Assembly: GCA_012960475.1 (NCBI GenBank)
Contig: DUBE01000066.1
Location: forward strand, 83,683 to 147,682
Length of the DNA: 64,000 nucleotides
Direction: 5' to 3'
Source: Planctomycetota bacterium
GTDB lineage: Bacteria; Planctomycetota; UBA1135; GCA-002686595
Shown here piece by piece: positions 1-64,000 of the stretch. The stretch's first letter is position 1. Each line of letters begins with the position of its first letter. The notes under the pieces are model-generated. The model saw only the letters and a list, made by a program, of their open reading frames with translations, was not told where the DNA came from and did no database searches. A program made the position numbers and the translations under genes.

Positions 1-1924
1 TGGCCTGACTGACCGCAAAGCGCCGGGGGTGGAAGTGCAGGTCCCTGCCCGTGGCCCGGGACAGCTCCGCAACTGCCTCTGCGGCGGAGAGGGGTACGTT
101 GGCTACCAGGTTGAGGGCTCTTCCGTCGAGCTCGGCTCCCTCGTGAATCGTCATGCGCGCGAGGGCCTCGCCCACATCCTCCACATGTACGAAGGGAATC
201 GGTTCCTGCCCCAGGCCCCAGCCCACGCAGTGGTTGTCTCGTACCCAAAGCCCCAGACCTGGGTGCTGCATGGGGGTGCCCGGTCCCATGACAACACCGG
301 GTCGGGCGATCAGGAACTCGCAGTCAGCGCTGGCAAAGTCCTGGGTCAGGGCATGCTCGGTGTAGGCTTTGCCCCTTGAGTAGATCTCGCGCTCGTCAAT
401 GCGTGCATCCGTGGGTTCATCGTCGGTGATGAGTCCCAAGCCGGGTCGGTTGCAGAGGGATGCCACGGATGAGCAATAGATGAAACGCTTGACCCCGTTC
501 TCTCTGGCGATGCGCGCCACGTTTCGTGCGCCCGCGATCATGTTGGCTTGGATGGCTTCCCAAGTGTCACCGCCGCCTGTGGCCAGATGCAGTACTGATT
601 GGGCGCCGGCGAAGGCTTGACCCAAAGCGGTCTCATCGAACATGCCCGCTCGCACCAACCGCAGGCGGCCGTCCTGGGCGGGTTCGGTCAGTTCGATGGG
701 CAGGGAGTGCAGGCGCCGCACGACTGCGGTGACCGGGGTGTTGCGTTCGAGCAGCCGTTTCACCACTCGGCGGCCAATGAAACCAGAGGCTCCGGTGATC
801 ACCACTTCGCCCTGGCGTGCCGGTCCGGGCTCGGGAAAGGGCTCTTGGGCCGCGGGCGCGCTTGGCAGATCGCCCGCGCTGCCATCGCACCAGGCGGTGA
901 CCTGCACGATTGCTTCTGCATTGGAGGGATAGGCGGGTCCACCTCGCAAAGACGCGTGGAAGGCCTGAATCGAGTCGCGCATGGACAAGAAGAAAGAGTC
1001 TTGTCGGGGTCCTAGTTTGAGGGTGAAGAGCGACCAGTTCCAAAAGCCCCGGCGCGCATCGCGCCTGAGATCCTTGCCCCGTCGGTTGCTCGCCAGGAAC
1101 GAGTCCCAGGCTTCGAGAGACTGGGTCTTGCGCTCACCGCTGACCAGATTGCGGTGCAGGTCGGCTTCAATGAATCCATCCGTGCCCAGAACTTCCAGGC
1201 TCCAGCGGGCTGCTGGAGCACCGAAGTAGAAGTCCAGGCTGGCAGTGCCGCGTTCTGCCTTGACCGCCAGGCTGAAGCGTTCATGGAATTGTTGGCCGGG
1301 CAGCAGCTCGCGGCTGGACAGGATGTTGGTCTCGATGGACTTGGGCGCTCCCAACAGGTGCTGTACCTGACTGATGGGGTGCACTCCCTGCTCGAAGATG
1401 ATGTTGCGTTCGGCCCGGAACATCCAGTGGCTGTACTGCTCTGCGTCCAACTGGGCGATGGGCATGGCCAGTTGCGTGCGTACATGCAGCAGGCGTCCAA
1501 TTTCTCCCGCTTGGACTCTCTTCATCAAACGACGGAAGGCCGGGTGAAACACATGATTGTGGTTGACCGCCAGGGTCAGGCGCTTGGCTTGAGCCTGGGC
1601 GCAGAGATCCCGGGCGTCCCCTTCAGACAGGGCCAGGGGTTTTTCGCAAAATACATGCAGCCCAGCATCCAGAGCCTTCTTGATCAGGGGCGCGTGCAGA
1701 TCGGGAGGCGTGCAGAGGTGAATCACCCGCGCTCCCAGGCCGGGCAATTCCTCCAGATCGGCCACGCATTCGGGCACAGAATGGTCCGCCGCCAGGGCCC
1801 GGGCCCGTCCCAGGTCCGGATCGCAGATCGCCACCACGCGGACATCGGGATTCTCGCGCAGGGCGGTCAGATGAAAGTCGGCGATGTAGCCTGCGCCTAC
1901 AAGGGCAACGGGGGTGGGTTCCAT
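1..1924 (-). CDS. Gfo/Idh/MocA dehydrogenase fused to NAD-dependent epimerase (partial)
   Basis: One uninterrupted minus-strand reading frame of about 641 codons starts at ATG 1924 and runs off the window start, so the C terminus is missing. Residues 1 to about 370 form a Gfo/Idh/MocA oxidoreductase: an N-terminal Rossmann stretch VALVGAGYIADFH and the family motif CEKPLA near residue 95. After a Pro/Ala/Glu-rich linker (about 370-390) a second Rossmann fold begins with VVITGASGFIGRR, followed by the short-chain dehydrogenase/epimerase active-site pattern YSRGK (YxxxK). Both families bind NAD(P) and act on sugars or sugar nucleotides, so a two-step sugar conversion is inferred; the substrate cannot be read from sequence. 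No clear ribosome-binding site precedes the ATG. Two separate genes are unlikely because no stop or frame change separates the domains. Confidence 0.85.
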   Translation of the reverse strand, partial: MEPTPVALVGAGYIADFHLTALRENPDVRVVAICDPDLGRARALAADHSVPECVADLEELPGLGARVIHLCTPPDLHAPLIKKALDAGLHVFCEKPLALSEGDARDLCAQAQAKRLTLAVNHNHVFHPAFRRLMKRVQAGEIGRLLHVRTQLAMPIAQLDAEQYSHWMFRAERNIIFEQGVHPISQVQHLLGAPKSIETNILSSRELLPGQQFHERFSLAVKAERGTASLDFYFGAPAARWSLEVLGTDGFIEADLHRNLVSGERKTQSLEAWDSFLASNRRGKDLRRDARRGFWNWSLFTLKLGPRQDSFFLSMRDSIQAFHASLRGGPAYPSNAEAIVQVTAWCDGSAGDLPSAPAAQEPFPEPGPARQGEVVITGASGFIGRRVVKRLLERNTPVTAVVRRLHSLPIELTEPAQDGRLRLVRAGMFDETALGQAFAGAQSVLHLATGGGDTWEAIQANMIAGARNVARIARENGVKRFIYCSSVASLCNRPGLGLITDDEPTDARIDEREIYSRGKAYTEHALTQDFASADCEFLIARPGVVMGPGTPMQHPGLGLWVRDNHCVGWGLGQEPIPFVHVEDVGEALARMTIHEGAELDGRALNLVANVPLSAAEAVAELSRATGRDLHFHPRRFAVSQA

Positions 1925-1978
1925 GGGAGGAGGGGCGGGCAGCAGTGGGAGAGGCGGTGCCCGCAGGTAGGTCCTTTA

Positions 1979-2007
1979 GTTATCGGCTTCCGAGAGGGCC
2001 GGGGCAA
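1979..2007 (-). promoter_or_regulatory. candidate promoter of the dehydrogenase fusion
   Basis: On the minus strand TTGCCC (2007-2002) and GATAAC (1984-1979) are separated by exactly 17 bases, each matching the sigma-70 consensus at four of six positions. The predicted start site near 1972 would give a leader of about 48 bases. Prediction by eye only. Confidence 0.3.
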
Positions 2008-2333
2008 GACCCGTTCCGTGTCTCGTATTGAAACAGCTTTCCCAGGGCTTGGTCCACCATCCCCCAATGGGGTCCGGGAGGCGCTGGCTCTGGGAGGATC
2101 TCTGAGCGAGGACGTTCGAGAGAGAGTCTGCAAGCAGATCAGGAGTGGCGGCCCGCTCTGCAGGCCGTCGTTTCCCCGGTTCTTTGCTTGCGCCTTGTGT
2201 TCGCGTTCTCGCTCCCGTCGAGGCCAGTCTGCAAAGGTTCACGGGTCAAGCCCAGGCCGCCCCGGGGGATCAGGATTTCTGCCCTCGGTCCTGGCCTTCA
2301 GCGGGCCTACGGAGCGGAAACAGGCCTGTGCCA

Positions 2334-2362
2334 TGGAAAGGGGTTGCTGCTTCGGTTAGACT
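2334..2362 (+). promoter_or_regulatory. candidate guaB promoter, near-leaderless
   Basis: TGGAAA (2334-2339) and TAGACT (2357-2362) are 17 bases apart. Only five bases separate the -10 element from the guaB ATG at 2368, so transcription would begin at or next to the start codon. This would fit the absence of a Shine-Dalgarno sequence there. Confidence 0.35.
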
Positions 2363-2367
2363 GCTCC

Positions 2368-3819
2368 ATGCCCGAAATCCCCCTGGCCCTGACTTTTGAC
2401 GATGTCCTCCTGGCGCCCATGCACTCGGATGTGCTGCCCAGCCAGGTCAGCCTTGTCACGCGCTTTAGCCGCCGTGTGCAGGTGAACATTCCTTTGAGTT
2501 CTTCGGCCATGGACACGGTGACCGAATGGCGTCTGGCGGTGGCCCTTGCACGGGAAGGGGGCATTGGCATCGTTCACCGCAATCTCAGCATCGAAGAGCA
2601 GGTGGTCCAGGTGGACAAAGTCAAACGATCCGCCAACGGAGTGATTGAGGATCCGGTGACCTTGGCCCCCACTGCGAGCTTGGGCCAGGCGCGGGAAATC
2701 ATGAGCACAATGAGCATCTCCGGTCTGCCCATCGTTGAGGGGGAAACCGTGGTGGGCATTTTGACCCGTCGAGACACTTCCTTTGGAGAGCCGGACGAAA
2801 AGCCCGTGGCTGAGGTGATGACCACAGAGAATCTGATTGCCGCCCCTCCTGGCACCAGCCTCTCGCAGGCAGCAACTTTGCTCAACGAGCACCGGGTGGA
2901 AAAACTGATCATCTGGGATGATGCCCATCGTCTGCGCGGTCTGATAACCCGCAAGGACATCGACATGCTTGAGGCCTTCCCGAACTCCGCTTTCGATTCG
3001 CGCGGGCGACTGGTTGTGGGCGCCGCCATCGGAGTGCACGACTACGAGCGAGCCACTGCCCTGGCAAAGGGTGGGGTGGATGTGTTGGTTGTGGACACCG
3101 CCCATGGACACACCACCAACGTGACCGAGACCGTGACCAAGCTCAAGGAGACCTTGCCGGAGGTGGACATCGTTGCCGGCAATGTGGCCACCGGCGAAGC
3201 CGCCCTGGCCTTGGTCGAGGCAGGCGCAGACGGGGTCAAGGTGGGCATCGGCCCTGGTTCGATCTGCACCACTCGGGTGGTGGCGGGCATTGGAGTGCCC
3301 CAGCTGAGTGCCGTGATGGAGGTTGCAGACGCCCTTGCTGGCAGCGGCATTCCTGTGATTGCCGATGGTGGCGTCCGCTATTCGGGGGACGCGGTCAAAG
3401 CTCTCGCGGCAGGTGCCTCCTGCGTGATGCTGGGCAGTCTCTTCGCCGGTCTTGAAGAGTCCCCCGGTGAGACCTTTGTCTATCAGGGTCGCTCCTTCAA
3501 GAGCGTGCGCGGTATGGGGTCCTTGGGAGCCATGACCAAGGGCTCAAAAGAACGCTACCGCCAGGCACATGTAACCGACAACAAGAAACTCGTGGCAGAG
3601 GGCATCGAAGGCATGGTGCCCTACAAGGGTCAGCTTTCTTCCTATGTCTATCAGTTGTGTGGCGGTGTGCGCGCCGGTTTGGGGTACTGCGGCGCGGGAT
3701 GCATCAGTGAATTGCCCGAGCGTGCTCGCTTCGTGCGCATCACTGCTGCTGGAGTCCGCGAGAGCCATCCCCATGACGTGCAGATCACCAAGGAATCCAG
3801 CAACTACCACCACGAATGA
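2368..3819 (+). CDS. guaB: IMP dehydrogenase
   Basis: GuaB oxidises IMP to XMP with NAD+, the committed step of GMP synthesis, in the cytoplasm. The 483-residue length is normal. The protein opens with [10 protein letters not shown], carries a tandem CBS (Bateman) domain at about residues 95-205, and has the catalytic loop GPGSICTTR with Cys300 and the flap segment [15 protein letters not shown]. The frame is open further upstream, but ATG 2368 begins the conserved N terminus and lies just behind a candidate -10 element. The stop overlaps the guaA start as ATGA, so the two steps IMP to XMP to GMP are translationally coupled. Confidence 0.97.
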
Positions 3820-5366
3820 GCGACATCCTGCGCGGTCTTCTGATCGTTGACCTTGGTACACAGTACGCCCAGCTGATCGCCCGACGCGTGCGTGAGGCCG
3901 GTGCCTGGTGTGAAATCCACCCTCCCCGCACGGCTCTCTCCGCCGCCAAGAGGATGAATCTGGCGGGGATCATACTCTCCGGTGGCCCTGCATCGGTCTA
4001 CGCGGAAGATGCGCCGGATGTGCCAGTCGAGTTGCTCGAGATGAATGTTCCTGTGCTGGGTATCTGCTATGGACTTCAGTGGATGTGCCAGACCCTTGGC
4101 GGAGAGGTTGAGGGTTCGGGTCAGCGCGAGTTCGGTCATACGCGAATCGAGGTCAATCAGAGCACGGAGTTGTTCAGCGGCTTCGACGCGCCCACAGTGG
4201 TCTGGATGAGTCACGGGGACAAGGTCGTCCGTCTGCCTGCGGGCTTCGCGGCCTACGCCCACTCGGACACCTGCCCGTACGCCGCTGTCGGGGATCCTGC
4301 CCGAAGATTCTACGGGGTGCAGTTCCACCCCGAGGTCTCCCACAGCGTGCGAGGCCAGGAAGTCCTGAGCAATTTTGTGCTCGATGTGTGCGAGCTGCCT
4401 GGGGACTGGAACGCGGGTTCGATCGTCGAGCGCGAGATCGAGGCGGTGCGAAATCTGGTGGGCGAGCAAGGCGAAGTCGTGCTGGGTTTGTCCGGTGGCG
4501 TCGATTCCGCCGTGGCGGCCCTGATCGTGCATAAGGCCATTGGCGAGCGCCTGCACTGCATTTTTGTGGACAACGGGCTCTTGCGGAAGGGCGAATGCGA
4601 GGTGGTGCAAGAGGCGTTCTCCGAACACCTGGACATGGACCTTTGCACAGTGGACGCCAGAGACCGCTTCCTCTCCAAGCTGGGCGGAGTCAGCGACCCC
4701 GAGCGCAAGCGAAAAATCATCGGCCATGAGTTCATTGAAGTTTTCCGTGAGGAAGCAAAACGATTCTCCCATGCCAACTTCCTTGGCCAGGGCACCCTCT
4801 ATCCCGATGTGATCGAGTCTGTCGCCGTGCACGGTGGCAACACCGCCAAGATCAAGTCGCACCACAATGTGGGCGGCCTTCCGGATGACCTGGACATGGA
4901 GCTGGTCGAGCCCCTACGCGAATTGTTCAAAGACGAAGTGCGCCGGGTAGGAGCCCACATGGGCCTCGATGACCGCATCCTCATGCGCCAACCTTTTCCG
5001 GGTCCCGGTCTCGCCGTGCGCATCCTTGGCGAAGTCACCAACGAGCGCTGCGCCATCCTGCGTGAAGCGGACGCCATCGTGCGTTTCGAAGTGGAGAAGG
5101 CTGGCTGCCACAAGGAACTCTGGCAGTACTTCGCCGTGCTGCTGCCCACCAAGTCGGTCGGTGTCATGGGGGATGCCCGCACCTATGAAGACGCCTGCGC
5201 GATCCGCGCCGTATCAAGCCAGGACGGCATGACCGCCGACTGGTGCTACCTGCCCCACGATGTGCTGCGCACCATCTCCAGCCGCATCATCAACGAAGTG
5301 CGCGGCATCAACCGGGTGGTGCTGGACATCTCCAGTAAGCCACCGGCGACGATTGAGTGGGAGTGA
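3816..5366 (+). CDS. guaA: GMP synthase (glutamine-hydrolysing)
   Basis: GuaA aminates XMP to GMP using ATP and glutamine. The 516-residue protein has an N-terminal class I glutamine amidotransferase domain with Cys84 in LGICYGLQW and His171/Glu173 in FHPEVSHS, then an ATP pyrophosphatase domain with the PP-loop SGGVDS at 226-231, then the dimerisation domain ending in PPATIEWE, the usual C terminus of the family. The start codon overlaps the guaB stop (ATGA). It converges on the Ser/Thr kinase gene with only 21 bases between the stops. Confidence 0.97.
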   Translation: MSDILRGLLIVDLGTQYAQLIARRVREAGAWCEIHPPRTALSAAKRMNLAGIILSGGPASVYAEDAPDVPVELLEMNVPVLGICYGLQWMCQTLGGEVEGSGQREFGHTRIEVNQSTELFSGFDAPTVVWMSHGDKVVRLPAGFAAYAHSDTCPYAAVGDPARRFYGVQFHPEVSHSVRGQEVLSNFVLDVCELPGDWNAGSIVEREIEAVRNLVGEQGEVVLGLSGGVDSAVAALIVHKAIGERLHCIFVDNGLLRKGECEVVQEAFSEHLDMDLCTVDARDRFLSKLGGVSDPERKRKIIGHEFIEVFREEAKRFSHANFLGQGTLYPDVIESVAVHGGNTAKIKSHHNVGGLPDDLDMELVEPLRELFKDEVRRVGAHMGLDDRILMRQPFPGPGLAVRILGEVTNERCAILREADAIVRFEVEKAGCHKELWQYFAVLLPTKSVGVMGDARTYEDACAIRAVSSQDGMTADWCYLPHDVLRTISSRIINEVRGINRVVLDISSKPPATIEWE

Positions 5367-5375
5367 GGGGCGTGG

Positions 5376-5396
5376 GGGGGCAGCAAGCTAGCCCCC
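5376..5396. terminator. possible weak bidirectional terminator hairpin
   Basis: GGGGGC (5376-5381) pairs with GCCCCC (5391-5396) across a nine-base loop between the convergent guaA and kinase genes. The hairpin covers the kinase stop codon and has no T-run on either side, so it may act only weakly or not at all. Confidence 0.25.
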
Positions 5397-8258
5397 GAGC
5401 AGCTCTCGCGCCCGCAGGGCCACCCAGCCTGTGCCGGTTTCCTGCAGGGCCTTGAGGCCTGCGGGGCTGCCTTCGGCTTGTTCGAGCAGGGCTCTTTCCA
5501 GGGCGAGCCAGTCGGGGTCTTTGGCGTCGATAGCATCGATGGCATTGAGGGTTGCGTGAGCGGCGGTCAGATCTCCTGCGATGCGCTGCGCCCGCATGAG
5601 CAGGATCCAGTCGCTCATGTCCCGTTGACCGGGCTCGGGCAGCAGATGCAGCAGAGCGGCAGGATCTCCCTCATAGGCTCGTTGGAAGCGGTCGAGAAGT
5701 CCCTCAAGGCGATCGATTTCGGTGTCGAGGCCCAATTCATGATTCTTGGTGAGGGGCTGCACATCGAAGCTGGCTCGCACTTCGTGGATCCACGAACGCA
5801 CTCTGTCAAAGACCTCTGGTTGCACAGCAAAGGTTCGTGAAAGAGACACCGAGTAGTTCAAGTCGTGGTGGGTGACGTAGCGCATGCCCAAGAGCTCGGC
5901 AGAAAAACTCGCCCATTGATCGCACATGGCCTTCCAGACCAGATCGAAGTCGTGGGTTGCGGTCCCCGATTGGATGGCCAGCCGCCGCACCAGAACCGCG
6001 GGCCCTGAAGAGGTGCCGATCTGGCTATCGATGAGGGGCAGGATCTCTGCCACCAGGGCCTGTACTTCCCCATGGCGGCCCAGGCCCAGGAGGGCGCTGC
6101 CAAGGCCGATGGAGATGCGCAGGGTCAAGGCGTTGTGTCCACCCCAGAGGGCCTTGAGGCCATCCAGCCCGGTTCTGTACTCAATCACCGCCTGTTCGAC
6201 ATTTCCCCGGTGCAGTTGTTCCTGTGCCATGCCCAGGCACAGGCGCAGGGTGATCGGGTGTGATTCACCCAGCTCTCGCCTGGCTCGGAGATTGGCCTCA
6301 GAGAAACTGGCGTAGGATTCCTCGTGCTGGCCCGCGAGGTACTGGCGAAAGCCAAGGACTGCCAGGGCATCGATGGTCCAAAGGTGGTTGTCCCCGAGCT
6401 TGGCCTCGAACAATGCCACGCAGTCCTTGGTGAATGTCAGATATTGTTCCACATCGCCGATCCACTCATCGTCTGCGCGGGCCAGCATGAAGCGGTCCCG
6501 GCGCTCGTCGACAGTGTCCTCGTCAGGGTTCTCGGGCAGGCTGGCGTGCACAAGCCTTAGGGCGTTTGGATCCCCGAAAGCCGAGACGGGATCGTGTTTT
6601 TCGATCCTTCCGATAGTCATCCTGCCTTCGACCACCGCCCGCGCCCTCATGAGGGCAAGTGCCGGGTCTGGATTGTCCTCCAAGAGAGCGATCACTTGTT
6701 TGAGATGTTCGAGTTGAGGCATGGACGCCCCCGAATCTCCCATGGCCGTAGCAATGGCGATGTGCACCTGGGCAGCTTCGGCGCGTGCGTCTAGGGGCAG
6801 GATCAAGAGGGCTTCCTTCAGAAGAGACACCCCCAATTCTCGCCGGTCGCCATGTTCGGAAAAGAGCGTACCCACAGCTGTCAGGGTTGCGGCCCGTTCC
6901 CTGGCGCTGCCAAGGCCAGCGTCCCGGGTGAGTGTGCGCAGGTCGTCCGCCAGGGCGTTGAGTTCGAAGGTGCTGATCGATGTGTTCTTGGACTGGGCGC
7001 TGGACACAAGACGGGTGGTCAGGGCCAGACTGCGTTGGGCTTTGTCTGTCAGTTGTCCCTCGCGCCAGGCGACGCCCAGAGTCAAGCTGATGGCTGTTGC
7101 AGCCAGGGCTGAAACCGCCAGCCCCCTGCGTCGGCGCCTGGCCCAGCCCAGAAGGCGCCGCGTCCGTGGCCGTCCCTGGATCCTCTCTCCAGCCAGCAGG
7201 CGGGTCAGTTCTGCCGCCACTTCGCCCCCGTGGGCGTAGCGCTGAGCTGGGTTTTTTTCCAGGCAGCAGCTGATGACCTCGGCGCAGGCAGCTATGGCCT
7301 TGGAGTCGAGCCCGGGGATCACGCGGGGCAGGAGCGCTGGCTCCTCCCGTAGGATCGCTGTCAGGACTTGCGCGCTGGTGGCTCCCTGGAAGGGTCGCGA
7401 GAGAGACAGTACTTCGAACAGAATCACACCCAGGGCCCATACATCCGCTCGGGCCGTGGCCTTGCTGCGTTCACCTCGGGCCAACTCCGGCGCCATGTAG
7501 GCGGGCGTGCCCAGCAACTGGAGTGTGCGCGTCAAACCGGGATCGTCCAACAGACGCGCCAGCCCCAGGTCGGTGATGCGCAGCTGACCATCGGCGGCCA
7601 CCAGGAGGTTCGATGGCTTGAGATCCAGATGCAGTACCTGCTGCGCGTGCAATTCTGCCAAGCCCTCGCACACCAGCTTCAGTCGCGCCAGGGTCCTGGA
7701 GACGTCCTCTGTGCGCGTGCGTTCCCTGGCGAGCAACAACTCGTCCGCCAAGGTGGTTCCATCGCCCACCAGGGGCATGATCAGCAACTGCTGTTGCTCC
7801 ACCTGTTCACTGGCCAGGATGGGAACCACAGAGGGGTGTTGCACGCGACTGGCGGCGGTGACTTCGATGGACAGGCGTTCGGCACCTTCCGCCGCCATGT
7901 GGTAGTGTCCGTGAATGACCTTGAGGGCTAGCTCTTGCCCGTCAAGGTTGCCCTCCGTGCCCCGGGTTCGCCAGACTTGACCGGTTGCTCCCGAGCCCAG
8001 GTATTCCAGCAGTTCGTACGAGCCTATGCGCTGGCCCGTTTGAACGCCCAGGGCAGGCAGGCCCTGGGAGAGTTGCAGGAAGCCGTCAAGTTCGGTCTTG
8101 AGGGCATCCCGCAGGTTGGAGGGGGCCTGCTGGACGAGTCTTGCCGCCTCTTCTCTGGGGTCCACTTCCTGCACCGAAATCCGCTCGATCCAGAGGGTGA
8201 CCTGGTCTTCCACAGTGGTTGCTGGGGAGAGGGGGGGCGATTCCATGGATTCTCTCAT
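5388..8258 (-). CDS. membrane-anchored Ser/Thr protein kinase with TPR-like C-terminal half
   Basis: Residues 80 to about 345 form a Hanks-type kinase: Gly loop YLGSGATGQVW, ATP-anchoring Lys113, helix C Glu132, catalytic loop HLDLKPSN with Asp212, metal-binding Asp230 in DLG, and GTPAYMAPE. The usual HRD arginine is leucine, so it resembles a non-RD kinase that may not need activation-loop phosphorylation. After an Arg-rich stretch there is one membrane segment (about 379-398), then roughly 550 residues with repeats resembling kinesin-light-chain TPRs (LGDNHLWTIDALAVLG, LGESHPITLRLCLG). This topology, with cytoplasmic kinase and outside sensor or scaffold, is common in Planctomycetota. Start is ATG 8258 or ATG 8246; GAGAG five bases before the latter makes it a good alternative. 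Confidence 0.9.
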   Translation of the reverse strand: MRESMESPPLSPATTVEDQVTLWIERISVQEVDPREEAARLVQQAPSNLRDALKTELDGFLQLSQGLPALGVQTGQRIGSYELLEYLGSGATGQVWRTRGTEGNLDGQELALKVIHGHYHMAAEGAERLSIEVTAASRVQHPSVVPILASEQVEQQQLLIMPLVGDGTTLADELLLARERTRTEDVSRTLARLKLVCEGLAELHAQQVLHLDLKPSNLLVAADGQLRITDLGLARLLDDPGLTRTLQLLGTPAYMAPELARGERSKATARADVWALGVILFEVLSLSRPFQGATSAQVLTAILREEPALLPRVIPGLDSKAIAACAEVISCCLEKNPAQRYAHGGEVAAELTRLLAGERIQGRPRTRRLLGWARRRRRGLAVSALAATAISLTLGVAWREGQLTDKAQRSLALTTRLVSSAQSKNTSISTFELNALADDLRTLTRDAGLGSARERAATLTAVGTLFSEHGDRRELGVSLLKEALLILPLDARAEAAQVHIAIATAMGDSGASMPQLEHLKQVIALLEDNPDPALALMRARAVVEGRMTIGRIEKHDPVSAFGDPNALRLVHASLPENPDEDTVDERRDRFMLARADDEWIGDVEQYLTFTKDCVALFEAKLGDNHLWTIDALAVLGFRQYLAGQHEESYASFSEANLRARRELGESHPITLRLCLGMAQEQLHRGNVEQAVIEYRTGLDGLKALWGGHNALTLRISIGLGSALLGLGRHGEVQALVAEILPLIDSQIGTSSGPAVLVRRLAIQSGTATHDFDLVWKAMCDQWASFSAELLGMRYVTHHDLNYSVSLSRTFAVQPEVFDRVRSWIHEVRASFDVQPLTKNHELGLDTEIDRLEGLLDRFQRAYEGDPAALLHLLPEPGQRDMSDWILLMRAQRIAGDLTAAHATLNAIDAIDAKDPDWLALERALLEQAEGSPAGLKALQETGTGWVALRARELLGG

Positions 8259-8374
8259 TGGCGCGAAAGGAGCCGCAGGTGCGGAGCGCAGACCAGCTTA
8301 GCAGGTCTTGCCTGGACTTGAGGCCATGGGCTCCCTTGGACCTGTCGCTCATGGGCTGATCCATTGACCCGCTT

Positions 8375-9754
8375 TCAAGGGCGCGGCAGGTCGAGCCGGA
8401 TGCGTGCGCCGCCCAGCTGAGGCGAGTCATCGATTGTCAGCTTGCCCCCGTGTTCATCGGCGGCCTGCTTGACCAGGGCGAGGCCCAATCCACCGCCAGT
8501 ACGACGGGTGCGCCCGGTGGTGTCCCCGGTGGTGAAGGGTGCCAGCAACCGTTCCCGTTGGTCGGCGGCGATGCCTGGACCCTCATCCTCCACGCAGATC
8601 ATGACCTGCTTGTGGTTGCCCTTGAGGGCGATCTGCACTCGGCTGCCCTTGGGGGCATGGTCAAGAGCATTACGCACCAGATTGCGCAGGGCCAGCAGTA
8701 CCGCTTCCCGGTCACCGTTGTAATCCAGGTTGCCTTCCGAATCGATGGTCAGCTCGACTTGCATGCGCTGGGCCCAGGTCTGTTCGCGGCTCAAGCGCAT
8801 GTCGGCTTCCCGTTTCAGATTGAATTTTTCGGTGGCCCTGGGTGCCATGCCCCGTTGGCGGCCCACCAGCATCAGGAGGTTCTCCAGAACCCCGGACAGA
8901 TCGCGCAGTTCCTCGGAAATCGACTCCATGGAGCTGCGGTATTCTTCGGCCGATCGGGAGCGCATGAGGGTTACATCTGTTTCCCCCAGTAGCACCTGTA
9001 CCGGCGAGCGCAGGTCATGGGCCAGACCGGCAATCAAGAGGTGGCTGTGCTCGTTTTCCAGGCGTAGCTGCTCCAAGAGATCGTGCAGTGCATCGATGAT
9101 GGCGCTTACTTCCCGTGGGGCACCGCTCGCCGCATCGCGCATGGCCTCAGGGTTGTCCGCCGCCAATCGGGTGGCTTCGGCCACGCCAGCCAAGAGGCGA
9201 CCAACCTGCCGGTGCATGAGCATGATCGCTGCCAGGCCAGCGATGGCTGCCAATCCCAGGGCCAGCAGCATGCTGGTTCCCAAGTTCGCCGCGGAACTCA
9301 TCATGGCGCTGCCGTCGAGGAAGACCGCCAGATCTATGTCCTGAGCCGCTTCTTGCTCCGTGGTCGGGCCCTTGATCGCGAGCTTCAGCAGGCGTTGGCT
9401 GTTGCTCAGGCCCAGGGGATAGCCGTTCGGATCGAGTTCCAGTCCCGTGGGGGGTTCCGGGCACCAGGTCCAGGTCTGGGAGCCAACTCGGTAGCCGAAG
9501 CGCAGGGTGGCCTCCGGGTGGTGGCTGATCATGATCAGGGCAAGTTCGTTGAACTCATCGTGATTCATGGGCTGCACGGAAAAACGCGTGCTCACCTCAT
9601 CGAGTTCTTCACGGGCGAGGGAGTCCAAGCGCCCCTCCAGCAGGGGCTGGGCGAAGAAGAAGCTCATCACGAAGGCGCTGCCCAGCATCAGGGCCAGGGT
9701 GCCCGCGACCACCCATGTGACGCGACTGGTGAGGGACCAGGACTGCTGCTTCAT
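8375..9754 (-). CDS. sensor histidine kinase
   Basis: This 459-residue inner-membrane kinase has a membrane segment near the N terminus, an extracytoplasmic sensor of about 120 residues, a second membrane segment (SMLLALGLAAIAGLAA), a HAMP-like linker, the phosphoacceptor His in LAHDLRSPVQ, and HATPase boxes N (LRNLVRNALDHA), G1 (VEDEGPGIA), F and G2 (TGGGLGLAL). All catalytic elements are present. ATG 9754 shares its A with the stop of the response regulator (TGATG). A TTG one codon upstream is also in frame but less likely. The signal sensed is unknown. Confidence 0.93.
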   Translation of the reverse strand: MKQQSWSLTSRVTWVVAGTLALMLGSAFVMSFFFAQPLLEGRLDSLAREELDEVSTRFSVQPMNHDEFNELALIMISHHPEATLRFGYRVGSQTWTWCPEPPTGLELDPNGYPLGLSNSQRLLKLAIKGPTTEQEAAQDIDLAVFLDGSAMMSSAANLGTSMLLALGLAAIAGLAAIMLMHRQVGRLLAGVAEATRLAADNPEAMRDAASGAPREVSAIIDALHDLLEQLRLENEHSHLLIAGLAHDLRSPVQVLLGETDVTLMRSRSAEEYRSSMESISEELRDLSGVLENLLMLVGRQRGMAPRATEKFNLKREADMRLSREQTWAQRMQVELTIDSEGNLDYNGDREAVLLALRNLVRNALDHAPKGSRVQIALKGNHKQVMICVEDEGPGIAADQRERLLAPFTTGDTTGRTRRTGGGLGLALVKQAADEHGGKLTIDDSPQLGGARIRLDLPRP

Positions 9755-10437
9755 CAATTGGACTCTTCGCCTTTGGTGTCCAAGCGGTAGCCCTGGCCCA
9801 CAACGGTTTCAATGCGCACGGGGCCAGAGGCATGCAGTCGTTTGCGTAGGCGCCCGATGGTCACGTCTACCGTGTTGGTGCCCGGATCAAGACCGATGCC
9901 CCAGACTTTCTGGAGCAGATTATCGCGGCTCAGGATTTTGCCCTTGGCTTCCAGCAGAACGGTCAGCAGGCTGAACTCGCGCGGGCTGAGGTCGATTTTC
10001 TTGTTTGCGTGGTGTACACCGTGGTGCTTGAGGTCCAGGCGCAGGGCGCCCCAGGTCATGATCGGGGTGTTCTCCTGACGGCGGCGTACAGCGCGGATGC
10101 GTGCTAGCAACTCATCAAAGGCGAAGGGCTTGACGATGTAGTCGTCGGCACCCAACTCCAGCCCGCGCACCCGGTCCTGCACCTCTTGGCGTGCGGAGAG
10201 AACAATTACCGGGATCGCAATGCCCTTGTGGCGCAGGTCTTTCAGCATGGTCAAACCGTCCTCCCCGGGCATGGTGATATCGAGCAGGATCAGATCCAGC
10301 ATTTCTCCCAGGTTGGCGATCTGCTCTCGCGCCTCGATCGCGTCCGATGCTTCGGCAACTGTGAAGTCCAATTCGACGAGTCCACGGATCAAGAACGAAC
10401 GCAGACGGGCGTCATCATCAACAATAAGGATGTGCAT
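9754..10437 (-). CDS. OmpR-family response regulator
   Basis: This 227-residue protein is the partner of the adjacent histidine kinase and the first gene of the pair. It has a receiver domain (ILIVDDDARLR, phospho-acceptor Asp in LILLDITMPGEDG, Lys in YIVKPFAFDE) and a C-terminal winged-helix DNA-binding domain ending in VGQGYRLD. The frame is open 71 codons further upstream, but MHILIVDDD at 10437 is the family start. It is divergent from the secreted acidic protein gene at 10653, which is a plausible target because they share the 215-base gap. Confidence 0.93.
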   Translation of the reverse strand: MHILIVDDDARLRSFLIRGLVELDFTVAEASDAIEAREQIANLGEMLDLILLDITMPGEDGLTMLKDLRHKGIAIPVIVLSARQEVQDRVRGLELGADDYIVKPFAFDELLARIRAVRRRQENTPIMTWGALRLDLKHHGVHHANKKIDLSPREFSLLTVLLEAKGKILSRDNLLQKVWGIGLDPGTNTVDVTIGRLRKRLHASGPVRIETVVGQGYRLDTKGEESN

Positions 10438-10652
10438 TTGGATGGGCCTTGACTGGGGTCCATTGCTCACACTTTCGCATGCTGTCGTGGGGGGAGCAAG
10501 TGAGGGCTTCAGAATTGGATCAGTGAGCGCGTCAAAGAAGAACTGGCTCAGCAGTCTCGATTTGTGTTCTCTTGCCAGGAGCAATTGAGGCACCCCCGTG
10601 AGTGCCTGCCGCGGGTACCCTATTGGCCGTCCCTTCAGCACCCGAGCCACAG

Positions 10653-11672
10653 ATGCACCCTTCTCAGCCCCTGTTTCCTGCCCTCTTCTTGTTGCTGTTT
10701 GCTGCCACGGGGGATTTTCAGTACGCCCCCAAGCAGGGTACCGAAATCACCCGCATCTACAACTCCGTGATGGAGCTGGAGCTGGTTGATTCGTCAGTGG
10801 AGGTCTTGGTGGATGGCGAGTCTCGCGATGGTCCCCAGCCGGAACTTGAGATCAGTGTGCGTCAGGAGTCCAGAGTTGAGGTGCTGGACACCTTTGAGAA
10901 GGTTGAAGATGGACAGATTCTGGTCTTGACCCGAGCCTTTGTAATTCTTGGTCACGGGGAGCATGTTCAAGTCAGCGTGGATGGGGAAGAGCGTAATCCC
11001 CCGGACAGCGAGGATGAGTCCGATCTGGAAGGTCGTACAGTACGCTTCACCTTTGATGAGGACAGTGAGTCCTGGCAGCCTGCCTGGGCAGATGACGAGG
11101 AGGGGGATGAGGAGTTGCTCAGTGACTTGCGAGCCACCTCTGGATTTGCCTTTCTTCTGCCAGCTGGCGACGACTGTGATGTGGGGGATGAGTGGGAGCT
11201 GAGCGACGACGAAGGGGTAGAAGCCCTGGCCCTCTTGTTATATCCCCTCGGGGAGTTGAGCTTGTTCTCGGATGGCGAAGATCCCGAGCAGGAACGGGAG
11301 TCCTCCGCGCTCTTCAGGGACAACTTGGCAGTGGAGGAGTTCCTGCTGGCGTTGAAGTCCACGCAAGACGGTCGGGCCGTGATCCAGATCAAGGTCGAAG
11401 GGTCGACGGCGTTTGAGCGCACCCCTGAACTGCCCGAAGAGATGCAGGCCATGGGCATGGAACTGGTCGAGGGCTTCGACTTGGAACTACTGCTGGAAGG
11501 TGAGCTGGTCTGGGACCTTGCCTTGCATCACATGGTGTCGCTTGAGTACACCGCCGAAGTGGAGCTGGTCAACACCAGCGTTCAATCCGGCTCTGGCGGA
11601 GGCCGCGAGGTGGAGATCACCCGGAGCCAGGTTTTTGAGGGCGTGATCGGCTACGAGGTAACTCTTCGGTGA
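10653..11672 (+). CDS. secreted acidic protein of unknown function
   Basis: The 339-residue product begins with a short N region and a hydrophobic stretch (LFPALFLLLFAATG), a likely signal peptide. The mature protein is very rich in Asp and Glu (for example DDEEGDEELLSD and DSEDESDLEGR) with a beta-rich look. I recognise no domain. ATG 10653 is preferred over an upstream in-frame start at 10602 because it places the signal peptide at the N terminus. The stop overlaps the next gene (GTGA), so the two are probably coupled. It is divergent from the response regulator, which may control it. Confidence 0.75.
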   Translation: MHPSQPLFPALFLLLFAATGDFQYAPKQGTEITRIYNSVMELELVDSSVEVLVDGESRDGPQPELEISVRQESRVEVLDTFEKVEDGQILVLTRAFVILGHGEHVQVSVDGEERNPPDSEDESDLEGRTVRFTFDEDSESWQPAWADDEEGDEELLSDLRATSGFAFLLPAGDDCDVGDEWELSDDEGVEALALLLYPLGELSLFSDGEDPEQERESSALFRDNLAVEEFLLALKSTQDGRAVIQIKVEGSTAFERTPELPEEMQAMGMELVEGFDLELLLEGELVWDLALHHMVSLEYTAEVELVNTSVQSGSGGGREVEITRSQVFEGVIGYEVTLR

Positions 11673-13171
11673 CCCCTCCTGACGCGAATCAGGCTGGGGT
11701 TTCCCAAGCGCCTGACCCCCGGACTCTTGGATCCAAGTCTCGTCGCATTCGCGCACTAGGTGCCCTGTTGGCCGCTGTGGGGCTGCTGGGTTGCCTGATC
11801 CTGATCGCTCTCAGGTTGACCTATCCCTTCGAGTTGGAGTGGTTGGAGGGCATCACTCTTTTTAGCATCGAGCGTCTGCTTGAGGGGCGGCCCTTGTATG
11901 TGCAACCCGACTTCACCTGGTCCCCCCTGCCCTATGGGCCGCTCTACTTTCAAGGCGCAAGCCTGCTGGCAGGGGTCGGCATCGAGGGCTTCCTGGCTCC
12001 CCGTCTGCTTTCCTTGATTGCTACCCTGGGCTTGTTTGTCCTGCTTGGGGTTCTCGGGTCGGGCGTGGACCGAAAGGGGATCCCATGCGGGGTCCAAGGT
12101 CTGGTGGCGGCGGGATTCTTGGCCCTGGCCTATCCCTTCTGCGGCGCCTGGCTCGATCTGGCCCGGCCGGACGCCTTGGCCCTCTTTTTTCTGTTGGCGG
12201 CCTTTTGGAACCACCAGCGATCCCGCGCTCGGTCGGGCTGGTTCCCGGGGACCTTGACCGTCCTCTTGGCCCTTGCGGCCTATCACACCAAGCAAACCAC
12301 ACTCCTGCCCTTGCTAGGGTTTCTCGTGGCGGACTTCCAGCGTTCAAAGATTCCCCTCATTGGGTTTGTGGTGGGGCTCCCGGTCAGCTTGGTCCTGGCC
12401 AGCGCTTGGACCTCCGGTTGGTATGAGTTCCACACCCTTGAGTTGCTTTGGGGCCATGGGCTTTACTGGCCGGGGATCTGGGAGTTTGTGCAGCGTGATC
12501 TGATTTTCTCCGCCCCGATCTGGATTCTGGCCTTGCTCGGTCTGCGTGGCAGCAACAGGGCCCAGGTGGGCCTCTTTGTGGGCGGCCTTGCGGCGAGTTG
12601 CTTGGGCCGATTGCATCCGGGGGGCTATGACAACGCGCTCTTGCCCCTGGTGATCTGTGCGGCGCCCCTGGCCAGTGAGGGTTGGTCACGTAGACCGGCG
12701 TTGGGGAATCTGATGCTGGCGGTCTTGTTCGGCTTGGGGCTTTGGACCACAGCAGATCTGGTTCCCAGTGCCCAGGACCAGTTGGCGGGGGAGGCCCTGG
12801 TGCAGCGCATCGGAGCCTTGGAAGGGGAGGTGTTTTCGCCCGCCCATGGATCTTTGTTGGCGCGCGCGGGCAAACAGCACCAACTGCATCTGATGAGTTG
12901 GATGGATCTTTCCGCCTCGGATGCGGGTCTGGAGCTGGCGCGGGACCTGGTGGACCAACTGGAAGAGCGCTTGAGCCGAGGGCAATTGCGCCATGCGGTG
13001 GTTGGGGCTCCCCGGGATCTCGCCGAGGCGGAGTTTGTGGCTCTCTTGCGCCGTCATCTGCCGGATCTGGAGCGTCTGCTGCCCGAATCCGGCCCGGGTG
13101 CCATGGTCCCCGTCAGTGGAGCTCAGCGGCGACCAGAGCTGCTCCTTTCTGCCCCTGCCCGGGGAAACTGA
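11669..13171 (+). CDS. multi-pass membrane protein, GT-C glycosyltransferase-like
   Basis: The 500-residue protein has a GTG start coupled to the preceding stop (GTGA). It has about ten hydrophobic segments. After the first segment there is an acidic extracytoplasmic loop, YPFELEWLEG, resembling the acidic first-loop motif of GT-C lipid-linked sugar transferases (PMT/ArnT superfamily). The last 120 residues form a soluble tail. Family placement rests on topology and this motif only; donor and acceptor are unknown. Export together with the acidic protein is possible, for example as its glycosylation partner, but this is speculation. Confidence 0.7.
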   Translation: MTPPDANQAGVSQAPDPRTLGSKSRRIRALGALLAAVGLLGCLILIALRLTYPFELEWLEGITLFSIERLLEGRPLYVQPDFTWSPLPYGPLYFQGASLLAGVGIEGFLAPRLLSLIATLGLFVLLGVLGSGVDRKGIPCGVQGLVAAGFLALAYPFCGAWLDLARPDALALFFLLAAFWNHQRSRARSGWFPGTLTVLLALAAYHTKQTTLLPLLGFLVADFQRSKIPLIGFVVGLPVSLVLASAWTSGWYEFHTLELLWGHGLYWPGIWEFVQRDLIFSAPIWILALLGLRGSNRAQVGLFVGGLAASCLGRLHPGGYDNALLPLVICAAPLASEGWSRRPALGNLMLAVLFGLGLWTTADLVPSAQDQLAGEALVQRIGALEGEVFSPAHGSLLARAGKQHQLHLMSWMDLSASDAGLELARDLVDQLEERLSRGQLRHAVVGAPRDLAEAEFVALLRRHLPDLERLLPESGPGAMVPVSGAQRRPELLLSAPARGN

Positions 13172-13186
13172 TTCAGGCACCGCTCT

Positions 13187-13549
13187 TCAGGAGCGAGAGC
13201 GTCGCGACAGCACCGCGCGGGTCACCATGGGACCGACCAGGCCCCCGGCGATGGTCAGGATCGCTACCAATCCCAGGAGGCGTCCCACCCCGCGCCAGCC
13301 CCCGGGCAGGGTGTCCTTGAACAGCCAGAGGCTCGCGCCTCCGAAGACGATCAGGGAGGTGATGAGCACCCAACTGTGGCGCACGCCGAGGCGGCGATCC
13401 GGGCGCACATGCAGGCCGTCTTCGTGCAGCACCAACCCCCGGGGCAGGGCCGCGCGGATCTGGCTGGGGGAGGGATGGCGCCCCAGTTCCTGTTCCAGGG
13501 CTGCCAGATCCAAAACCTCTTCCAGGGGCTGCAGGTGGGGCTGGGTCAT
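13187..13549 (-). CDS. small membrane protein, unknown
   Basis: This 120-residue protein has a soluble N-terminal half of about 60 residues, two predicted membrane segments (SWVLITSLIVFGGASLWLF and LGLVAILTIAGGLVG) and a short basic tail (RAVLSRRSRS). The clean hydrophobic pattern supports a real gene over the longer antisense frames here. It is convergent with the GT-C gene (15 bases between stops) and divergent from the membrane protein at 13727. No family recognised. Confidence 0.65.
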   Translation of the reverse strand: MTQPHLQPLEEVLDLAALEQELGRHPSPSQIRAALPRGLVLHEDGLHVRPDRRLGVRHSWVLITSLIVFGGASLWLFKDTLPGGWRGVGRLLGLVAILTIAGGLVGPMVTRAVLSRRSRS

Positions 13550-13726
13550 GAGGTGGCTTGCGGGGAACGGCCTTGGGCTGGCGGATCAAGATAGCGCTTG
13601 GGCTGGCCCTTGGGGGTGGGCAGGCCCCTGAGCAGGCGCTCGTTTCGGCTTCCCCTCCTCGTGGGTGCAACCCGGGCGCTGGGATTGGTTAGGCTGCAAT
13701 TCACGAGCACCTCTGCTCCACCTGCC

Positions 13727-14392
13727 ATGATCGCCAACGCGAACACAAATGTGACCGAAGCGGTTTTCGCCAATCCCGACTGGACCAGTTTGGGCATGGT
13801 GACTTCCATCGTCGGTGCCTTCCTGATCGCCAACGCGACCCTGCTGGAGCATCCTCGCCGTCTCGTGGCGCGTTACTTCGGTACTCGCCAGGGTCGGCTG
13901 ATGAGCGTGCGCGAGTATGTCTACAACCGCGTCCAGACCACCCTGGGGTTCACCTTCTTGCTGCTTGGTTTTGGCATGCAGTTGTACGGGCATGTGCTCA
14001 GCCGTCCGGTAGATGAGGGACCCTTGAATATGGGCTGGGTTGGTCTTGTGGTGATCCTGGTGGTGCTCTTGCTCTTCAGTGCCTGGTGGTGGTCCCTGTG
14101 GGCATTTAGGCGCTATGTGCGCGAGTACTATCTGGAGCATCCGATTCCCTTGGAGAGCGACGGGGCAATCGCCCGGGAGATCGGTGAGTTGTTCGGAGTC
14201 GAATCCAAGGAAGACGACACGGTGGAGGAGTTTGTCCTGCGCCTGCGTCAGAAGGCTGGGCTGCCTGCACGCGTGGATCGGGGCCGGGATGTCTTCACGG
14301 ATGCGGGCCTGGATGAGGACCAGGGTCTGGATGGATCTGATGTGGACTTGAGTGCCGATCTCGATAGCGAGTCGTTGCAGAACCGCGCCTGA
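13727..14392 (+). CDS. membrane protein with acidic C-terminal tail, unknown
   Basis: The 221-residue product has three predicted membrane segments (near residues 20-38, 70-88 and 100-122) and a cytoplasmic C-terminal half. Its last 50 residues are highly acidic, with repeated Asp-rich stretches. ATG 13727 is chosen because it directly precedes the conserved-looking hydrophobic part. A TAGGCT element at 13690-13695 could be its -10 box. I recognise no family. Confidence 0.65.
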   Translation: MIANANTNVTEAVFANPDWTSLGMVTSIVGAFLIANATLLEHPRRLVARYFGTRQGRLMSVREYVYNRVQTTLGFTFLLLGFGMQLYGHVLSRPVDEGPLNMGWVGLVVILVVLLLFSAWWWSLWAFRRYVREYYLEHPIPLESDGAIAREIGELFGVESKEDDTVEEFVLRLRQKAGLPARVDRGRDVFTDAGLDEDQGLDGSDVDLSADLDSESLQNRA

Positions 14393-14450
14393 GATTTGGT
14401 CCCTGTGTTTGCGGGGTGAAACCCTGGCGGCGGTGGTGCGTTCTTGAGGC

Positions 14451-15350
14451 GTGTTGAAGGCGCCCGCTTCCGTTTCGGTCCTGTTCAGGGGCCTTGGCGG
14501 GGCTTCTTTTTGGGAGCTGATTCAACCACCTCGTTGTTGGTTGTGTGGTCGTGGCTTGGAGCGCGATCTGTCGGCACCAGCAGGGCGCCCCGGGGGGGCT
14601 CCAAGTGGGCTTGATTGTTCCAAGGTCCAGGGACCTTTCCTCGACTGGGCCTGCGAGACTCACGCGCTTGAGGAGGGTTCGCGTTCTGCGGCCTGTGGAC
14701 TTTGCGACCGGCCTCTGCGGGCGGGCCTGGCCGATGGGAGTGTTTGCCTGCTTTGCGCTGGTGCTGGTCAGCAGGCCTTGGGAACATCTCGTGGCATGGA
14801 AGGGCCTGGGGTGCAAGGGCAACGGCTGTTGTGTTTGGGAGAGTACAAGGACCCGGCGCTCAGTCCTTGGATTCTGGCCTTCAAGCATGGTCGCCGGAAG
14901 GATCTGGCTCAGCCCCTGGGGGCCTTGCTCGCGGCTCGGGTGCTGGAGCGTTGGGTGAAACCGGGCCAGGTGACTCGACCCGGGGTCTTGGTTCCCGTGC
15001 CCCTGCATCCGGCCCGGCGGGTGGAGCGTGGCTATGACCAGGCTCTTGAGTTGGCCACGGCGCTTGGTAGGCACCTGGGATGGCCGGTCGAAAGTCCTCT
15101 TCGGCGGATTCGTTTCAGCGCTCCCCAGGGGTCCTGGCGAGCTCAAGCCCGGTCCAAGAATGTGGAGCAGGCTTTTGTCTTGAGGGAGCGCGATCTCGAG
15201 CGGCTGGCAGGTCGGGACCTGTGGCTGGTGGATGATGTGACCACTTCCGGTGAGACCCTTGGGGTCTGTCGCCAGGCCCTGAGGGGATTCCGCGTGCGCG
15301 GTGCTCTGGTTCTCGCCCGGGCAGGGCTTGCGTCCTGGTCCAATCGGTAG
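14451..15350 (+). CDS. comF: ComF-family phosphoribosyltransferase-like protein
   Basis: ComF proteins combine an N-terminal zinc ribbon with a phosphoribosyltransferase-type fold. In Gram-positives the family is tied to DNA uptake, while elsewhere its role is unclear. Here CWLCGRGL (about residue 29) and CGLCDRPL supply paired cysteines for a zinc site, PVPLHPARRVERGYDQA is the typical middle motif, and LWLVDDVTTSGETL is the PRPP-binding loop. The start is GTG 14451, or TTG one codon later. No other competence gene is in the window. larC follows after 15 bases, so they may be cotranscribed. Confidence 0.88.
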   Translation: MLKAPASVSVLFRGLGGASFWELIQPPRCWLCGRGLERDLSAPAGRPGGAPSGLDCSKVQGPFLDWACETHALEEGSRSAACGLCDRPLRAGLADGSVCLLCAGAGQQALGTSRGMEGPGVQGQRLLCLGEYKDPALSPWILAFKHGRRKDLAQPLGALLAARVLERWVKPGQVTRPGVLVPVPLHPARRVERGYDQALELATALGRHLGWPVESPLRRIRFSAPQGSWRAQARSKNVEQAFVLRERDLERLAGRDLWLVDDVTTSGETLGVCRQALRGFRVRGALVLARAGLASWSNR

Positions 15351-15365
15351 GACACTGCTGCGTCC

Positions 15366-16637
15366 ATGACGGATCTTTTCATCGAGCCCTTCGGGGGCAT
15401 GGCAGGGGACATGTTCCTGGCCGCGCTCTTGGACCTGCAAGATGAGCGCTTTGACTTGACTGTGCTCGAAGACCTGGCACAGGACCTGTTTCCAGGCGAG
15501 GTGCAATTGACCGTCAGCGAGGTCTGGCGCGGGGGGCTCAGTGGTCGGCATCTAAGAGTGCAAACCAAGACCGATGCCGCGCTTCCCATGCGCTGCTTGA
15601 AAGATCTCTTGGGTCGGCTCGATCGTGCCAGGCTCTCGGCCCGGGTGCGCGAACGGGCGGGACGCGTGCTGCAACTCTTGGCTGAGGCCGAAGGGCGCGT
15701 GCATGGTTGTTCGCCCCAAGAAGTTCACTTCCACGAGGTGGGGGCGGTGGACACCCTGATCGATGTGGCAGGAGCTGCCTTGGCTCTGGAGCGCTTGGGC
15801 ATCGAACGGGTCTTGGTCACGCCGCCGCTCGTGGGGTCCGGAACGGTCACATGTGCCCATGGGGAAATGCCCGTGCCAGTGCCCGCTGTTGTGGAACTTC
15901 TGCGCGGGCGGCCCACCCTGATGGGTGGAGGAAGGGAGCGCACGACTCCCACTGGGGCGGCAATTCTGGCGGCCCTCTGCGATGAATTTGCGCCTCCCAC
16001 GACCTTTCAGACCGAGAGAGTTGGATACGGCGCAGGTACGGCGGATCCTTCAGAGCAACCTCCGAATCTGCTGCGCTTGCAACTGGGTCAGGCGGCCGAC
16101 CAGTCCAGCGGAGCCTCCGGTCGGCGCCGGACCGAAGTGGATCTGCTTGAGGTCACCATTGACGACATGACCGGCGAGGATGTGGGGCACCTGACCGGTT
16201 GCCTGCGCGCGGCGGGGGCACTCGAAGTCTGGAGCGCCCCGGTTTTCATGAAAAAGGATCGCCCGGGGGTGGTGCTCTCCGCCCTCATGCGTACCGGGCG
16301 CAGAGCTGTCTTGGAGGATGTGGTTTTTCGTTGGAGTACGAGTCTCGGTGTGCGCTGGCTCAAGGTCGAACGCTTGGAATGTGCCCGCCGTAATATCAAA
16401 GTCGAGTTGCGGGGCGCAGAGGTGCGCGTCAAAATCCGCCAACGGCCAGGTGTAGAGGCTGGGAGCACACTGACCATCGAAGAGCGTGACCTTTTTCCTG
16501 AGCATGACGATGTGGCAGCGCTGGCGGAACATGCCAACCTGACCCTGCGCCAGGTGCGCGCCGAGGTGACAGCCTTGGCGTTGGATGAACTGGCTTTGGA
16601 AGTGGTTGTCCCGATCAAAGCTGGATCAAGTTCCTAG
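15366..16637 (+). CDS. larC: LarC, nickel-pincer cofactor nickel insertase
   Basis: LarC inserts nickel into the pyridinium dithiocarboxylate mononucleotide to make the nickel-pincer cofactor of lactate racemase and related enzymes. The 423-residue length is normal. Family motifs are FIEPFGGMAGDMFLAALLD at the N terminus, HFHEVGAVDTLID near residue 120 and TPTGAAIL near residue 195. The partners LarB and LarE, and LarA, are not in this window. The stop TAG is shared with the convergent aminotransferase through a CTAG at 16634-16637. Confidence 0.9.
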   Translation: MTDLFIEPFGGMAGDMFLAALLDLQDERFDLTVLEDLAQDLFPGEVQLTVSEVWRGGLSGRHLRVQTKTDAALPMRCLKDLLGRLDRARLSARVRERAGRVLQLLAEAEGRVHGCSPQEVHFHEVGAVDTLIDVAGAALALERLGIERVLVTPPLVGSGTVTCAHGEMPVPVPAVVELLRGRPTLMGGGRERTTPTGAAILAALCDEFAPPTTFQTERVGYGAGTADPSEQPPNLLRLQLGQAADQSSGASGRRRTEVDLLEVTIDDMTGEDVGHLTGCLRAAGALEVWSAPVFMKKDRPGVVLSALMRTGRRAVLEDVVFRWSTSLGVRWLKVERLECARRNIKVELRGAEVRVKIRQRPGVEAGSTLTIEERDLFPEHDDVAALAEHANLTLRQVRAEVTALALDELALEVVVPIKAGSSS

Positions 16638-17761
16638 CCTCGTCCCTCAGCGCACCATTTCGTGTGGGCCGCTTCCAGGCGTTGCAGTCCCTCCGCCAGA
16701 GTTTCTGGTGGCAGGCCCGCTCCGATACGTACGGCTCCCGGGTATCCGAAGAACTCGCCGGCGACCACATCGACCTGGTGCTCGCTTGCCAACCAGCGGG
16801 CGAAGGCCTGGGTGTCCTGTACCCCTTCCAGGATCGCGAAGGCAAAGATGCCGAAGGGCGGGATCAGGGCTCGGACCCGTGGGTTGTTTTTGATCCAAGC
16901 GTCGAGCAGGGGGCGGCTTTCCGCTTCGATGCGGCGCAGGGGTTGCAGTAGGGCAGGCAGGCAGTCGAGGGCGCGCTGGCCCAGCAAGAGGCTGGCGCTG
17001 GGGGGGTCCACCCAGGAGAGGTGGGCCCGGTCCACCAGGGTCGCGCGCAGATCCGCAAGGCCCGCCCCCAACAAGATCCAGCCCAGGCGCAGGGGGCCGA
17101 GGCCATAGGCCTTGGTCAAGGAGCCGATTGAGATCCCATTGGGGCAGAGTGCGGCGGCGTGTACCCGTTGGCTGGGGTCAGGGGCGCATTCCATGTAGAC
17201 CTCCGAGCTGACTAGGACTCCGCCCGAGGGTTCCAGTGCCGTCCCGAGGGCCCGGATTTTTTCCGCAGGGGTCACGGCGCCGGTGGGGTTGTGGGGGTTG
17301 GTCAGAAAAAGGTGCGTTGGGTGGCCTTCTGAGGCCAGGTCAAGGCGCGCGGGGTCAAGGCTCCAACCCTCTTCGGGGCACCGTTCCAGGGGCTGAACCT
17401 CGGCTCCAAAGAGCCCTGCAAGGGCCTCCAGGGGTTGATAGCAGGGGGTTTCGTGCAGCACCCTGGAGTTCTCTGTGAAGAGGGTCTGGGCCAGAAGCTG
17501 CATGGCTCCCGAGGCTCCCGGGGTCACCAGCACGCGCTCGGCTGGCAGGCCGAAGAGTTCGGCCAGGCGTTCCTCCAACTGGGGTCGGCTCCCAGCGCAG
17601 GACCACTCCAGGCAGGGGCCGATTTCCAGAGCAGGGCCCAGGACTTCTGCGTCGGGCACGGGCATGCCGGATTGGGCCAGGCACCAGGGGGAGAGAAAGG
17701 ACTCGGTCTGGGCCCAGGTCATGTAGGGGAACAGCGGGGGGGGGTGCTGGGGCGCGCTCAT
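16634..17761 (-). CDS. PLP-dependent aminotransferase, class I/II
   Basis: The 375-residue protein has the fold-type I aminotransferase motifs: LVTPGASGAMQLLAQ, the substrate-binding Asn in NPHNPTG, a PLP-contacting SSEVYME where AspxxTyr is usual, and the Schiff-base Lys in SIGSLTKAYGLGPLRLGW. The substrate is not evident. It might act on an aromatic or histidinol-type amino acid, but the neighbours give no clue. The Asp that normally contacts the PLP ring nitrogen appears replaced by Ser or Glu (SSEVY), which deserves checking in an alignment. The 3' end overlaps larC by four bases. Confidence 0.85.
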   Translation of the reverse strand: MSAPQHPPPLFPYMTWAQTESFLSPWCLAQSGMPVPDAEVLGPALEIGPCLEWSCAGSRPQLEERLAELFGLPAERVLVTPGASGAMQLLAQTLFTENSRVLHETPCYQPLEALAGLFGAEVQPLERCPEEGWSLDPARLDLASEGHPTHLFLTNPHNPTGAVTPAEKIRALGTALEPSGGVLVSSEVYMECAPDPSQRVHAAALCPNGISIGSLTKAYGLGPLRLGWILLGAGLADLRATLVDRAHLSWVDPPSASLLLGQRALDCLPALLQPLRRIEAESRPLLDAWIKNNPRVRALIPPFGIFAFAILEGVQDTQAFARWLASEHQVDVVAGEFFGYPGAVRIGAGLPPETLAEGLQRLEAAHTKWCAEGRG

Positions 17762-17932
17762 GGGGACCAGTGTATGAGTTCTGGGCGGGCGGCTGGCAGG
17801 AGGAGCGAGAAGGTTCTGCCAGACCTCTTTGGCAAGAGCATGGAATCGACCTGCTCAGAGCGCTAGCCTTCAAGCCGTGGGAGGAGAAGGGTTCCTCCCG
17901 CTTCGATCACTTCAGGGGGACCTCCCAACTAG

Positions 17933-19165
17933 ATGAAAACTTTCAGTCGATCCGTACAGGGCCTGCTTGCCGCTAGCGCTCTGCTCCTTGTTTCACCGGC
18001 CGTCTCCCAGGAGACGCCCGATTCCTCAGGAACCACCACGCCGAAGAAGACAATCAACTGGGTGGAGGCCAATGCCGGTACCAAGGCACGCTCCTTCCCC
18101 GACCGCGCGGGTTCTTTGGTGGCTGAGCTTGAGGCCGGGCAGTTGCTCAAGGTTGTCGAGACCAGCTCTGGCACGCGGCCTTTCCATCGGGTCCAAGTGG
18201 CCGGCGGGTTTATGGCTTGGGTGCACGGCAAGTATGTGACTCCGACCCGCAACCCGGCCGTTCTGACTGTCAGTGGCGACCGGCTCAACATGAGGCCCAC
18301 GGCCTCCAGTGGACCGGACTCTATGGCTCTGCCGGATCGTCTGATGCTTGGTACCCAAGTGGAGCTGGCTGGACGCCAGGACGCAAGCCTGCCTTTGGAC
18401 AAGGACTGGGTCCAGATCTGGGCGCCCCCGGGCAGCACCTATTGGGTGGAAGGCAGCGAGACCACAGTGCGCACGGATGAAGCGCTCGCGGCGACGGAGT
18501 TTGCAACTGCAGCCCGTGTCATGCCCAAGATTGCGAGCAAGCCCAAGGTGACTTCCAAGCCCAAACCCCAAGTGGTAACTCCCCCGGTCAAGCCCGGTGC
18601 GCGGCGCGCCTTGACAGAGGCGGACGCGCTCTACGAAGCCGCTGTGAAAATGACTGATGCGGACAGTGCTACCTGGACTGCGGTGCAGAGGGCATACCAG
18701 AAGGTGCAGAGCTTGTCAGGTGCCTCAACGCCCCTGGCTCAGGTGGCCAGTCGTCAGGCGGAACGCTGCGCTCTGCGCGCGCAACTCGTCGACCTGGGCG
18801 GGGACATGACTGAGCGGGATGAGGTCCGACGCCAACGCATCGCCCAGTTGCTCGACGAGCAACGCCTGCGCGAAATGGCTCGCACCCCTGACTGGGGACG
18901 CTTCGATGGTCGTGGTTGGGTCGAAGCCGTGGATAGCGCGGGTGAGCCCACTCACTGGTACATCTGGTGGGCCGGCAAGCGTCGGGTTGAGTTGGTCAGC
19001 GGCGACGGGCGCTATGACCTCAACAGCTATGTGGGTTATCAGGTGGGCATGGCCGGAGCCATGCGCCGGGAGTACAGTCCGCCGACTCTTGAGCAGGACG
19101 AATTACTGCCGCTTCTGGACATACGCCGCCTTGAGGTGATTGCGGGCGGACGCAAACGCCGCTGA
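17933..19165 (+). CDS. exported protein with two SH3-like domains
   Basis: The 410-residue product starts with a signal peptide (cleavage likely after SPAVSQ). Residues about 35-100 and 105-180 look like two bacterial SH3 domains: ARSFPDRAGSLVAELEAGQLL with VHGKYVTP, then LNMRPTASSGPDS with WVQIWAPPGSTYWVEG. These domains usually bind peptidoglycan or peptides. A Lys/Pro-rich linker follows, then a helical part and a C-terminal segment with VQRAYQKVQ and WGRFDGRGWVEAVDS. ATG 17933 is the natural start, with a purine-rich AGGGGGA somewhat far upstream. Role in the envelope is inferred. Confidence 0.75.
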   Translation: MKTFSRSVQGLLAASALLLVSPAVSQETPDSSGTTTPKKTINWVEANAGTKARSFPDRAGSLVAELEAGQLLKVVETSSGTRPFHRVQVAGGFMAWVHGKYVTPTRNPAVLTVSGDRLNMRPTASSGPDSMALPDRLMLGTQVELAGRQDASLPLDKDWVQIWAPPGSTYWVEGSETTVRTDEALAATEFATAARVMPKIASKPKVTSKPKPQVVTPPVKPGARRALTEADALYEAAVKMTDADSATWTAVQRAYQKVQSLSGASTPLAQVASRQAERCALRAQLVDLGGDMTERDEVRRQRIAQLLDEQRLREMARTPDWGRFDGRGWVEAVDSAGEPTHWYIWWAGKRRVELVSGDGRYDLNSYVGYQVGMAGAMRREYSPPTLEQDELLPLLDIRRLEVIAGGRKRR

Positions 19166-19184
19166 GGCTGGCGCGAGGATCTGC

Positions 19185-19346
19185 TTGCGCTCCCTGTTCC
19201 AAGCCCTGGGCAACTTCTTCAGGCGCCTCTTCAGCGGCAGCTCAGCAGCGCCCCTTTGTGATCGCTGCCGTTGGGATTACGGGGATGCCTGCCGGCGGCC
19301 AGAGCGTCCAAATGCCACGAGTTGCGAGGACTTCAAGGCCCGCTGA
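19185..19346 (+). CDS. 53-residue Cys-motif protein, TTG start
   Basis: A short frame just after the SH3-like gene encodes an N-terminal amphipathic helix rich in Phe, Leu and Arg (LFQALGNFFRRLFSG) and then CDRCRWDYGDACRRPERP followed by NATSCEDFK. The four cysteines with the RPNA-x-x-C ending resemble a small metal-binding motif that I have seen at the ends of many unrelated bacterial proteins; the name of the family is not known to me. TTG 19185 is chosen because GAGG lies seven bases upstream. Frame and codon use extend upstream to 19140 into the previous gene, so a longer product is possible. Confidence 0.5.
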   Translation: MRSLFQALGNFFRRLFSGSSAAPLCDRCRWDYGDACRRPERPNATSCEDFKAR

Positions 19347-19356
19347 AGGAGGGCTG

Positions 19357-19378
19357 GGGCGCGGATTATCCCGCGCCC
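19357..19378. terminator. possible bidirectional terminator hairpin
   Basis: GGGCGCGG (19357-19364) pairs perfectly with CCGCGCCC (19371-19378) around a six-base AT-containing loop. It lies between the convergent Cys-motif gene and tgt and spans the tgt stop codon. There is no T-run, so function is uncertain. Confidence 0.35.
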
Positions 19379-20520
19379 AGGGGTCGCTGGCGCTTTTCCA
19401 CCCGGGGCAGGATCTCCGCTTCCAGGGCATCCAGACTGCCCTCGGCAATCGCTGTGCGCATGCGCTGCAAGAGGCGGTGGAAGAAGTACAGGTTGTGCAG
19501 TGAGAGCAGTGAGCCCGCAAGCATCTCGTTGGCTTTGCAAAAGTGCCGTAGGCTGCCCAGGGGAAACTCCGTGCAGGCCGGGCAGGGACACTCGGGATCG
19601 AGGGCTTCGGTGGAGCGACTCCAGCCTTCGTTGCGCACATTGATCCGACCCCGGGAGGTGTAGACCTGATGGTTGCGCCCGTGACGCGTGGGGGTCACAC
19701 AGTCGAACAGGTCGGCTCCCTGGCGTATCGCGTCGAAGAAATCCCGGGGGGTGCCGATGCCCATCAGGTAGCGCGGCCTGTCTGGGGGCAGGAGAGGCAG
19801 CGCCAGGGCGAAGGCCTTGCGGATGTGCTCGCGATCCTCGCCCACGCTGACGCCGCCCACAGCGACTCCCACCAGATCGTGGGAACAGACTGCTTCGACG
19901 CTCTTGGCACGCAGGTCTTCGAAGGTGCCCCCCTGGACGATGCCGAACAAAGCCTGACCACGGTCAAGGCCCCCGTTGGCCTGCCATTGTCTGACGCAGC
20001 GATCGAGCCAGTGGTGGGTGCGGTCCGTGGCGGCTTGCACCTGGGCCCGGTCGGTGGGATCCGTGGGGCAGTGGTCAAAGGCCATGATCACGTCCGCACC
20101 CAGATCCCGTTGCACATCCATCACGACCTCAGGAGTGAAGCGCACCGATTTACCGTCGACGATCGAGCGAAAGGTGACACCGTCTCGGTTGATCTGGGCC
20201 AGGTCCGCCATGGAGAAGACCTGATAGCCCCCGGAGTCTGTCAGGATCGGTCCGTCCCAACCCATGAAGGTGTGCAGGCCTCCGATCTCGCGAACCGCCT
20301 CGGGCCCGGGACGCAGAAACAGGTGCAGGGTGTTGGCCAGGATCATGGTTGATCCGGATTCCCGCAGGTCCCGGGGCAGGACTCCCTTGACCGTCCCGCG
20401 TGTGCCTACGGGCATGAAGGCCGGGGTCTGAATCGCGCCGTGGGGGGTCTCGAAGGTGGCGCAGCGGGCCCCGCTTGTGGGGCAGGTTGCTTGTACCTGA
20501 AACGAGAAGGGAGCGCTCAT
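19366..20520 (-). CDS. tgt: queuine tRNA-guanine transglycosylase
   Basis: Tgt exchanges guanine 34 of the GUN-anticodon tRNAs for the queuosine precursor preQ1. The 384-residue protein carries TRGTVKGVLPRDL, the substrate loop with DSGGYQVFS, the catalytic nucleophile Asp in FDCVTPTRHGRN, and the zinc site CPCPACTEF with the later Cys and His (HNLYFF). All key residues are present. It is third in the minus-strand run ruvB-spoIID-tgt; queA, which often sits here in other bacteria, is absent. 47 bases separate it from the spoIID-like gene. Confidence 0.95.
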   Translation of the reverse strand: MSAPFSFQVQATCPTSGARCATFETPHGAIQTPAFMPVGTRGTVKGVLPRDLRESGSTMILANTLHLFLRPGPEAVREIGGLHTFMGWDGPILTDSGGYQVFSMADLAQINRDGVTFRSIVDGKSVRFTPEVVMDVQRDLGADVIMAFDHCPTDPTDRAQVQAATDRTHHWLDRCVRQWQANGGLDRGQALFGIVQGGTFEDLRAKSVEAVCSHDLVGVAVGGVSVGEDREHIRKAFALALPLLPPDRPRYLMGIGTPRDFFDAIRQGADLFDCVTPTRHGRNHQVYTSRGRINVRNEGWSRSTEALDPECPCPACTEFPLGSLRHFCKANEMLAGSLLSLHNLYFFHRLLQRMRTAIAEGSLDALEAEILPRVEKRQRPLGAG

Positions 20521-20567
20521 GGGCGCTCACAATAACCACAGGGGAGAGCCTGGGGGCTTGAGAGGAC

Positions 20568-21833
20568 TCAAGTTCGGCGCCTGATCGGAGACTGCAGACG
20601 ACGAATCTCAGTGCCCGGGTAGGCCCCGGACAGGATCCTTTCGGCACTCCAACCCCGGCGCGCCGCGTCCCGGGCACCTTGCTGGCAGAGGCCGACCCCG
20701 TGTCCGTGACCCAGACCCTTGAAGTGCAGGCCTGCGCTGATCGTCTGGCCCGCGTGAGGCCAGCTGGAGACGATGCGTGTGCTGCGCAGGCGACCATGGC
20801 CGAGCTGGGCGCGCAGAGTCTCGGCGGGGATCTCTTTTGTAGTCCGTTCACCCACCAGGATCACGCTCAGCCAACGACCGCTTGGGTCCCGCTGTCCTAG
20901 TTCGTAGCGCAGCAGGCTGGATCCCAAGCCCAGACTGCGAGCAAGTTCGTGTAGCTCTGTGGGGGAGAAAGTTGTTTGCCATTCGAGCGAACCTCGTGGG
21001 TCCTCGGGCGCAGTGTCTGCGATGCGGGAAACACAGCCTTCACAGACAGCGCCCGTCAATGCAGCTTCGGCTCTGATGGGAGAAGGAAAGACCTGGACCA
21101 GACGCGCTGTGTGCCCCCCGCAAGCTGCGCTGTAGCGCGCTGCGAAGGGTTGGCCTTCAAGGAACAGAACCTGCCCGCGGGTTTTGGCCACGGCGGCCCT
21201 CAATCGGCGGGCGGCGGCTTGGGAGCCGGTGCTGGAATCCGGTTCGAACATCCCCCTGTAGGCCTGGTCTTGGGTGCCCCCTTCGAGCTTCGCCAGGCTT
21301 GGATTTCCCAGGTGCTGACGGCGTTGCAAGAGCGTTCCCAGGGCGTAGCTGCGCGCGGCTATGGCCTGGGCTTCAAGTTCGGCGGGTTCGGCCGACCAAA
21401 GGGAGAGCTCGGCGGCCACCACTCCTTCGATGTAGTTCTCCAGGGCCAGCTCGACTGTCACCGACAAGCCACTGACAGGGTGGGGTTCCACCAGCAAGCG
21501 GCCCCTATGCAGGACGCCAAAGAGGCGCACACCCTGGGGGCTTTCGAAGGTCAGAAGTGGGGCCTGACGGCTCCCGTCGCTGATCAGACTTCCCTGGCGC
21601 GTGACCTGTTCCAGACCTCTCGCGCTGGCGACTTCCAGGGTCGCAGCCCGGTCGTGTTGGGGCAGGTGCACCCGCACCTGGGCGATGATCTGCGCCAGGT
21701 TGGGGTTGACGCCTGTTTCTTGCGTGCGTCCGGCACGTTGCTGATGTCCCGGTGCAGTGCAGGCGCAGAAAAGCACCAGAGCCAGCAGCCAGACGGCTTC
21801 CTGTGGGCTGATTCTGCGCTTTTCCAGCCTCAA
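20568..21833 (-). CDS. SpoIID/LytB-domain lipoprotein
   Basis: SpoIID-type proteins are peptidoglycan lytic transglycosylases acting on denuded glycan in spore formers; in other bacteria they are thought to remodel the wall. This 421-residue product has a lipobox-like LVLFCAC near residue 24, then LENYIEGVVAAELSLW and AQAIAARSYAL, where the family has its catalytic Glu, and the C-terminal GHGHGVGLCQQGA. The start is TTG, fused to the ruvB stop as TTGA, so translation is coupled to ruvB. The clustering of ruvB, spoIID and tgt is also known in clostridia and some other phyla. Confidence 0.85.
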   Translation of the reverse strand: MRLEKRRISPQEAVWLLALVLFCACTAPGHQQRAGRTQETGVNPNLAQIIAQVRVHLPQHDRAATLEVASARGLEQVTRQGSLISDGSRQAPLLTFESPQGVRLFGVLHRGRLLVEPHPVSGLSVTVELALENYIEGVVAAELSLWSAEPAELEAQAIAARSYALGTLLQRRQHLGNPSLAKLEGGTQDQAYRGMFEPDSSTGSQAAARRLRAAVAKTRGQVLFLEGQPFAARYSAACGGHTARLVQVFPSPIRAEAALTGAVCEGCVSRIADTAPEDPRGSLEWQTTFSPTELHELARSLGLGSSLLRYELGQRDPSGRWLSVILVGERTTKEIPAETLRAQLGHGRLRSTRIVSSWPHAGQTISAGLHFKGLGHGHGVGLCQQGARDAARRGWSAERILSGAYPGTEIRRLQSPIRRRT

Positions 21834-22885
21834 TCGAAGAGGCTCCTTGAACCGTCCCCGCTCGGGGCACGGACCCCGAGCAACTCAGCGCCTGTGACCG
21901 AGAGCATGCGCCCTCGTGAGGTCTTGCGGATCAGGCCGCAGCGCAAGAGGTGCGGCTCGTACACATCTTCCAGGGTGTCTTCAGATTCGTTGACCACCGC
22001 GGCGATGGTTTTGAGCGCCAGGGGGCCGCCGGCGTTTTCTGCCAGACAGCGCAGGATGCGACGGTCCATTTCTTCCAAGCCATTTTCGTCGATGCCCAAT
22101 CGGCTCAAGGCTTCTTGGGTCAAGGCTTCTTCGATCGGGGCGCTGCCTCGAACCTGGGCCAGATCCCGGGTGCGCCTGAGCAGGCGTCCTACGATGCGCG
22201 GTGTGCCACGACTGCGTTCAGCTAGCAGTTGTGCGCTGGTATCGGACAGTTCTACATCCAAGAGTTTCGCCAAACGCTGGACGATAGTGATCAGGTCTTC
22301 TACAGGATAGGGGTCCAGGCGATGGAGTAGGCCAAAGCGCGCGCGGAAGGGCGCCGTGAGCAAACCTTCGCGGGTGGTTGCGCCAACCAGAGTGAACGGT
22401 TCCAAGCGTAGGGTGACCATGCGCGCATGTGGACCAGAGTCAAGGGTCAGGTCCACCTGCCGATCCTCCATGGCGGTGTAGAGGTATTCTTCCACCGCTT
22501 TCGGTACGCGGTGTACTTCGTCGATGAAAAAAACATCTCCCGCCTCCAACTGGGTCAACAGACCTACCAGATCCCTGGGCTTTTCCAGGGCGGGACCGCT
22601 GGTCGAGATCAGGCGAGTGGAGAGTTCTGCCGCCAGGATGCGGGCCAGGCTGGTCTTGCCAAGGCCCGGAGGCCCGGAGAAAAGCACGTGGTCGGGAGCT
22701 TCGCCCCGTTGTCGGGCGGCGGTCAGGGTGACTCGCAAGTCGTCCACTACCCGCCGCTGGCCTACAAACTCTGCGAGGGAGTTGGGGCGCAGGCTGACCT
22801 CGAGGTTGCCCTCGGGTCCCTCTGCGCAACCTTTACCCCCGGAACCCTCGAGGGCCTCTGGGTCGAAAATGTGTTCCCCCTCCAT
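21830..22885 (-). CDS. ruvB: Holliday junction branch migration ATPase RuvB
   Basis: RuvB is the hexameric AAA+ motor that with RuvA drives branch migration of Holliday junctions. The 351-residue protein has the N-terminal SLRPNSLAEFVGQ, Walker A GPPGLGKTS, Walker B FFIDEVHR, sensor 1 VGATTREGLL, and a C-terminal winged helix. ruvA and ruvC are not in the window. Transcription should start from the candidate promoter at 22896-22924, which has a palindrome between its -35 and -10 boxes. ATG 22885 has no clear ribosome-binding site. Confidence 0.96.
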   Translation of the reverse strand: MEGEHIFDPEALEGSGGKGCAEGPEGNLEVSLRPNSLAEFVGQRRVVDDLRVTLTAARQRGEAPDHVLFSGPPGLGKTSLARILAAELSTRLISTSGPALEKPRDLVGLLTQLEAGDVFFIDEVHRVPKAVEEYLYTAMEDRQVDLTLDSGPHARMVTLRLEPFTLVGATTREGLLTAPFRARFGLLHRLDPYPVEDLITIVQRLAKLLDVELSDTSAQLLAERSRGTPRIVGRLLRRTRDLAQVRGSAPIEEALTQEALSRLGIDENGLEEMDRRILRCLAENAGGPLALKTIAAVVNESEDTLEDVYEPHLLRCGLIRKTSRGRMLSVTGAELLGVRAPSGDGSRSLFD

Positions 22886-23414
22886 GGCTGATCACAGGGT
22901 AGGTATCCGCCGCCCGGATACCAATGCTTCATAGGGGATCCCTGGGGCCGAATCCGTGCTCCTGGGGGGGGATGTGCGGGACCGCACACATGGGGTCGGG
23001 CGGGATGGCCCCTGGGGCCCCTTCAGGCTCGAATTTCCCAGGCAGGAACCATAACTAGGTGGCCCCAGGGCGCTAGGCCACCCGCCGGGGAACCCTGATC
23101 CAAGTGGCACAGGAGTTGCTTTCCCATGAGCTATGGGGATCTGCCCCTCGCGCATGGCGCCTTCTGTCGCTATTCTTTCGATCCACCGGTTGCAACATAA
23201 GACACACCCCGGTCATCCATCCCTCCCGGCGCACCACCCCTTGGCCCCCAATCTCCCTGGCCGCACCCCAGCGGCCCTTAATTGTCCCTAGAGCCCAACG
23301 AGTGCCTCAGCCCGAAGATGCACCGCCTGTGCGGTCCAACTTACCCTCCCCTGAGGCTCCTTTTCACCTGCCCGACCAAGCGGTTCTTGCGCTTGGTCTG
23401 ACCGCTTGATCTCC
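22886..23414. other. 529-base intergenic region between ruvB and the large lipoprotein
   Basis: The region lies between divergent genes. Besides the ruvB promoter it contains a short hairpin (TGTGCGG at 22973-22979 with CCGCACA at 22982-22988) and a second inverted repeat (GGTGGCC at 23058-23064 with GGCCACC at 23076-23082). The 250 bases before the lipoprotein are C-rich and pyrimidine-rich on the plus strand. I see no tRNA, no convincing small gene and no clear promoter for the lipoprotein. A structured RNA or long leader cannot be excluded. Confidence 0.45.
22896..22924 (-). promoter_or_regulatory. candidate ruvB promoter with palindromic operator in the spacer
   Basis: On the minus strand TTGGTA (22924-22919), a 17-base spacer and TACCCT (22901-22896) form a sigma-70-like promoter ten bases before the ruvB ATG. 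The arms GGTATCCG (22902-22909) and CGGATACC (22915-22922) form a perfect 8-base inverted repeat with a 5-base centre. It fills the spacer and overlaps the -35 box, the usual place for a repressor or MerR-type site. The regulator is unknown; a LexA-like repressor is a natural guess because ruvB is often an SOS gene. Confidence 0.45.
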
Positions 23415-26400
23415 ATGAAATTCACGAACATTCGAACCGCTGCTCCCCTCTCCCTGCTGGCTCTTGGCTTGACAGGGTGCAATCAGGAAATCATCGCTGA
23501 CAATGGCGAAGTGACTTCCAACCTGATGGTGCTGCAAGAGGCCGCCAACGGTTTTGGACAGTTGGTGCCCCACACCATTCGCAAGTTGGACGTGGCCGGG
23601 CAGCCCACCGCTCAAGTGGTCAACATCCGCGCCTTGGATGATCTGGCATCCAACGTGTCCCTGGGAAACCCCGTGCGCCCCGTGCCGAAGTTCCCGACCA
23701 CGGCAGTCTTGCCCAGCGGCTCCCCTGGCAACCACTTCATCTACGCGTCCTTTTCACAGCCCATCGACTTGGACTCGGTACTCTCAGCCAGCCCCGGTTC
23801 CCTGGCGAACTCGGGCTTCTCTGGTTCGGTGCTTGTGTTGGCCATGGACCCCTTGACCGGCACTGCCTTGCCGGTGCCGGGTCGAGCATTTGTCAATGGC
23901 TACACCTATGCGGGACCCACCACCGGGGGCACTCCTCCCCAGTTGACCTTGCAGCGTTGGATTGAGCCCAACGGCATGGGCCAGCCAGTCGTGGCGGATC
24001 CCAAGGGACAGGGCTTCCCAGGAACCGATACTCCGTTCAACGGTTCCGAGCGTTTGATCGGTTCCAACGTGGTTGTCTTCGTGCCTGATGTGGACGATGA
24101 TCTGACTACCTACGAGACCTTTCCGGCAGGTGTGCAGATCCGAATGGAGATCACCCAGGGTGTGGTCAGCAGCCTCGGCCGTCCGCTTGAGCACCGCGTG
24201 CTGGCCTGTACCACCGTTGGCGAAGACACCCTGGGCCCGGAAGTGATTTCCAGCCCCCCGCCCCAGAACTCTCCGGCGATCATCCCTGGTAGTGGGGACT
24301 TGAACGTAGACCCCCTGACCACTATTCGCGTCAGCTTCACCGAGCCCGTGCAGCCCCTGTCTGTGGGTGCGGTGGAAGGCCAGGGCCCGCCGAGCACTTC
24401 GTCCTTGATCAAGGTTGAGTTTGGCCCCTCGGCTACGCGCACCGAGATGCCCTTCACCGTGGAGCCGGTCAGTATCTTTGACTTCTCGATCATGCGGCTG
24501 AACCCGGGTTTCAACTTCCCCGGCTCAGGTCCCCTTTTCAACAACTGCAGCACCTTCGCCACGGTGGATGTGATTTTGAACGCCGGGCAGCTTCAAGATC
24601 TGGCGCAGAATCCCGATCAGACCCAGCCGGGGGCCACTATTGCCAACACCAACCTGCTGGCGGCTGCGACTTACTTCATCACTGGAGAAGGGCCCGGGCT
24701 GGTGAACGCACCAGTCATGCCCGATACGATCCTATTGGGCCGTGCGGGTTCCACGCCGGGCATCAGTGTGCTGGACCTGAATGGCTTTGGTCAGTCAACC
24801 GGTGACCCCACCTATGTGCAGGACCTGCCCCTTGAAGGGCACACCAAGTTCATCTACAACCCGAATCTGCGGGTGCATACGGGCCTGCGACCGTCCCTGG
24901 TTGAGGGTACTTGCACCATCGACGGTGGCTCTGCGGGTGTCTTTACCTTGACCCGTGACAGTTCATTGAATGACCTTGTGGCTCGGGCGCCATTATTGGC
25001 CAACGTTTCGGACATGATGCTCGGCTGGGCGCTGGACGTGACTTTCAACAACGCCCAGTTCCCGTTCGGCTGCCAGGCCAGCGGTGGCGATCTTTGCACC
25101 CTTGATGGCCTCAAGCAGATTTCTCCTGTGGCCACTGGGGCCAACACCCTTGGTCCGGCCCAGCCCAATCAGTTCGGCAGCATCCTGATCGGTGCGCCCA
25201 ACATCATTTCGTGGGCACCGCACCCCAACCCTCCGCCCTTGGCTTTCCCGCCCCTGTGCGTGTCGCCTTATCTGGCAGCCAAGGAGCCGACTTCCGTCGA
25301 CCACGCCGCGAACCAGGGCGGTACGGATCCCAAGCAGAACCTGCTGGGTCCCGGCAACCCCTTCGGTACGCCTCTGGCCACGCCCCCTGAGCCCCCCAGT
25401 GGTCTTCTGACCCAAGAGCAAAATGGCTGGTTCGTTGGTCCGAGTACCGGTCAGGTTCTGGTGACCTCCTGCTTGCCCTACCAGATCCGCCAGCAGATCG
25501 GCCACTACTTGTATGTGCTGGATCGTCAGCGTCGGGAGGTGACGGTGATCAACTCCAACCGCATGACGGTCATCGACCGCATTGAGGTGCCCGACCCCAC
25601 ATCCTTGGCGATGGGTCCCAACCTGGATTTCATAGCGATCTCGAACCAGTCCGCGGACACGGTTTCGTTTGTGGACATCAATCCGAACTCTTCGACCTTT
25701 CATCAGGTGGTCAAGACCACCGTTGTGGGTCAGGGGCCGAGGGGAATGGCCTGGGAGCCGGGCAACGAGGACTTGTTGGTCTGCAATGAAGTGGACAGCA
25801 CCTTGTCGCTGATCTCGGCTTTCTCCCTTGAGGTCCGACGTGAAGTTGGCGCTCAGTTGAACGAGCCTTTTGAGTTGTGCGTCTTTCCCCGTCAATTGGG
25901 CTTCGGCTTCAACCGGGGCGTCTATTTTTCCTACATCCTCAACCGTGGCGGCACGGTTGCGATCTTCGAGTCAGGCCCCAACGGGGTCAACGGCTGGGGC
26001 TTCGATGATGTGGTCGGAGTGGCACCCTTCATCTTCAAGAACCCAAAGACGATCCGGCCTGACCCTCTGAACTTGCAGAGCGCAGCGTGGATTGTGCACG
26101 AGGGTCCTTTCATTGATGGCACCCCGGGATCCGTGGGCGAGGGCGCTGTCTCAATGCTGTGGGTGGAGAGTGCTTTGGCAGGCCAGATTCCCCTGGGCGT
26201 CAACTTCACAAACCCCACGATCCGCTCCATGGAAATGGGTATTCAGGTGTCGGTGGGTGAAGACCGTCTCTCCGGAGTGCCGGTGGACATTGCCTTTGAC
26301 AACCTGCGTAACCTGGGCGGATTGCCCCAGGTCACCACTACCTTCAGTTCCGGCGCTGGTTCTCCCCAAAACGGCAAGGGGTTGATCCGTGCGGCTCCCG

Positions 26401-26594
26401 GTATAGTCAATGTGAACGAGGCCCAATTTGCCTTTGTTGCCGTCCCCAACTCCGCCAATGGCTCGGGAGTGCTGGATGTGCTGGAGACTGGCGCTGCGGG
26501 TGTTCCCCTGCGGGACGCGAACCCCTATGTGGCAGGCATCCAGTCGGTCCAGGCGCCGCAAGTGACTGTGGTTGTGGATTACTGGCGTCAGTAG
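23415..26594 (+). CDS. very large lipoprotein with Ig-like and YncE-like beta-propeller regions
   Basis: The 1059-residue product starts with a lipoprotein signal (LLALGLTGC, acylated Cys near residue 21). Around residues 290-340 the segment DPLTTIRVSFTEPVQP resembles bacterial Ig-like (SbsA) domains. Residues about 695-830 contain propeller-like repeats of the YncE type (YLYVLDRQRREVTVINS, DFIAISNQSADTVSFVDI, LLVCNEVDSTLSLIS). The gene is long, single and monocistronic by spacing. An in-frame TTG three codons upstream is less likely than ATG 23415. Surface adhesion or a structural role is possible, but nothing in the neighbourhood confirms it. Confidence 0.8.
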   Translation: MKFTNIRTAAPLSLLALGLTGCNQEIIADNGEVTSNLMVLQEAANGFGQLVPHTIRKLDVAGQPTAQVVNIRALDDLASNVSLGNPVRPVPKFPTTAVLPSGSPGNHFIYASFSQPIDLDSVLSASPGSLANSGFSGSVLVLAMDPLTGTALPVPGRAFVNGYTYAGPTTGGTPPQLTLQRWIEPNGMGQPVVADPKGQGFPGTDTPFNGSERLIGSNVVVFVPDVDDDLTTYETFPAGVQIRMEITQGVVSSLGRPLEHRVLACTTVGEDTLGPEVISSPPPQNSPAIIPGSGDLNVDPLTTIRVSFTEPVQPLSVGAVEGQGPPSTSSLIKVEFGPSATRTEMPFTVEPVSIFDFSIMRLNPGFNFPGSGPLFNNCSTFATVDVILNAGQLQDLAQNPDQTQPGATIANTNLLAAATYFITGEGPGLVNAPVMPDTILLGRAGSTPGISVLDLNGFGQSTGDPTYVQDLPLEGHTKFIYNPNLRVHTGLRPSLVEGTCTIDGGSAGVFTLTRDSSLNDLVARAPLLANVSDMMLGWALDVTFNNAQFPFGCQASGGDLCTLDGLKQISPVATGANTLGPAQPNQFGSILIGAPNIISWAPHPNPPPLAFPPLCVSPYLAAKEPTSVDHAANQGGTDPKQNLLGPGNPFGTPLATPPEPPSGLLTQEQNGWFVGPSTGQVLVTSCLPYQIRQQIGHYLYVLDRQRREVTVINSNRMTVIDRIEVPDPTSLAMGPNLDFIAISNQSADTVSFVDINPNSSTFHQVVKTTVVGQGPRGMAWEPGNEDLLVCNEVDSTLSLISAFSLEVRREVGAQLNEPFELCVFPRQLGFGFNRGVYFSYILNRGGTVAIFESGPNGVNGWGFDDVVGVAPFIFKNPKTIRPDPLNLQSAAWIVHEGPFIDGTPGSVGEGAVSMLWVESALAGQIPLGVNFTNPTIRSMEMGIQVSVGEDRLSGVPVDIAFDNLRNLGGLPQVTTTFSSGAGSPQNGKGLIRAAPGIVNVNEAQFAFVAVPNSANGSGVLDVLETGAAGVPLRDANPYVAGIQSVQAPQVTVVVDYWRQ

Positions 26595-26785
26595 ACAACC
26601 CAAACAGCACGCGCACTCAACAGGGTGTTTCGGATTCGCGCGAGGCCGCGTCGCTCGGAAGGTGTGCCCTCCCGTTGCGTTTGGCCTGTCCGGGGCTGGG
26701 GATTCTTGGAACTTGGGCCGGTTATGGGGAGCAAAAGCTCTGCCCCCGCGGCGTGCCTCTTATCCTGTGGTCAGGACCATCTCCC

Positions 26786-27574
26786 ATGCCTGATCCCTCG
26801 GCAGTGCGCTCAATGTTTGCCCGTATCTCGGGTACCTATGACCTTCTCAATCGGGGGCTTTCCATGGGTTTGGACCAGCATTGGCGGCGGGCGGCCCTGA
26901 ACCTGATCAGTGCTGGCGAGAGTCTGGGCGGCCAGACTGTTGTGGACATTTGCACGGGTACCGGGGATCTGGCCTTGCTGGCAGCCAGAGCGGGGGCGCA
27001 GGTGGTGGGCCTCGATTTCACCCATGAGATGGTGGCGCGTGCTCCGGCCAAGGCTGAAAAACAGTCCAGCAAGGCAATCCTGGGAGCCACCCTCTTCGTG
27101 CATGGGGACGCCCAGAACCTGCCCTTGGTCAGTAGTCAAGCAGATGCTGCGACCGTGGCTTTTGGCATTCGCAACACCTCTGATCGTATTCAGACCCTGA
27201 AGGAGATGGCGCGGGTGGTGCGACCCGGTGGCAGGGTAGTCGTGCTGGAATTCAGCAGGCCTCGTTCAGCTTTTTTTGGCGCCTTGTATCGGGGGTACTT
27301 CACCCGAGTGTTGCCCTGTTTGGGAAGAATTGTGTCCCGCGATGCTGATGCCTACAGCTATCTGCCGCGCACTGTGCTGGCCTGGCCCGACCCCGAGGAG
27401 TTTCAAGCGGAATTCCAGGCTCTGGGATTGTTGGAATGCGGTTTTCGGAGGCTGACTGGAGGGATAGCCTGCTTGCATCATGGGACAGTCGCCAGTAGCG
27501 CGGATCCCATACAAGAGTCAAGCGTTGTGGCCTCGTCGAATCTATCCATGTCAAGAAAGGTGGTGAAGTCATGA
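26786..27574 (+). CDS. ubiE: UbiE/MenG-type quinone C-methyltransferase
   Basis: This SAM-dependent methyltransferase methylates demethylmenaquinone (or the ubiquinone precursor) in the last steps of quinone synthesis. The 262-residue protein opens with VRSMFARISGTYDLLNRGLS, the UbiE signature, and has the SAM-binding DICTGTGDLALLAA and the second family motif GGRVVVLEFSRP. ATG 26786 is chosen over upstream in-frame starts because it directly precedes the conserved block. Its stop overlaps the ubiX start (ATGA). With the following ubiX and ubiA homologues it forms a quinone operon. Menaquinone is more likely than ubiquinone if the phylum guess is right. Confidence 0.92.
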   Translation: MPDPSAVRSMFARISGTYDLLNRGLSMGLDQHWRRAALNLISAGESLGGQTVVDICTGTGDLALLAARAGAQVVGLDFTHEMVARAPAKAEKQSSKAILGATLFVHGDAQNLPLVSSQADAATVAFGIRNTSDRIQTLKEMARVVRPGGRVVVLEFSRPRSAFFGALYRGYFTRVLPCLGRIVSRDADAYSYLPRTVLAWPDPEEFQAEFQALGLLECGFRRLTGGIACLHHGTVASSADPIQESSVVASSNLSMSRKVVKS

Positions 27575-28251
27575 GCCGCTTCTTCGTGGGCATCACCGGT
27601 GCTAGCGGGCACATTTACTCTGAGGCCCTCCTGCGGGGCCTGACCGCCCTGGGACATGACGTGGATCTGGCGGCGACTCCGGCTGGTTGTCTCGTCCTGC
27701 GCCATGAGCTCGGGGTTGAGGCGGGAGAGGCAGGGGAGCTGCTCGACCAGGCCTTGGTGCCTTGGCTGGGTGAGGAGTGTGCCAGTCGGATTCACGCCTA
27801 TCCCTCGGCGGCTGTGGGGGCGCCGCCTTCTTCGGGCACGGCCCTCACCGGAGCCACGATTCTCTGTCCCTGCAGCATGGGCACCATGGCTCGCGTGCGC
27901 GCGGGATACAGTTCCAATCTGGTGGAGCGGGTGGCGGATGTGGCCCTCAAGGAGGGCCGACCTTTGGTGCTGGTGCCCAGGGAGACGCCCCTCTCGGAGA
28001 TTCACCTGGAGAACATGTTGGGGCTGACGCGCATGGGGGCGATTTGCCTGCCTGCCATGCCTGGTTTCTATCATCATCCCGAGTCGATTGACGATCTGAT
28101 TCAGCACTTGATGGGCAAGTTGTTTGATCGCTTGGGGCTTGAGTATCAGGCGGGTGCCCGTTGGGCTGGTCTGCAGGAGCCCACAGAAGAGTCCATGACA
28201 GAACTCACAGAAGAGTCACCCCAGTTCCCTGAAGGGGTGGGGTCTCCATGA
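27571..28251 (+). CDS. ubiX: UbiX-like flavin prenyltransferase
   Basis: UbiX makes prenylated FMN, the cofactor of UbiD-type decarboxylases. The 226-residue protein has the N-terminal FMN-binding FFVGITGASGHIYSEALLR, LCPCSMGTMARVRAG, and LVLVPRETPLSEIHLENML, all family hallmarks. The partner UbiD/MqnM decarboxylase is not in the window. In bacteria using the futalosine pathway, UbiX-, UbiA- and UbiD-like proteins (MqnL, MqnP, MqnM) do these steps, and the combination here fits. Coupled by ATGA overlaps on both sides. Confidence 0.93.
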   Translation: MSRFFVGITGASGHIYSEALLRGLTALGHDVDLAATPAGCLVLRHELGVEAGEAGELLDQALVPWLGEECASRIHAYPSAAVGAPPSSGTALTGATILCPCSMGTMARVRAGYSSNLVERVADVALKEGRPLVLVPRETPLSEIHLENMLGLTRMGAICLPAMPGFYHHPESIDDLIQHLMGKLFDRLGLEYQAGARWAGLQEPTEESMTELTEESPQFPEGVGSP

Positions 28252-29147
28252 AGACCCTGCGCGATTGGCTTTCCCTGATGAAATTCAGCCACTCGGTCTT
28301 CGCTCTGCCCTTCGCGCTGCAAGGAGCCTGGTTGGCGGCGGGAGGGCGACCCGAGTGGCGTACCTTGGGGTTGGTTGTGGTCTGTGCGGTTGCTGCGCGT
28401 AGTGCCGCCATGGCCTTCAATCGGCTGGTGGACAGGCGTCTTGACGCGGCCAACCCGCGCACCAAGAATCGCGAGCTACCCCGGGGGGCACTGTCTGTTG
28501 CTTCTGTGGTAGCGCTGACGGTCTTGTCCAGCGGCGTTTTTGTACTGGGTGCTTTCCTGTTGGGTCCTCTCCCCACCAAGTTGTGTCTGCCTGTGCTGGT
28601 TGTGTTGCTGGGCTACAGTCTGGTCAAGCGGGTCAGCTGGGCTGCCCATCTGGTCTTGGGCTTGTCCTTGGGGTTGGCGCCCCTTGGTGCTTGGATTGCA
28701 GTGCGCGGCACCTTTGATGGAGACCTCTTGCCGGTCCTCTTGTTGGCGGGGGCGGTGATTGCCTGGGTCAGTGGTTTTGATCTGATCTACGCCTGCCAGG
28801 ATGCGGGGCACGATCGCAAGGTCGGGCTGCACTCGATCCCTGCTCGCTTTGGTGAGGCCCGGGCGCTCGTGGTTTCGCGCAGCTTGCATGCAATCGCTCT
28901 GGCCTGTCTGGCAGGAATGGCCTGGCGGGCGGAACTCGGGCTGATTTACTGGGCGGCGATTTTGATCACCGCGGGACTGTTGATCTACGAACAGAGCCTG
29001 GTAAGAGCGGATGATCTGTCGCAGGTCAATCTTGCGTTCTTCACCCTCAACGGATGGGTGGGGGTTGCGCTCTTCATCGGGTTGGTCCTGGACATGGGCC
29101 TTTTGGGAACTCAAGTTGGTCCGGTTGGTGCGGGAGGGCTCGGCTGA
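28248..29147 (+). CDS. ubiA: UbiA-family prenyltransferase (4-hydroxybenzoate/MqnP type)
   Basis: This inner-membrane enzyme attaches an isoprenoid chain to an aromatic acid. The 299-residue protein has about eight hydrophobic segments and both Asp-rich magnesium-diphosphate motifs: NRLVDRRLDAANPRT and DLIYACQDAGHDR. The early KFSHSVFALPFAL is typical of the 4-hydroxybenzoate and futalosine (MqnP) branches. Substrate choice between 4-hydroxybenzoate and a 6-naphthoate cannot be settled here. It starts inside the ubiX stop (ATGA) and its own stop overlaps holA (TGATG). Confidence 0.9.
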   Translation: MKTLRDWLSLMKFSHSVFALPFALQGAWLAAGGRPEWRTLGLVVVCAVAARSAAMAFNRLVDRRLDAANPRTKNRELPRGALSVASVVALTVLSSGVFVLGAFLLGPLPTKLCLPVLVVLLGYSLVKRVSWAAHLVLGLSLGLAPLGAWIAVRGTFDGDLLPVLLLAGAVIAWVSGFDLIYACQDAGHDRKVGLHSIPARFGEARALVVSRSLHAIALACLAGMAWRAELGLIYWAAILITAGLLIYEQSLVRADDLSQVNLAFFTLNGWVGVALFIGLVLDMGLLGTQVGPVGAGGLG

Positions 29148-30268
29148 TGGCTGCCAAACGCGGCAAGGATCTGGCTCCGGACCAGGAACTCAAGCGTCTG
29201 GAAGGGGTGTTGGCCGAGGGTTTGCCCCGGGCACTCTTCGTGCGGGGGGACGAGGCCTGGTATCGGCAGCAGGCGGCGGATCTGGTGGTCGTCGCGGGCA
29301 AGCAAGCGGGATTGGAGATCTGTCGCCACGATACGGCGGATCCTGAGTTCAAGCTGTTGCGCCTGTTGGACGACCTGGCCGGGGGAGCGCTCTTCGCAGG
29401 TGGTCGCTGTGTATTGGTACGCGGGGCAAATGACCTCTTGCGCAAGGGATCGAGGGTACACGCTCCGGGCCTGGGAAAGGCGCTTCTGGCGCGCATGGCC
29501 CAGGGAGGCGAAGGCTGCGTGCTGCTGGAGGGCAAGGGTCTGCGCGCGGACAACAAGGTGCTCAAGGATGCAAAGACCCAGGGTGCGGAGCTGTTCAGCT
29601 TCCGGCGTTTGTGGGATAGTCCCCCTCCCTGGAATCCGGATCCCCGAGAAGCAGAGTTGGTTCAATGGTTGGTGCGTCACTCACGAGCCCGAGGTATTCC
29701 TCTCGCGCCCGATCAAGCTGTGTATCTGGTGGCAGCAACGGGCAATGACCTTGCTGCCTTGGACGGACAGTTGGAACGGGCCGCGTCCAGCGGGGGAGAA
29801 CTTGAGCAGGCGGTGGTTTGGGATCCTGGGGGAACTCCCTGGGCTCTGGCAGACCTGTTGGTGGACGGCCAGGTGCAGCGTGCCGTGGCGGGCTTGGAGT
29901 CTCTCTTCAACGGTGGTTTCACCGGCAACGATGGACGACGGGAGAGCACCCCTGAAGCCCTGGTGGCCATGCTCGGGCCGGCGGTTTCTGGCAAGGCCCG
30001 GGAAGCTCTGGCGCTGGCTCGCGGAGGACCGGACAGCCGCGTGGGGGGCAAGCCCCAGGGCGGTGCGAGGGCCAGGGAGGCCCTGGTAGCGAGGGCCAAG
30101 GGCCGCACTGCGGTCGAGTGGCAAGGCATGGTGGAGGACGCTGCGGATCTGGAACGGCGGGCGCGTAGTGGGCCCTCGGTGGGGGCTTCTGATTGGTGTG
30201 CCTTTGCCCTGCGTTGGCGTAGGCAGCCTGCGGGCGGGCGTCGAGGGGCCGGGTCCGGTGCTCGCTGA
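29147..30268 (+). CDS. holA: DNA polymerase III subunit delta
   Basis: HolA is the delta subunit of the clamp loader that opens the sliding clamp. The 373-residue protein has LFVRGDEAWYRQQAADLVV at its N terminus, GGALFAGGRCVLVRGAN, the later LAATG-type stretch YLVAATGNDLAALDGQLERA and a helical C-terminal domain. Sequence identity in this family is generally low, so the call rests on the overall layout. ATG 29147 shares one base with the ubiA stop. The end of the coding region has an Arg-rich tail (GGRRGAGSGAR). Confidence 0.8.
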   Translation: MAAKRGKDLAPDQELKRLEGVLAEGLPRALFVRGDEAWYRQQAADLVVVAGKQAGLEICRHDTADPEFKLLRLLDDLAGGALFAGGRCVLVRGANDLLRKGSRVHAPGLGKALLARMAQGGEGCVLLEGKGLRADNKVLKDAKTQGAELFSFRRLWDSPPPWNPDPREAELVQWLVRHSRARGIPLAPDQAVYLVAATGNDLAALDGQLERAASSGGELEQAVVWDPGGTPWALADLLVDGQVQRAVAGLESLFNGGFTGNDGRRESTPEALVAMLGPAVSGKAREALALARGGPDSRVGGKPQGGARAREALVARAKGRTAVEWQGMVEDAADLERRARSGPSVGASDWCAFALRWRRQPAGGRRGAGSGAR

Positions 30269-30271
30269 GTC

Positions 30272-30364
30272 GCACTGTGTAGCGCTCGGGAAGTACTGTT
30301 AGGGGTCTGAGCAGCACTGCATAGCAGTCGAGAAGCATCCTGCACCCGCCGCGGGCCCTATCAT
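30272..30364 (+). promoter_or_regulatory. two direct repeats and a -10 element before the PEP-hydrolase/Tm-1 pair
   Basis: Two 22-base copies at 30272-30293 and 30314-30335 agree at 17 of 22 positions (core GCACTG..TAGC..TCG.GAAG). They begin 42 bases apart, four helical turns, so they face the same side of the DNA. TATCAT at 30359-30364 (five of six to the -10 consensus) follows, but no -35 box is visible where one should be (30336-30341). This layout fits an activator-dependent promoter. Confidence 0.4.
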
Positions 30365-30432
30365 GCCTAGCCGCTTCCTGAACCCTTTGATCCAAGCAGA
30401 GATTCCCGCTCTCGTGCACCCCTGAATTCCCC

Positions 30433-31302
30433 ATGATCGTTCCCCGCACTTCCCGCACGGAAATCCTGGCCAAGCTGCAAGCAAAGGTCGAAGCTCGCCA
30501 ACCAATCATGATCGCCAGTGCAGGCAGCGGATTAGTAGCCAGCATCTTGGAGCGCGAGGGCATCGACTGCATCAATACCTTTTCCGGTGCCCGCCTGCGC
30601 GCAAACGGCATGGGCACCATGTCCATGCTCTGGCCCATTCTGGATTCCAACCGTCAGACCCTGGACTACACCCGGGAGGACATCATGCCCGCCATCAAGG
30701 GAGATGCCTTTATCTGTGCTTGCATCAATGCCAATGACCCCTTGAAGGACATGCGCATGGTGCTCAGCGATCTCAAAGCCATGGGGGTTGAAGCGGTTTC
30801 GAACATCGGACCATCGATTAGCTATGTTGACAAAGGCACCACGATCTACAGAGTGCTCAACAAGAGCGGCGTGACCTTTCAGAACGAGATCGACATGCTC
30901 AACCTGGCCCGGGAGATGGACATGGTCAGCGTGGGCCTCGCCTTCGACAAGGAGGATAGTCTGTTGATGGCTGAACAGTCCAAGCCGGACATCTTCTGCT
31001 TTCATGCGGGCACTACCAAGGGTGGCCTGACTGGTTATGACTCGGGGGAAGTCATTGCTGAGACCGCAGCCCGAACAGAGGAGGCCTACCAGGAGATTCG
31101 TGCCCTGAGCCCTTTGACCCTGCTGGTGGCTCACGGTGCAGCGCTTGAGAACCCCGAAGACGGCCAGTACATGCTGAACAATACTTCCGGTCATGGATTC
31201 TGGACCGGGTCCTCCACGGAACGCCTGCCCATCGAACGGGCCGTGTCCCAAGTGGCACGGGAATTCCGCAGCCTGTCCTTTGAAGGGAGAGCCTCTTCAT
31301 GA
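30433..31302 (+). CDS. phosphoenolpyruvate-hydrolase-like TIM-barrel protein
   Basis: The 289-residue protein resembles the TIM-barrel family named PEP hydrolase-like, often found next to or fused with Tm-1-like proteins. Motifs seen are QPIMIASAGSGLVA near the N terminus, DAFICACINANDP, NIGPSISYVDKGT, FCFHAGTTKGGLTGYDSG and the C-terminal LVAHGAALENPEDGQYML. The reaction of the family is not firmly established. The stop overlaps the next start (ATGA). The following Tm-1-like gene is its normal partner, here as a separate polypeptide. Confidence 0.85.
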   Translation: MIVPRTSRTEILAKLQAKVEARQPIMIASAGSGLVASILEREGIDCINTFSGARLRANGMGTMSMLWPILDSNRQTLDYTREDIMPAIKGDAFICACINANDPLKDMRMVLSDLKAMGVEAVSNIGPSISYVDKGTTIYRVLNKSGVTFQNEIDMLNLAREMDMVSVGLAFDKEDSLLMAEQSKPDIFCFHAGTTKGGLTGYDSGEVIAETAARTEEAYQEIRALSPLTLLVAHGAALENPEDGQYMLNNTSGHGFWTGSSTERLPIERAVSQVAREFRSLSFEGRASS

Positions 31303-32522
31303 AGAAGACCATTTGCGTCCTGGCAACCATGGACACCAAGGGAGCCGAGGCAGGTTTCCTGGCCGAGCGCATAGCCGCTGCGGGTTGCACGCCTTTGTTG
31401 CTGGACCTGGGCGTTGTGGGAGAGCCGGGCACAGAACCTGATATCTCCAGGGCCGAGGTGGCTTCGGCCGGGGGCCAGGAGCTGGTCGAGATACTCAAGA
31501 ACCCGACCCGCCAAGGGGCCGTGCCAATCATGATCGCGGGCGCAATCAAGATTTTGCTCGAACGTTTGGCCCGCGGCGAAGTGCAGGGAGTGGTTGGCCT
31601 AGGTGGAACCCAGGGCACGCCCACTTGCACCCAGATTATGCAGGCTTTGCCCTATGGTCTGCCCAAGGTGATGCTTTCCACGATTGCTTCGGGGGACACG
31701 GGTCCCTTGGTGGACATCAAAGACATCACCATGATGTTCTCCGTGGGAGACATCTTGGGCCTCAACTCGGTCACCCGTATGGTCTTAGGCAATGCAGCAG
31801 CGGCGGTTTGCGGCATGGCCCAACATGGGATTTCCCTCGAGTCCGCGGCGGGGAATAGGCCACTGATCGGCATGACCAACCTCGGGGTTTTGACCGCCGG
31901 AGCCATGCACGCCATCGATTGCTTTCATGGGGCTGGCTATGAGGTGATCGTGTTTCATGCGGTGGGTTCCGGTGGACGGGCCATGGAACAGTTGATGAAA
32001 GAGGGCGTGATTGGCGCAGTGTTTGACTATGCCCTGGGCGAGATTTCGGACGAATTGCACGGCGGCTTCCGTGCTGCGAACCCAGAGCGCTTGACCACAG
32101 CCGGAAAGCTTGGCCTGCCCCAAGTGATTTGTCCGGGGGGGACCGAACACATCGGTTTGATGGCCGAGAAGCCAGGCCTTGTGCCAGAAAAGTACAAGGA
32201 CAGCATTTCGACTTTCCACAATCCCATCGTTTTCGTGCCGCGCCTCAACCGTGAGGAATTCAGCGCCGTGGCCAGCGAAATCGCCAAGCGCCTGCAGCAC
32301 ACCAAGGGCAGGGCGATCATGATGCTACCCCTAGGCGGAACCAGTCGTTATGGGGTCGAGGGCGGTGAGCTCGAGGATGCGGCGGGGGACGAGGCGTTTT
32401 TCGCGACCCTCAAGGCCGAACTACCCAGCACCATCGAGGTGCAGGCCCTGGACACCCACGCGGAGGATCCGGCCTTCGTGGAGCAGGCTGTGCAGAACCT
32501 GATTGGCTTGATCGAGGCCTAG
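31299..32522 (+). CDS. Tm-1-like ATP-binding domain protein (UPF0261)
   Basis: Tm-1-like proteins are related to the tomato resistance protein Tm-1 and bind ATP; their bacterial role is unclear. The 407-residue length matches UPF0261. Motifs: ICVLATMDTKGAEAGFLAERI, then GVVGLGGTQGTPTCTQIM and LSTIASGDTGPLVD, then a second domain with GMTNLGVLTAGAM, VIVFHAVGSGGRAME and ICPGGTEHIGL. It is translationally coupled to the PEP-hydrolase-like gene. The stop is shared with the convergent ThuA-like gene through CTAG 32519-32522. Confidence 0.9.
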   Translation: MKKTICVLATMDTKGAEAGFLAERIAAAGCTPLLLDLGVVGEPGTEPDISRAEVASAGGQELVEILKNPTRQGAVPIMIAGAIKILLERLARGEVQGVVGLGGTQGTPTCTQIMQALPYGLPKVMLSTIASGDTGPLVDIKDITMMFSVGDILGLNSVTRMVLGNAAAAVCGMAQHGISLESAAGNRPLIGMTNLGVLTAGAMHAIDCFHGAGYEVIVFHAVGSGGRAMEQLMKEGVIGAVFDYALGEISDELHGGFRAANPERLTTAGKLGLPQVICPGGTEHIGLMAEKPGLVPEKYKDSISTFHNPIVFVPRLNREEFSAVASEIAKRLQHTKGRAIMMLPLGGTSRYGVEGGELEDAAGDEAFFATLKAELPSTIEVQALDTHAEDPAFVEQAVQNLIGLIEA

Positions 32523-33583
32523 TCTTTCTTGTCTGCGCTGGCTTCCGTGCCCGTTGCCTGTTTTGGCCAGGCGTGGTCCTGGGGGCGCACCCCACGGGTG
32601 GACTTGCCGAAGCCAAAGGGCGTGGGCTTGTAGTTGCCCACGATCTCCACTGAACTCTTGGCTGGGATCTGTGCCTGCATGTTCAGGCACCAGTAGCTGC
32701 CGTTGACGATGGCCCGGCGCAGGCCAGCGCTTTCAAGGTCCATGGAAGCTCCCATGGTTGTACAGACAATGCGTTGGGTGGTAGACCCTTCGAGCTTGCG
32801 CTCGCGGGTCCACAAGAGGGGGATGCGCGGGTTGTTCTTCTTGCCTTCCACCGCCGGAGCTTCAGGATTCATGCCTGCGCGCACGCTGCCTTCGAGCAGC
32901 ACCATGGCGTCCGACGGCAGGTCGCGGATGCCGTACACATCCGTCGGACCCCAGACATCCGTGACTCCCCTCAGGATGGCGTGTTTTTCCATACCGGCGG
33001 CAATCACGCCCCGGGTGCTCTCCTTGCCGTGGTGTCCGTGGTGGTTGACCCATGTTTCTCCCAGTACCTGGCGCCCGAAACCTCCTTGCCATTCAGAATT
33101 GCGCCAGGACCATTTGGCATAGGGACTACTGGAGTCGTCTTCATATCGAAAGGCGTGGGTTGCCGTGCGCAAACCGATCAGGGGTTTGCCCGCTTCCACG
33201 AACTTGACCAGATGAGCCATGTCTTCGTCCGGCAGGCGGCGGAAGCGAAGTAGCATGATCACCAGGTCCGCTCCATCGATCAGATGCATGCCGGGGATGT
33301 TCGAGCTGTTGTCCGGATCGATGATGCCTTCGTCGTTTTGGGAGAAGAGTACGGTGCACTCGAACCCGTGGCGCACGGCCAGGATGCGTGCCAGCTGGGG
33401 CAGGCCCTCCTCTGAGCGATACTCTTCGTCCCCGGACAGAAGCACAATTGTCTTGCCCTTGCCTGGGCCTTCGCCGCCAGCGTAGGTCACCCAGCGCGGG
33501 TCGTTGTGGGGGTAAGCGGCTGCGCCTGAGTTGAGCAGCAAGCAGAGGGGCAAGAGCGCGATCCAGCTAGGTTTCCGGTTCAT
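32519..33583 (-). CDS. exported ThuA-like protein
   Basis: ThuA-like domains adopt a class I glutamine-amidotransferase fold and often occur in exported proteins of Planctomycetota with a suspected role in sugar use. The 354-residue product has a signal peptide (LLPLCLLLNSGAAAYPH), then TIVLLSGDEEYRSEEGLPQLARIL, GADLVIMLLRFRRLPD and the GKPLIGLRTATHAF segment that corresponds to the nucleophile region; the amidotransferase Cys is not present. HHGHHGKEST and VWGPTDVYG follow. It is divergent from mutL (164 bases apart). Confidence 0.85.
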   Translation of the reverse strand: MNRKPSWIALLPLCLLLNSGAAAYPHNDPRWVTYAGGEGPGKGKTIVLLSGDEEYRSEEGLPQLARILAVRHGFECTVLFSQNDEGIIDPDNSSNIPGMHLIDGADLVIMLLRFRRLPDEDMAHLVKFVEAGKPLIGLRTATHAFRYEDDSSSPYAKWSWRNSEWQGGFGRQVLGETWVNHHGHHGKESTRGVIAAGMEKHAILRGVTDVWGPTDVYGIRDLPSDAMVLLEGSVRAGMNPEAPAVEGKKNNPRIPLLWTRERKLEGSTTQRIVCTTMGASMDLESAGLRRAIVNGSYWCLNMQAQIPAKSSVEIVGNYKPTPFGFGKSTRGVRPQDHAWPKQATGTEASADKKD

Positions 33584-33735
33584 AGTCGTTTCTCCCTTTG
33601 GGTGGGCTGCCCCTGCTTGGGTTCATGGGGGAGCCGAAGCAGCAGGATAGGGGATCTCTTCGTGCTGCGGGGAAACAAGTGGGGACAGCTTGTGCGCTCT
33701 TGAAAACCACCTGGGCGCTGACGGTTGATCCAGGC

Positions 33736-33741
33736 TAGGAT
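33736..33741 (+). promoter_or_regulatory. candidate -10 element of mutL
   Basis: TAGGAT lies six bases before the mutL ATG at 33748. No good -35 box is visible 16-18 bases upstream. If used, the mutL transcript would have almost no leader. Confidence 0.25.
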
Positions 33742-33747
33742 GAGTCC

Positions 33748-35592
33748 ATGGAGATCAGCCCCAGCGCCCCGCGAATTGCCCTTCTGCCTGCTGTGGTGCG
33801 CGATCAGATCGCCGCCGGAGAGGTGGTGGAGCGGCCCGCTTCGGTGGTCAAGGAACTGTTGGAGAATGCCCTCGATGCGGGGGCCACCCAGATCAGCGTG
33901 GATCTGGAGGAAGGCGGCACGCGTCTGATCCGGGTCACTGACGATGGCGCAGGAATGGGGCCTGAAGACCTGGCCCTGGCTTTCACATCCCATGCCACCA
34001 GCAAGCTACGCGATCCGTCAGACCTGGTGCACATCGCGTCGCTGGGTTTTCGAGGGGAGGCCCTGGCCTCGGTGGCTTCAGTTGCCCGTTGCCAGGTCAT
34101 CAGCCGCACGGCTGAATCGGAAACCGGTCACCGGCTCAGTTGCGAAGGTGGCCAGCAGGGAGAAGTGACCGAGGCCGGCGCGCCTCTGGGAACCACTCTC
34201 GAAGTGCGCGATCTGTTCTACAACGTGCCTGCTCGGCGGAGGTTCTTGAAGCGTCCATCCACCGAACTGGGGCACTGTCTGGCGGCGGTTCAACGGGCAG
34301 CTCTTGCACATGATGGTGTGGGCTTCGTGGTCAACAGCGATGGGCGTCGGGCCTATGATGTAGAGGCCAGCATGGATTTTTTGGCCCGCATTAGGCGTAC
34401 TTTTGGTGCTGAACTGATCGATCACCTGGAGGCGGTGAACGTCAACGACGGGGACCTGATCCTCAGTGGGTATCTAGGCTCACCGCGTATCTCCCGGCGT
34501 GATACCAGCCGCCAGATCTGGATGCTGAATGGCCGCTTCCTGCGAGATCGGGTCTTGAGCCGCGTACTCAAGGAAGCCTATCGCGGTGTGCTGGAAGAAG
34601 GCCGCCAGCCCGTGGCCTTCCTGCGACTCGCCATGAACCCCGCCGCGGTGGACGTGAATGTGCATCCGGCCAAGAGCGAAGTTCGGTTCCGGGACCAGCG
34701 TCGCTTGTTTGGCTTCCTGGTTTCTGCCCTCAAGGTAGCTGTGCATGAGACCGACATGGCGACTCCGGGTGAGTCCATGCTGGCGGGCCGTGCCCGGCGG
34801 CTTGTGCGGGAGGAGAACCCCCTGCAGGGCAAGCTGGCGGATCCCGGTGCGGGGCCGCAGCCCGAATCCGTGGTGCGTGAGCGCAGTGGACGCCCATTTG
34901 TGCCTGGGGATGACTTCATCAGCCCCGGGGCCGTGACACAGAGCCATCCGGCGAACCCTGCGTCGGCTCCCCTGCAGAGTTCTGATCCTGATTCTGATCC
35001 TTGGGCTCCTACGGACAACCTGCAGGGTCCCTACCTGCAGGTGGGCAAGACCTTTCTGCTGCGAGCCTTGCCCGATGGTTTTGAGATCATTGACCAGCAT
35101 GCTCTGCATGAGCGCTTGACCTATGAATTGCTGCTGCAAGAAGTGCGCGCGGGCAAGGTCGAGGTCCAGCGCCTGCTGGTGCCTGAAGTGGTGGAGGTCT
35201 CGCGCGCGGACCGCGTGTTGCTGGAGGAGCACCTGGAATCCCTGTCAAGCCTGGGAATCGAGTTAGCCTCCATGGGCGAGACCTCGATGATGGTCTCTGG
35301 CTTGCCTGCTCGACTGCGTCATCCGGACCCGGCCGGTCTTGTGGGGGACTTGATCGAAGTGATCGGACGTACTGGAGAGCCGCCCACTGCCAGCGATGTG
35401 CTCGAACAGGTCTTGCACAGTTGCGCCTGTCGCTCGTCGATCATGGCGGGCGATGTACTCAGCCAGGAAGAGATACAAGCACTGCTGGAGCGGGCGCGGG
35501 CGGCTGAGAACGATCAGACCTGCCCCCATGCGCGCCCCACTCGCGTGCGCTTTACCTTGAGCGATTTGGAACGCGCCTTCCATCGGCGCTAG
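33748..35592 (+). CDS. mutL: DNA mismatch repair protein MutL (endonuclease type)
   Basis: MutL links mismatch recognition by MutS to strand incision. The 614-residue protein has the N-terminal GHKL ATPase: LLPAVVRDQIAAGEVVERP, VKELLENALDAGA, DDGAGMG, HATSKL and GFRGEALASVASVA. Its C-terminal domain holds the endonuclease metal motif DQHA-LH-E-RLTY-E at about residues 449-460, plus ACRSSIMAGD and CPHARPT, so it should be a nicking MutL as in bacteria without MutH. A linker of about 100 residues (about 340-440) joins the domains. mutS is not in the window. Confidence 0.96.
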   Translation: MEISPSAPRIALLPAVVRDQIAAGEVVERPASVVKELLENALDAGATQISVDLEEGGTRLIRVTDDGAGMGPEDLALAFTSHATSKLRDPSDLVHIASLGFRGEALASVASVARCQVISRTAESETGHRLSCEGGQQGEVTEAGAPLGTTLEVRDLFYNVPARRRFLKRPSTELGHCLAAVQRAALAHDGVGFVVNSDGRRAYDVEASMDFLARIRRTFGAELIDHLEAVNVNDGDLILSGYLGSPRISRRDTSRQIWMLNGRFLRDRVLSRVLKEAYRGVLEEGRQPVAFLRLAMNPAAVDVNVHPAKSEVRFRDQRRLFGFLVSALKVAVHETDMATPGESMLAGRARRLVREENPLQGKLADPGAGPQPESVVRERSGRPFVPGDDFISPGAVTQSHPANPASAPLQSSDPDSDPWAPTDNLQGPYLQVGKTFLLRALPDGFEIIDQHALHERLTYELLLQEVRAGKVEVQRLLVPEVVEVSRADRVLLEEHLESLSSLGIELASMGETSMMVSGLPARLRHPDPAGLVGDLIEVIGRTGEPPTASDVLEQVLHSCACRSSIMAGDVLSQEEIQALLERARAAENDQTCPHARPTRVRFTLSDLERAFHRR

Positions 35593-35617
35593 GGGCGCGA
35601 GTTTCCGGGTAAGTACC

Positions 35618-36655
35618 TCAGCGCGGGCCTGGCCGGGCGAAATCGGCGGCGCTCAAGTTCACATCCATCTTTGTCTGGTCTAGGACCAGAAACAGATCGA
35701 CGCCCGGCAGCTCCTCAAAGGTAAGGCGCGTGGGCTTAGGGACCGGGAGCCCTGGATCTTCTGGTTTCTCGGTCGCGGGGCTGCGGTGTACCAGCAACTG
35801 TTTCGGCAAGAGGCGCTGGTCGATGCTGATCCAACTGAGGATCTCCACCAGGATCGGGGCAGTGGTCCGATGCGTTTTGGCGTCCAGGGGCTCCACCAGG
35901 GCAAAGCGCACCCGGCCGTCTTTGGGATCCAGGCCCAAGCGCACCTGGCGTAGGGTCGTGCGGGATCCTTTCGACGCCAGGAGATCAAAGTCGGGGGTCG
36001 TCAGCTGCAGCCAGTCCAGTTGTCTGGCTCGCTTGGCATGGCCGCTGCTTGGGAACTGGATCGGCAGGCCTTCGCCGATTTTCAATTCCTGTCCCTCGCC
36101 CTCCACCTGAGCCGTCTGCAGGCGTCCGAGCCGCAGGTTGCCGGGGGAGGCGAGGGTGGCGAAGTTGCGCGCCAGGGCGAGCCAGCGCTGGTGTTCGCGG
36201 CGGCTCTCCAGATTGGAGTGGTCGGACAGGTCGAGCAGTTCCTCCCCGTCCAGGAGCCAGTCGCCCTCGGGCCCGCGTACGGACTCCCGCCGGGACTTCG
36301 GGAAGATGCCGCGCACATAGCCGCGGCCCTCTTCCAAGTACAGGAATGTGGTGCGCAAATCGTTGCTGCCACTGCTGGCGGCGCGCACCCGGGCGTCGAA
36401 GGTGACCATGAAGGAGCGCAAGCGTGCAGGGGCCGTGTCTCCCGTCCAGGTGGAGGAAGAGAGCCTCTCAAAGCGTTGCCTTGCCAGGTCACTTGTCCCC
36501 GTTGGTATCTTCCCGCGCTCCAATTGCTGGCCCTCAGCTCCGAGGGGAGCCTCTTGGTTGTCATCGGTGATACGTGGCAGGACCGGGTCCTGGTCTCCGT
36601 CTTGTGGTCCAAGACCAGAGCAGAGAAGAGAGCACAGGAGCAGGGAACTCAGCAT
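35618..36655 (-). CDS. exported protein of unknown function
   Basis: The 345-residue product starts with a signal-peptide-like stretch (MLSSLLLCSLLCSGLG). The rest is soluble, with an Arg- and Glu-rich composition and recurring strands such as LRSFMVTFDARVRAAS, DLRTTFLYLEEGRGYVRGIF and VDLFLVLDQTKMDV; the latter pattern resembles outer-membrane lipoprotein carrier (LolA-like) folds but I would not name it. ATG 36655 is chosen over 36715 because it starts the signal peptide. A three-fold TTGTCTC repeat lies just upstream. Confidence 0.7.
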   Translation of the reverse strand: MLSSLLLCSLLCSGLGPQDGDQDPVLPRITDDNQEAPLGAEGQQLERGKIPTGTSDLARQRFERLSSSTWTGDTAPARLRSFMVTFDARVRAASSGSNDLRTTFLYLEEGRGYVRGIFPKSRRESVRGPEGDWLLDGEELLDLSDHSNLESRREHQRWLALARNFATLASPGNLRLGRLQTAQVEGEGQELKIGEGLPIQFPSSGHAKRARQLDWLQLTTPDFDLLASKGSRTTLRQVRLGLDPKDGRVRFALVEPLDAKTHRTTAPILVEILSWISIDQRLLPKQLLVHRSPATEKPEDPGLPVPKPTRLTFEELPGVDLFLVLDQTKMDVNLSAADFARPGPR

Positions 36656-36687
36656 GTGGGCAGCATACGCTCTTGGTGCTCGTTGGT

Positions 36688-36708
36688 TTGTCTCTTGTCT
36701 CTTGTCTC
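36688..36708. repeat. three tandem copies of TTGTCTC
   Basis: TTGTCTC is repeated three times without interruption 33 bases upstream of the ATG of the exported protein gene on the minus strand. The unit length (7) is not a multiple of three. The longer in-frame start at 36715 would read through it. Confidence 0.7.
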
Positions 36709-36783
36709 TGGGCATAGCCCCGACAGACCTTCGGCTAACACCCAGAGCCCCTGGCGGCGCAGCTCACGCTACCATGCCCTGTC

Positions 36784-37716
36784 ATGACCACCCCCGACCC
36801 CTTCGATGCGGCGCCGATCTGCGCCCTGGTGGGCCCCACCGCCTCGGGCAAGACTGCCCTGGCCCTAGATGTGGCTCGCGCGGCGGGTGCTGAGGTGATC
36901 TCCATGGATTCCATGCTGGTCTACCGGGAACTGGGCATCGGTACAGCCAAGCCCAGTCCCGAGGAACTGGCTGAGGTGCCGCACCACCTGATCGATTTGG
37001 TGAGCGTGAATGAGCTCTTTGATGTGTCCCAATGGCTCAAGGCATCCCAGGAGGCATTGGCGGATTGCCTGGCGCGCGATCGTCGTGTGCTTTTTGTGGG
37101 GGGCACGGGCTTCTTTCTCGCCGCGCTCTTACGTGGCCTCTTTCAGGGACCTGCGCCGGACCTGGAATTGCGAGCGCGGCTGGAACAGACTGGCCAGGAT
37201 GAGGGCGGCGAGGTGCTGGTGCGGAAACTCGCTGAAGTCGATCCCGAGAGTGCCGAGCGTATTCATCCCAAGGACTTGCGCCGGGTGATCCGGGCCTTGG
37301 AGGTCTTTCAGCAGACCGGCCGCACCCTTTCTGATTGGCAGCAGGAGTGGGGCGGCAATGACCAGCGTCAGAAGCGAGCGCGGATCCTGGGGCTGCATAT
37401 GGAAGTTCCCGCTATCGATCTGCGCATCCGTGCTCGTACGGAGCTCATGATCGAAGCGGGCTGGCAGGCGGAAGCTCTTGCTGCGCGGGCCATTGGTTTC
37501 TCCAAGAGTTCAGCGCAGGCCCTGGGTTATGCAGAAATCCTCGCCTGGGCGGATGGAGAGGCTACGCGCGAAGAGACCGTGGAGCGCATCGCATTGGCCA
37601 CGCGCCAATTCGCACGACGCCAAAGGACCTGGTACCGCAAGTTCTCCATCGAATGGGTAGATCCCTCGAGCCCGCAGCTGACTGAGTTGGCTCTGACGCA
37701 CTTCGCCTGGAATTGA
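36784..37716 (+). CDS. miaA: tRNA dimethylallyltransferase
   Basis: MiaA prenylates A37 of tRNAs that read codons starting with U. The 310-residue protein has the P-loop GPTASGKTALALDVA, the substrate Asp in VISMDSMLVYRELGIGTAKPS, HHLIDLVSVNELFDV, VLFVGGTGFFLAALLRGLF and the C-terminal RQFARRQRTWYRKF. All are standard. It is single by spacing and is followed by a strong terminator at 37760-37789. Confidence 0.96.
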   Translation: MTTPDPFDAAPICALVGPTASGKTALALDVARAAGAEVISMDSMLVYRELGIGTAKPSPEELAEVPHHLIDLVSVNELFDVSQWLKASQEALADCLARDRRVLFVGGTGFFLAALLRGLFQGPAPDLELRARLEQTGQDEGGEVLVRKLAEVDPESAERIHPKDLRRVIRALEVFQQTGRTLSDWQQEWGGNDQRQKRARILGLHMEVPAIDLRIRARTELMIEAGWQAEALAARAIGFSKSSAQALGYAEILAWADGEATREETVERIALATRQFARRQRTWYRKFSIEWVDPSSPQLTELALTHFAWN

Positions 37717-37759
37717 GCGCGGAAGTTGCTGCGCTCGATCAATCGGGATGCAAGAAAAG

Positions 37760-37789
37760 AGCGACCCGTGCAGTGCTGCACGGGTCGCT
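37760..37789. terminator. bidirectional rho-independent terminator
   Basis: AGCGACCCGTGCA (37760-37772) pairs perfectly with TGCACGGGTCGCT (37777-37789) across the loop GTGC. It sits between convergent miaA and the small lipoprotein gene. An A-rich run (AAGAAAAG) on the left gives a U-tract for the minus-strand transcript, and TTTGAGTTGCTTT follows on the right. Confidence 0.8.
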
Positions 37790-37828
37790 TTGAGTTGCTT
37801 TGGGGAGTACGCTGCTCCCGGGCGCTGG

Positions 37829-38092
37829 TCAGCCGTTGCGCAGTGGATTGTCGGGGTTGTACCCGAACAGATGGCGTTGCAGGGTCAGGCCGATGGACTT
37901 CGCATCTCTCTCAAGCCATTCGAGGGGGCTGCCGTCCTCGGAGGCGTCATAGCCACTCAAGGTGCGCTGCATGCGTGTGGGCATGGACTTGGGGTTCCAG
38001 TGATCGTTCATGTTGGAGCCGTCGGTCACGCAACTGCTGCAGAGGGAGGCGCAAAGGGCGCCCAAAAACAAGGTGGCGAGGGAACGCTTCAT
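37829..38092 (-). CDS. small lipoprotein, unknown
   Basis: The 87-residue product starts with a lipoprotein signal (LATLFLGALCASLCSSC) whose acylated Cys is near residue 21. The 66-residue mature part is polar, with SPLEWLERDAKSIGLTLQRHLFGYNPDNPLRNG at the end in two recognisable halves. ATG 38092 is taken as start; the frame continues further upstream through a G-rich segment without any signal. No family recognised. Confidence 0.65.
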   Translation of the reverse strand: MKRSLATLFLGALCASLCSSCVTDGSNMNDHWNPKSMPTRMQRTLSGYDASEDGSPLEWLERDAKSIGLTLQRHLFGYNPDNPLRNG

Positions 38093-38272
38093 GAGGACAG
38101 GGTGGGGACTTCCTTGGTGGTCGGGGGGGGTGCCGGGCCCGTGGGGGCTCTGGGGGGGGGAGAGGATACGGCCAAGGGGGACAGGAGTCCAGTCCAAGCC
38201 TTCCCCTTGGTTCTCTGGGCGCTACCCTGGGCAGCCCCGTTGGTCACCCCTTTCCGGGATCCAGCCCCTTCC

Positions 38273-38923
38273 ATGAGCTCCCATCCCCTGTCCGACACCT
38301 CTCCAGGGCCTCTTCGCATGGGAGTGCTGGGGGGATCTTTCAATCCCGTGCACCTGGGCCACCTGGTGGTGGCCCGCACCGCTCTGCTGGCGGCAGACCT
38401 TTCGGAGGTGCTTCTTGTGCCTGCAGCCGAGTCTCCCTACAAGCGTGGGCGGCCCCTGGCGCCGGCGGAGGATCGGGTGGCCATGCTGGAACTGGCCCTG
38501 GCCTGCGAAGCACAGATGCGGGTGGCGACGCTGGAACTGGAGCGTGGGGGAGTCTCCTGGACCGTGGACACCCTGCGCGAACTGTCCCGGCCGGGGGTCG
38601 AACTGCGTCTGATCCTGGGCTCGGACAACTTGCCGGGCCTGCCCGGTTGGAAGGACATCGAACAGATTTTTGAATTGGCCACACCCTTGGTGGTCCTGCG
38701 AACTCAGGAGGCTCCGACCCAGTTGGCAGCGGCGGTCGAGGCATTGGGATCGGAGATGGGTGCCTTGCTGCAGGCGGGGTTCTGCCCCATGGAGCCCCAC
38801 CCCGGCGAGTCCAGCTTGATTCGCGCGGGGCTGGCCGGGGGAGAGCCGGATGGGGGCTTGCTCCATGAAGGGGTGCGGGTCTACATCGAGCGTCGCGGGT
38901 TGTACGGGGAAGGAACTCTGTGA
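38273..38923 (+). CDS. nadD: nicotinate-nucleotide adenylyltransferase
   Basis: NadD adenylates nicotinate mononucleotide in NAD synthesis. The 216-residue protein has the nucleotidyltransferase motif GVLGGSFNPVHLGHL with HLGH at 27-30, LILGSDNLPGLPGW, and near the C terminus the ESSLIRAGL form of the SSTxIR motif. ATG 38273 is used; an internal ATG at 38318 directly before the conserved block is an alternative. The frame extends far upstream, but that part overlaps the lipoprotein gene and is noncoding. Its stop overlaps the next start (GTGA). Confidence 0.92.
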   Translation: MSSHPLSDTSPGPLRMGVLGGSFNPVHLGHLVVARTALLAADLSEVLLVPAAESPYKRGRPLAPAEDRVAMLELALACEAQMRVATLELERGGVSWTVDTLRELSRPGVELRLILGSDNLPGLPGWKDIEQIFELATPLVVLRTQEAPTQLAAAVEALGSEMGALLQAGFCPMEPHPGESSLIRAGLAGGEPDGGLLHEGVRVYIERRGLYGEGTL

Positions 38924-39822
38924 ATTCCTGGCCTCAGCTGGCCGGAATCGCTCTGGTGACCTTGCTGTTGGGTGGCATGCTCGCGGCTTTGGCTCGGCGT
39001 CTGGGTTGGCTGGGCAGGGGCTGGTCGGGGGCTGAGAAGGAAGCGGGCTTGCATGCCCCGCGCGTGCCTCCGATCGGAGGTCTGACCATCTTGCTTGTTC
39101 TGATCGGGATCGAGTTCGCGGACCTGGGAATGGGACCCCTGCCCTGGGCCGCCCTTGCTGGCGCCTGGGTCCTGGGTACCTGGGATGATTTCAGGCCCCT
39201 GGCAGCGCTGCCCAAGGTATTCGGCCAACTCACGGTGGGGCTGCTGTTTGCTCTTCAGCGCGGATCTCTTCAGAGCGGCAATTTTCTGGTCCTGGGACAG
39301 GACCTGGCCCTGGCTGTGGTGGCCCAGAATCTGGCCAATACCTTCGATCACTCCAATGGCTTGTGTGCGGGCTGGGCTCTGCTGCTGCCGGGTACGCCTT
39401 GGGCGCTGCGTGGGGTCCTGCTGGGGTTTCTGCCCCTGAATCTATTCAGGAGGCACTCAAAAGAGAACCCGGCTTCCCAGCCGCGGGCGTACCTGGGGGA
39501 TGCGGGCAGCCATCTGCTGGGCATTCTGGTGGCCTCCCAGCCGGAGGCCTGGCTGGCCCTGACCCTGCCCGCTCTGGACCTCATCCGTGTTGTGGTCCTT
39601 CGTTGGCGCGGGGGCCAGCCCTTTTGGCGGGCCGATCGCAGGCACCTGGGCCACCGCTTGGAGGCCCGATCCTGGCCGCCGATTGCCGCTTTGTTGATCC
39701 TCTGGCCCCTCTGGCTCCTGGCAGGATGGCCCTGGGTGCTGGGGGGGATTGGTCTCGGGTTTGGATTGTTGCTCTGGTTCACTGCCAGTTCGGGTTGTAC
39801 CGGGGCCGTCGGGCAGAGATAA
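38920..39822 (+). CDS. MraY/WecA-type polyprenyl-phosphate sugar-1-phosphate transferase
   Basis: This family moves a sugar-1-phosphate from a UDP-sugar to undecaprenyl phosphate to start a cell-surface polymer. The 300-residue protein has about nine membrane segments, the Asp pair in GTWDDFRPL, NTFDHSNGLCAG and YLGDAGSHLLG, all matching the family catalytic loops, and RWRGGQPFWRADRRHLGHRL near the C terminus. Whether the sugar is GlcNAc or another cannot be told. The start is GTG coupled to nadD (GTGA). The glycosyltransferase run at 57-63 kb may use its product. Confidence 0.82.
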   Translation: MNSWPQLAGIALVTLLLGGMLAALARRLGWLGRGWSGAEKEAGLHAPRVPPIGGLTILLVLIGIEFADLGMGPLPWAALAGAWVLGTWDDFRPLAALPKVFGQLTVGLLFALQRGSLQSGNFLVLGQDLALAVVAQNLANTFDHSNGLCAGWALLLPGTPWALRGVLLGFLPLNLFRRHSKENPASQPRAYLGDAGSHLLGILVASQPEAWLALTLPALDLIRVVVLRWRGGQPFWRADRRHLGHRLEARSWPPIAALLILWPLWLLAGWPWVLGGIGLGFGLLLWFTASSGCTGAVGQR

Positions 39823-39865
39823 TCCTTGCCCTCAAACGCCGCCCCACCCGGCCCACTTCGATCCA

Positions 39866-40681
39866 ATGTCTTTTCCCCTCACCGCTCTTATCAGCGACTT
39901 GCATGGCAACGTGCCGGCTCTTGAGGCCATGCTTGATGATGCCCACAAGCAGGGGGTGCAGCGCTTTGTGTGTCTGGGTGACATGGTGGGTTATGGGGCG
40001 AATCCCCGCTACGCTTTGGACTTGGTGATGCGCTTGTGCGTGGAGCATGCCCGTTGGCCCGAGGGTACTTCGGAGTCGGAACTTCTGCCCGGTCTATGCC
40101 TCAAGGGCAACCACGAGGAGGCGCTGCTCTCTTCCGCCAGCGACTTCAATCCCAAGGCGCGTATGGCAATCGAGTGGACGCGTGGAGAATTGGACTCTGA
40201 TCGTGAGCGTAGCGATGTGTACTGGGATTTTATCTCCAGTCTGTCCGCCAGCACCAGCGATGAGCGTGCCATGTATGCGCACGGGAGTCCCCGGGACCCG
40301 GTGCGCGAGTACATGCTGCCTCGGGACATCAAGGATCAACCGAAGATGAGAGAGAACTTCGCCGCTATGACCCGTAGCGTCTGCTTTGTGGGGCACAGCC
40401 ATGTGCCCGGGATCTACTACGAGGACGAACGCTACTTCCTGCCCCGAGGCACCTCTGGACCCTACCTGCTTGGCGACTCCCCCGACTGCAAGGTGATTGT
40501 CAATGTGGGCTCCGTAGGTCAACCACGCGATGGAGACTGTTGTCTGTCCTACCTGCTCTTTGACGGCGAGATGATTACTTTCCGCCGTATTGAGTATGAA
40601 ATCGAGCGTGCTGCCGCAGCGATCCGCGCGGTGGACGAACTCCCTGAATTCCTAGCGGAGCGGCTTTTTTCCGGCCGCTAG
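39866..40681 (+). CDS. metallophosphoesterase
   Basis: The 271-residue protein has the calcineurin-like phosphoesterase motifs in order: ISDLHGN, CLGDMVGYG, LKGNHEEALL, YAHGSPRD and GHSHVPG, which provide the two-metal site. The family includes YfcE-type phosphodiesterases and diadenosine tetraphosphatases; the substrate here is unknown. ATG 39866 precedes the first motif directly. It is 43 bases upstream of yidC on the same strand. Confidence 0.85.
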   Translation: MSFPLTALISDLHGNVPALEAMLDDAHKQGVQRFVCLGDMVGYGANPRYALDLVMRLCVEHARWPEGTSESELLPGLCLKGNHEEALLSSASDFNPKARMAIEWTRGELDSDRERSDVYWDFISSLSASTSDERAMYAHGSPRDPVREYMLPRDIKDQPKMRENFAAMTRSVCFVGHSHVPGIYYEDERYFLPRGTSGPYLLGDSPDCKVIVNVGSVGQPRDGDCCLSYLLFDGEMITFRRIEYEIERAAAAIRAVDELPEFLAERLFSGR

Positions 40682-40723
40682 AGCGCATCCAATTAGTCCC
40701 TAACCCACGGCAACCACAATCCA

Positions 40724-42685
40724 ATGGAGAAGCGACTTCCGCTCTTCCTCTTTCTTTCCTTCGGCATTCTCTTCGGCTGGCAGATGCTCTTTCCGCCGCC
40801 TGCGAAGCCCGAAGTTACTCCAAGGGACGGTGCAGGCACCAATGAACAGGCCGAGGGGCAGGACTCCGCCAGTGGAGCCCGTGTATCCGCTGCGGTCCCT
40901 GCTGATGTGCTGCAGGGCGAGCCCTGGTCTGAGTCCCTGATTCTTGGCCGCGCGGGGGAACTGGGCCACTACTCGGTGCGCTTCGACAGTCTGGGCGGCA
41001 CGGTCAGCGAACTGTCCGTGGATGGCTGGTACGACTCCGGGTTGCTTGATACAGAGCAGCAGAGAGAGGTTGCCCACTGGGTTTCACTCCTGCGTCCCAT
41101 GGACCTGGGGGCTGGCCCGGTGGGTTCGTTGCTCATGGAGACATCCGCTTCCAGTGCAGTCCACTTTCCAGGTGGTTTGTCCAAGGTGCACTGGGCCCAT
41201 GAGTGGATTCTCTCCAGGAACGAGAAGGTCGGTGTGCGCTTCAGTCATCAGCCCAAGGCGGATGGCTACAAACTGATCAAGGAGATTCGCAGTGTTCCGG
41301 GGGACTTGCACCTTGAGGTTCTGCTGCGCATCGAGGCTCCTGTGGGTTCTGAGGAGCTACGCGCTCACACTGCACTTTTTCGCTTGATCCCCGCGGTGGG
41401 CCTGTCCGAGTCCAGCGAGGACCAGTGGTACATCTCACCAAAAGCCCGCAAGGGATACGAAACCGCCGACGGCCTTGAGGTGGACTGGGAGGAGCGTCGG
41501 GATGGACCCGCCTTGGACGATCTTGAAGGGGATCTGCCCAGTGGTTCGCAGACCGCATTTGTGGGAGTCGACAACAAGTACTTCGCCGTGCTGCTGCGTG
41601 CAGCGGACTCGGTCAGTCGCGAGACTCTCAAGGGCACCCGTTGGCGACGGGTCTTTGATCAGGGTTGGTTGGACGATCACCCTGGCGAGGAATCCAAAGC
41701 CTGGCGCGGCATGCTGGTGGACCAGGAACTGGCCCTGGCCATGCCCGGCCGGGGGGCAGCAAAAGAATATCACTTCGAGCTCTTTGCGGGGCCCAAGGAC
41801 GAGAGCCTGATGCTGGCTGACGAAGAGGCTTACGCTGCTCTGACGGTGGCGGACCTGGGTTTCTTCGATGGAATCGCGGGTCTCCTGTTGACTGTTCTCA
41901 GTGCCTTGGAGGGACTGGTGGGCAACTGGGGTGCGGCGATCATCTTGTTGACCCTGCTTGTGCGTGGCGTTCTCTTTCCGATCAACCGTCGCTCTCAAAC
42001 CGCCATGGCCCAGCACACCACCAAGATGAAGCGGGTGCAGCCCAAGCTGAACGCGGTCAAGGAGCAGTACAAGGACAACCCCCAGAAGCTGCGTCAGGAA
42101 CAGGCCAAGATCATGCAGGATGAGGGAGCTTTCCCGCCCCTGGGAGGATGCCTCCCCATGTTTCTGCAGATCCCCGTGTTCTTCGGTCTCTTCAGTGCGC
42201 TGAGGGTCTCCTTTGACCTGCGCCAGGCGAGTTTCTTGTGGGTCGAGGATCTCTCCATGCCCGATCGCTTGCTGCGTATTGACTTCAACACGCACTTGCC
42301 CTTCATCGGTACGATTGAGTATCTGAACGTGCTGCCGCCCTTGATGGTGGTGCTCTGGATCCTGCAACAGCGCTTGATGCCCAAGCCCACGGACGAGCAG
42401 GCCGCGCGCATGCAGAAGATGATGATGTGGATGCCGGTCCTGTTCGGGGTCTTTCTCTACAACTATGCGGGTGGGCTGTCCCTGTACATGATCACTTCGA
42501 GCCTGTTCGGTATCGCGGAGTACACCATTGTGCGTAAGATCTGGCCGATTGACGACACAGAGAAGGCGCGCAAACCTGGCAAGTTCATGAAGCGTATGAA
42601 GGAGATGCAAGAGCAGCAGGCGCGTATGCAGAAGCAACAGCAAGCGAGCAAAAAGTCCGGAGGGGGGCGCAAGAAGCGCCGCTAG
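40724..42685 (+). CDS. yidC: membrane protein insertase YidC
   Basis: YidC inserts and folds inner-membrane proteins. At 653 residues it is of the long Gram-negative type: N-terminal membrane segment (LFLFLSFGILFGWQMLF), a periplasmic beta-sandwich of about 300 residues, then the insertase core of five membrane segments (first one LLTVLSALEGLVGNWGAAII) with the conserved groove Arg in TLLVRGVLFPINRRSQ, and LGGCLPMFLQIPVFFGLF. The C terminus is basic (KKSGGGRKKRR), typical of ribosome contact. mnmE follows after five bases, the usual neighbour; rnpA and rpmH are not upstream here. Confidence 0.95.
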   Translation: MEKRLPLFLFLSFGILFGWQMLFPPPAKPEVTPRDGAGTNEQAEGQDSASGARVSAAVPADVLQGEPWSESLILGRAGELGHYSVRFDSLGGTVSELSVDGWYDSGLLDTEQQREVAHWVSLLRPMDLGAGPVGSLLMETSASSAVHFPGGLSKVHWAHEWILSRNEKVGVRFSHQPKADGYKLIKEIRSVPGDLHLEVLLRIEAPVGSEELRAHTALFRLIPAVGLSESSEDQWYISPKARKGYETADGLEVDWEERRDGPALDDLEGDLPSGSQTAFVGVDNKYFAVLLRAADSVSRETLKGTRWRRVFDQGWLDDHPGEESKAWRGMLVDQELALAMPGRGAAKEYHFELFAGPKDESLMLADEEAYAALTVADLGFFDGIAGLLLTVLSALEGLVGNWGAAIILLTLLVRGVLFPINRRSQTAMAQHTTKMKRVQPKLNAVKEQYKDNPQKLRQEQAKIMQDEGAFPPLGGCLPMFLQIPVFFGLFSALRVSFDLRQASFLWVEDLSMPDRLLRIDFNTHLPFIGTIEYLNVLPPLMVVLWILQQRLMPKPTDEQAARMQKMMMWMPVLFGVFLYNYAGGLSLYMITSSLFGIAEYTIVRKIWPIDDTEKARKPGKFMKRMKEMQEQQARMQKQQQASKKSGGGRKKRR

Positions 42686-42690
42686 GGGCG

Positions 42691-44133
42691 ATGGACCCCG
42701 ACCCTGTCCTGGCTTCCTCCGGCAGCACGATCTGCGCCCTTTGTAGCGCAGGGGGACGGGCCAGCCGCGGGGTGATCCGGGTCTCTGGACCCCTTTCCGG
42801 GGAGCTCTTGGAGCGCACCACCTGTGGGACGCAAGGTGCTGCACAGGAGGGTCTCAAGCCCCAGTCACGGGGGGTCTTTGAAGGCCAGTTCAATGACGGC
42901 CTGGGTACCTGTCCCGTGCTCGTGATCTGGATGCCGGGTCCCGGGTCCTATACGCGCGAGGATGTGGTGGAGTTTCACCTGCCGGGAAACCCGCACCTCA
43001 TGCAAGCTGCTCTGCAGCGACTGTTGAAACTCGGAGCCCGCAGCGCCGAACCCGGCGAGTTCACGCGCCGCGCCTTTGAGAACGGTGCCCTGGACTTGAC
43101 CCGAGCCGAGGGTGTCCTGGCCCTCATCGAGAGCGCCAATGAGGAGCAGCGGCGCGCGGCCAGCGCGCTCTTGTTAGGTGGACTTGGCAGGCGCATGGCG
43201 GGATTGCGTGAATGCCTGGATGACTTGCGCTCTCTCTTGGAAGCCTCTTTGGATTTTGATCAGAACGACACGGGGCATGTGCCCGAGGAAGAACTGGAAG
43301 CGCTCTTCCAGCGTGCCTTGGAGAAGTTGCATGCGGCCACCCATTGGGAGAGTGCGCGGGATGCGGGACCGGACCTGCAGAGGGTTGTGTTGGCGGGGGC
43401 GCCGAATGCGGGCAAGAGCTCGCTCTACAACGCCCTGATGTCCTGCGCCCCCGATCCCATGCCCGCACTGGTCGATCCCCTGGCGGGCAGCACCCGGGAT
43501 GTGCGCCGGGGAGAACTCTCCTTGGGGCGCGGGCGAGTGACCTTGATCGACACGGCTGGGGTCGGTCCCCTGCAGAACCCTGGGGAGGCGGCGCTTTCCG
43601 GGACCCTCGATGGCCGTGCCCAGGAGCGTGCTCGTGAGGAGGTGCAGGCGGCCGACCTGGTGCTCTGGGTGCTTGATGGGGGGGCTGAGGTCCCTGCGCA
43701 TCTGGACCCTCCTGGCCTCTTGGTCTGGAATCAGATCGACCGGGCCGGGGTCTCTCAGGAGCCTCCTGAGGGCTTGATCAGGGGGGCTCGGGGCTGGTGT
43801 GCGGTCAGTGCCCAAGAGGGTCAGGGCCTCGAATCCTTGCGCAAGGTCGTCTCAGGTCTGCTCGGCTTCGCCCCTCCAGCCAGTGGGGCAGGGCCGCAGT
43901 CTTCCGAAGGGGGTTCCCTCGGGCGCCAACTCCGTGCTCGTCATCTGGATGCTCTGCGCTCCGCCAGGCAGGCCCTGGCCGAAGCCCATCAGCTCAAGGC
44001 CCAGGCAGCTCCTCTGGATCTTGTGGCCGAGGCCCTGCGCGGGGTAAGCCGGGAGTTCGATGCGATCGAGGGCAGTAGCACTTCGGAGGATCTGCTGGAC
44101 CGGATTTTCTCGCGCTTTTGTTTGGGCAAATGA
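42691..44133 (+). CDS. mnmE: tRNA modification GTPase MnmE
   Basis: MnmE with MnmG makes the 5-carboxymethylaminomethyl group on U34 of tRNAs. The 480-residue protein has the N-terminal tetrahydrofolate-binding domain (GVIRVSG, PGPGSYTREDVVEFH), helical domain, G domain with P-loop GAPNAGKSS, GSTRDVRRG, DTAG and NQID (the G4 motif has Gln where Lys is usual), and the C-terminal FCLGK that carries the conserved Cys. It is codirectional with yidC at 5 bases spacing, so probably one operon. Confidence 0.94.
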   Translation: MDPDPVLASSGSTICALCSAGGRASRGVIRVSGPLSGELLERTTCGTQGAAQEGLKPQSRGVFEGQFNDGLGTCPVLVIWMPGPGSYTREDVVEFHLPGNPHLMQAALQRLLKLGARSAEPGEFTRRAFENGALDLTRAEGVLALIESANEEQRRAASALLLGGLGRRMAGLRECLDDLRSLLEASLDFDQNDTGHVPEEELEALFQRALEKLHAATHWESARDAGPDLQRVVLAGAPNAGKSSLYNALMSCAPDPMPALVDPLAGSTRDVRRGELSLGRGRVTLIDTAGVGPLQNPGEAALSGTLDGRAQERAREEVQAADLVLWVLDGGAEVPAHLDPPGLLVWNQIDRAGVSQEPPEGLIRGARGWCAVSAQEGQGLESLRKVVSGLLGFAPPASGAGPQSSEGGSLGRQLRARHLDALRSARQALAEAHQLKAQAAPLDLVAEALRGVSREFDAIEGSSTSEDLLDRIFSRFCLGK

Positions 44134-44274
44134 GCCCGGCAGGAGTTCAAGCGCCCACGGCAGGACAAACCACAAGTCCTGGCGTCAGATCCCCTCTAGC
44201 GGCGATGCATACGCAAGATGTAGAGTAGCGGGCCGCGTTGGAGCTCCTCTAGGGGGGCCCAGACGTCCATCCCC

Positions 44275-44748
44275 ATGAACTGTCCCCGTTGTGCCGCTGG
44301 CGACGACCGCGTCGTCGATTCCAGAACATCTGCTGACGGCAGCGCTATCCGGCGCCGTCGTGAGTGTCTGGGCTGTTTTCAGCGCTTTACCACCTACGAG
44401 AGGGTGGAGGAGACCCCCCTCAGGGTGGTCAAGAAAAATGGCGAGCGGGTGCGTTTTGAGCGCGAGAGAATCCGCTCGGGAATGCTGCGCTCCTGCGAGA
44501 AACTTCCCATCAGTATGGAGGACATCGAAGCGGCTGTGGGGCGCATTGAAACCCAGTGCCAGGGGGAGTTCGATCGTGAGGTGCAGAGCTCGGTCATCGG
44601 CTCCCTGGTGATGGATGAGTTGCGGAACATTCATCAGGTGGCCTATGTGCGCTTCGCCAGTGTCTATCGCGAGTTTCGTGACGTGGAACAATTCCTGGAG
44701 ACCCTGCGCCCGATCCTGCGCCAGCCTTCTGGGGAGATGGACTCATGA
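44275..44748 (+). CDS. nrdR: transcriptional repressor NrdR
   Basis: NrdR represses ribonucleotide reductase genes when its ATP cone binds ATP/dATP. The 157-residue length is standard. The zinc ribbon has Cys3-x2-Cys6 (MNCPRCAAG) and a second CxxC (CLGCFQRF), followed by RFTTYERVE and the ATP cone, VKKNGERVRFERERIRSGM to FASVYREF. No NrdR box is evident in the 141 bases upstream and no ribonucleotide reductase gene is in the window. The stop overlaps the next gene (ATGA), which encodes another ATP-cone protein. Confidence 0.95.
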   Translation: MNCPRCAAGDDRVVDSRTSADGSAIRRRRECLGCFQRFTTYERVEETPLRVVKKNGERVRFERERIRSGMLRSCEKLPISMEDIEAAVGRIETQCQGEFDREVQSSVIGSLVMDELRNIHQVAYVRFASVYREFRDVEQFLETLRPILRQPSGEMDS

Positions 44749-46820
44749 GGGGCCCGGTTCCCATGCCCGAGTTTCTGCGCAAACGCGATGGACAGGTGGT
44801 TCCTTTCAGTCCTCAGCGCATCACCCATGCGGTTGCCCGGGCCCAGGCGGCGGTGGGGGACGGGGATCCGGGCCTGCCCTTGGAAGTGGCTGAACTGGTG
44901 GTCATGACCCTGATCAGTCGAGCGGAGTCGGGCTTGGTCAGTTTGCAGGAGGAAGCTCCTCCGACCGCTACTTTGGAAGAGGTACAGGACTTGGTGGAAG
45001 AGGCTTTGGTGGGTCTTGGCCGCACCAAGATCGCCAAGGCCTACATCCTTTATCGGGATCGGCGCAGCCGCGCTCGGGAGGCTCTGATGGTTTTCGATGG
45101 AAGTCCCCAGAGCAGTAGCGGTGCGCCGGAAGTGCGCGGGTCCGAGGGTACTCAGGCCTGGCAAGCCAACCGCATTGCCGCCGCCTTGGTGCGGGAGGTC
45201 AGCTTGTCCGTGCAAGTGGCGGACGAAGTGGCCCGGCGCGTAGAGAAGGAGATCCTCAGTCTGGGCATGTCGCGCATTTCCAGTGGCCTTGTGCGCGCTT
45301 TTGTAGATCAAGAACTGCAGACCATGGGGCTCTTCGATGCCACCCGCGCGTCGGAACCTTTGGGCCTTGCCCGGCCAGATCTGCGCGCATTGCTTTTGGC
45401 TCCCCGGGAAGATCGGCGGGCAACCGAAGAGCGGCATGCGGCTCCACCTGCCTCCGGCGAGCGTCGTGTGGCGGGATCGATCATGTCCCGTTGGGCTGTA
45501 GAGGATGTGCTGGGCGAGGAACTGGCAGAAGCCCACCACCGGGGCGAGGTTCTGGCCCTGGGATTGGAACGCCCGCACCTGCCCCTGGTGCGTTCGGTCA
45601 GTGCTGCGGGTCTGGGCGCAGGCGAGGTGGGCTTTGCCCGCTCCCTGGGGGTCTTGGTGACCCTGCTCGAAGGATCGGCCCAGGGCCTTGTGCTGGAGGG
45701 GTTTTCTCACTTGCTGGGCCCAGCCCGGCGCGGTGTCCGCCAGGGGGCCGACGAAGCGCGCGTGTCCGAAGCCCTTGCGGCTTTGGCCGCCATCGGTCAA
45801 GCCACAGGCCGCCGCTTGGACCTTGCACAGCCAGGAGGGCGCGGTCCGCGACCGTTGCTGCGTCTCTTGAGCGGTCTGCTCAGTGCGCTTGCCAGTGGCC
45901 AGGCTGTGCCCCGTTTGTTTCTCAACTATGACGAGATTTCCGGTGCCCTGGAAGAAGAACCGGATCTGGCAGAGGGCATTGATACCTTGCTGGCCAACGG
46001 TCTCTTGGTGCCGGTCTGGGGGGGCCCCAGTCAGCGCTTCGCGGGTCCTGCCCTGGCTCGGCGCGCCAGGGAAAAAGGGCCCTTGACCTTGGGGGCGGGG
46101 GTCGCTCTCGATCTGGTGCGCATCGCCCGGCGGGCAGGGCCCTGGAACGAGGAGGCCTTCCTGACGGGCATGGTGATCGAAGTTCAACGTGCCTTGGAAG
46201 CTCTCAAGAGGCTGGCTGCGGCCCAGACCGAGTTCGGTCCGGCTTTGCCCGGGGGGCGCAGGATTCACGGCATTGTCCCCGTGGGTCTCTCCGATGCCTT
46301 GCGCATCTTGGGGGACGGGATCGTGCGTCCGGAGCAAGGTGCGCGGGCCTTGGGTGTATTGCGGGACTCCGCTCGCACCCAGGCCGAGGGACTGGGCTTG
46401 ATGGTGGATGTCTCGACCTTGCTTTCTGGGCCCGCGTCCGAGGTGCTCGCCCGTCGAGAGGCAGGCCGCTCTCGTCCTTCCCAAGCCGCGCTCTTCAGCA
46501 AGAGACCTCTGCCGGAAAGTGAGTGGGTGGAGTCCTATCACCGTGGTCTCGACCTGGGGGATGGCATGGCGGCAGGGGATCCCCATGAACACGGTCGCGC
46601 CCTGGCGGTCATGACATCGACTCTACCCAGCGGCGCCCTTTGGCCCCTGGTGGATCCCACTGTCAGCTACCGGGCGGGTCTCTCCTGTTTGACTGCCTGG
46701 CAGGCCTTTGTGGTCGAGCGTGAACGTCGTCTGCAGCCGCACCTCCTATCCCCTGCAAAGCCGTTGACAAAGGGCACTCGGCCCCTATTTGAATCCACCG
46801 TTCAGTCACACCGTCCGTGA
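44745..46820 (+). CDS. ATP-cone protein with RNR-like remainder lacking catalytic cysteines
   Basis: The 691-residue product starts with an ATP-cone domain (residues about 5-100, FLRKRDGQVVPFSPQRI to AYILYRDRR) and a second cone-like segment (about 125-210, WQANRIAAALVREVS). The remainder, from about residue 245, has a layout reminiscent of class III ribonucleotide reductase (GSIMSRWAVEDVLGEELAEAHHRGEV, FLNYDEISG, VPVGLSDALRILGDG). Only one Cys (residue 648) is found in the whole protein, and no glycyl-radical motif or zinc cysteines. It is coupled to nrdR (ATGA), so a regulatory rather than catalytic role is inferred. An internal ATG at 44763 is an alternative start. Confidence 0.7.
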   Translation: MRGPVPMPEFLRKRDGQVVPFSPQRITHAVARAQAAVGDGDPGLPLEVAELVVMTLISRAESGLVSLQEEAPPTATLEEVQDLVEEALVGLGRTKIAKAYILYRDRRSRAREALMVFDGSPQSSSGAPEVRGSEGTQAWQANRIAAALVREVSLSVQVADEVARRVEKEILSLGMSRISSGLVRAFVDQELQTMGLFDATRASEPLGLARPDLRALLLAPREDRRATEERHAAPPASGERRVAGSIMSRWAVEDVLGEELAEAHHRGEVLALGLERPHLPLVRSVSAAGLGAGEVGFARSLGVLVTLLEGSAQGLVLEGFSHLLGPARRGVRQGADEARVSEALAALAAIGQATGRRLDLAQPGGRGPRPLLRLLSGLLSALASGQAVPRLFLNYDEISGALEEEPDLAEGIDTLLANGLLVPVWGGPSQRFAGPALARRAREKGPLTLGAGVALDLVRIARRAGPWNEEAFLTGMVIEVQRALEALKRLAAAQTEFGPALPGGRRIHGIVPVGLSDALRILGDGIVRPEQGARALGVLRDSARTQAEGLGLMVDVSTLLSGPASEVLARREAGRSRPSQAALFSKRPLPESEWVESYHRGLDLGDGMAAGDPHEHGRALAVMTSTLPSGALWPLVDPTVSYRAGLSCLTAWQAFVVERERRLQPHLLSPAKPLTKGTRPLFESTVQSHRP
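46764..46791 (+). promoter_or_regulatory. candidate smc promoter inside the upstream gene
   Basis: TTGACA (46764-46769), a perfect -35 consensus, is followed after 16 bases by TATTTG (46786-46791). It lies in the last codons of the ATP-cone gene, 50 bases before smc. Confidence 0.35.
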
Positions 46821-46840
46821 CCCAAATCTTCTAATCACCT

Positions 46841-49800
46841 ATGCGTCTGGTACGTCTCGAACTATTTGGCTTCAAGTCCTTTGCTGACTTCACTGTGCTT
46901 GAATTTGGCCAGCGGAGCCTGACCGGTGTGGTTGGACCCAATGGCTGCGGCAAGAGCAACGTGGTGGACGCGGTGCGTTGGGCCCTGGGGGAGACCCGCC
47001 CAAGTTCCATGCGGGGCTCGGGCATGACCGATGTGATTTTCAAAGGCTCAGTCAGCCGGCCGGCCATGGGTTTTGCGGAAGTCACCCTGGTGTTTGACAA
47101 CTCGAGTGGATTGCTTGCGGATCACGCGGCAGAGATCTCTGTCACCCGGCGTCTCGAGTCCAGCGGCGAGGGCTCCTACATGATCGATGGCCAACGGGTG
47201 CGGCTCAAGGACGTCAGGGACCTGCTCTTTGATACAGGCCTTGGGTCCCGCGGGTACTCGGTGCTGGAGCAGGGCCGTATTGACGCGGTGATTTCCGCCA
47301 ATCATCAACAGCGGCGGACAGTGTTCGAAGAGGCGGCGGGCATTTCGCGCTATCGCCAGCGGCGACACGAGACGGGGCTGCGCCTCAAGCACGTGTCTGT
47401 GGACATGGAGCGCGTTGACGACGTGATTGCTGAGCTGCGTACGCGCGTGCGATCCCTCAAGATCCAGGCGGGCAAGGCCGAGCGCTATCTGATTGCCAGG
47501 GACGAGTGGTCCGTGGGTCGTCGTCGGTTTCTAGGTCACCGCCTGTTCAACATAGACGGGGAACTGCACACCCTGCGGCCCCGGATTGAGAGCCAGGGTG
47601 AGGACCTCGAGCAACTGCGGGAGCGTCGCAGCGGTCATGACATGCAGGCTCGTCAGCGAGAAGATGAACGGAGCGCGGTGGTGGCCGAGCTTGACCGGGT
47701 CTCCGGGGAAGCTGGACGCCTGGAGGGTGAAGCGCGTGCTCTGGTGGAGCGTCGCAAGGCTCTTCTTGTACGGGTTGAGAACTGGCGTCAGTCGGCGAAT
47801 GAAGAGACCTCTCGGGCGCAACAGTTGGCCCAGGAGATCGAAGATCAACGGGCTGCGGTGACCGCTCTGACCCGGGAATCCGAGGGGCTCAGTGGGCAGG
47901 CTGCCCAAGCCAAGAGCAAGCTTGAAGAGTTGGCCAAGAGCGATCGCAGCTGTGCACAGCTCTATAAGCAGTCCCGCGAGGCCGCTCAGGCCCAGAATGA
48001 AACCGTGCTGACCTGTCTGCATGAGCGAGGCGTCGCTACCAGTCGCAATCGGCAGCTGAGCGAAGATCTGCCGAGGCTTGATCAGCGTGTCAAGCGCGTC
48101 ATGGATCGGCAGGCTGAATTGCAGCAGATCCTGGAAGAGACCCGCGCCCAGCGAGGCGAACTACTCACAACTTTGCAGCGGGCCGAAGCCGAAGCCCAGG
48201 TCGCATCGGTTGCCCGTGAAGAGCAACAGGTGCGTCTGGAAGATCGTCAAGAGGAACTGCGCAGGTTGGACGAGAAGCGCGCCGCCTTGGATCTGGAGCG
48301 CGCTGGCCATCAAGCCCGGGCCGCTGCCCTGCGCGATCGGGAACGGCAATTGGAGGAACTCTCCTCTGGCGGCAAGCGTCTTCTGGAAGCCAGCGAAGGA
48401 GACCGCGGTCCCTGTGGCACAGAGGACCTCCTGGGCGTGGTCGCGGATCATTTGGCCATCGACACCCGCCTCACTCGAGCATTGGATGGGGCTCTTGGTA
48501 CCCGAGCCTCATCTGTTGTGGTCAAGGACGAGCATGTGGCCAGGACCATCCTGGGGTGGGCTCAGCAAGAGGAACTGGGCCAGATCGATCTTGCATTGCC
48601 CTCTGGGCTGGGCGTTCCTTGCGGCCCCGCACCAACGGACTCTGCATTCTTCGCACGCTTTGGAGATGGTGTCGAAGGCCGGCTAAGCGATCTTGTGCGT
48701 TGCGACGATCATGTGCGTCCTCTGGTCCGGGCGCTGTTGTGCGATGTGGTAGTGGTGTCGGACTTGGATTTGGCCCTCAAGTTGGTTGCAGAGAATTCCC
48801 AGTGGCGTTTCGTGACCCTTGCCGGGGAAGTGGTTGACGCAGCTGGTCTTTCTGGGGGCTACTGTGAATTGGATCAGGGGGTGATCGGTCGCCGGGTGGT
48901 TGCGGATGAATTCGAGCAGCGTTGCGTGTCGCTCTCCCATTCGATTGCGGAAGTGGATCAAGAGCGCGAGGACAGCTTGGTTGCCCTGGCTCAGGACCGG
49001 GAGTCATTGAGCGCCAAGGAGCAGTGTCGTGAGGTGGCCCAGGCTGCCTTGGCTTCAGCTGCTCGCGCCCGAGCAGCCCTTGAGGGACGTCAGGTGGAAC
49101 AGGAAGCTGCCCTGACCGAGAAAACTGACGAACATGCTCGGGTCAAGCACGAGTGGACTCAGTTGAATCAGGATTTCTTGCAGGCGGGACAGGATCAATT
49201 GGCCGCCGAGCAGGCTTTTGAGCAGCAAAATGCAATCCTGACTGGTTTCGATCAGGGGCGCCATCAGCTGGAGCAGGAGCGAGATGGCATCCGGCGCGAG
49301 ATCGCCGGGGCCGATGTGGAGCGTCAGCGCGTGGATTCAGAACGCCAGGCCTGTGAAGAGCGTTTGCGTGGGGATCAGGTGCGCATCGAGCGCGACCAGG
49401 CGGAACTCGCCCGTGCTCAACGGCGTTCAGAGAACTTCCGGGCGAATGCAGTCAGTGGCGAGGAGGAAGCTCAGCAGGTACAGCAGCAGGTTGTGGCCCA
49501 GCGCGAGCAGGCGCAGGCTCTGATGGGGCAGTTGGAGGCCTTGCGCATGCGCGAGCGGGAGGGAGCAACCCTGGCTCAGCAAGCACGTAGGGCAGCGGAA
49601 GAGGTTCAGGAGGAACTGGATCAGGTCAACGAGCAGTTGTCAGAGCAGAAGCTCACCCAGCAGCGTCTGGAGTTGGAGCGGGAGGAGCTGCTGGTGCGCT
49701 CCGATGAAGAATTGAGTCTCAGTCAGGACGACCTGAAATTGGGCTTTGAGCCAGAAGCTGATCTGGCCACCGAAGGTGCGATGCAGGCCTTGCTATCCAA

Positions 49801-50659
49801 GGTGACCGAACTCAGGCATGTGCTTGAGAAGCTCGGCCCGGTCAACCTGGAAGCGGTACATGAGTTGGACGAGGTGGCCAGGCGATTGGCGCACCTCGAA
49901 GTCCAGGCCGATGATCTGAGCAAGGCCCGCAAGAACCTGGAAGAGACCATCAAGCGCATCGATGAAGAGTCCCGGCGCATGTTCATGGAGACCTTCACTG
50001 TGGTGCGCGGACACTTCCGGACGATCTTCCGCCAGATGTTTGGTGGGGGACGAGCAGACCTGCAGCTCGATCCGAGTGTGGACGTTCTGGACGCGGGCAT
50101 TGAGATCATCGCCCGGCCGCCGGGTCGTGAGATGCTGCCCATCGGCTTGCTCTCAGGTGGTCAGCGCACCATGACCGCACTGGCTCTCTTGTTTGCGGTG
50201 TTCAAGGCAAAGCCCAGTCCTTTCTGCATCCTCGATGAGGTGGACGCAGCTCTCGATGATGCCAACATTGATCGTTTCCTGGCCATGCTGAGCGACTTTA
50301 GAACGACTTCTCAGTTCGTGGTAGTGACCCACAACAAGGGCACCATGAGCGCCTGCGAGGCGCTCTTTGGGGTGACCATGCAGACCAAGGGCGTCTCACG
50401 CTTCGTGGCTGTGGAACTCGATCAGGTGGATCAGTTTGCCCCCGAGTCCACGGGCAGTACCCGTTCCGGCGGCCCGGATCTGATCGGTCGCGGCAGTCTT
50501 GGGGTTGAAGAGGACCCTCAGGAGCGGAGGCTTGACGAGCACGGGGAACAGGTGGTGGAGTTGCATCCCACACCTCGGCAGGGGGCATCCACTGGCCAGC
50601 GCTCCGTTGCAGATGTCCAGAAGTCGGTAGTGGAATCTGCCGCTCCCCACGAAGACTGA
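46841..50659 (+). CDS. smc: chromosome segregation protein SMC
   Basis: SMC forms the arms of bacterial condensin with ScpA and ScpB and compacts and separates sister chromosomes. The 1272-residue protein has the Walker A GPNGCGKSNVVDAVRW in its N-terminal head, long coiled coils, a hinge at about residues 520-660 (LLGVVADHLAIDTRLTRALDGAL to VGDxx-like loops), and the C-terminal head with LGPVNLEAVHEL, the ABC signature LLSGGQRTMTALALLF and Walker B ILDEVDAALDD. A low-complexity tail of about 90 residues extends past the head. ScpA and ScpB are not in the window. It converges on the peptidase gene, 16 bases apart. Confidence 0.95.
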   Translation: MRLVRLELFGFKSFADFTVLEFGQRSLTGVVGPNGCGKSNVVDAVRWALGETRPSSMRGSGMTDVIFKGSVSRPAMGFAEVTLVFDNSSGLLADHAAEISVTRRLESSGEGSYMIDGQRVRLKDVRDLLFDTGLGSRGYSVLEQGRIDAVISANHQQRRTVFEEAAGISRYRQRRHETGLRLKHVSVDMERVDDVIAELRTRVRSLKIQAGKAERYLIARDEWSVGRRRFLGHRLFNIDGELHTLRPRIESQGEDLEQLRERRSGHDMQARQREDERSAVVAELDRVSGEAGRLEGEARALVERRKALLVRVENWRQSANEETSRAQQLAQEIEDQRAAVTALTRESEGLSGQAAQAKSKLEELAKSDRSCAQLYKQSREAAQAQNETVLTCLHERGVATSRNRQLSEDLPRLDQRVKRVMDRQAELQQILEETRAQRGELLTTLQRAEAEAQVASVAREEQQVRLEDRQEELRRLDEKRAALDLERAGHQARAAALRDRERQLEELSSGGKRLLEASEGDRGPCGTEDLLGVVADHLAIDTRLTRALDGALGTRASSVVVKDEHVARTILGWAQQEELGQIDLALPSGLGVPCGPAPTDSAFFARFGDGVEGRLSDLVRCDDHVRPLVRALLCDVVVVSDLDLALKLVAENSQWRFVTLAGEVVDAAGLSGGYCELDQGVIGRRVVADEFEQRCVSLSHSIAEVDQEREDSLVALAQDRESLSAKEQCREVAQAALASAARARAALEGRQVEQEAALTEKTDEHARVKHEWTQLNQDFLQAGQDQLAAEQAFEQQNAILTGFDQGRHQLEQERDGIRREIAGADVERQRVDSERQACEERLRGDQVRIERDQAELARAQRRSENFRANAVSGEEEAQQVQQQVVAQREQAQALMGQLEALRMREREGATLAQQARRAAEEVQEELDQVNEQLSEQKLTQQRLELEREELLVRSDEELSLSQDDLKLGFEPEADLATEGAMQALLSKVTELRHVLEKLGPVNLEAVHELDEVARRLAHLEVQADDLSKARKNLEETIKRIDEESRRMFMETFTVVRGHFRTIFRQMFGGGRADLQLDPSVDVLDAGIEIIARPPGREMLPIGLLSGGQRTMTALALLFAVFKAKPSPFCILDEVDAALDDANIDRFLAMLSDFRTTSQFVVVTHNKGTMSACEALFGVTMQTKGVSRFVAVELDQVDQFAPESTGSTRSGGPDLIGRGSLGVEEDPQERRLDEHGEQVVELHPTPRQGASTGQRSVADVQKSVVESAAPHED

Positions 50660-50675
50660 GCCTTGCTCTGGATGC

Positions 50676-51710
50676 TCAGCGCTTGCGGCGCCGGCGCAGG
50701 ACTTCGGCCTCCAATTCGACCAGGCCCTTGGTCAGGATCTGGCCAAAGGTCTCAAGCGACGCGGCACTGGTCTTGTCGAGGGTGTCCTGGTCGTTGTGCC
50801 AATAGGGACGCAGGGGACCGCCATAATCCAGGTCGATCAGGTCCACTGCTTCAAGGCCCACGTCCAGGAACGAGCGATGGTCGTCCTTGACCAGAGTTCG
50901 CCTTCGCGCAGTGGCCACGTGCTTGCCCAGGCCAATATCCTTTGCTGCGGTCCAGAAAATCTGGCGCAGCCACTTGGTTGAGTAGTCATCCCATGTCAGT
51001 ACCAGATCCAGGTCGGCGATCATGTCCACTACTACCACAGCGCCCACGCGCTTGTCTTCTCCGCGTTTGTAGAGTTCCCGGGCATGGCGGCGCGAGCCGT
51101 AGGTGTTGTCCTTGCCCAGCCAGTCGAAGTTGATGGCTTCTTCACCGTCAAAGAAAACCACACGCCAGGCCAGGGCTCGCGGATGGGTGCTGGCCAGACC
51201 CCGGGCCAACTCAATCAGGGCCACTGTGGAAGAACCCCCATCGTTGGCACCGATGAAGTTCTCTCCCAGGAACTTGGTATCGATGTGGCCGCCCACCAGA
51301 ATCATGGGGGAGTCCTTCGCTGGGCCGGGCAGATCCGCCACCAGATTGGTGTAGGTCTGTGTTCCTTTCGGGGTTGCCGGGGTGATCGGTACTTTGGCGC
51401 TGAAGGTCTCGCGTCGGGTCTTGAAACCCAGGGCAAGCAGCTCCTCATCGAGCGTATCCAACAGTTCAGCCAGGGCAGGACTGCCCGGATGGCGGGGTCC
51501 CAGGGCCACCACCGTTGCCAGCTGGGCGTGGGCACGGGTGCCGTCGAAGGGGATCGGAGTTCCCAGGACGATCGCAGGCAAGGTATTTTCCTGGGCTTGA
51601 CCAGGCTGCTGAACGAGCGTGGGCGCAGGGGCGCAGGCCCAAGGGAATCCCCAAAGGAGGAGTCCCAGGAGGGCTAGCAGGGGCAGGGGGCGCTGGTGGC
51701 AGGGGTGCAT
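50676..51710 (-). CDS. exported M28-family metallopeptidase, glutaminyl-cyclase-like
   Basis: The 344-residue protein has a signal peptide (LLALLGLLLWGFPWACA, possibly a lipoprotein signal). The catalytic part fits the M28 zinc fold: GGHIDTK, FIGANDGGSSTVALIELAR, FFDGEEA and the later HNDQDTLDK. In this superfamily glutaminyl-peptide cyclotransferases share the GHxD, NDG and DGEE pattern, so the product may be either an aminopeptidase or a cyclase. It is divergent from prkA. Confidence 0.82.
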   Translation of the reverse strand: MHPCHQRPLPLLALLGLLLWGFPWACAPAPTLVQQPGQAQENTLPAIVLGTPIPFDGTRAHAQLATVVALGPRHPGSPALAELLDTLDEELLALGFKTRRETFSAKVPITPATPKGTQTYTNLVADLPGPAKDSPMILVGGHIDTKFLGENFIGANDGGSSTVALIELARGLASTHPRALAWRVVFFDGEEAINFDWLGKDNTYGSRRHARELYKRGEDKRVGAVVVVDMIADLDLVLTWDDYSTKWLRQIFWTAAKDIGLGKHVATARRRTLVKDDHRSFLDVGLEAVDLIDLDYGGPLRPYWHNDQDTLDKTSAASLETFGQILTKGLVELEAEVLRRRRKR

Positions 51711-51829
51711 GGCTGCATCCTAACCGCTCGTACCCTGCCGCCACCAAGACCAGTCTCAGGTTGGGGAGGTTCTCTGTCCGATGGGTGAATCGGAGACCCG
51801 CCTCGATCCACGTGCGGCCAGACAAGAAA

Positions 51830-53878
51830 ATGACTGACGAATCCACCCCCCTGTTCGATCTCGTATGCAATTCCCAGAACGGGGCTCAGCACGCCCGCCT
51901 GAGTTGGACAGGCTCTTTTGAAGAGTACTTTCGGCTTTTGGAGCGCAATCCGCGGCCCGCACGCAACGCCTGGCAACGCCTGCTTGACATGATCGAGTCC
52001 CATGGCAGCGAGACGCCGACCGGTAAGTCCTATGTGACCTGGAACCTGTTCAAGGACCCCCTCGGTTGTGGCCGTGATGCTGTGGAAGGTCTGGAGAAAC
52101 CCCTCGCAGAACTGGTCAACATGATTCGAGCCGGGGCTCGTCACCTCGGACCCGAACGACGCATCATGCTATTGCATGGTCCAGTTGGATCGGCCAAGAG
52201 TACCATCGCCCGCTTGCTCAAGCGCGGCCTTGAGGTATACACACAAACCGATGAAGGTGCGCTCTACACATTTTCTTGGAACGTGGACGGAGAAGTGATT
52301 CCCTCTGCCACTCACCAGGATCCGTTGCTGTTGATTCCTGGTGCGCAGCGCGCCGAAGTAGCCCAGCGTCTTTCCCTGAGTTTAGGCGCCGAGTATGAAC
52401 TGCGTATCGAGGGAGAACTCGACCCGGTCAGCCGCTTTTGGTTGAAGAAACTGATGGATCGCTATGAAGGTGACTGGGTCAAGGTCATGGGCCACATTCA
52501 AGTTCAGCGTCTGGTGTTTAGTGAAGCGGATCGCATTGGCATCGGTACCTTTCAACCCAAGGACGAGAAGAACCAGGACTCCACGGAGTTGACCGGTGAT
52601 TTGAATTACCGCAAGATCGCTGAGTACGGCTCCGATTCAGATCCCAGGGCCTTCAACTTCGACGGCGAGTTCTGCGTGGCCAATCGAGGGTTGCTGGAGT
52701 TTGTTGAGGTCCTGAAGCTCGATGTGGCCTTCTTGTATGACCTTCTGGGTGCAACCCAAGAGCACCTGATCAAGCCCAAGAAATTCGCCCAGACCTCCAT
52801 CGATGAAGTCATCCTGGGGCATACCAACGAGCCCGAGTACCTGCGACTCTTGTCCAACGAGTTGATGGAAGCCTTCCGGGATCGGACCATCAAGATCGAC
52901 ATTCCCTACAACCTGGAGGTCTCCGCGGAACTGGCGATTCATCGTAGTCGCTACGGTCAGCCCGGGGCTCCAGGGCGCCGTCTGGCACCCCATACACTGG
53001 AGATGGCCTCTCTCTGGGCGGTGCTCACCCGCCTCGAAGAGCCGGCCTTGCCCAATTTGACCCTGCTGCAGAAGGCCCACCTGTACGACGGTCAGGAAAT
53101 TCAGGGCTTCACCAGGGAGCAGGTCGGCGAGTTGCGTGCGGCCTGTGAGCGCGAGGGCATGGAGGGCATCTCGCCGCGCTTTGTGCAGGACCGCATTGCC
53201 GCCTGCCTCGTGTCAGAGAAGCCTGTGGTGGGTCCCCGTGAGATCCTGGCGGCCATCGAAGACGGCCTGCAGCACAATTCCATGGTGGCCAACCAAGAGT
53301 TGCGTCGCAAGTATCTGGAGCGTGTGGCCCAGGTGCGCGAAGAGTACCAAGAGACCATCAAGCACGAGGTGCAGGTGGCCATCGCTGCGGACCAGGAAGC
53401 TCTTGATCGTCTGTGCTCCAAGTACCTGGACAACGTGCGTGCTCACACCACCCGGGAGAAGGTCATCAGTGGTGACGGGACCTCGCATGCTCCTGACGAA
53501 CGCTTGATGCGCTCGATCGAAGACATGATTGATGTACCCGAAGTGCGCAAGGACGACTTCAGGCACGAACTGATGAACTACATCGCCGTTGTGCATCTTG
53601 AAGGCAGGACTTTTGACTACCGCGAGAATCGGCGTTTGACCCGGGCCCTTGAGCTCAAGCTATTCGAAGATCACAAGGATTCGATCCAGCTCACCAGTCT
53701 GGTTTCCAACGTGGTTGACCCTGATACCCAGCAGAAGATTGGACTGATCCGTGAGCGCCTGATGCGTCGTTTCGGGTATGACGAATACTCCGCCGAGGCT
53801 GTCTTGCATGAAGTGGCCAATCTCTTTGCACACGACATCGACGGCTCACAAGAGGATGAGGTGGAGCAGGCCGCCTGA
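51830..53878 (+). CDS. prkA: PrkA-family AAA+ serine protein kinase
   Basis: PrkA/YeaG proteins combine an AAA+ ATPase with a kinase-like C-terminal domain and act in stress and starvation responses together with YeaH and SpoVR. The 682-residue protein has Walker A LLHGPVGSAKSTIARLL near residue 120, VFSEADRIGIGTF and GEFCVANRGLLEFVEV with the Walker B region, and a C-terminal part with MNYIAVVHLEGR. The long open frame upstream is rejected because the neighbour on the other strand ends there; ATG 51830 starts the conserved part. It is first in the run prkA-yeaH-spoVR. Confidence 0.92.
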   Translation: MTDESTPLFDLVCNSQNGAQHARLSWTGSFEEYFRLLERNPRPARNAWQRLLDMIESHGSETPTGKSYVTWNLFKDPLGCGRDAVEGLEKPLAELVNMIRAGARHLGPERRIMLLHGPVGSAKSTIARLLKRGLEVYTQTDEGALYTFSWNVDGEVIPSATHQDPLLLIPGAQRAEVAQRLSLSLGAEYELRIEGELDPVSRFWLKKLMDRYEGDWVKVMGHIQVQRLVFSEADRIGIGTFQPKDEKNQDSTELTGDLNYRKIAEYGSDSDPRAFNFDGEFCVANRGLLEFVEVLKLDVAFLYDLLGATQEHLIKPKKFAQTSIDEVILGHTNEPEYLRLLSNELMEAFRDRTIKIDIPYNLEVSAELAIHRSRYGQPGAPGRRLAPHTLEMASLWAVLTRLEEPALPNLTLLQKAHLYDGQEIQGFTREQVGELRAACEREGMEGISPRFVQDRIAACLVSEKPVVGPREILAAIEDGLQHNSMVANQELRRKYLERVAQVREEYQETIKHEVQVAIAADQEALDRLCSKYLDNVRAHTTREKVISGDGTSHAPDERLMRSIEDMIDVPEVRKDDFRHELMNYIAVVHLEGRTFDYRENRRLTRALELKLFEDHKDSIQLTSLVSNVVDPDTQQKIGLIRERLMRRFGYDEYSAEAVLHEVANLFAHDIDGSQEDEVEQAA

Positions 53879-53882
53879 ATCC

Positions 53883-55001
53883 ATGGGCTACGAGATCTAC
53901 CGCATCGAGAAGGACCGCGCGCGCTTCCGGGACATTGTCCGGGGGCGGTTGCGTGAAGATCTGAAGAAATACCTCTCCAGCACAGACCTTCTCGGTCAGC
54001 GCGCTGGCCGCACGATTTCCATTCCTGTGCCGCAGATTGAACTGCCACGCCTGCGATTTGGAGAAAACCAGGGTCAAGGCGTGGGCCAGGGCCCTGGTGA
54101 GGAAGGTGCAGTGGTGGATGGGGACGGCCAGAACGGAGAGGGCGCAGGCGCTGCCGGAGAGGACCCGGGCCAGCACATGCTGGAGGTCGAGGTCGAGATT
54201 GACGAACTGGCGGAGATGCTGGCTGCCGAGCTGGAGCTGCCCAACATCGAACCCCGGGGCACCAAGCAACTCCTGTCTGAAGGGGGGCGCTACACCGGCC
54301 TTCGTAACCAGGGGCCACGTAGTTTGCGGCACTTTCGGCGCACCTTCAAGCGGGCTTTGACGCGCACCATTGCTGAGGGAAAATGGGACCCCGCTGAACC
54401 AAGGGTGGTACCTATCAAAGACGACGAGCGCTTCCGCATGCGCCGCACTGCGCCGTTGCCAGAATCCAGTGCTGTCATTCTGCACATGATGGATGTCTCG
54501 GGTTCAATGGGTAAAGAGCAGAAGGAGATCGTGCGCATTCAGGCTTTCTGGATCGATACCTGGTTACGTAGCCAGTACAAGAACATCGAGGTTGTTTACA
54601 TTGTGCACGATGCGGTTGCCAAGATCGTTGACAGCGAAGAGTTCTTCCACTTACGCGAATCCGGAGGAACCAAGATATCCTCGGCCTATGAACTGGCCCT
54701 TGAGCTGATCCAGACCAAGTACAGGCCGGACCAGTGGAATATCTACCCATTCCACTATTCCGATGGGGACAACTGGAGCGCAAGGGATACTTCTCACTGC
54801 ATCAGCTTGCTGCGAGACGAGTTGCTGCCTCGGGTCAATCAATTCTGCTACGGTCAAGTCAAGAGCGCCTATGGATCAGGTCAGTTCAAGAAGGACCTGG
54901 AACAGGCTCTCGGCAGCGCTGAGAACCTGATCAGCGCTGCAGTAGATGGTCGTGATGAGATCGCCGAGTCGATCCGCGCTTTCCTGGGGAGGGGCCGTTA
55001 G
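53883..55001 (+). CDS. yeaH: YeaH/DUF444 von Willebrand factor A-like protein
   Basis: DUF444 proteins are the usual partners of PrkA. The 372-residue protein begins with YEIYRIEKDRARFRDIVRGRL, contains a Gly/Glu/Asp-rich low-complexity stretch at about residues 60-100 and has the metal-ion-dependent adhesion motif DVSGSMG near residue 205, followed by the vWA domain. Four bases separate it from prkA and two from spoVR. How it works with PrkA is not known in detail. Confidence 0.93.
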   Translation: MGYEIYRIEKDRARFRDIVRGRLREDLKKYLSSTDLLGQRAGRTISIPVPQIELPRLRFGENQGQGVGQGPGEEGAVVDGDGQNGEGAGAAGEDPGQHMLEVEVEIDELAEMLAAELELPNIEPRGTKQLLSEGGRYTGLRNQGPRSLRHFRRTFKRALTRTIAEGKWDPAEPRVVPIKDDERFRMRRTAPLPESSAVILHMMDVSGSMGKEQKEIVRIQAFWIDTWLRSQYKNIEVVYIVHDAVAKIVDSEEFFHLRESGGTKISSAYELALELIQTKYRPDQWNIYPFHYSDGDNWSARDTSHCISLLRDELLPRVNQFCYGQVKSAYGSGQFKKDLEQALGSAENLISAAVDGRDEIAESIRAFLGRGR

Positions 55002-55003
55002 GC

Positions 55004-56419
55004 ATGGTTCGCACCCCCAACCTCAGTGCGAGACTGAAGCGAGAGGCCCAAAGGGCGGAGGATGCGGCCCACGCTGCTGGCCTGGACTTTTTTGAGGTGC
55101 TCTTTGAAATCCTCGATGCCCGTGACTTGAACGCCGTTGCCGCTTATGGGGGCTTCCCCAGGCGCTATGCCTCCTGGCGCTTCGGTATGGACTTCGAGCG
55201 CTTGCACAAGGGTTACTCCTATGGGCTGTCCAAGATCTATGAGTTGGTCATCAACAACGATCCCACTATTGCCTATCTGGTGCGCTCAAACTCCTTGATG
55301 GAGCAGAAACTCGTCATGGCTCACGTCTTCGGGCACGCGGACTTCTTCAAGCACAACGTGTGGTTCGCTCCCACGGAACGACGCATGGTGCAGGCCATGG
55401 AATCAAACGCGGAGCGCATCAAGCAAATCAGTGCTGACCAGGGGCAGGACAATTTGGATCGGATGCTCGACCGGGCTCTCTGCCTTGAAGGTCTGCTTGA
55501 TCCCTATTTGCCCCTGCAAGGACCTCGCGCTTCAGAGAGTGTTGGGCGCATTGATCATGCTCGGGCGAGTTTCGAAGCAGTCCTGGATGGAAGGCCCGTG
55601 CGGCCGCCAGAACCTACGCGGCTGGCTGGCAGTGCCCTGCCTACCTACGACTGCCTGGCGTTCTTGATTGAGCATGCGCCCTTGGAAGCCTGGCAGCGCG
55701 AGGTGTTGCGCGTTGTGCGTGATGAAGCCTATTACTTCATGCCCCAACGCCAGACCAAGATCATGAACGAGGGTTGGGCATCTTTCTGGCACAGCCGCCT
55801 GTTGACTGGAGGCTTGTTGGATGGATCCGAGATCATCGACTTTGCCGATTGCCATTCGGGAGCCACCGCCGCTCAGTCGGGGCAGTTGAATCCCTACAAA
55901 CTAGGTATCGAGTTGTTCCGTCACGCGGATCGCCTGGGTCATGATCTTTTTCGTTTGCGCAAGATTCACAACGATACTTCCTTCATCGACGAGCTTGTGG
56001 ATGAGGAATTTGCCTTGGAAAACGAGCTCTTCATCTACCGTGATAATCCAAAAGGTGGGGGCCGTCAGGTTGCGGATCGGGATTGGAAGACCGTGAAACA
56101 ACAGCTCCTCAGCAGCTTGTCCTGGGCGGGTCAGCCCCGTATTCAACTGCAAGAGGTGGACTCCGAAGGTGCCCTGGTCTTGGCGCACATGCACGACGGC
56201 CGGGATCTTGTGCTGCAGGAGGCGGGTCAACTGATCAGTAATCTGGCCCATCTTTGGGGCGCTCCCGTGCATCTTCTGAGCCTTGACCAGGGCCAAGGTA
56301 AGCGGGTCACAGCAGGGGAAGCAGGTATCTCCGTTGCGGATTGCGAGCTTGCCGTCGAGCGCTGTGGGGCGCCTGCATCCCCCGTGGAAAGGGGCGATTC
56401 AAAAAGACAGGCCGGGTAA
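55004..56419 (+). CDS. spoVR: SpoVR-family protein
   Basis: SpoVR was first found as a sporulation protein in Bacillus, but the family (YcgB in E. coli) is widespread next to prkA and yeaH and has no settled activity. The 471-residue protein has the family segments FGMDFERLHKGYSYGLSKIYELVINNDP, MAHVFGHADFFKHN, MNEGWASFWH and YKLGIELFR with a His-rich metal-like appearance. It is the third member of the conserved triad. The last 50 residues are less conserved and Gly/Arg-rich. Confidence 0.93.
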   Translation: MVRTPNLSARLKREAQRAEDAAHAAGLDFFEVLFEILDARDLNAVAAYGGFPRRYASWRFGMDFERLHKGYSYGLSKIYELVINNDPTIAYLVRSNSLMEQKLVMAHVFGHADFFKHNVWFAPTERRMVQAMESNAERIKQISADQGQDNLDRMLDRALCLEGLLDPYLPLQGPRASESVGRIDHARASFEAVLDGRPVRPPEPTRLAGSALPTYDCLAFLIEHAPLEAWQREVLRVVRDEAYYFMPQRQTKIMNEGWASFWHSRLLTGGLLDGSEIIDFADCHSGATAAQSGQLNPYKLGIELFRHADRLGHDLFRLRKIHNDTSFIDELVDEEFALENELFIYRDNPKGGGRQVADRDWKTVKQQLLSSLSWAGQPRIQLQEVDSEGALVLAHMHDGRDLVLQEAGQLISNLAHLWGAPVHLLSLDQGQGKRVTAGEAGISVADCELAVERCGAPASPVERGDSKRQAG

Positions 56420-56469
56420 AGCTGGAAAGGCTTGCACACACTGATCCGGGGGGCGAGGATCCTCTTTGA

Positions 56470-57399
56470 ATGGCCATTCAGCATGAACTCTCCTGGTCGG
56501 CATCTCGAGCCGGCACCTTTGTCGCTTGCCCACGCAAGTACTACCTGGACTACTACGGCTCCTGGCTGGGCTGGCAGCAGGGTGGTGACCCCGCCAGGCG
56601 ACAGGCCTGGTTGCTCAAGAAGATGACGCGCATGCCCATGTTGGCGGGGCAGATCGTGCATGAGGCCATCGAGGCCTGGTTCATCGCCAAACGAGAGGGC
56701 CGACCCCAGCCCTCCCGTCAAGAGTTCCTCGATACAGCGGTTGGGGCCCTGCGGGAGCACTATCAGGTTTCCAAGCAAGGCAAGTGGCGTCGTCGACCGG
56801 CCAAGATGTGTCATCTGGCGGAGCATCACTATCAGGAAGAGCGCATCGATGAAGCCAGCGGAGCAGCCGCCACCTATGGCACGCGCTACAAGGAGCGCAT
56901 CATTGCCTCACTGGAGTCCTTCCTGGACATGCCTGAGCTGGCCCCCGTTCGGGAGGCGGATCCTTCGACCTGGCTGGCCTGCGAGGACATGACCACCTTT
57001 GATTTTGAAGGAACCAAGGTCTTTGCTGTACCGGACTTTGCCTACCGTGCCGAGGATGGCAGCGTGCACATTTGGGACTGGAAGACCGGCAGCCCGCGTA
57101 AGGCTGATGAGTTTCAGTTGCAGGTCTACGCGGGCTATGCCAGGGACAAGTGGGGTGCGGACCCCGACAAAGTGATCGGTTTTGACGTCTATCTGACCAC
57201 CCGCGAGGTTGTGCGCGTAGAGCCAGGGGCAGCCGGTTTGGATGGGGCTTTTGTTCGCATCTCAGAGTCATTGGCCGAGATGAAGTCGCTGCACTTCAAT
57301 GCGGATTTTGAGGATGGGGACCCACAGGCTTTTCCTCTGATCGAGCCGGGCTTCGAGTGCAGTAGCTGCAATTACCGGGAACTCTGCGATCGGGTTTGA
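56470..57399 (+). CDS. Cas4/RecB-like PD-(D/E)XK nuclease with iron-sulfur cysteines
   Basis: The 309-residue protein has the RecB/Cas4 core: His64 in AGQIVHEAIEAW, Asp189 in VPDFAYR, Asp203 and Lys205 in IWDWKTG, and QLQVYAGYA as the QxxxY motif. Cys20 in ACPRKYY and Cys297, Cys300, Cys306 in CSSCNYRELC match the four-cysteine iron-sulfur clamp of Cas4 and AddB. It should be a DNA nuclease acting on ends. There is no CRISPR array or other cas gene. It lies 50 bases after spoVR and 13 bases before the first glycosyltransferase, so it is probably part of the upstream transcript. Confidence 0.88.
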   Translation: MAIQHELSWSASRAGTFVACPRKYYLDYYGSWLGWQQGGDPARRQAWLLKKMTRMPMLAGQIVHEAIEAWFIAKREGRPQPSRQEFLDTAVGALREHYQVSKQGKWRRRPAKMCHLAEHHYQEERIDEASGAAATYGTRYKERIIASLESFLDMPELAPVREADPSTWLACEDMTTFDFEGTKVFAVPDFAYRAEDGSVHIWDWKTGSPRKADEFQLQVYAGYARDKWGADPDKVIGFDVYLTTREVVRVEPGAAGLDGAFVRISESLAEMKSLHFNADFEDGDPQAFPLIEPGFECSSCNYRELCDRV

Positions 57400-57412
57400 T
57401 CCGTCTCCTATC

Positions 57413-58351
57413 GTGACCGCGCCCCGCCTCTCAATTCTCTTGCCTACGCTCAATGCCGCAGGCGACTTGCAGCGCCTGCTGCCAGCCCTTGCGCAGCAAG
57501 AGATCAGCGGCGAGGTGGAGTGGCTGGCTGTGGACTCTTCGTCCACAGACCAGACCGTGTCCCTGCTTGAAGGAGCGGGTTTCGATGTGCAGGTGATTCC
57601 CCGGCACGAGTTCTCCCATGGTCCAACACGCAACCTTCTTGTCAGTCGAGCTAAGGGGACCTATTTGCTTTTCTTGACCCAGGATGCCGTGCCCGTGGGG
57701 CCTGACTGCATCGAGCAACTCTTGAAGCCCCTTGAAGACTTGAGTGTAGCTGCGGTTGGCGCGCGACTCGTGCCCCATCCCAGCGACGATCCTTTGACCG
57801 CGCGCACGGTGCTCGCGTCTCCCGAGGCGTCCGGGTTGGCGCAGGTGCGCAGGCTTCCCCCGGGTCAGGTCCTGGCAGATCTTGCGCCCACGGAAGCGGT
57901 GCAGCAGGCTCGCTTCCATAATGTGGCCTGTGCCTATCGGGCCCAGGCATTGATCAAATGGCCTTTTCCCCAAGAGGCCTTTGGTGAAGATGTCGTCTGG
58001 GCCGCCCTGGTCCTGGCCCAAGGGCAGGCCCTTGCACACGCGCCATTGGCGATGGTTCGCCACGCCCATTGCTACTCTCTGCTGGGCGCCCTCGAACGCT
58101 ATCGTCTTGACGCAGCCTTCTTGCGTCGACAGTTTGGATTCAGGGTACGCCCCGGTCCGATCAGCATGCTGCGGGGTTGGGGCCACGAGGTGCGTGCGGA
58201 TTGGAAATACATGCGGGGTCAGGAGCGTATTCTCCTGCGCTACCTGTTGCGTTCACCATTTCTGCGCGGGGCCATGGTGCTTGGGCAATTCTTGGGCACT
58301 TTGGGCTGGAACCTGCCCTTGGGTCGGGCGGCTACCCGGCGTTATTCCTGA
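57413..58351 (+). CDS. glycosyltransferase family 2 protein
   Basis: The 312-residue protein is a GT-A fold, inverting transferase: LSILLPTLNAAGDLQRLL, the sugar-nucleotide site with VDSSSTDQT, LLFLTQDAVPVG as the DxD-like position and the later FGEDVVWAALV. It resembles rhamnosyltransferases of surface polysaccharide clusters. The C-terminal part (MLRGWGHEVRADWKYMRG) is basic and may touch the membrane. The start is GTG 57413. It begins the run of four codirectional glycosyltransferases. Confidence 0.85.
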   Translation: MTAPRLSILLPTLNAAGDLQRLLPALAQQEISGEVEWLAVDSSSTDQTVSLLEGAGFDVQVIPRHEFSHGPTRNLLVSRAKGTYLLFLTQDAVPVGPDCIEQLLKPLEDLSVAAVGARLVPHPSDDPLTARTVLASPEASGLAQVRRLPPGQVLADLAPTEAVQQARFHNVACAYRAQALIKWPFPQEAFGEDVVWAALVLAQGQALAHAPLAMVRHAHCYSLLGALERYRLDAAFLRRQFGFRVRPGPISMLRGWGHEVRADWKYMRGQERILLRYLLRSPFLRGAMVLGQFLGTLGWNLPLGRAATRRYS

Positions 58352-58371
58352 GTCAGCTGTTGTACATGTCT

Positions 58372-58400
58372 TTGGTCTGTGCGGCCCCTCGCGCTAGGCT
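58372..58400 (+). promoter_or_regulatory. candidate promoter of the GT2-GT4 fusion
   Basis: TTGGTC (58372-58377) and TAGGCT (58395-58400) are 17 bases apart. Transcription would start near 58407, giving a leader of about 22 bases before ATG 58429. Confidence 0.35.
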
Positions 58401-58428
58401 AGGCGGCTGACCCTTGCGGTTGATTTCC

Positions 58429-61167
58429 ATGAGCGAACAAGCGATCTCCAGCATTTCGGTGCTGATGCCCACCTGGCAGGGCATGCAGTTTCTCAAGCGG
58501 GTGTTTGAGGCCCTCAATGCTCAGGAGTGCCCTCTGCCTTGGGACCTGTGGGTTACGGATTCAGGATCCACGGATGGATCCTTCGAGTTCATTGAGGCCT
58601 TGGCGAAAGATTTCAGTGTACCCCTGCACCTGGATCGGATTCACACCGTTGAGTTCGACCACGGGGACACGCGCAATAGGTTGGCGGCGCGCAGTGCAGG
58701 AGACCTGTTGGTTTTCTTGACCCAGGACGCGATACCCACAGGGAACACATGGTTGGCGGATCTTGCAGCGGAGTTTGAGGATCCTCTGGTTGCTGGAGCT
58801 TTCTGTCGAAACCTGCCTCGGCAGGATGCGAAACTCTCGACTCTTGTTCTCTCTCGGGATGATCCCGGTTGGAGCGAAGGGCGGCGGGTAGTGGAGCTTC
58901 CAGCTCCGGATGAATACGCGACCATGAGCCCGGATGAGAAGCGTGCGCTGTACACCTTCCAGGATGTGGCTTCTGCCATCCGGCGTTCGGTTTGGGAGTG
59001 CCACCCTCTGCCGCGCACGTCTTTCGGGGAGGATGTGTTGATGGCGCGGGCGATGCTCGAAGGAGGCAAGAGGATTGTCTATAGCGATGCCGCCAAGGTG
59101 GAGCACAGCCACGACTACGACCTGAGGGAAACTCACGCCCGGGGGGCGATCGATGGGAGCTTCAATCGGTCGTGGCTTGGGCGCACCTGCATTGGGCGGT
59201 CTGAAGATGTGCCGGTTCTGCTCGATCGTCTGGCTCCTGGGGACCAGGCTTTCATCAAGACTCTAGGATTGTCAATTGCTGCAGAAAGGGAGCTGGCAAA
59301 CGAAGTTCGCAACCTGCGAAGAGCGGCCTTTGAGGGGTTGCATCTTGGAGGGCAGACTACCCACCTGCGGCCTGCTACCAGGATGCGTCAGGACGGTGAC
59401 CTCAAGCTGCTCTATGTGGTGCACGGATTTCCACCGGACACCTGGGCAGGCACCGAAGTCTTCACCCTGGGCCTGGCCCGTGGCATGCAGGCTCTGGGAC
59501 ATCAGGTAGCGATTTTCGCGCGGGTGCCCGGAATCCTCGGGGGGCCCGAGGATTTCGAAGTGCACGAGGGCAGCTTTGAGGATCTCCGGGTCTGGCGCAT
59601 GACCCATCGTCTCGATCACCCCAATCTGCGCGCGAGCTACGAGCAGCCCCGTGCGGAAGCCGCTTTTGCCCGGGTCTTGGCCCGTGAGCAGCCGGATGTG
59701 GTGCACTTTCAGCATTTGATCCACACCAGCACTTCACTCGTGCGCGTTGCCAAGCAGGCGGGCTGCGCCACGGTGGTGCATTGTCACGACTACTGGGGTC
59801 TCTGTTCCCGGGTGCAGCTGATTCGACCGGATGGCGTGGTCTGTGCCCACAACATGGGGGCGGGCTGTTTTGCCTGCGTCAAGGAGCGTTCCTTGGAGTC
59901 GATTCCGGCTTTGGCCAGTCTCGGGCCGGGGGTTCAAGCGGGGCTGGTGGAACTGGCCCGGCGCCTTGAGAGAACCGAGATATGCCCCCAAGAACAGCGC
60001 ACGCAAGCGGCAGAGTTCATGGATCTGAGCGAGCGCGAAGGGGTTGTGCTCGGGGCCTACAGGGACTGTGATCTGCAAGTCAGCCCAAGCCGCTTCTTGC
60101 GGGAACGCTATCTGGAGAGTGGAGTTTTTGATCCCCACCGTTTTCTGTTCAGCGAGAACGGCCTGAGTCTGGAGCACCTCTCCGCAAGGGCCAAGAGTCC
60201 TCGTCCAGAGGGCGTGCTACGTGTTGGCTTTGTGGGCAGTCTGGTGTGGTACAAGGGCTGCGATGTGCTGGTGGATGCCATGGGCCTCTTGGCGGGTCGC
60301 AGCATCGAACTGTTCATTCATGGAGGTTTTGATCCTGAAGAGGACGAGTATCACCAGGACCTTGAGCGACGGGCTGCTGGCACGCGCACCAAGTTCGTGG
60401 GTCGTTTTGACAATGCGCGTCTGAGCGAGGTGCATGCAGACTTGGACGTGCTGGTGGTTCCCAGCGTCTGGTATGAGAACGCGCCGGTGACCATTGCTGA
60501 GGCTTTTGCCTGCGGAACGCCGGTGGTGGCCTCGGGCTTCGGAGGTATGGCGGAGTTCGTGCGCGACGGAATCGACGGTCTGCACTTTGAGCCTGCCGAC
60601 GCCATCGATCTGGCCCGGGTGTTGGCCCGCCTGCTCGACGAGCCGGAACTGCTAGCCAATCTCTCGCTTGAATTTCCGCGGCCCAAGAGCGTGGTCCAGG
60701 ACGCCCTCGACTGGGAGTTCCGCTATCGGGCCCTGGCCTGTGTAGAGCGCAGGGCCCACAACCAGCGCCTGCTGGCGGAGTTCTCTCCGCGTGAGGCTCA
60801 GCGGTCCAGTGGGGAGATCTTGGAGCAGGGGGCGGAGATGGTGCTGCTGCGCCCCGGCGCGGTGCTTGAGTTCAGTCTGGAGGGGGTGCCCGAGGGTCCC
60901 GCACGTCTGGAGGTGGAACAATTCTCCCTGGCCGGGGAGCTGGGCGTGCGCCTGACAGGGCGCGTGGAAATCGAAGGCCTTGAATCTCACATGTTGCCCC
61001 CGATTCAGGCCGATAAAGAGGACCGGGCCGTACTGCAGGCGATCGACCTGAGGCTCCCCCCCGGGGCCTCGAACCTTAGAGTGGTTGCCGGCCAGCAGTC
61101 CAGCAGCGACGGGCACCTGCGTTTGGTGCGCCTTTGTCTGCACGCTCGACCCTCTCACGAGTCATGA
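58429..61167 (+). CDS. GT2-GT4 fusion glycosyltransferase with C-terminal beta domain
   Basis: The 912-residue protein carries two transferases in one chain. Residues about 7-270 form a GT2 domain similar to the preceding protein (ISVLMPTWQGMQFL, TDSGSTDGS, LVFLTQDAIP, FGEDVLMARAML). Residues about 325-760 form a GT4, GT-B fold enzyme (LLYVVHGFPPDTWAGTE, VGFVGSLVWYKGCDVLVDA, VPSVWYENAPVTIAEAFACG). Residues about 790-912 look like a beta domain. Two successive linkages made by one protein are inferred. ATG 58429 is used; TTG 58414 is also open. The stop overlaps the next start (ATGA). Confidence 0.85.
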   Translation: MSEQAISSISVLMPTWQGMQFLKRVFEALNAQECPLPWDLWVTDSGSTDGSFEFIEALAKDFSVPLHLDRIHTVEFDHGDTRNRLAARSAGDLLVFLTQDAIPTGNTWLADLAAEFEDPLVAGAFCRNLPRQDAKLSTLVLSRDDPGWSEGRRVVELPAPDEYATMSPDEKRALYTFQDVASAIRRSVWECHPLPRTSFGEDVLMARAMLEGGKRIVYSDAAKVEHSHDYDLRETHARGAIDGSFNRSWLGRTCIGRSEDVPVLLDRLAPGDQAFIKTLGLSIAAERELANEVRNLRRAAFEGLHLGGQTTHLRPATRMRQDGDLKLLYVVHGFPPDTWAGTEVFTLGLARGMQALGHQVAIFARVPGILGGPEDFEVHEGSFEDLRVWRMTHRLDHPNLRASYEQPRAEAAFARVLAREQPDVVHFQHLIHTSTSLVRVAKQAGCATVVHCHDYWGLCSRVQLIRPDGVVCAHNMGAGCFACVKERSLESIPALASLGPGVQAGLVELARRLERTEICPQEQRTQAAEFMDLSEREGVVLGAYRDCDLQVSPSRFLRERYLESGVFDPHRFLFSENGLSLEHLSARAKSPRPEGVLRVGFVGSLVWYKGCDVLVDAMGLLAGRSIELFIHGGFDPEEDEYHQDLERRAAGTRTKFVGRFDNARLSEVHADLDVLVVPSVWYENAPVTIAEAFACGTPVVASGFGGMAEFVRDGIDGLHFEPADAIDLARVLARLLDEPELLANLSLEFPRPKSVVQDALDWEFRYRALACVERRAHNQRLLAEFSPREAQRSSGEILEQGAEMVLLRPGAVLEFSLEGVPEGPARLEVEQFSLAGELGVRLTGRVEIEGLESHMLPPIQADKEDRAVLQAIDLRLPPGASNLRVVAGQQSSSDGHLRLVRLCLHARPSHES

Positions 61168-62477
61168 CCAAGAAGCACGGCAAGCGGCCCAAGGCCAAGC
61201 GTTCCGGCGGATCCAAGAAGGAGTCCAAGGGCAAGTCGCGCAGCGAGCATGCCGCTGATCCTCTGATCGCGCCCAGAGCCGAGCCTCTAACCGATACAGA
61301 TTTGCCCCGCTGCTCCATCGTGGTTCTCAATTGGAACGGCAAGCATCACCTCGACGGCTGCTTCAAGTCTTTGAACGAGTTGGACTACCCCGAGGACATG
61401 CGCGAGGTGGTCTTGGTGGACAATGGGTCCAAGGATGGCAGCCAGTCCTATGTTGCTCGCAAGCACGGCTGGGTGCGTTGCATCCAAAACGAGCGCAACA
61501 TGGGTTTTAGCGCGGGCTGCAACCAGGGTATGCGCAATGCTGACCGACCTGACCTGGTGGTGTTCTTGAACAACGACTTGCGGGTGGAGCCCGGTTTCCT
61601 GCGTGCCCTGGTTGCGCCGATAGTGCAAGGCCATTGCGTCGCCAGCACGGGCAAGATGTTGCACTGGGATGGTTCCTCCATCGACACCGCAGGCGGGGGT
61701 GCCAACTTCCATGGCATTGGCATACAGCGTGGCTATCGTGAGAGCGACAGCCCTGTGTTCAATACCCCGCGCAAGACCCTTTTCGCCTGCGGCGGCGCCA
61801 TGGCAATGGACGCGGCGACATTTGATGAGGTGGGGGGGTTTGACGAGGATTTCTTTGCCTACTATGAGGATGTGGATCTGGGCTGGCGCACTTGGGTCTT
61901 GGGGCACGAAGTGCACTACACCCCCGAAGCGGTCTGCTACCACCACCACTCTTCTACCAGTGCGCGTGTGCCCAAGGAACGTCTTCGGAAATTGCAGGTC
62001 CGCAATCCCTTGCTGGCTTGCTTCAAGAACTACGACGACGAGCACCTGCGGCGGGTGATGCCTGCCATGCTGGCCCTGGCCAGCCGTCGTGCGTTTATGC
62101 ACCTGGGTGGGCTGGATCGCAAGGAATACCGTATAGAAGAGTTGGAGAATCTTGCCGGCCGTGGTTGGCTCGGCCAACTCATGGCCCGCTGGCGCGGCAG
62201 GAATCAGCGTCAGGCCCTGGATCGCATCGGAGTTGCTGATCTGGTGGCAATTGATGACTTCATCGGGGGCTGGGACCACTGGATGGCTCGGCGCAAGTCG
62301 GTGCAGGATCGGCGCCGGCGTCCTGACTCGGAAATTCTGCCCCTCTTTCAGAAACCCCTCTGGTGCATCGAAGGGGACCCTGCCTACCGCGCGCTGCACG
62401 AGGGTTTGGTTGATTTTCTGGGTTTGGACGAGATGTTCAAGGGCCTTGAGTCGATGACAGGTGAACCTCGCAGATGA
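61164..62477 (+). CDS. glycosyltransferase family 2 protein, WbbL-like
   Basis: The 437-residue protein begins with a 50-residue basic, Lys/Ser-rich stretch, followed by a GT2 domain: CSIVVLNWNGKHHLDGC, VLVDNGSKDGS, MGFSAGCNQGM, VFLNNDLRVEPGF and GGFDEDFFAYYEDVDLGWR. It is similar to rhamnosyltransferases of the WbbL type. The basic N terminus has no hydrophobic signal and could bind acidic lipid or DNA. The start ATG 61164 overlaps the fusion gene's stop, and the end overlaps the next gene (ATGA). Confidence 0.85.
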   Translation: MTKKHGKRPKAKRSGGSKKESKGKSRSEHAADPLIAPRAEPLTDTDLPRCSIVVLNWNGKHHLDGCFKSLNELDYPEDMREVVLVDNGSKDGSQSYVARKHGWVRCIQNERNMGFSAGCNQGMRNADRPDLVVFLNNDLRVEPGFLRALVAPIVQGHCVASTGKMLHWDGSSIDTAGGGANFHGIGIQRGYRESDSPVFNTPRKTLFACGGAMAMDAATFDEVGGFDEDFFAYYEDVDLGWRTWVLGHEVHYTPEAVCYHHHSSTSARVPKERLRKLQVRNPLLACFKNYDDEHLRRVMPAMLALASRRAFMHLGGLDRKEYRIEELENLAGRGWLGQLMARWRGRNQRQALDRIGVADLVAIDDFIGGWDHWMARRKSVQDRRRRPDSEILPLFQKPLWCIEGDPAYRALHEGLVDFLGLDEMFKGLESMTGEPRR

Positions 62478-63166
62478 AGCTCTCAGTCGTCATTCCGATC
62501 TACAATGAGCAGGCCACCCTTGGAGAGATCCTTGAGCGCGTGCTGTCTACCTCTTTCGAGAAGGAGGTCCTGTTGGTGGATGATGGCTCAGGAGATGACA
62601 GTCGCAAGATTATGGCGCGTTATGAAGATGCGCACCCCGGCATTGTGCGTTGTTTTTATCACCGCCAGAACAAGGGCAAGGGAGCAGCCTTGGCCACGGC
62701 CTTTCAAGAAGTTCAGGGCGATCTGGTATTGGTGCAAGACGCCGACCTGGAGTACAACCCGGAGGACTACGGCATCCTGATCGCGCCGATCGTGGAGGGA
62801 CACGCTGATGTGGTCTATGGTTCCCGTTTTCTGGGCCGTACGCAGCGCGTGCACTTCCGTCTGCACACCATGGCCAACAAATTCCTGACCGCCTGGAGCA
62901 ATCTCTTCACGGGTTACTCTCTGACCGACATGGAAACCTGTTACAAGGTGATTCCCGCGCCCATTGCCCGGGCGCTCAAGCTCAGCTCACCTCGTTTCAC
63001 CATTGAACCGGAGATGACCGCCGCTTTCTCTCGTCAGGGGTTGCGCATTGTTGAGGTTCCAATTCAGTACAACAATCGCGGCTATGAGGACGGCAAGAAG
63101 GTGGGCTGGAAGGACGGCTTCCAGGCGCTCTTCGCCATAGTGCGCTTCCGATTTGCCCGTGACTAG
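62474..63166 (+). CDS. DPM1-like polyprenyl-phosphate glycosyltransferase
   Basis: The 230-residue protein belongs to the small soluble GT2 type that transfers a sugar from a nucleotide to polyprenyl phosphate: LSVVIPIYNEQATL, LVDDGSGDDS, NKGKGAALATAF, LVLVQDADLEYNPEDY and YGSRFLG. It lacks the membrane segments of some relatives. It could supply the lipid-linked sugar used by the GT-C-like protein at 11.7 kb, but no evidence links them. The stop is shared with the convergent metallo-hydrolase through CTAG 63163-63166. Confidence 0.87.
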   Translation: MKLSVVIPIYNEQATLGEILERVLSTSFEKEVLLVDDGSGDDSRKIMARYEDAHPGIVRCFYHRQNKGKGAALATAFQEVQGDLVLVQDADLEYNPEDYGILIAPIVEGHADVVYGSRFLGRTQRVHFRLHTMANKFLTAWSNLFTGYSLTDMETCYKVIPAPIARALKLSSPRFTIEPEMTAAFSRQGLRIVEVPIQYNNRGYEDGKKVGWKDGFQALFAIVRFRFARD

Positions 63167-63942
63167 ACCTGGATCCCATCCAGCGCCTGGTCCTGCTGCG
63201 CAACCAGTACCCGCACATCACTGCGGTTGAGGCGGGCCAACTCGGATTCTGCCGCCTTGATTGCCAGATCGGGAGTGTTGTTCTTCTGTGAGATGTGACC
63301 CAGCACAAGCGTGTGCAGGCTGGGCCCGGCGAGCAATGCAAGTTGCTTTTGGGCCTGGAGATTGGAGAGGTGTCCACGGTCTCCGGCGACTCTCCGCTTG
63401 AGCACGTCGGGATAGGGCCCCTCACGCAACATGTCTTCGTCGTAGTTGAACTCCAGCAGCAGCACGTGGGGGTCCGCCAGATGTCGGGCCACCGCTGCAT
63501 CAGGCTTGCCCAAGTCCGTCAGGATCACCACCCGCCGACCAGCGCACTCCAAGCGAAATCCAAGGGTCGGGTCGCAGTCGTGGGGCAGCAACGCTGAGCG
63601 CACCCGCACCGTGCCCTCGCGGCACTCCAGCACCTGTTCGCTGCCTGCCCGCAATTCGGCATAACGGGGAGCACGCGCCAGGGCACGGTGCGTGGTCATG
63701 CTCGGCGCGCAGTGCAGTGTTGCGTTCTGCCGACGGGCAAGTGCCCCGGCAGAGCGGGAGTGGTCCAAATGTCCGTGGGTCACCAGTACATGTTCCAGGG
63801 CGCGGTGCCCCAGGTTCAGATGGGCCCAGCGATCGCGCATCAAACGGGGACCCAGGCCCGCGTCCACCAGGATGCCACCCTCGCCGATACGCAGCAGGGA
63901 ACTGTTCCCACCGCTACCGCTGGCCAGAACTGTCAGCTGCAT
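63163..63942 (-). CDS. MBL-fold metallo-hydrolase, YycJ/WalJ-like
   Basis: The 259-residue protein has the metallo-beta-lactamase fold: VLASGSGGNSSLLRIGEGGILVDAG and the metal-binding HGHLDH motif in VTHGHLDHSRSAG. LPHDCDPTLGF and LVLGHISQKNN complete the YycJ/WalJ subgroup pattern, which is implicated in DNA and cell-wall processes in Firmicutes. The C-terminal part carries the metal-binding His in LGHIS. It is followed on the minus strand after a short gap. Confidence 0.85.
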   Translation of the reverse strand: MQLTVLASGSGGNSSLLRIGEGGILVDAGLGPRLMRDRWAHLNLGHRALEHVLVTHGHLDHSRSAGALARRQNATLHCAPSMTTHRALARAPRYAELRAGSEQVLECREGTVRVRSALLPHDCDPTLGFRLECAGRRVVILTDLGKPDAAVARHLADPHVLLLEFNYDEDMLREGPYPDVLKRRVAGDRGHLSNLQAQKQLALLAGPSLHTLVLGHISQKNNTPDLAIKAAESELARLNRSDVRVLVAQQDQALDGIQV

Positions 63943-63966
63943 GTCTGGAGGTCCTGACCCCTGGCC

Positions 63967-64000
63967 TCAAAGACCCGCGGCCGCACTCTTGGACACCTGC
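63967..64000 (-). CDS. possible end of another gene upstream on the minus strand
   Basis: Just upstream of the metallo-hydrolase gene, a minus-strand frame ends with QVSKSAAAGL and a TGA at 63969-63967. It would be the C terminus of a gene beyond the window. Ten residues are too few to judge, so this is tentative. Confidence 0.25.
   Translation of the reverse strand, partial: QVSKSAAAGL

Follow-up and report, generated by a model that had tools for sequence, protein, structure and literature searches.

A degenerate class III ribonucleotide reductase encoded beside nrdR in Planctomycetota, a probable nucleotide-sensing pseudoenzyme

The window analyzed here, a stretch of 64,000 nucleotides from a member of the Planctomycetota, carries on its forward strand the genes mnmE (42691..44133), nrdR (44275..44748) and smc (46841..50659) and, between the latter two, a gene for a protein of 691 residues (44745..46820). 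NrdR, the transcriptional repressor of ribonucleotide reductase (RNR) genes composed of a Zn ribbon and an ATP-cone, is identified by TIGR00244 (194 bits) as well as by the Pfam families Zn_ribbon_NrdR and ATP-cone. The 691-residue reading frame begins within the nrdR stop codon, such that the two genes share an ATGA overlap, as an initial annotation of this DNA had described, and smc begins 20 bases past its end. On the basis of profile comparisons, a structural model and a fold search of the Protein Data Bank (PDB), the product is referred to here as pseudo-NrdD. Gene context marks mnmE and smc as conserved neighbors upstream and downstream, respectively. In all 34 close homologs nrdR lies directly ahead and smc follows on the same strand, and across the Planctomycetota nrdR is found no more than 500 bases away in 78 of 86 loci examined; the proposed coupling to nrdR, and its co-occurrence with this gene in related genomes, are thereby substantiated. 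Alignment of the mnmE-nrdR spacers of the genus additionally reveals, ahead of nrdR, a weak and tentative NrdR-box-like sequence, ACGCAAGATGTAGAGT, with C and G spaced 9 (44211..44226, forward strand).

The only Pfam family detected within the window protein is the ATP-cone, which matches in two stretches and thus agrees with the two cone-like segments initially described. The first cone is complete and gives the best match (residues 12-108, 66.8 bits; 44778..45068, +). Residue mapping places its K13, R14, D15, Y103, R107 and R111 at the positions of K7, R8, D9, Y83, R87 and R91 of Prevotella copri NrdD, residues that lie around the nucleotides in that enzyme (PMC11226230); all six are retained in the window protein, and all six are likewise found in 28 of 32 family members. 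The second cone (approximately residues 128-208; 45126..45368, +) is degenerate and shared with active planctomycete NrdDs, in which, as here, the usual KRDG lid motif is missing; to judge from its sequence, this cone probably does not bind nucleotides in the usual manner. Among pseudo-NrdD family members the cones are conserved above the core; active enzymes show the reverse, with conservation highest in the core. While an ATP-cone is common to pseudo-NrdD and NrdR, the DNA-binding Zn ribbon (PMC9110341) is present in the product of the adjacent nrdR and absent from the window protein.

Beyond the cones, the body of the window protein is genuinely that of a class III RNR (NrdD), in degenerate form, with a barrel spanning residues 236 to ~578 (45450..46478, +). 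A full-length family profile aligns with the nrdR-linked planctomycete NrdDs over 601 columns (profile-profile E 9.6e-72), and the core without its cones is matched to planctomycete NrdDs by hhalign at 98.3% probability (E 1.5e-14). Pfam NRDD gives weak matches to several homologs located exactly at the nrdR-linked locus, one of which (L029) clears the family cut-off. When the window protein was used singly in a phmmer search of the PDB, matches were confined to the cones; the body is matched through profiles and the fold search. The AlphaFold models, which are of the monomer, have a pLDDT of 82.8 for the full protein, with RNRs as the top PDB matches and NrdD first among them, and a pLDDT of 90.6 and pTM of 0.90 for the core alone. 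The 28 best PDB matches to the core model are all NrdD, and their TM scores of 0.52-0.65 show, at the level of a predicted structure, a fold common with NrdD together with considerable divergence. The core thus presents the ten-stranded barrel of RNRs and glycyl-radical enzymes by model, PDB matches and hhalign alike. A related barrel, 2HA9 (SP0239 of Streptococcus pneumoniae), is a weak fold match (E 3.7e-3, TM 0.40-0.42), but NrdD matches far better and no sequence link to 2HA9 was found. The class III-like layout that the initial annotation had read into the ~450 C-terminal residues is therefore upheld by profile comparison, by the Pfam NRDD matches of homologs and by predicted structure, no unrelated fold having been seen.

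Comparison with structurally characterized NrdDs (P. copri 8p23, S. thermophilus 9dca, T. maritima 4coj) reveals what has been kept and what has been lost. Held in common are ancestry, the barrel, an N-terminal ATP-cone (present in most) and the NLPR and GL.EAL core motifs; in contrast, the window protein lacks the thiyl cysteine, the NxN flap, HxHD, the Zn site, the glycyl site and an NrdG2 activase. Specifically, active relatives carry SACCRL in the finger loop of the thiyl-radical cysteine, 18 of 32 homologs have GPGC-R there, and the window protein has GPALAR, with P435-A436-L437 (46047..46055, +) aligned at the cysteine position. As was first noticed from its sequence, the 691-residue protein has a single cysteine, at residue 648, and none lies within the barrel. 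The NxN flap columns are occupied by R and A, and the HxHD triphosphate motif has become LALG. The glycyl-radical site and the Zn Cys4 are absent from all 32 aligned family members, extending to the family what had been claimed for this protein. No TIGR02495 (NrdG2) match exceeds the cut-off in 37 genomes of the window group, the best score in the host's own genome, 41 bits, falling short of the 131 bits required. The supposition that close homologs would lack both the catalytic cysteine and the glycyl-radical site consequently stands for the latter and falls in part for the former: the 18 homologs with GPGC-R retain a cysteine no more than one alignment position from the thiyl cysteine, while their other catalytic sites are gone. 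The homologs with this loop cysteine lie among L008-L028, and several of them carry a second cysteine 12 residues on.

The retained loop cysteine, together with the finding that other planctomycete NrdDs seem to have their glycyl-radical domain encoded by a gene of its own (see below), raises the question of whether the family still comprises enzymes that work with a glycyl-radical domain in trans or with another cofactor. We regard this as very improbable: the NxN and HxHD substrate motifs are lost, NrdG2 is missing as described, and a stand-alone glycyl domain was found neither in the window genome nor in the remaining genomes sampled from its family. For the window protein, with no cysteine in its barrel, activity is nearly excluded, and the initial judgment that catalysis is unlikely is reinforced by the loss of every one of the sites listed above.

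Loss of catalysis has not been accompanied by loss of the gene. Of 37 genomes sampled from the window family, 33 encode a homolog, and further families of the order do so as well; a scan of genome contigs returned nine long homologs, mostly from Planctomycetota, the remaining matches being cones of other RNR-type proteins. Comparison within the genus yields dN/dS values of 0.09-0.10 over the whole gene and ~0.07-0.10 over the barrel. These resemble the value for smc next door, so the barrel is under selection even though it cannot be catalytic. Taken together, the distribution of homologs, the nrdR and smc flanks and a dN/dS of ~0.1 exclude a chance reading frame, and sequence comparison indicates that the pseudo-NrdD family is old and under purifying selection. 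That sites are lost step by step across the phylum might suggest a gene decaying without function, but an open frame, a dN/dS of ~0.1 over cones and core alike, and presence in nearly all family genomes render this idea barely credible; within the genus, the pseudogene reading was ruled out by dN/dS and conservation. At one locus (L116:1572-2072 and 2048-3721) the homolog appears as two overlapping ORFs, both of which are matched by the family profile, as may result from a frameshift or from a genuine split.

The origin of the family can be traced to active enzymes encoded at the same locus. In other Planctomycetota (L056-L072), two-cone NrdDs of ~815 residues adjoin nrdR in 17 of 17 loci; like the window gene, these have nrdR upstream and encode two N-terminal cones, and they form its nearest lineage in the tree, but they differ in keeping every catalytic residue checked and, for several, in having nrdG2 beside the gene. 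The family HMM scores these active nrdR-linked NrdDs at 330-375 bits versus 108-119 bits for two ordinary planctomycete NrdDs. In a maximum-likelihood tree, obtained by a quick search and containing several long branches, the window family and the other degenerate forms compose one clade (SH-aLRT 99) inside the nrdR-linked group. This nesting suggests that linkage to nrdR and the presence of two cones are ancestral and that catalysis was lost later. Adjacency to nrdR could be an inheritance from an ancestral nrdR-nrdD operon rather than a sign of functional retention. The same consideration bears upon smc, whose same-strand position downstream of all 34 close homologs would be expected if the gene were a hitchhiker in an mnmE-nrdR-smc cluster serving an unrelated purpose, such as chromosome segregation with SMC. 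Since the order nrdR-nrdD-(nrdG2)-smc is present in some active relatives, however, the smc linkage looks ancestral as well, and the conservation of the cone residues likewise speaks against such a role, which we consider improbable.

What the protein might act upon is suggested by the RNR complement of its host. Class I is represented in the genome by NrdAB, in which NrdA carries an ATP-cone; a further RNR, NrdJ, is class II-like and devoid of a cone, the classes being assigned from sequence. No recognizable NrdD was found in the genome, and the host depends on NrdAB and NrdJ. Upstream of nrdA, aligned promoters of the genus reveal a conserved pair of NrdR-type palindromes, CACTAGATGTAGTG and TACTCCATATGGTA (L041; G000:C27:119856-119869), located 31 bp apart, a spacing also seen in the Streptomyces NrdR operator (PMC9110341), and CACTAGATGTAGTG is the sole exact match in the genome to its palindromic pattern. 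Scanning the window, nrdA and nrdJ loci for an E. coli-type NrdR box, with 3 mismatches to the consensus allowed, gave no match. Given the two-box operator and its spacing, control of nrdAB by NrdR is likely in this host.

The class III ancestry, the missing catalytic sites, the purifying selection, the coupling to nrdR and the intact cone 1 residues are all observed, and together with these data they lead us to favor, with reasonable though incomplete confidence, the view that pseudo-NrdD is a pseudoenzyme: an nrdR-linked NrdD in which catalysis has fully decayed while cone 1 and the barrel have been selected, and which would take part in the control of RNR as a partner that senses nucleotides. 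NrdR senses ATP and dATP through oligomer changes mediated by its ATP-cone (PMC9110341), and NrdD answers the same nucleotides by changing oligomeric state through its cones (PMC11226230). A nucleotide-sensing partner is the most economical reading. In this model, the class III machinery has decayed in a large planctomycete branch for which class I and II enzymes do the work of ribonucleotide reduction. Pseudo-NrdD, most likely made together with NrdR, would take up ATP or dATP in cone 1 and, by analogy with NrdD and NrdR, switch its oligomeric state, and the switched form might then tune dNTP supply either as a hetero-oligomer with NrdR held by cone-cone contacts or by binding a catalytic RNR.

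The second of these options can be stated in a stronger form, in which the partner is a catalytic RNR and not NrdR, with the pseudo-reductase supplying a cone in trans, or an inhibitory cap, to NrdAB or to the cone-less NrdJ. Consistent with such a role are the missing cone of the host NrdJ, the cone-cone and cone-core contacts by which the ATP-cones of NrdA, NrdB and NrdD act (PMC11226230), and the persistence of the family where classes I and II replace class III. Yet in every close relative the gene is tied to nrdR and not to nrdAB or nrdJ, and NrdA already possesses a cone of its own, so that we hold this alternative to be rather unlikely, though deserving of consideration. Returning to the nucleotide-sensing partner, its most far-reaching version, in which a class III RNR has become a specialized dATP/ATP sensor devoid of catalysis and forms a two-part regulator with NrdR across a large part of the Planctomycetota, is put forward tentatively, as a possibility to which we give somewhat less than even weight. 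Cone 1 and the barrel are further eroded in shortened f5 homologs (L035-L040, ~560 residues) encoded behind nrdR, and cone 1 is eroded in some distant members also, so that a conserved function in dATP sensing cannot hold throughout the family.

A precedent for the reuse of an RNR as a pseudoenzyme is provided by the inactive large subunits of betaherpesviruses (HCMV UL45; HHV-6B RNR) (PMC5469499, PMC11772975); unlike pseudo-NrdD, these are viral, derive from class I and target host signaling, with no link to dNTP control. A literature search, which covered mainly papers available without subscription, returned neither a cellular family of RNR pseudoenzymes nor a protein partner of NrdR. The planctomycete proteins compose a series leading from active nrdR-linked NrdDs, through forms whose radical glycine seemingly resides on another gene, to fully dead proteins, and thereby illustrate how an essential enzyme may become a probable regulator; pseudo-NrdD, in turn, offers a direct test for co-regulators of NrdR.

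The intermediate forms of this series merit separate description. Nine planctomycete NrdDs (L073-L081) keep all the catalytic residues checked except for the radical glycine, whose position is occupied instead by S, H, I, E, P, D or L. That all such Gly-less proteins are dead was an idea dropped when stand-alone glycyl domains were found: seven of the nine genomes encode separate NrdD-type glycyl-radical proteins of 105-220 residues (L211:995-1387, L230:1263-1679, L231:1177-1497, L232:1191-1568, L233:1241-1903, L234:1029-1352 and L235:924-1277) with the C-terminal motif TR[VI]VGY[FY]SR..NWN.SK.GEL.DR, while the search gave none in the other two (G194 and G113). A radical-SAM gene neighbors four of the nine loci, and two of these are confirmed NrdG2. 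In a published search, the class III RNRs found were all Gly-encoding (PMC11528403), and stand-alone glycyl 'spare parts' have been proven for pyruvate formate-lyase (PFL) only (PMC8683613). The combination of a Gly-less NrdD and a stand-alone glycyl protein is, as far as sequence can tell, probably a split class III RNR. A stand-alone NrdD-type glycyl domain also accompanies an intact NrdD in G222 (L212:901-1296) and in other f49 genomes, where it possibly constitutes a spare part, as YfiD does for PFL.
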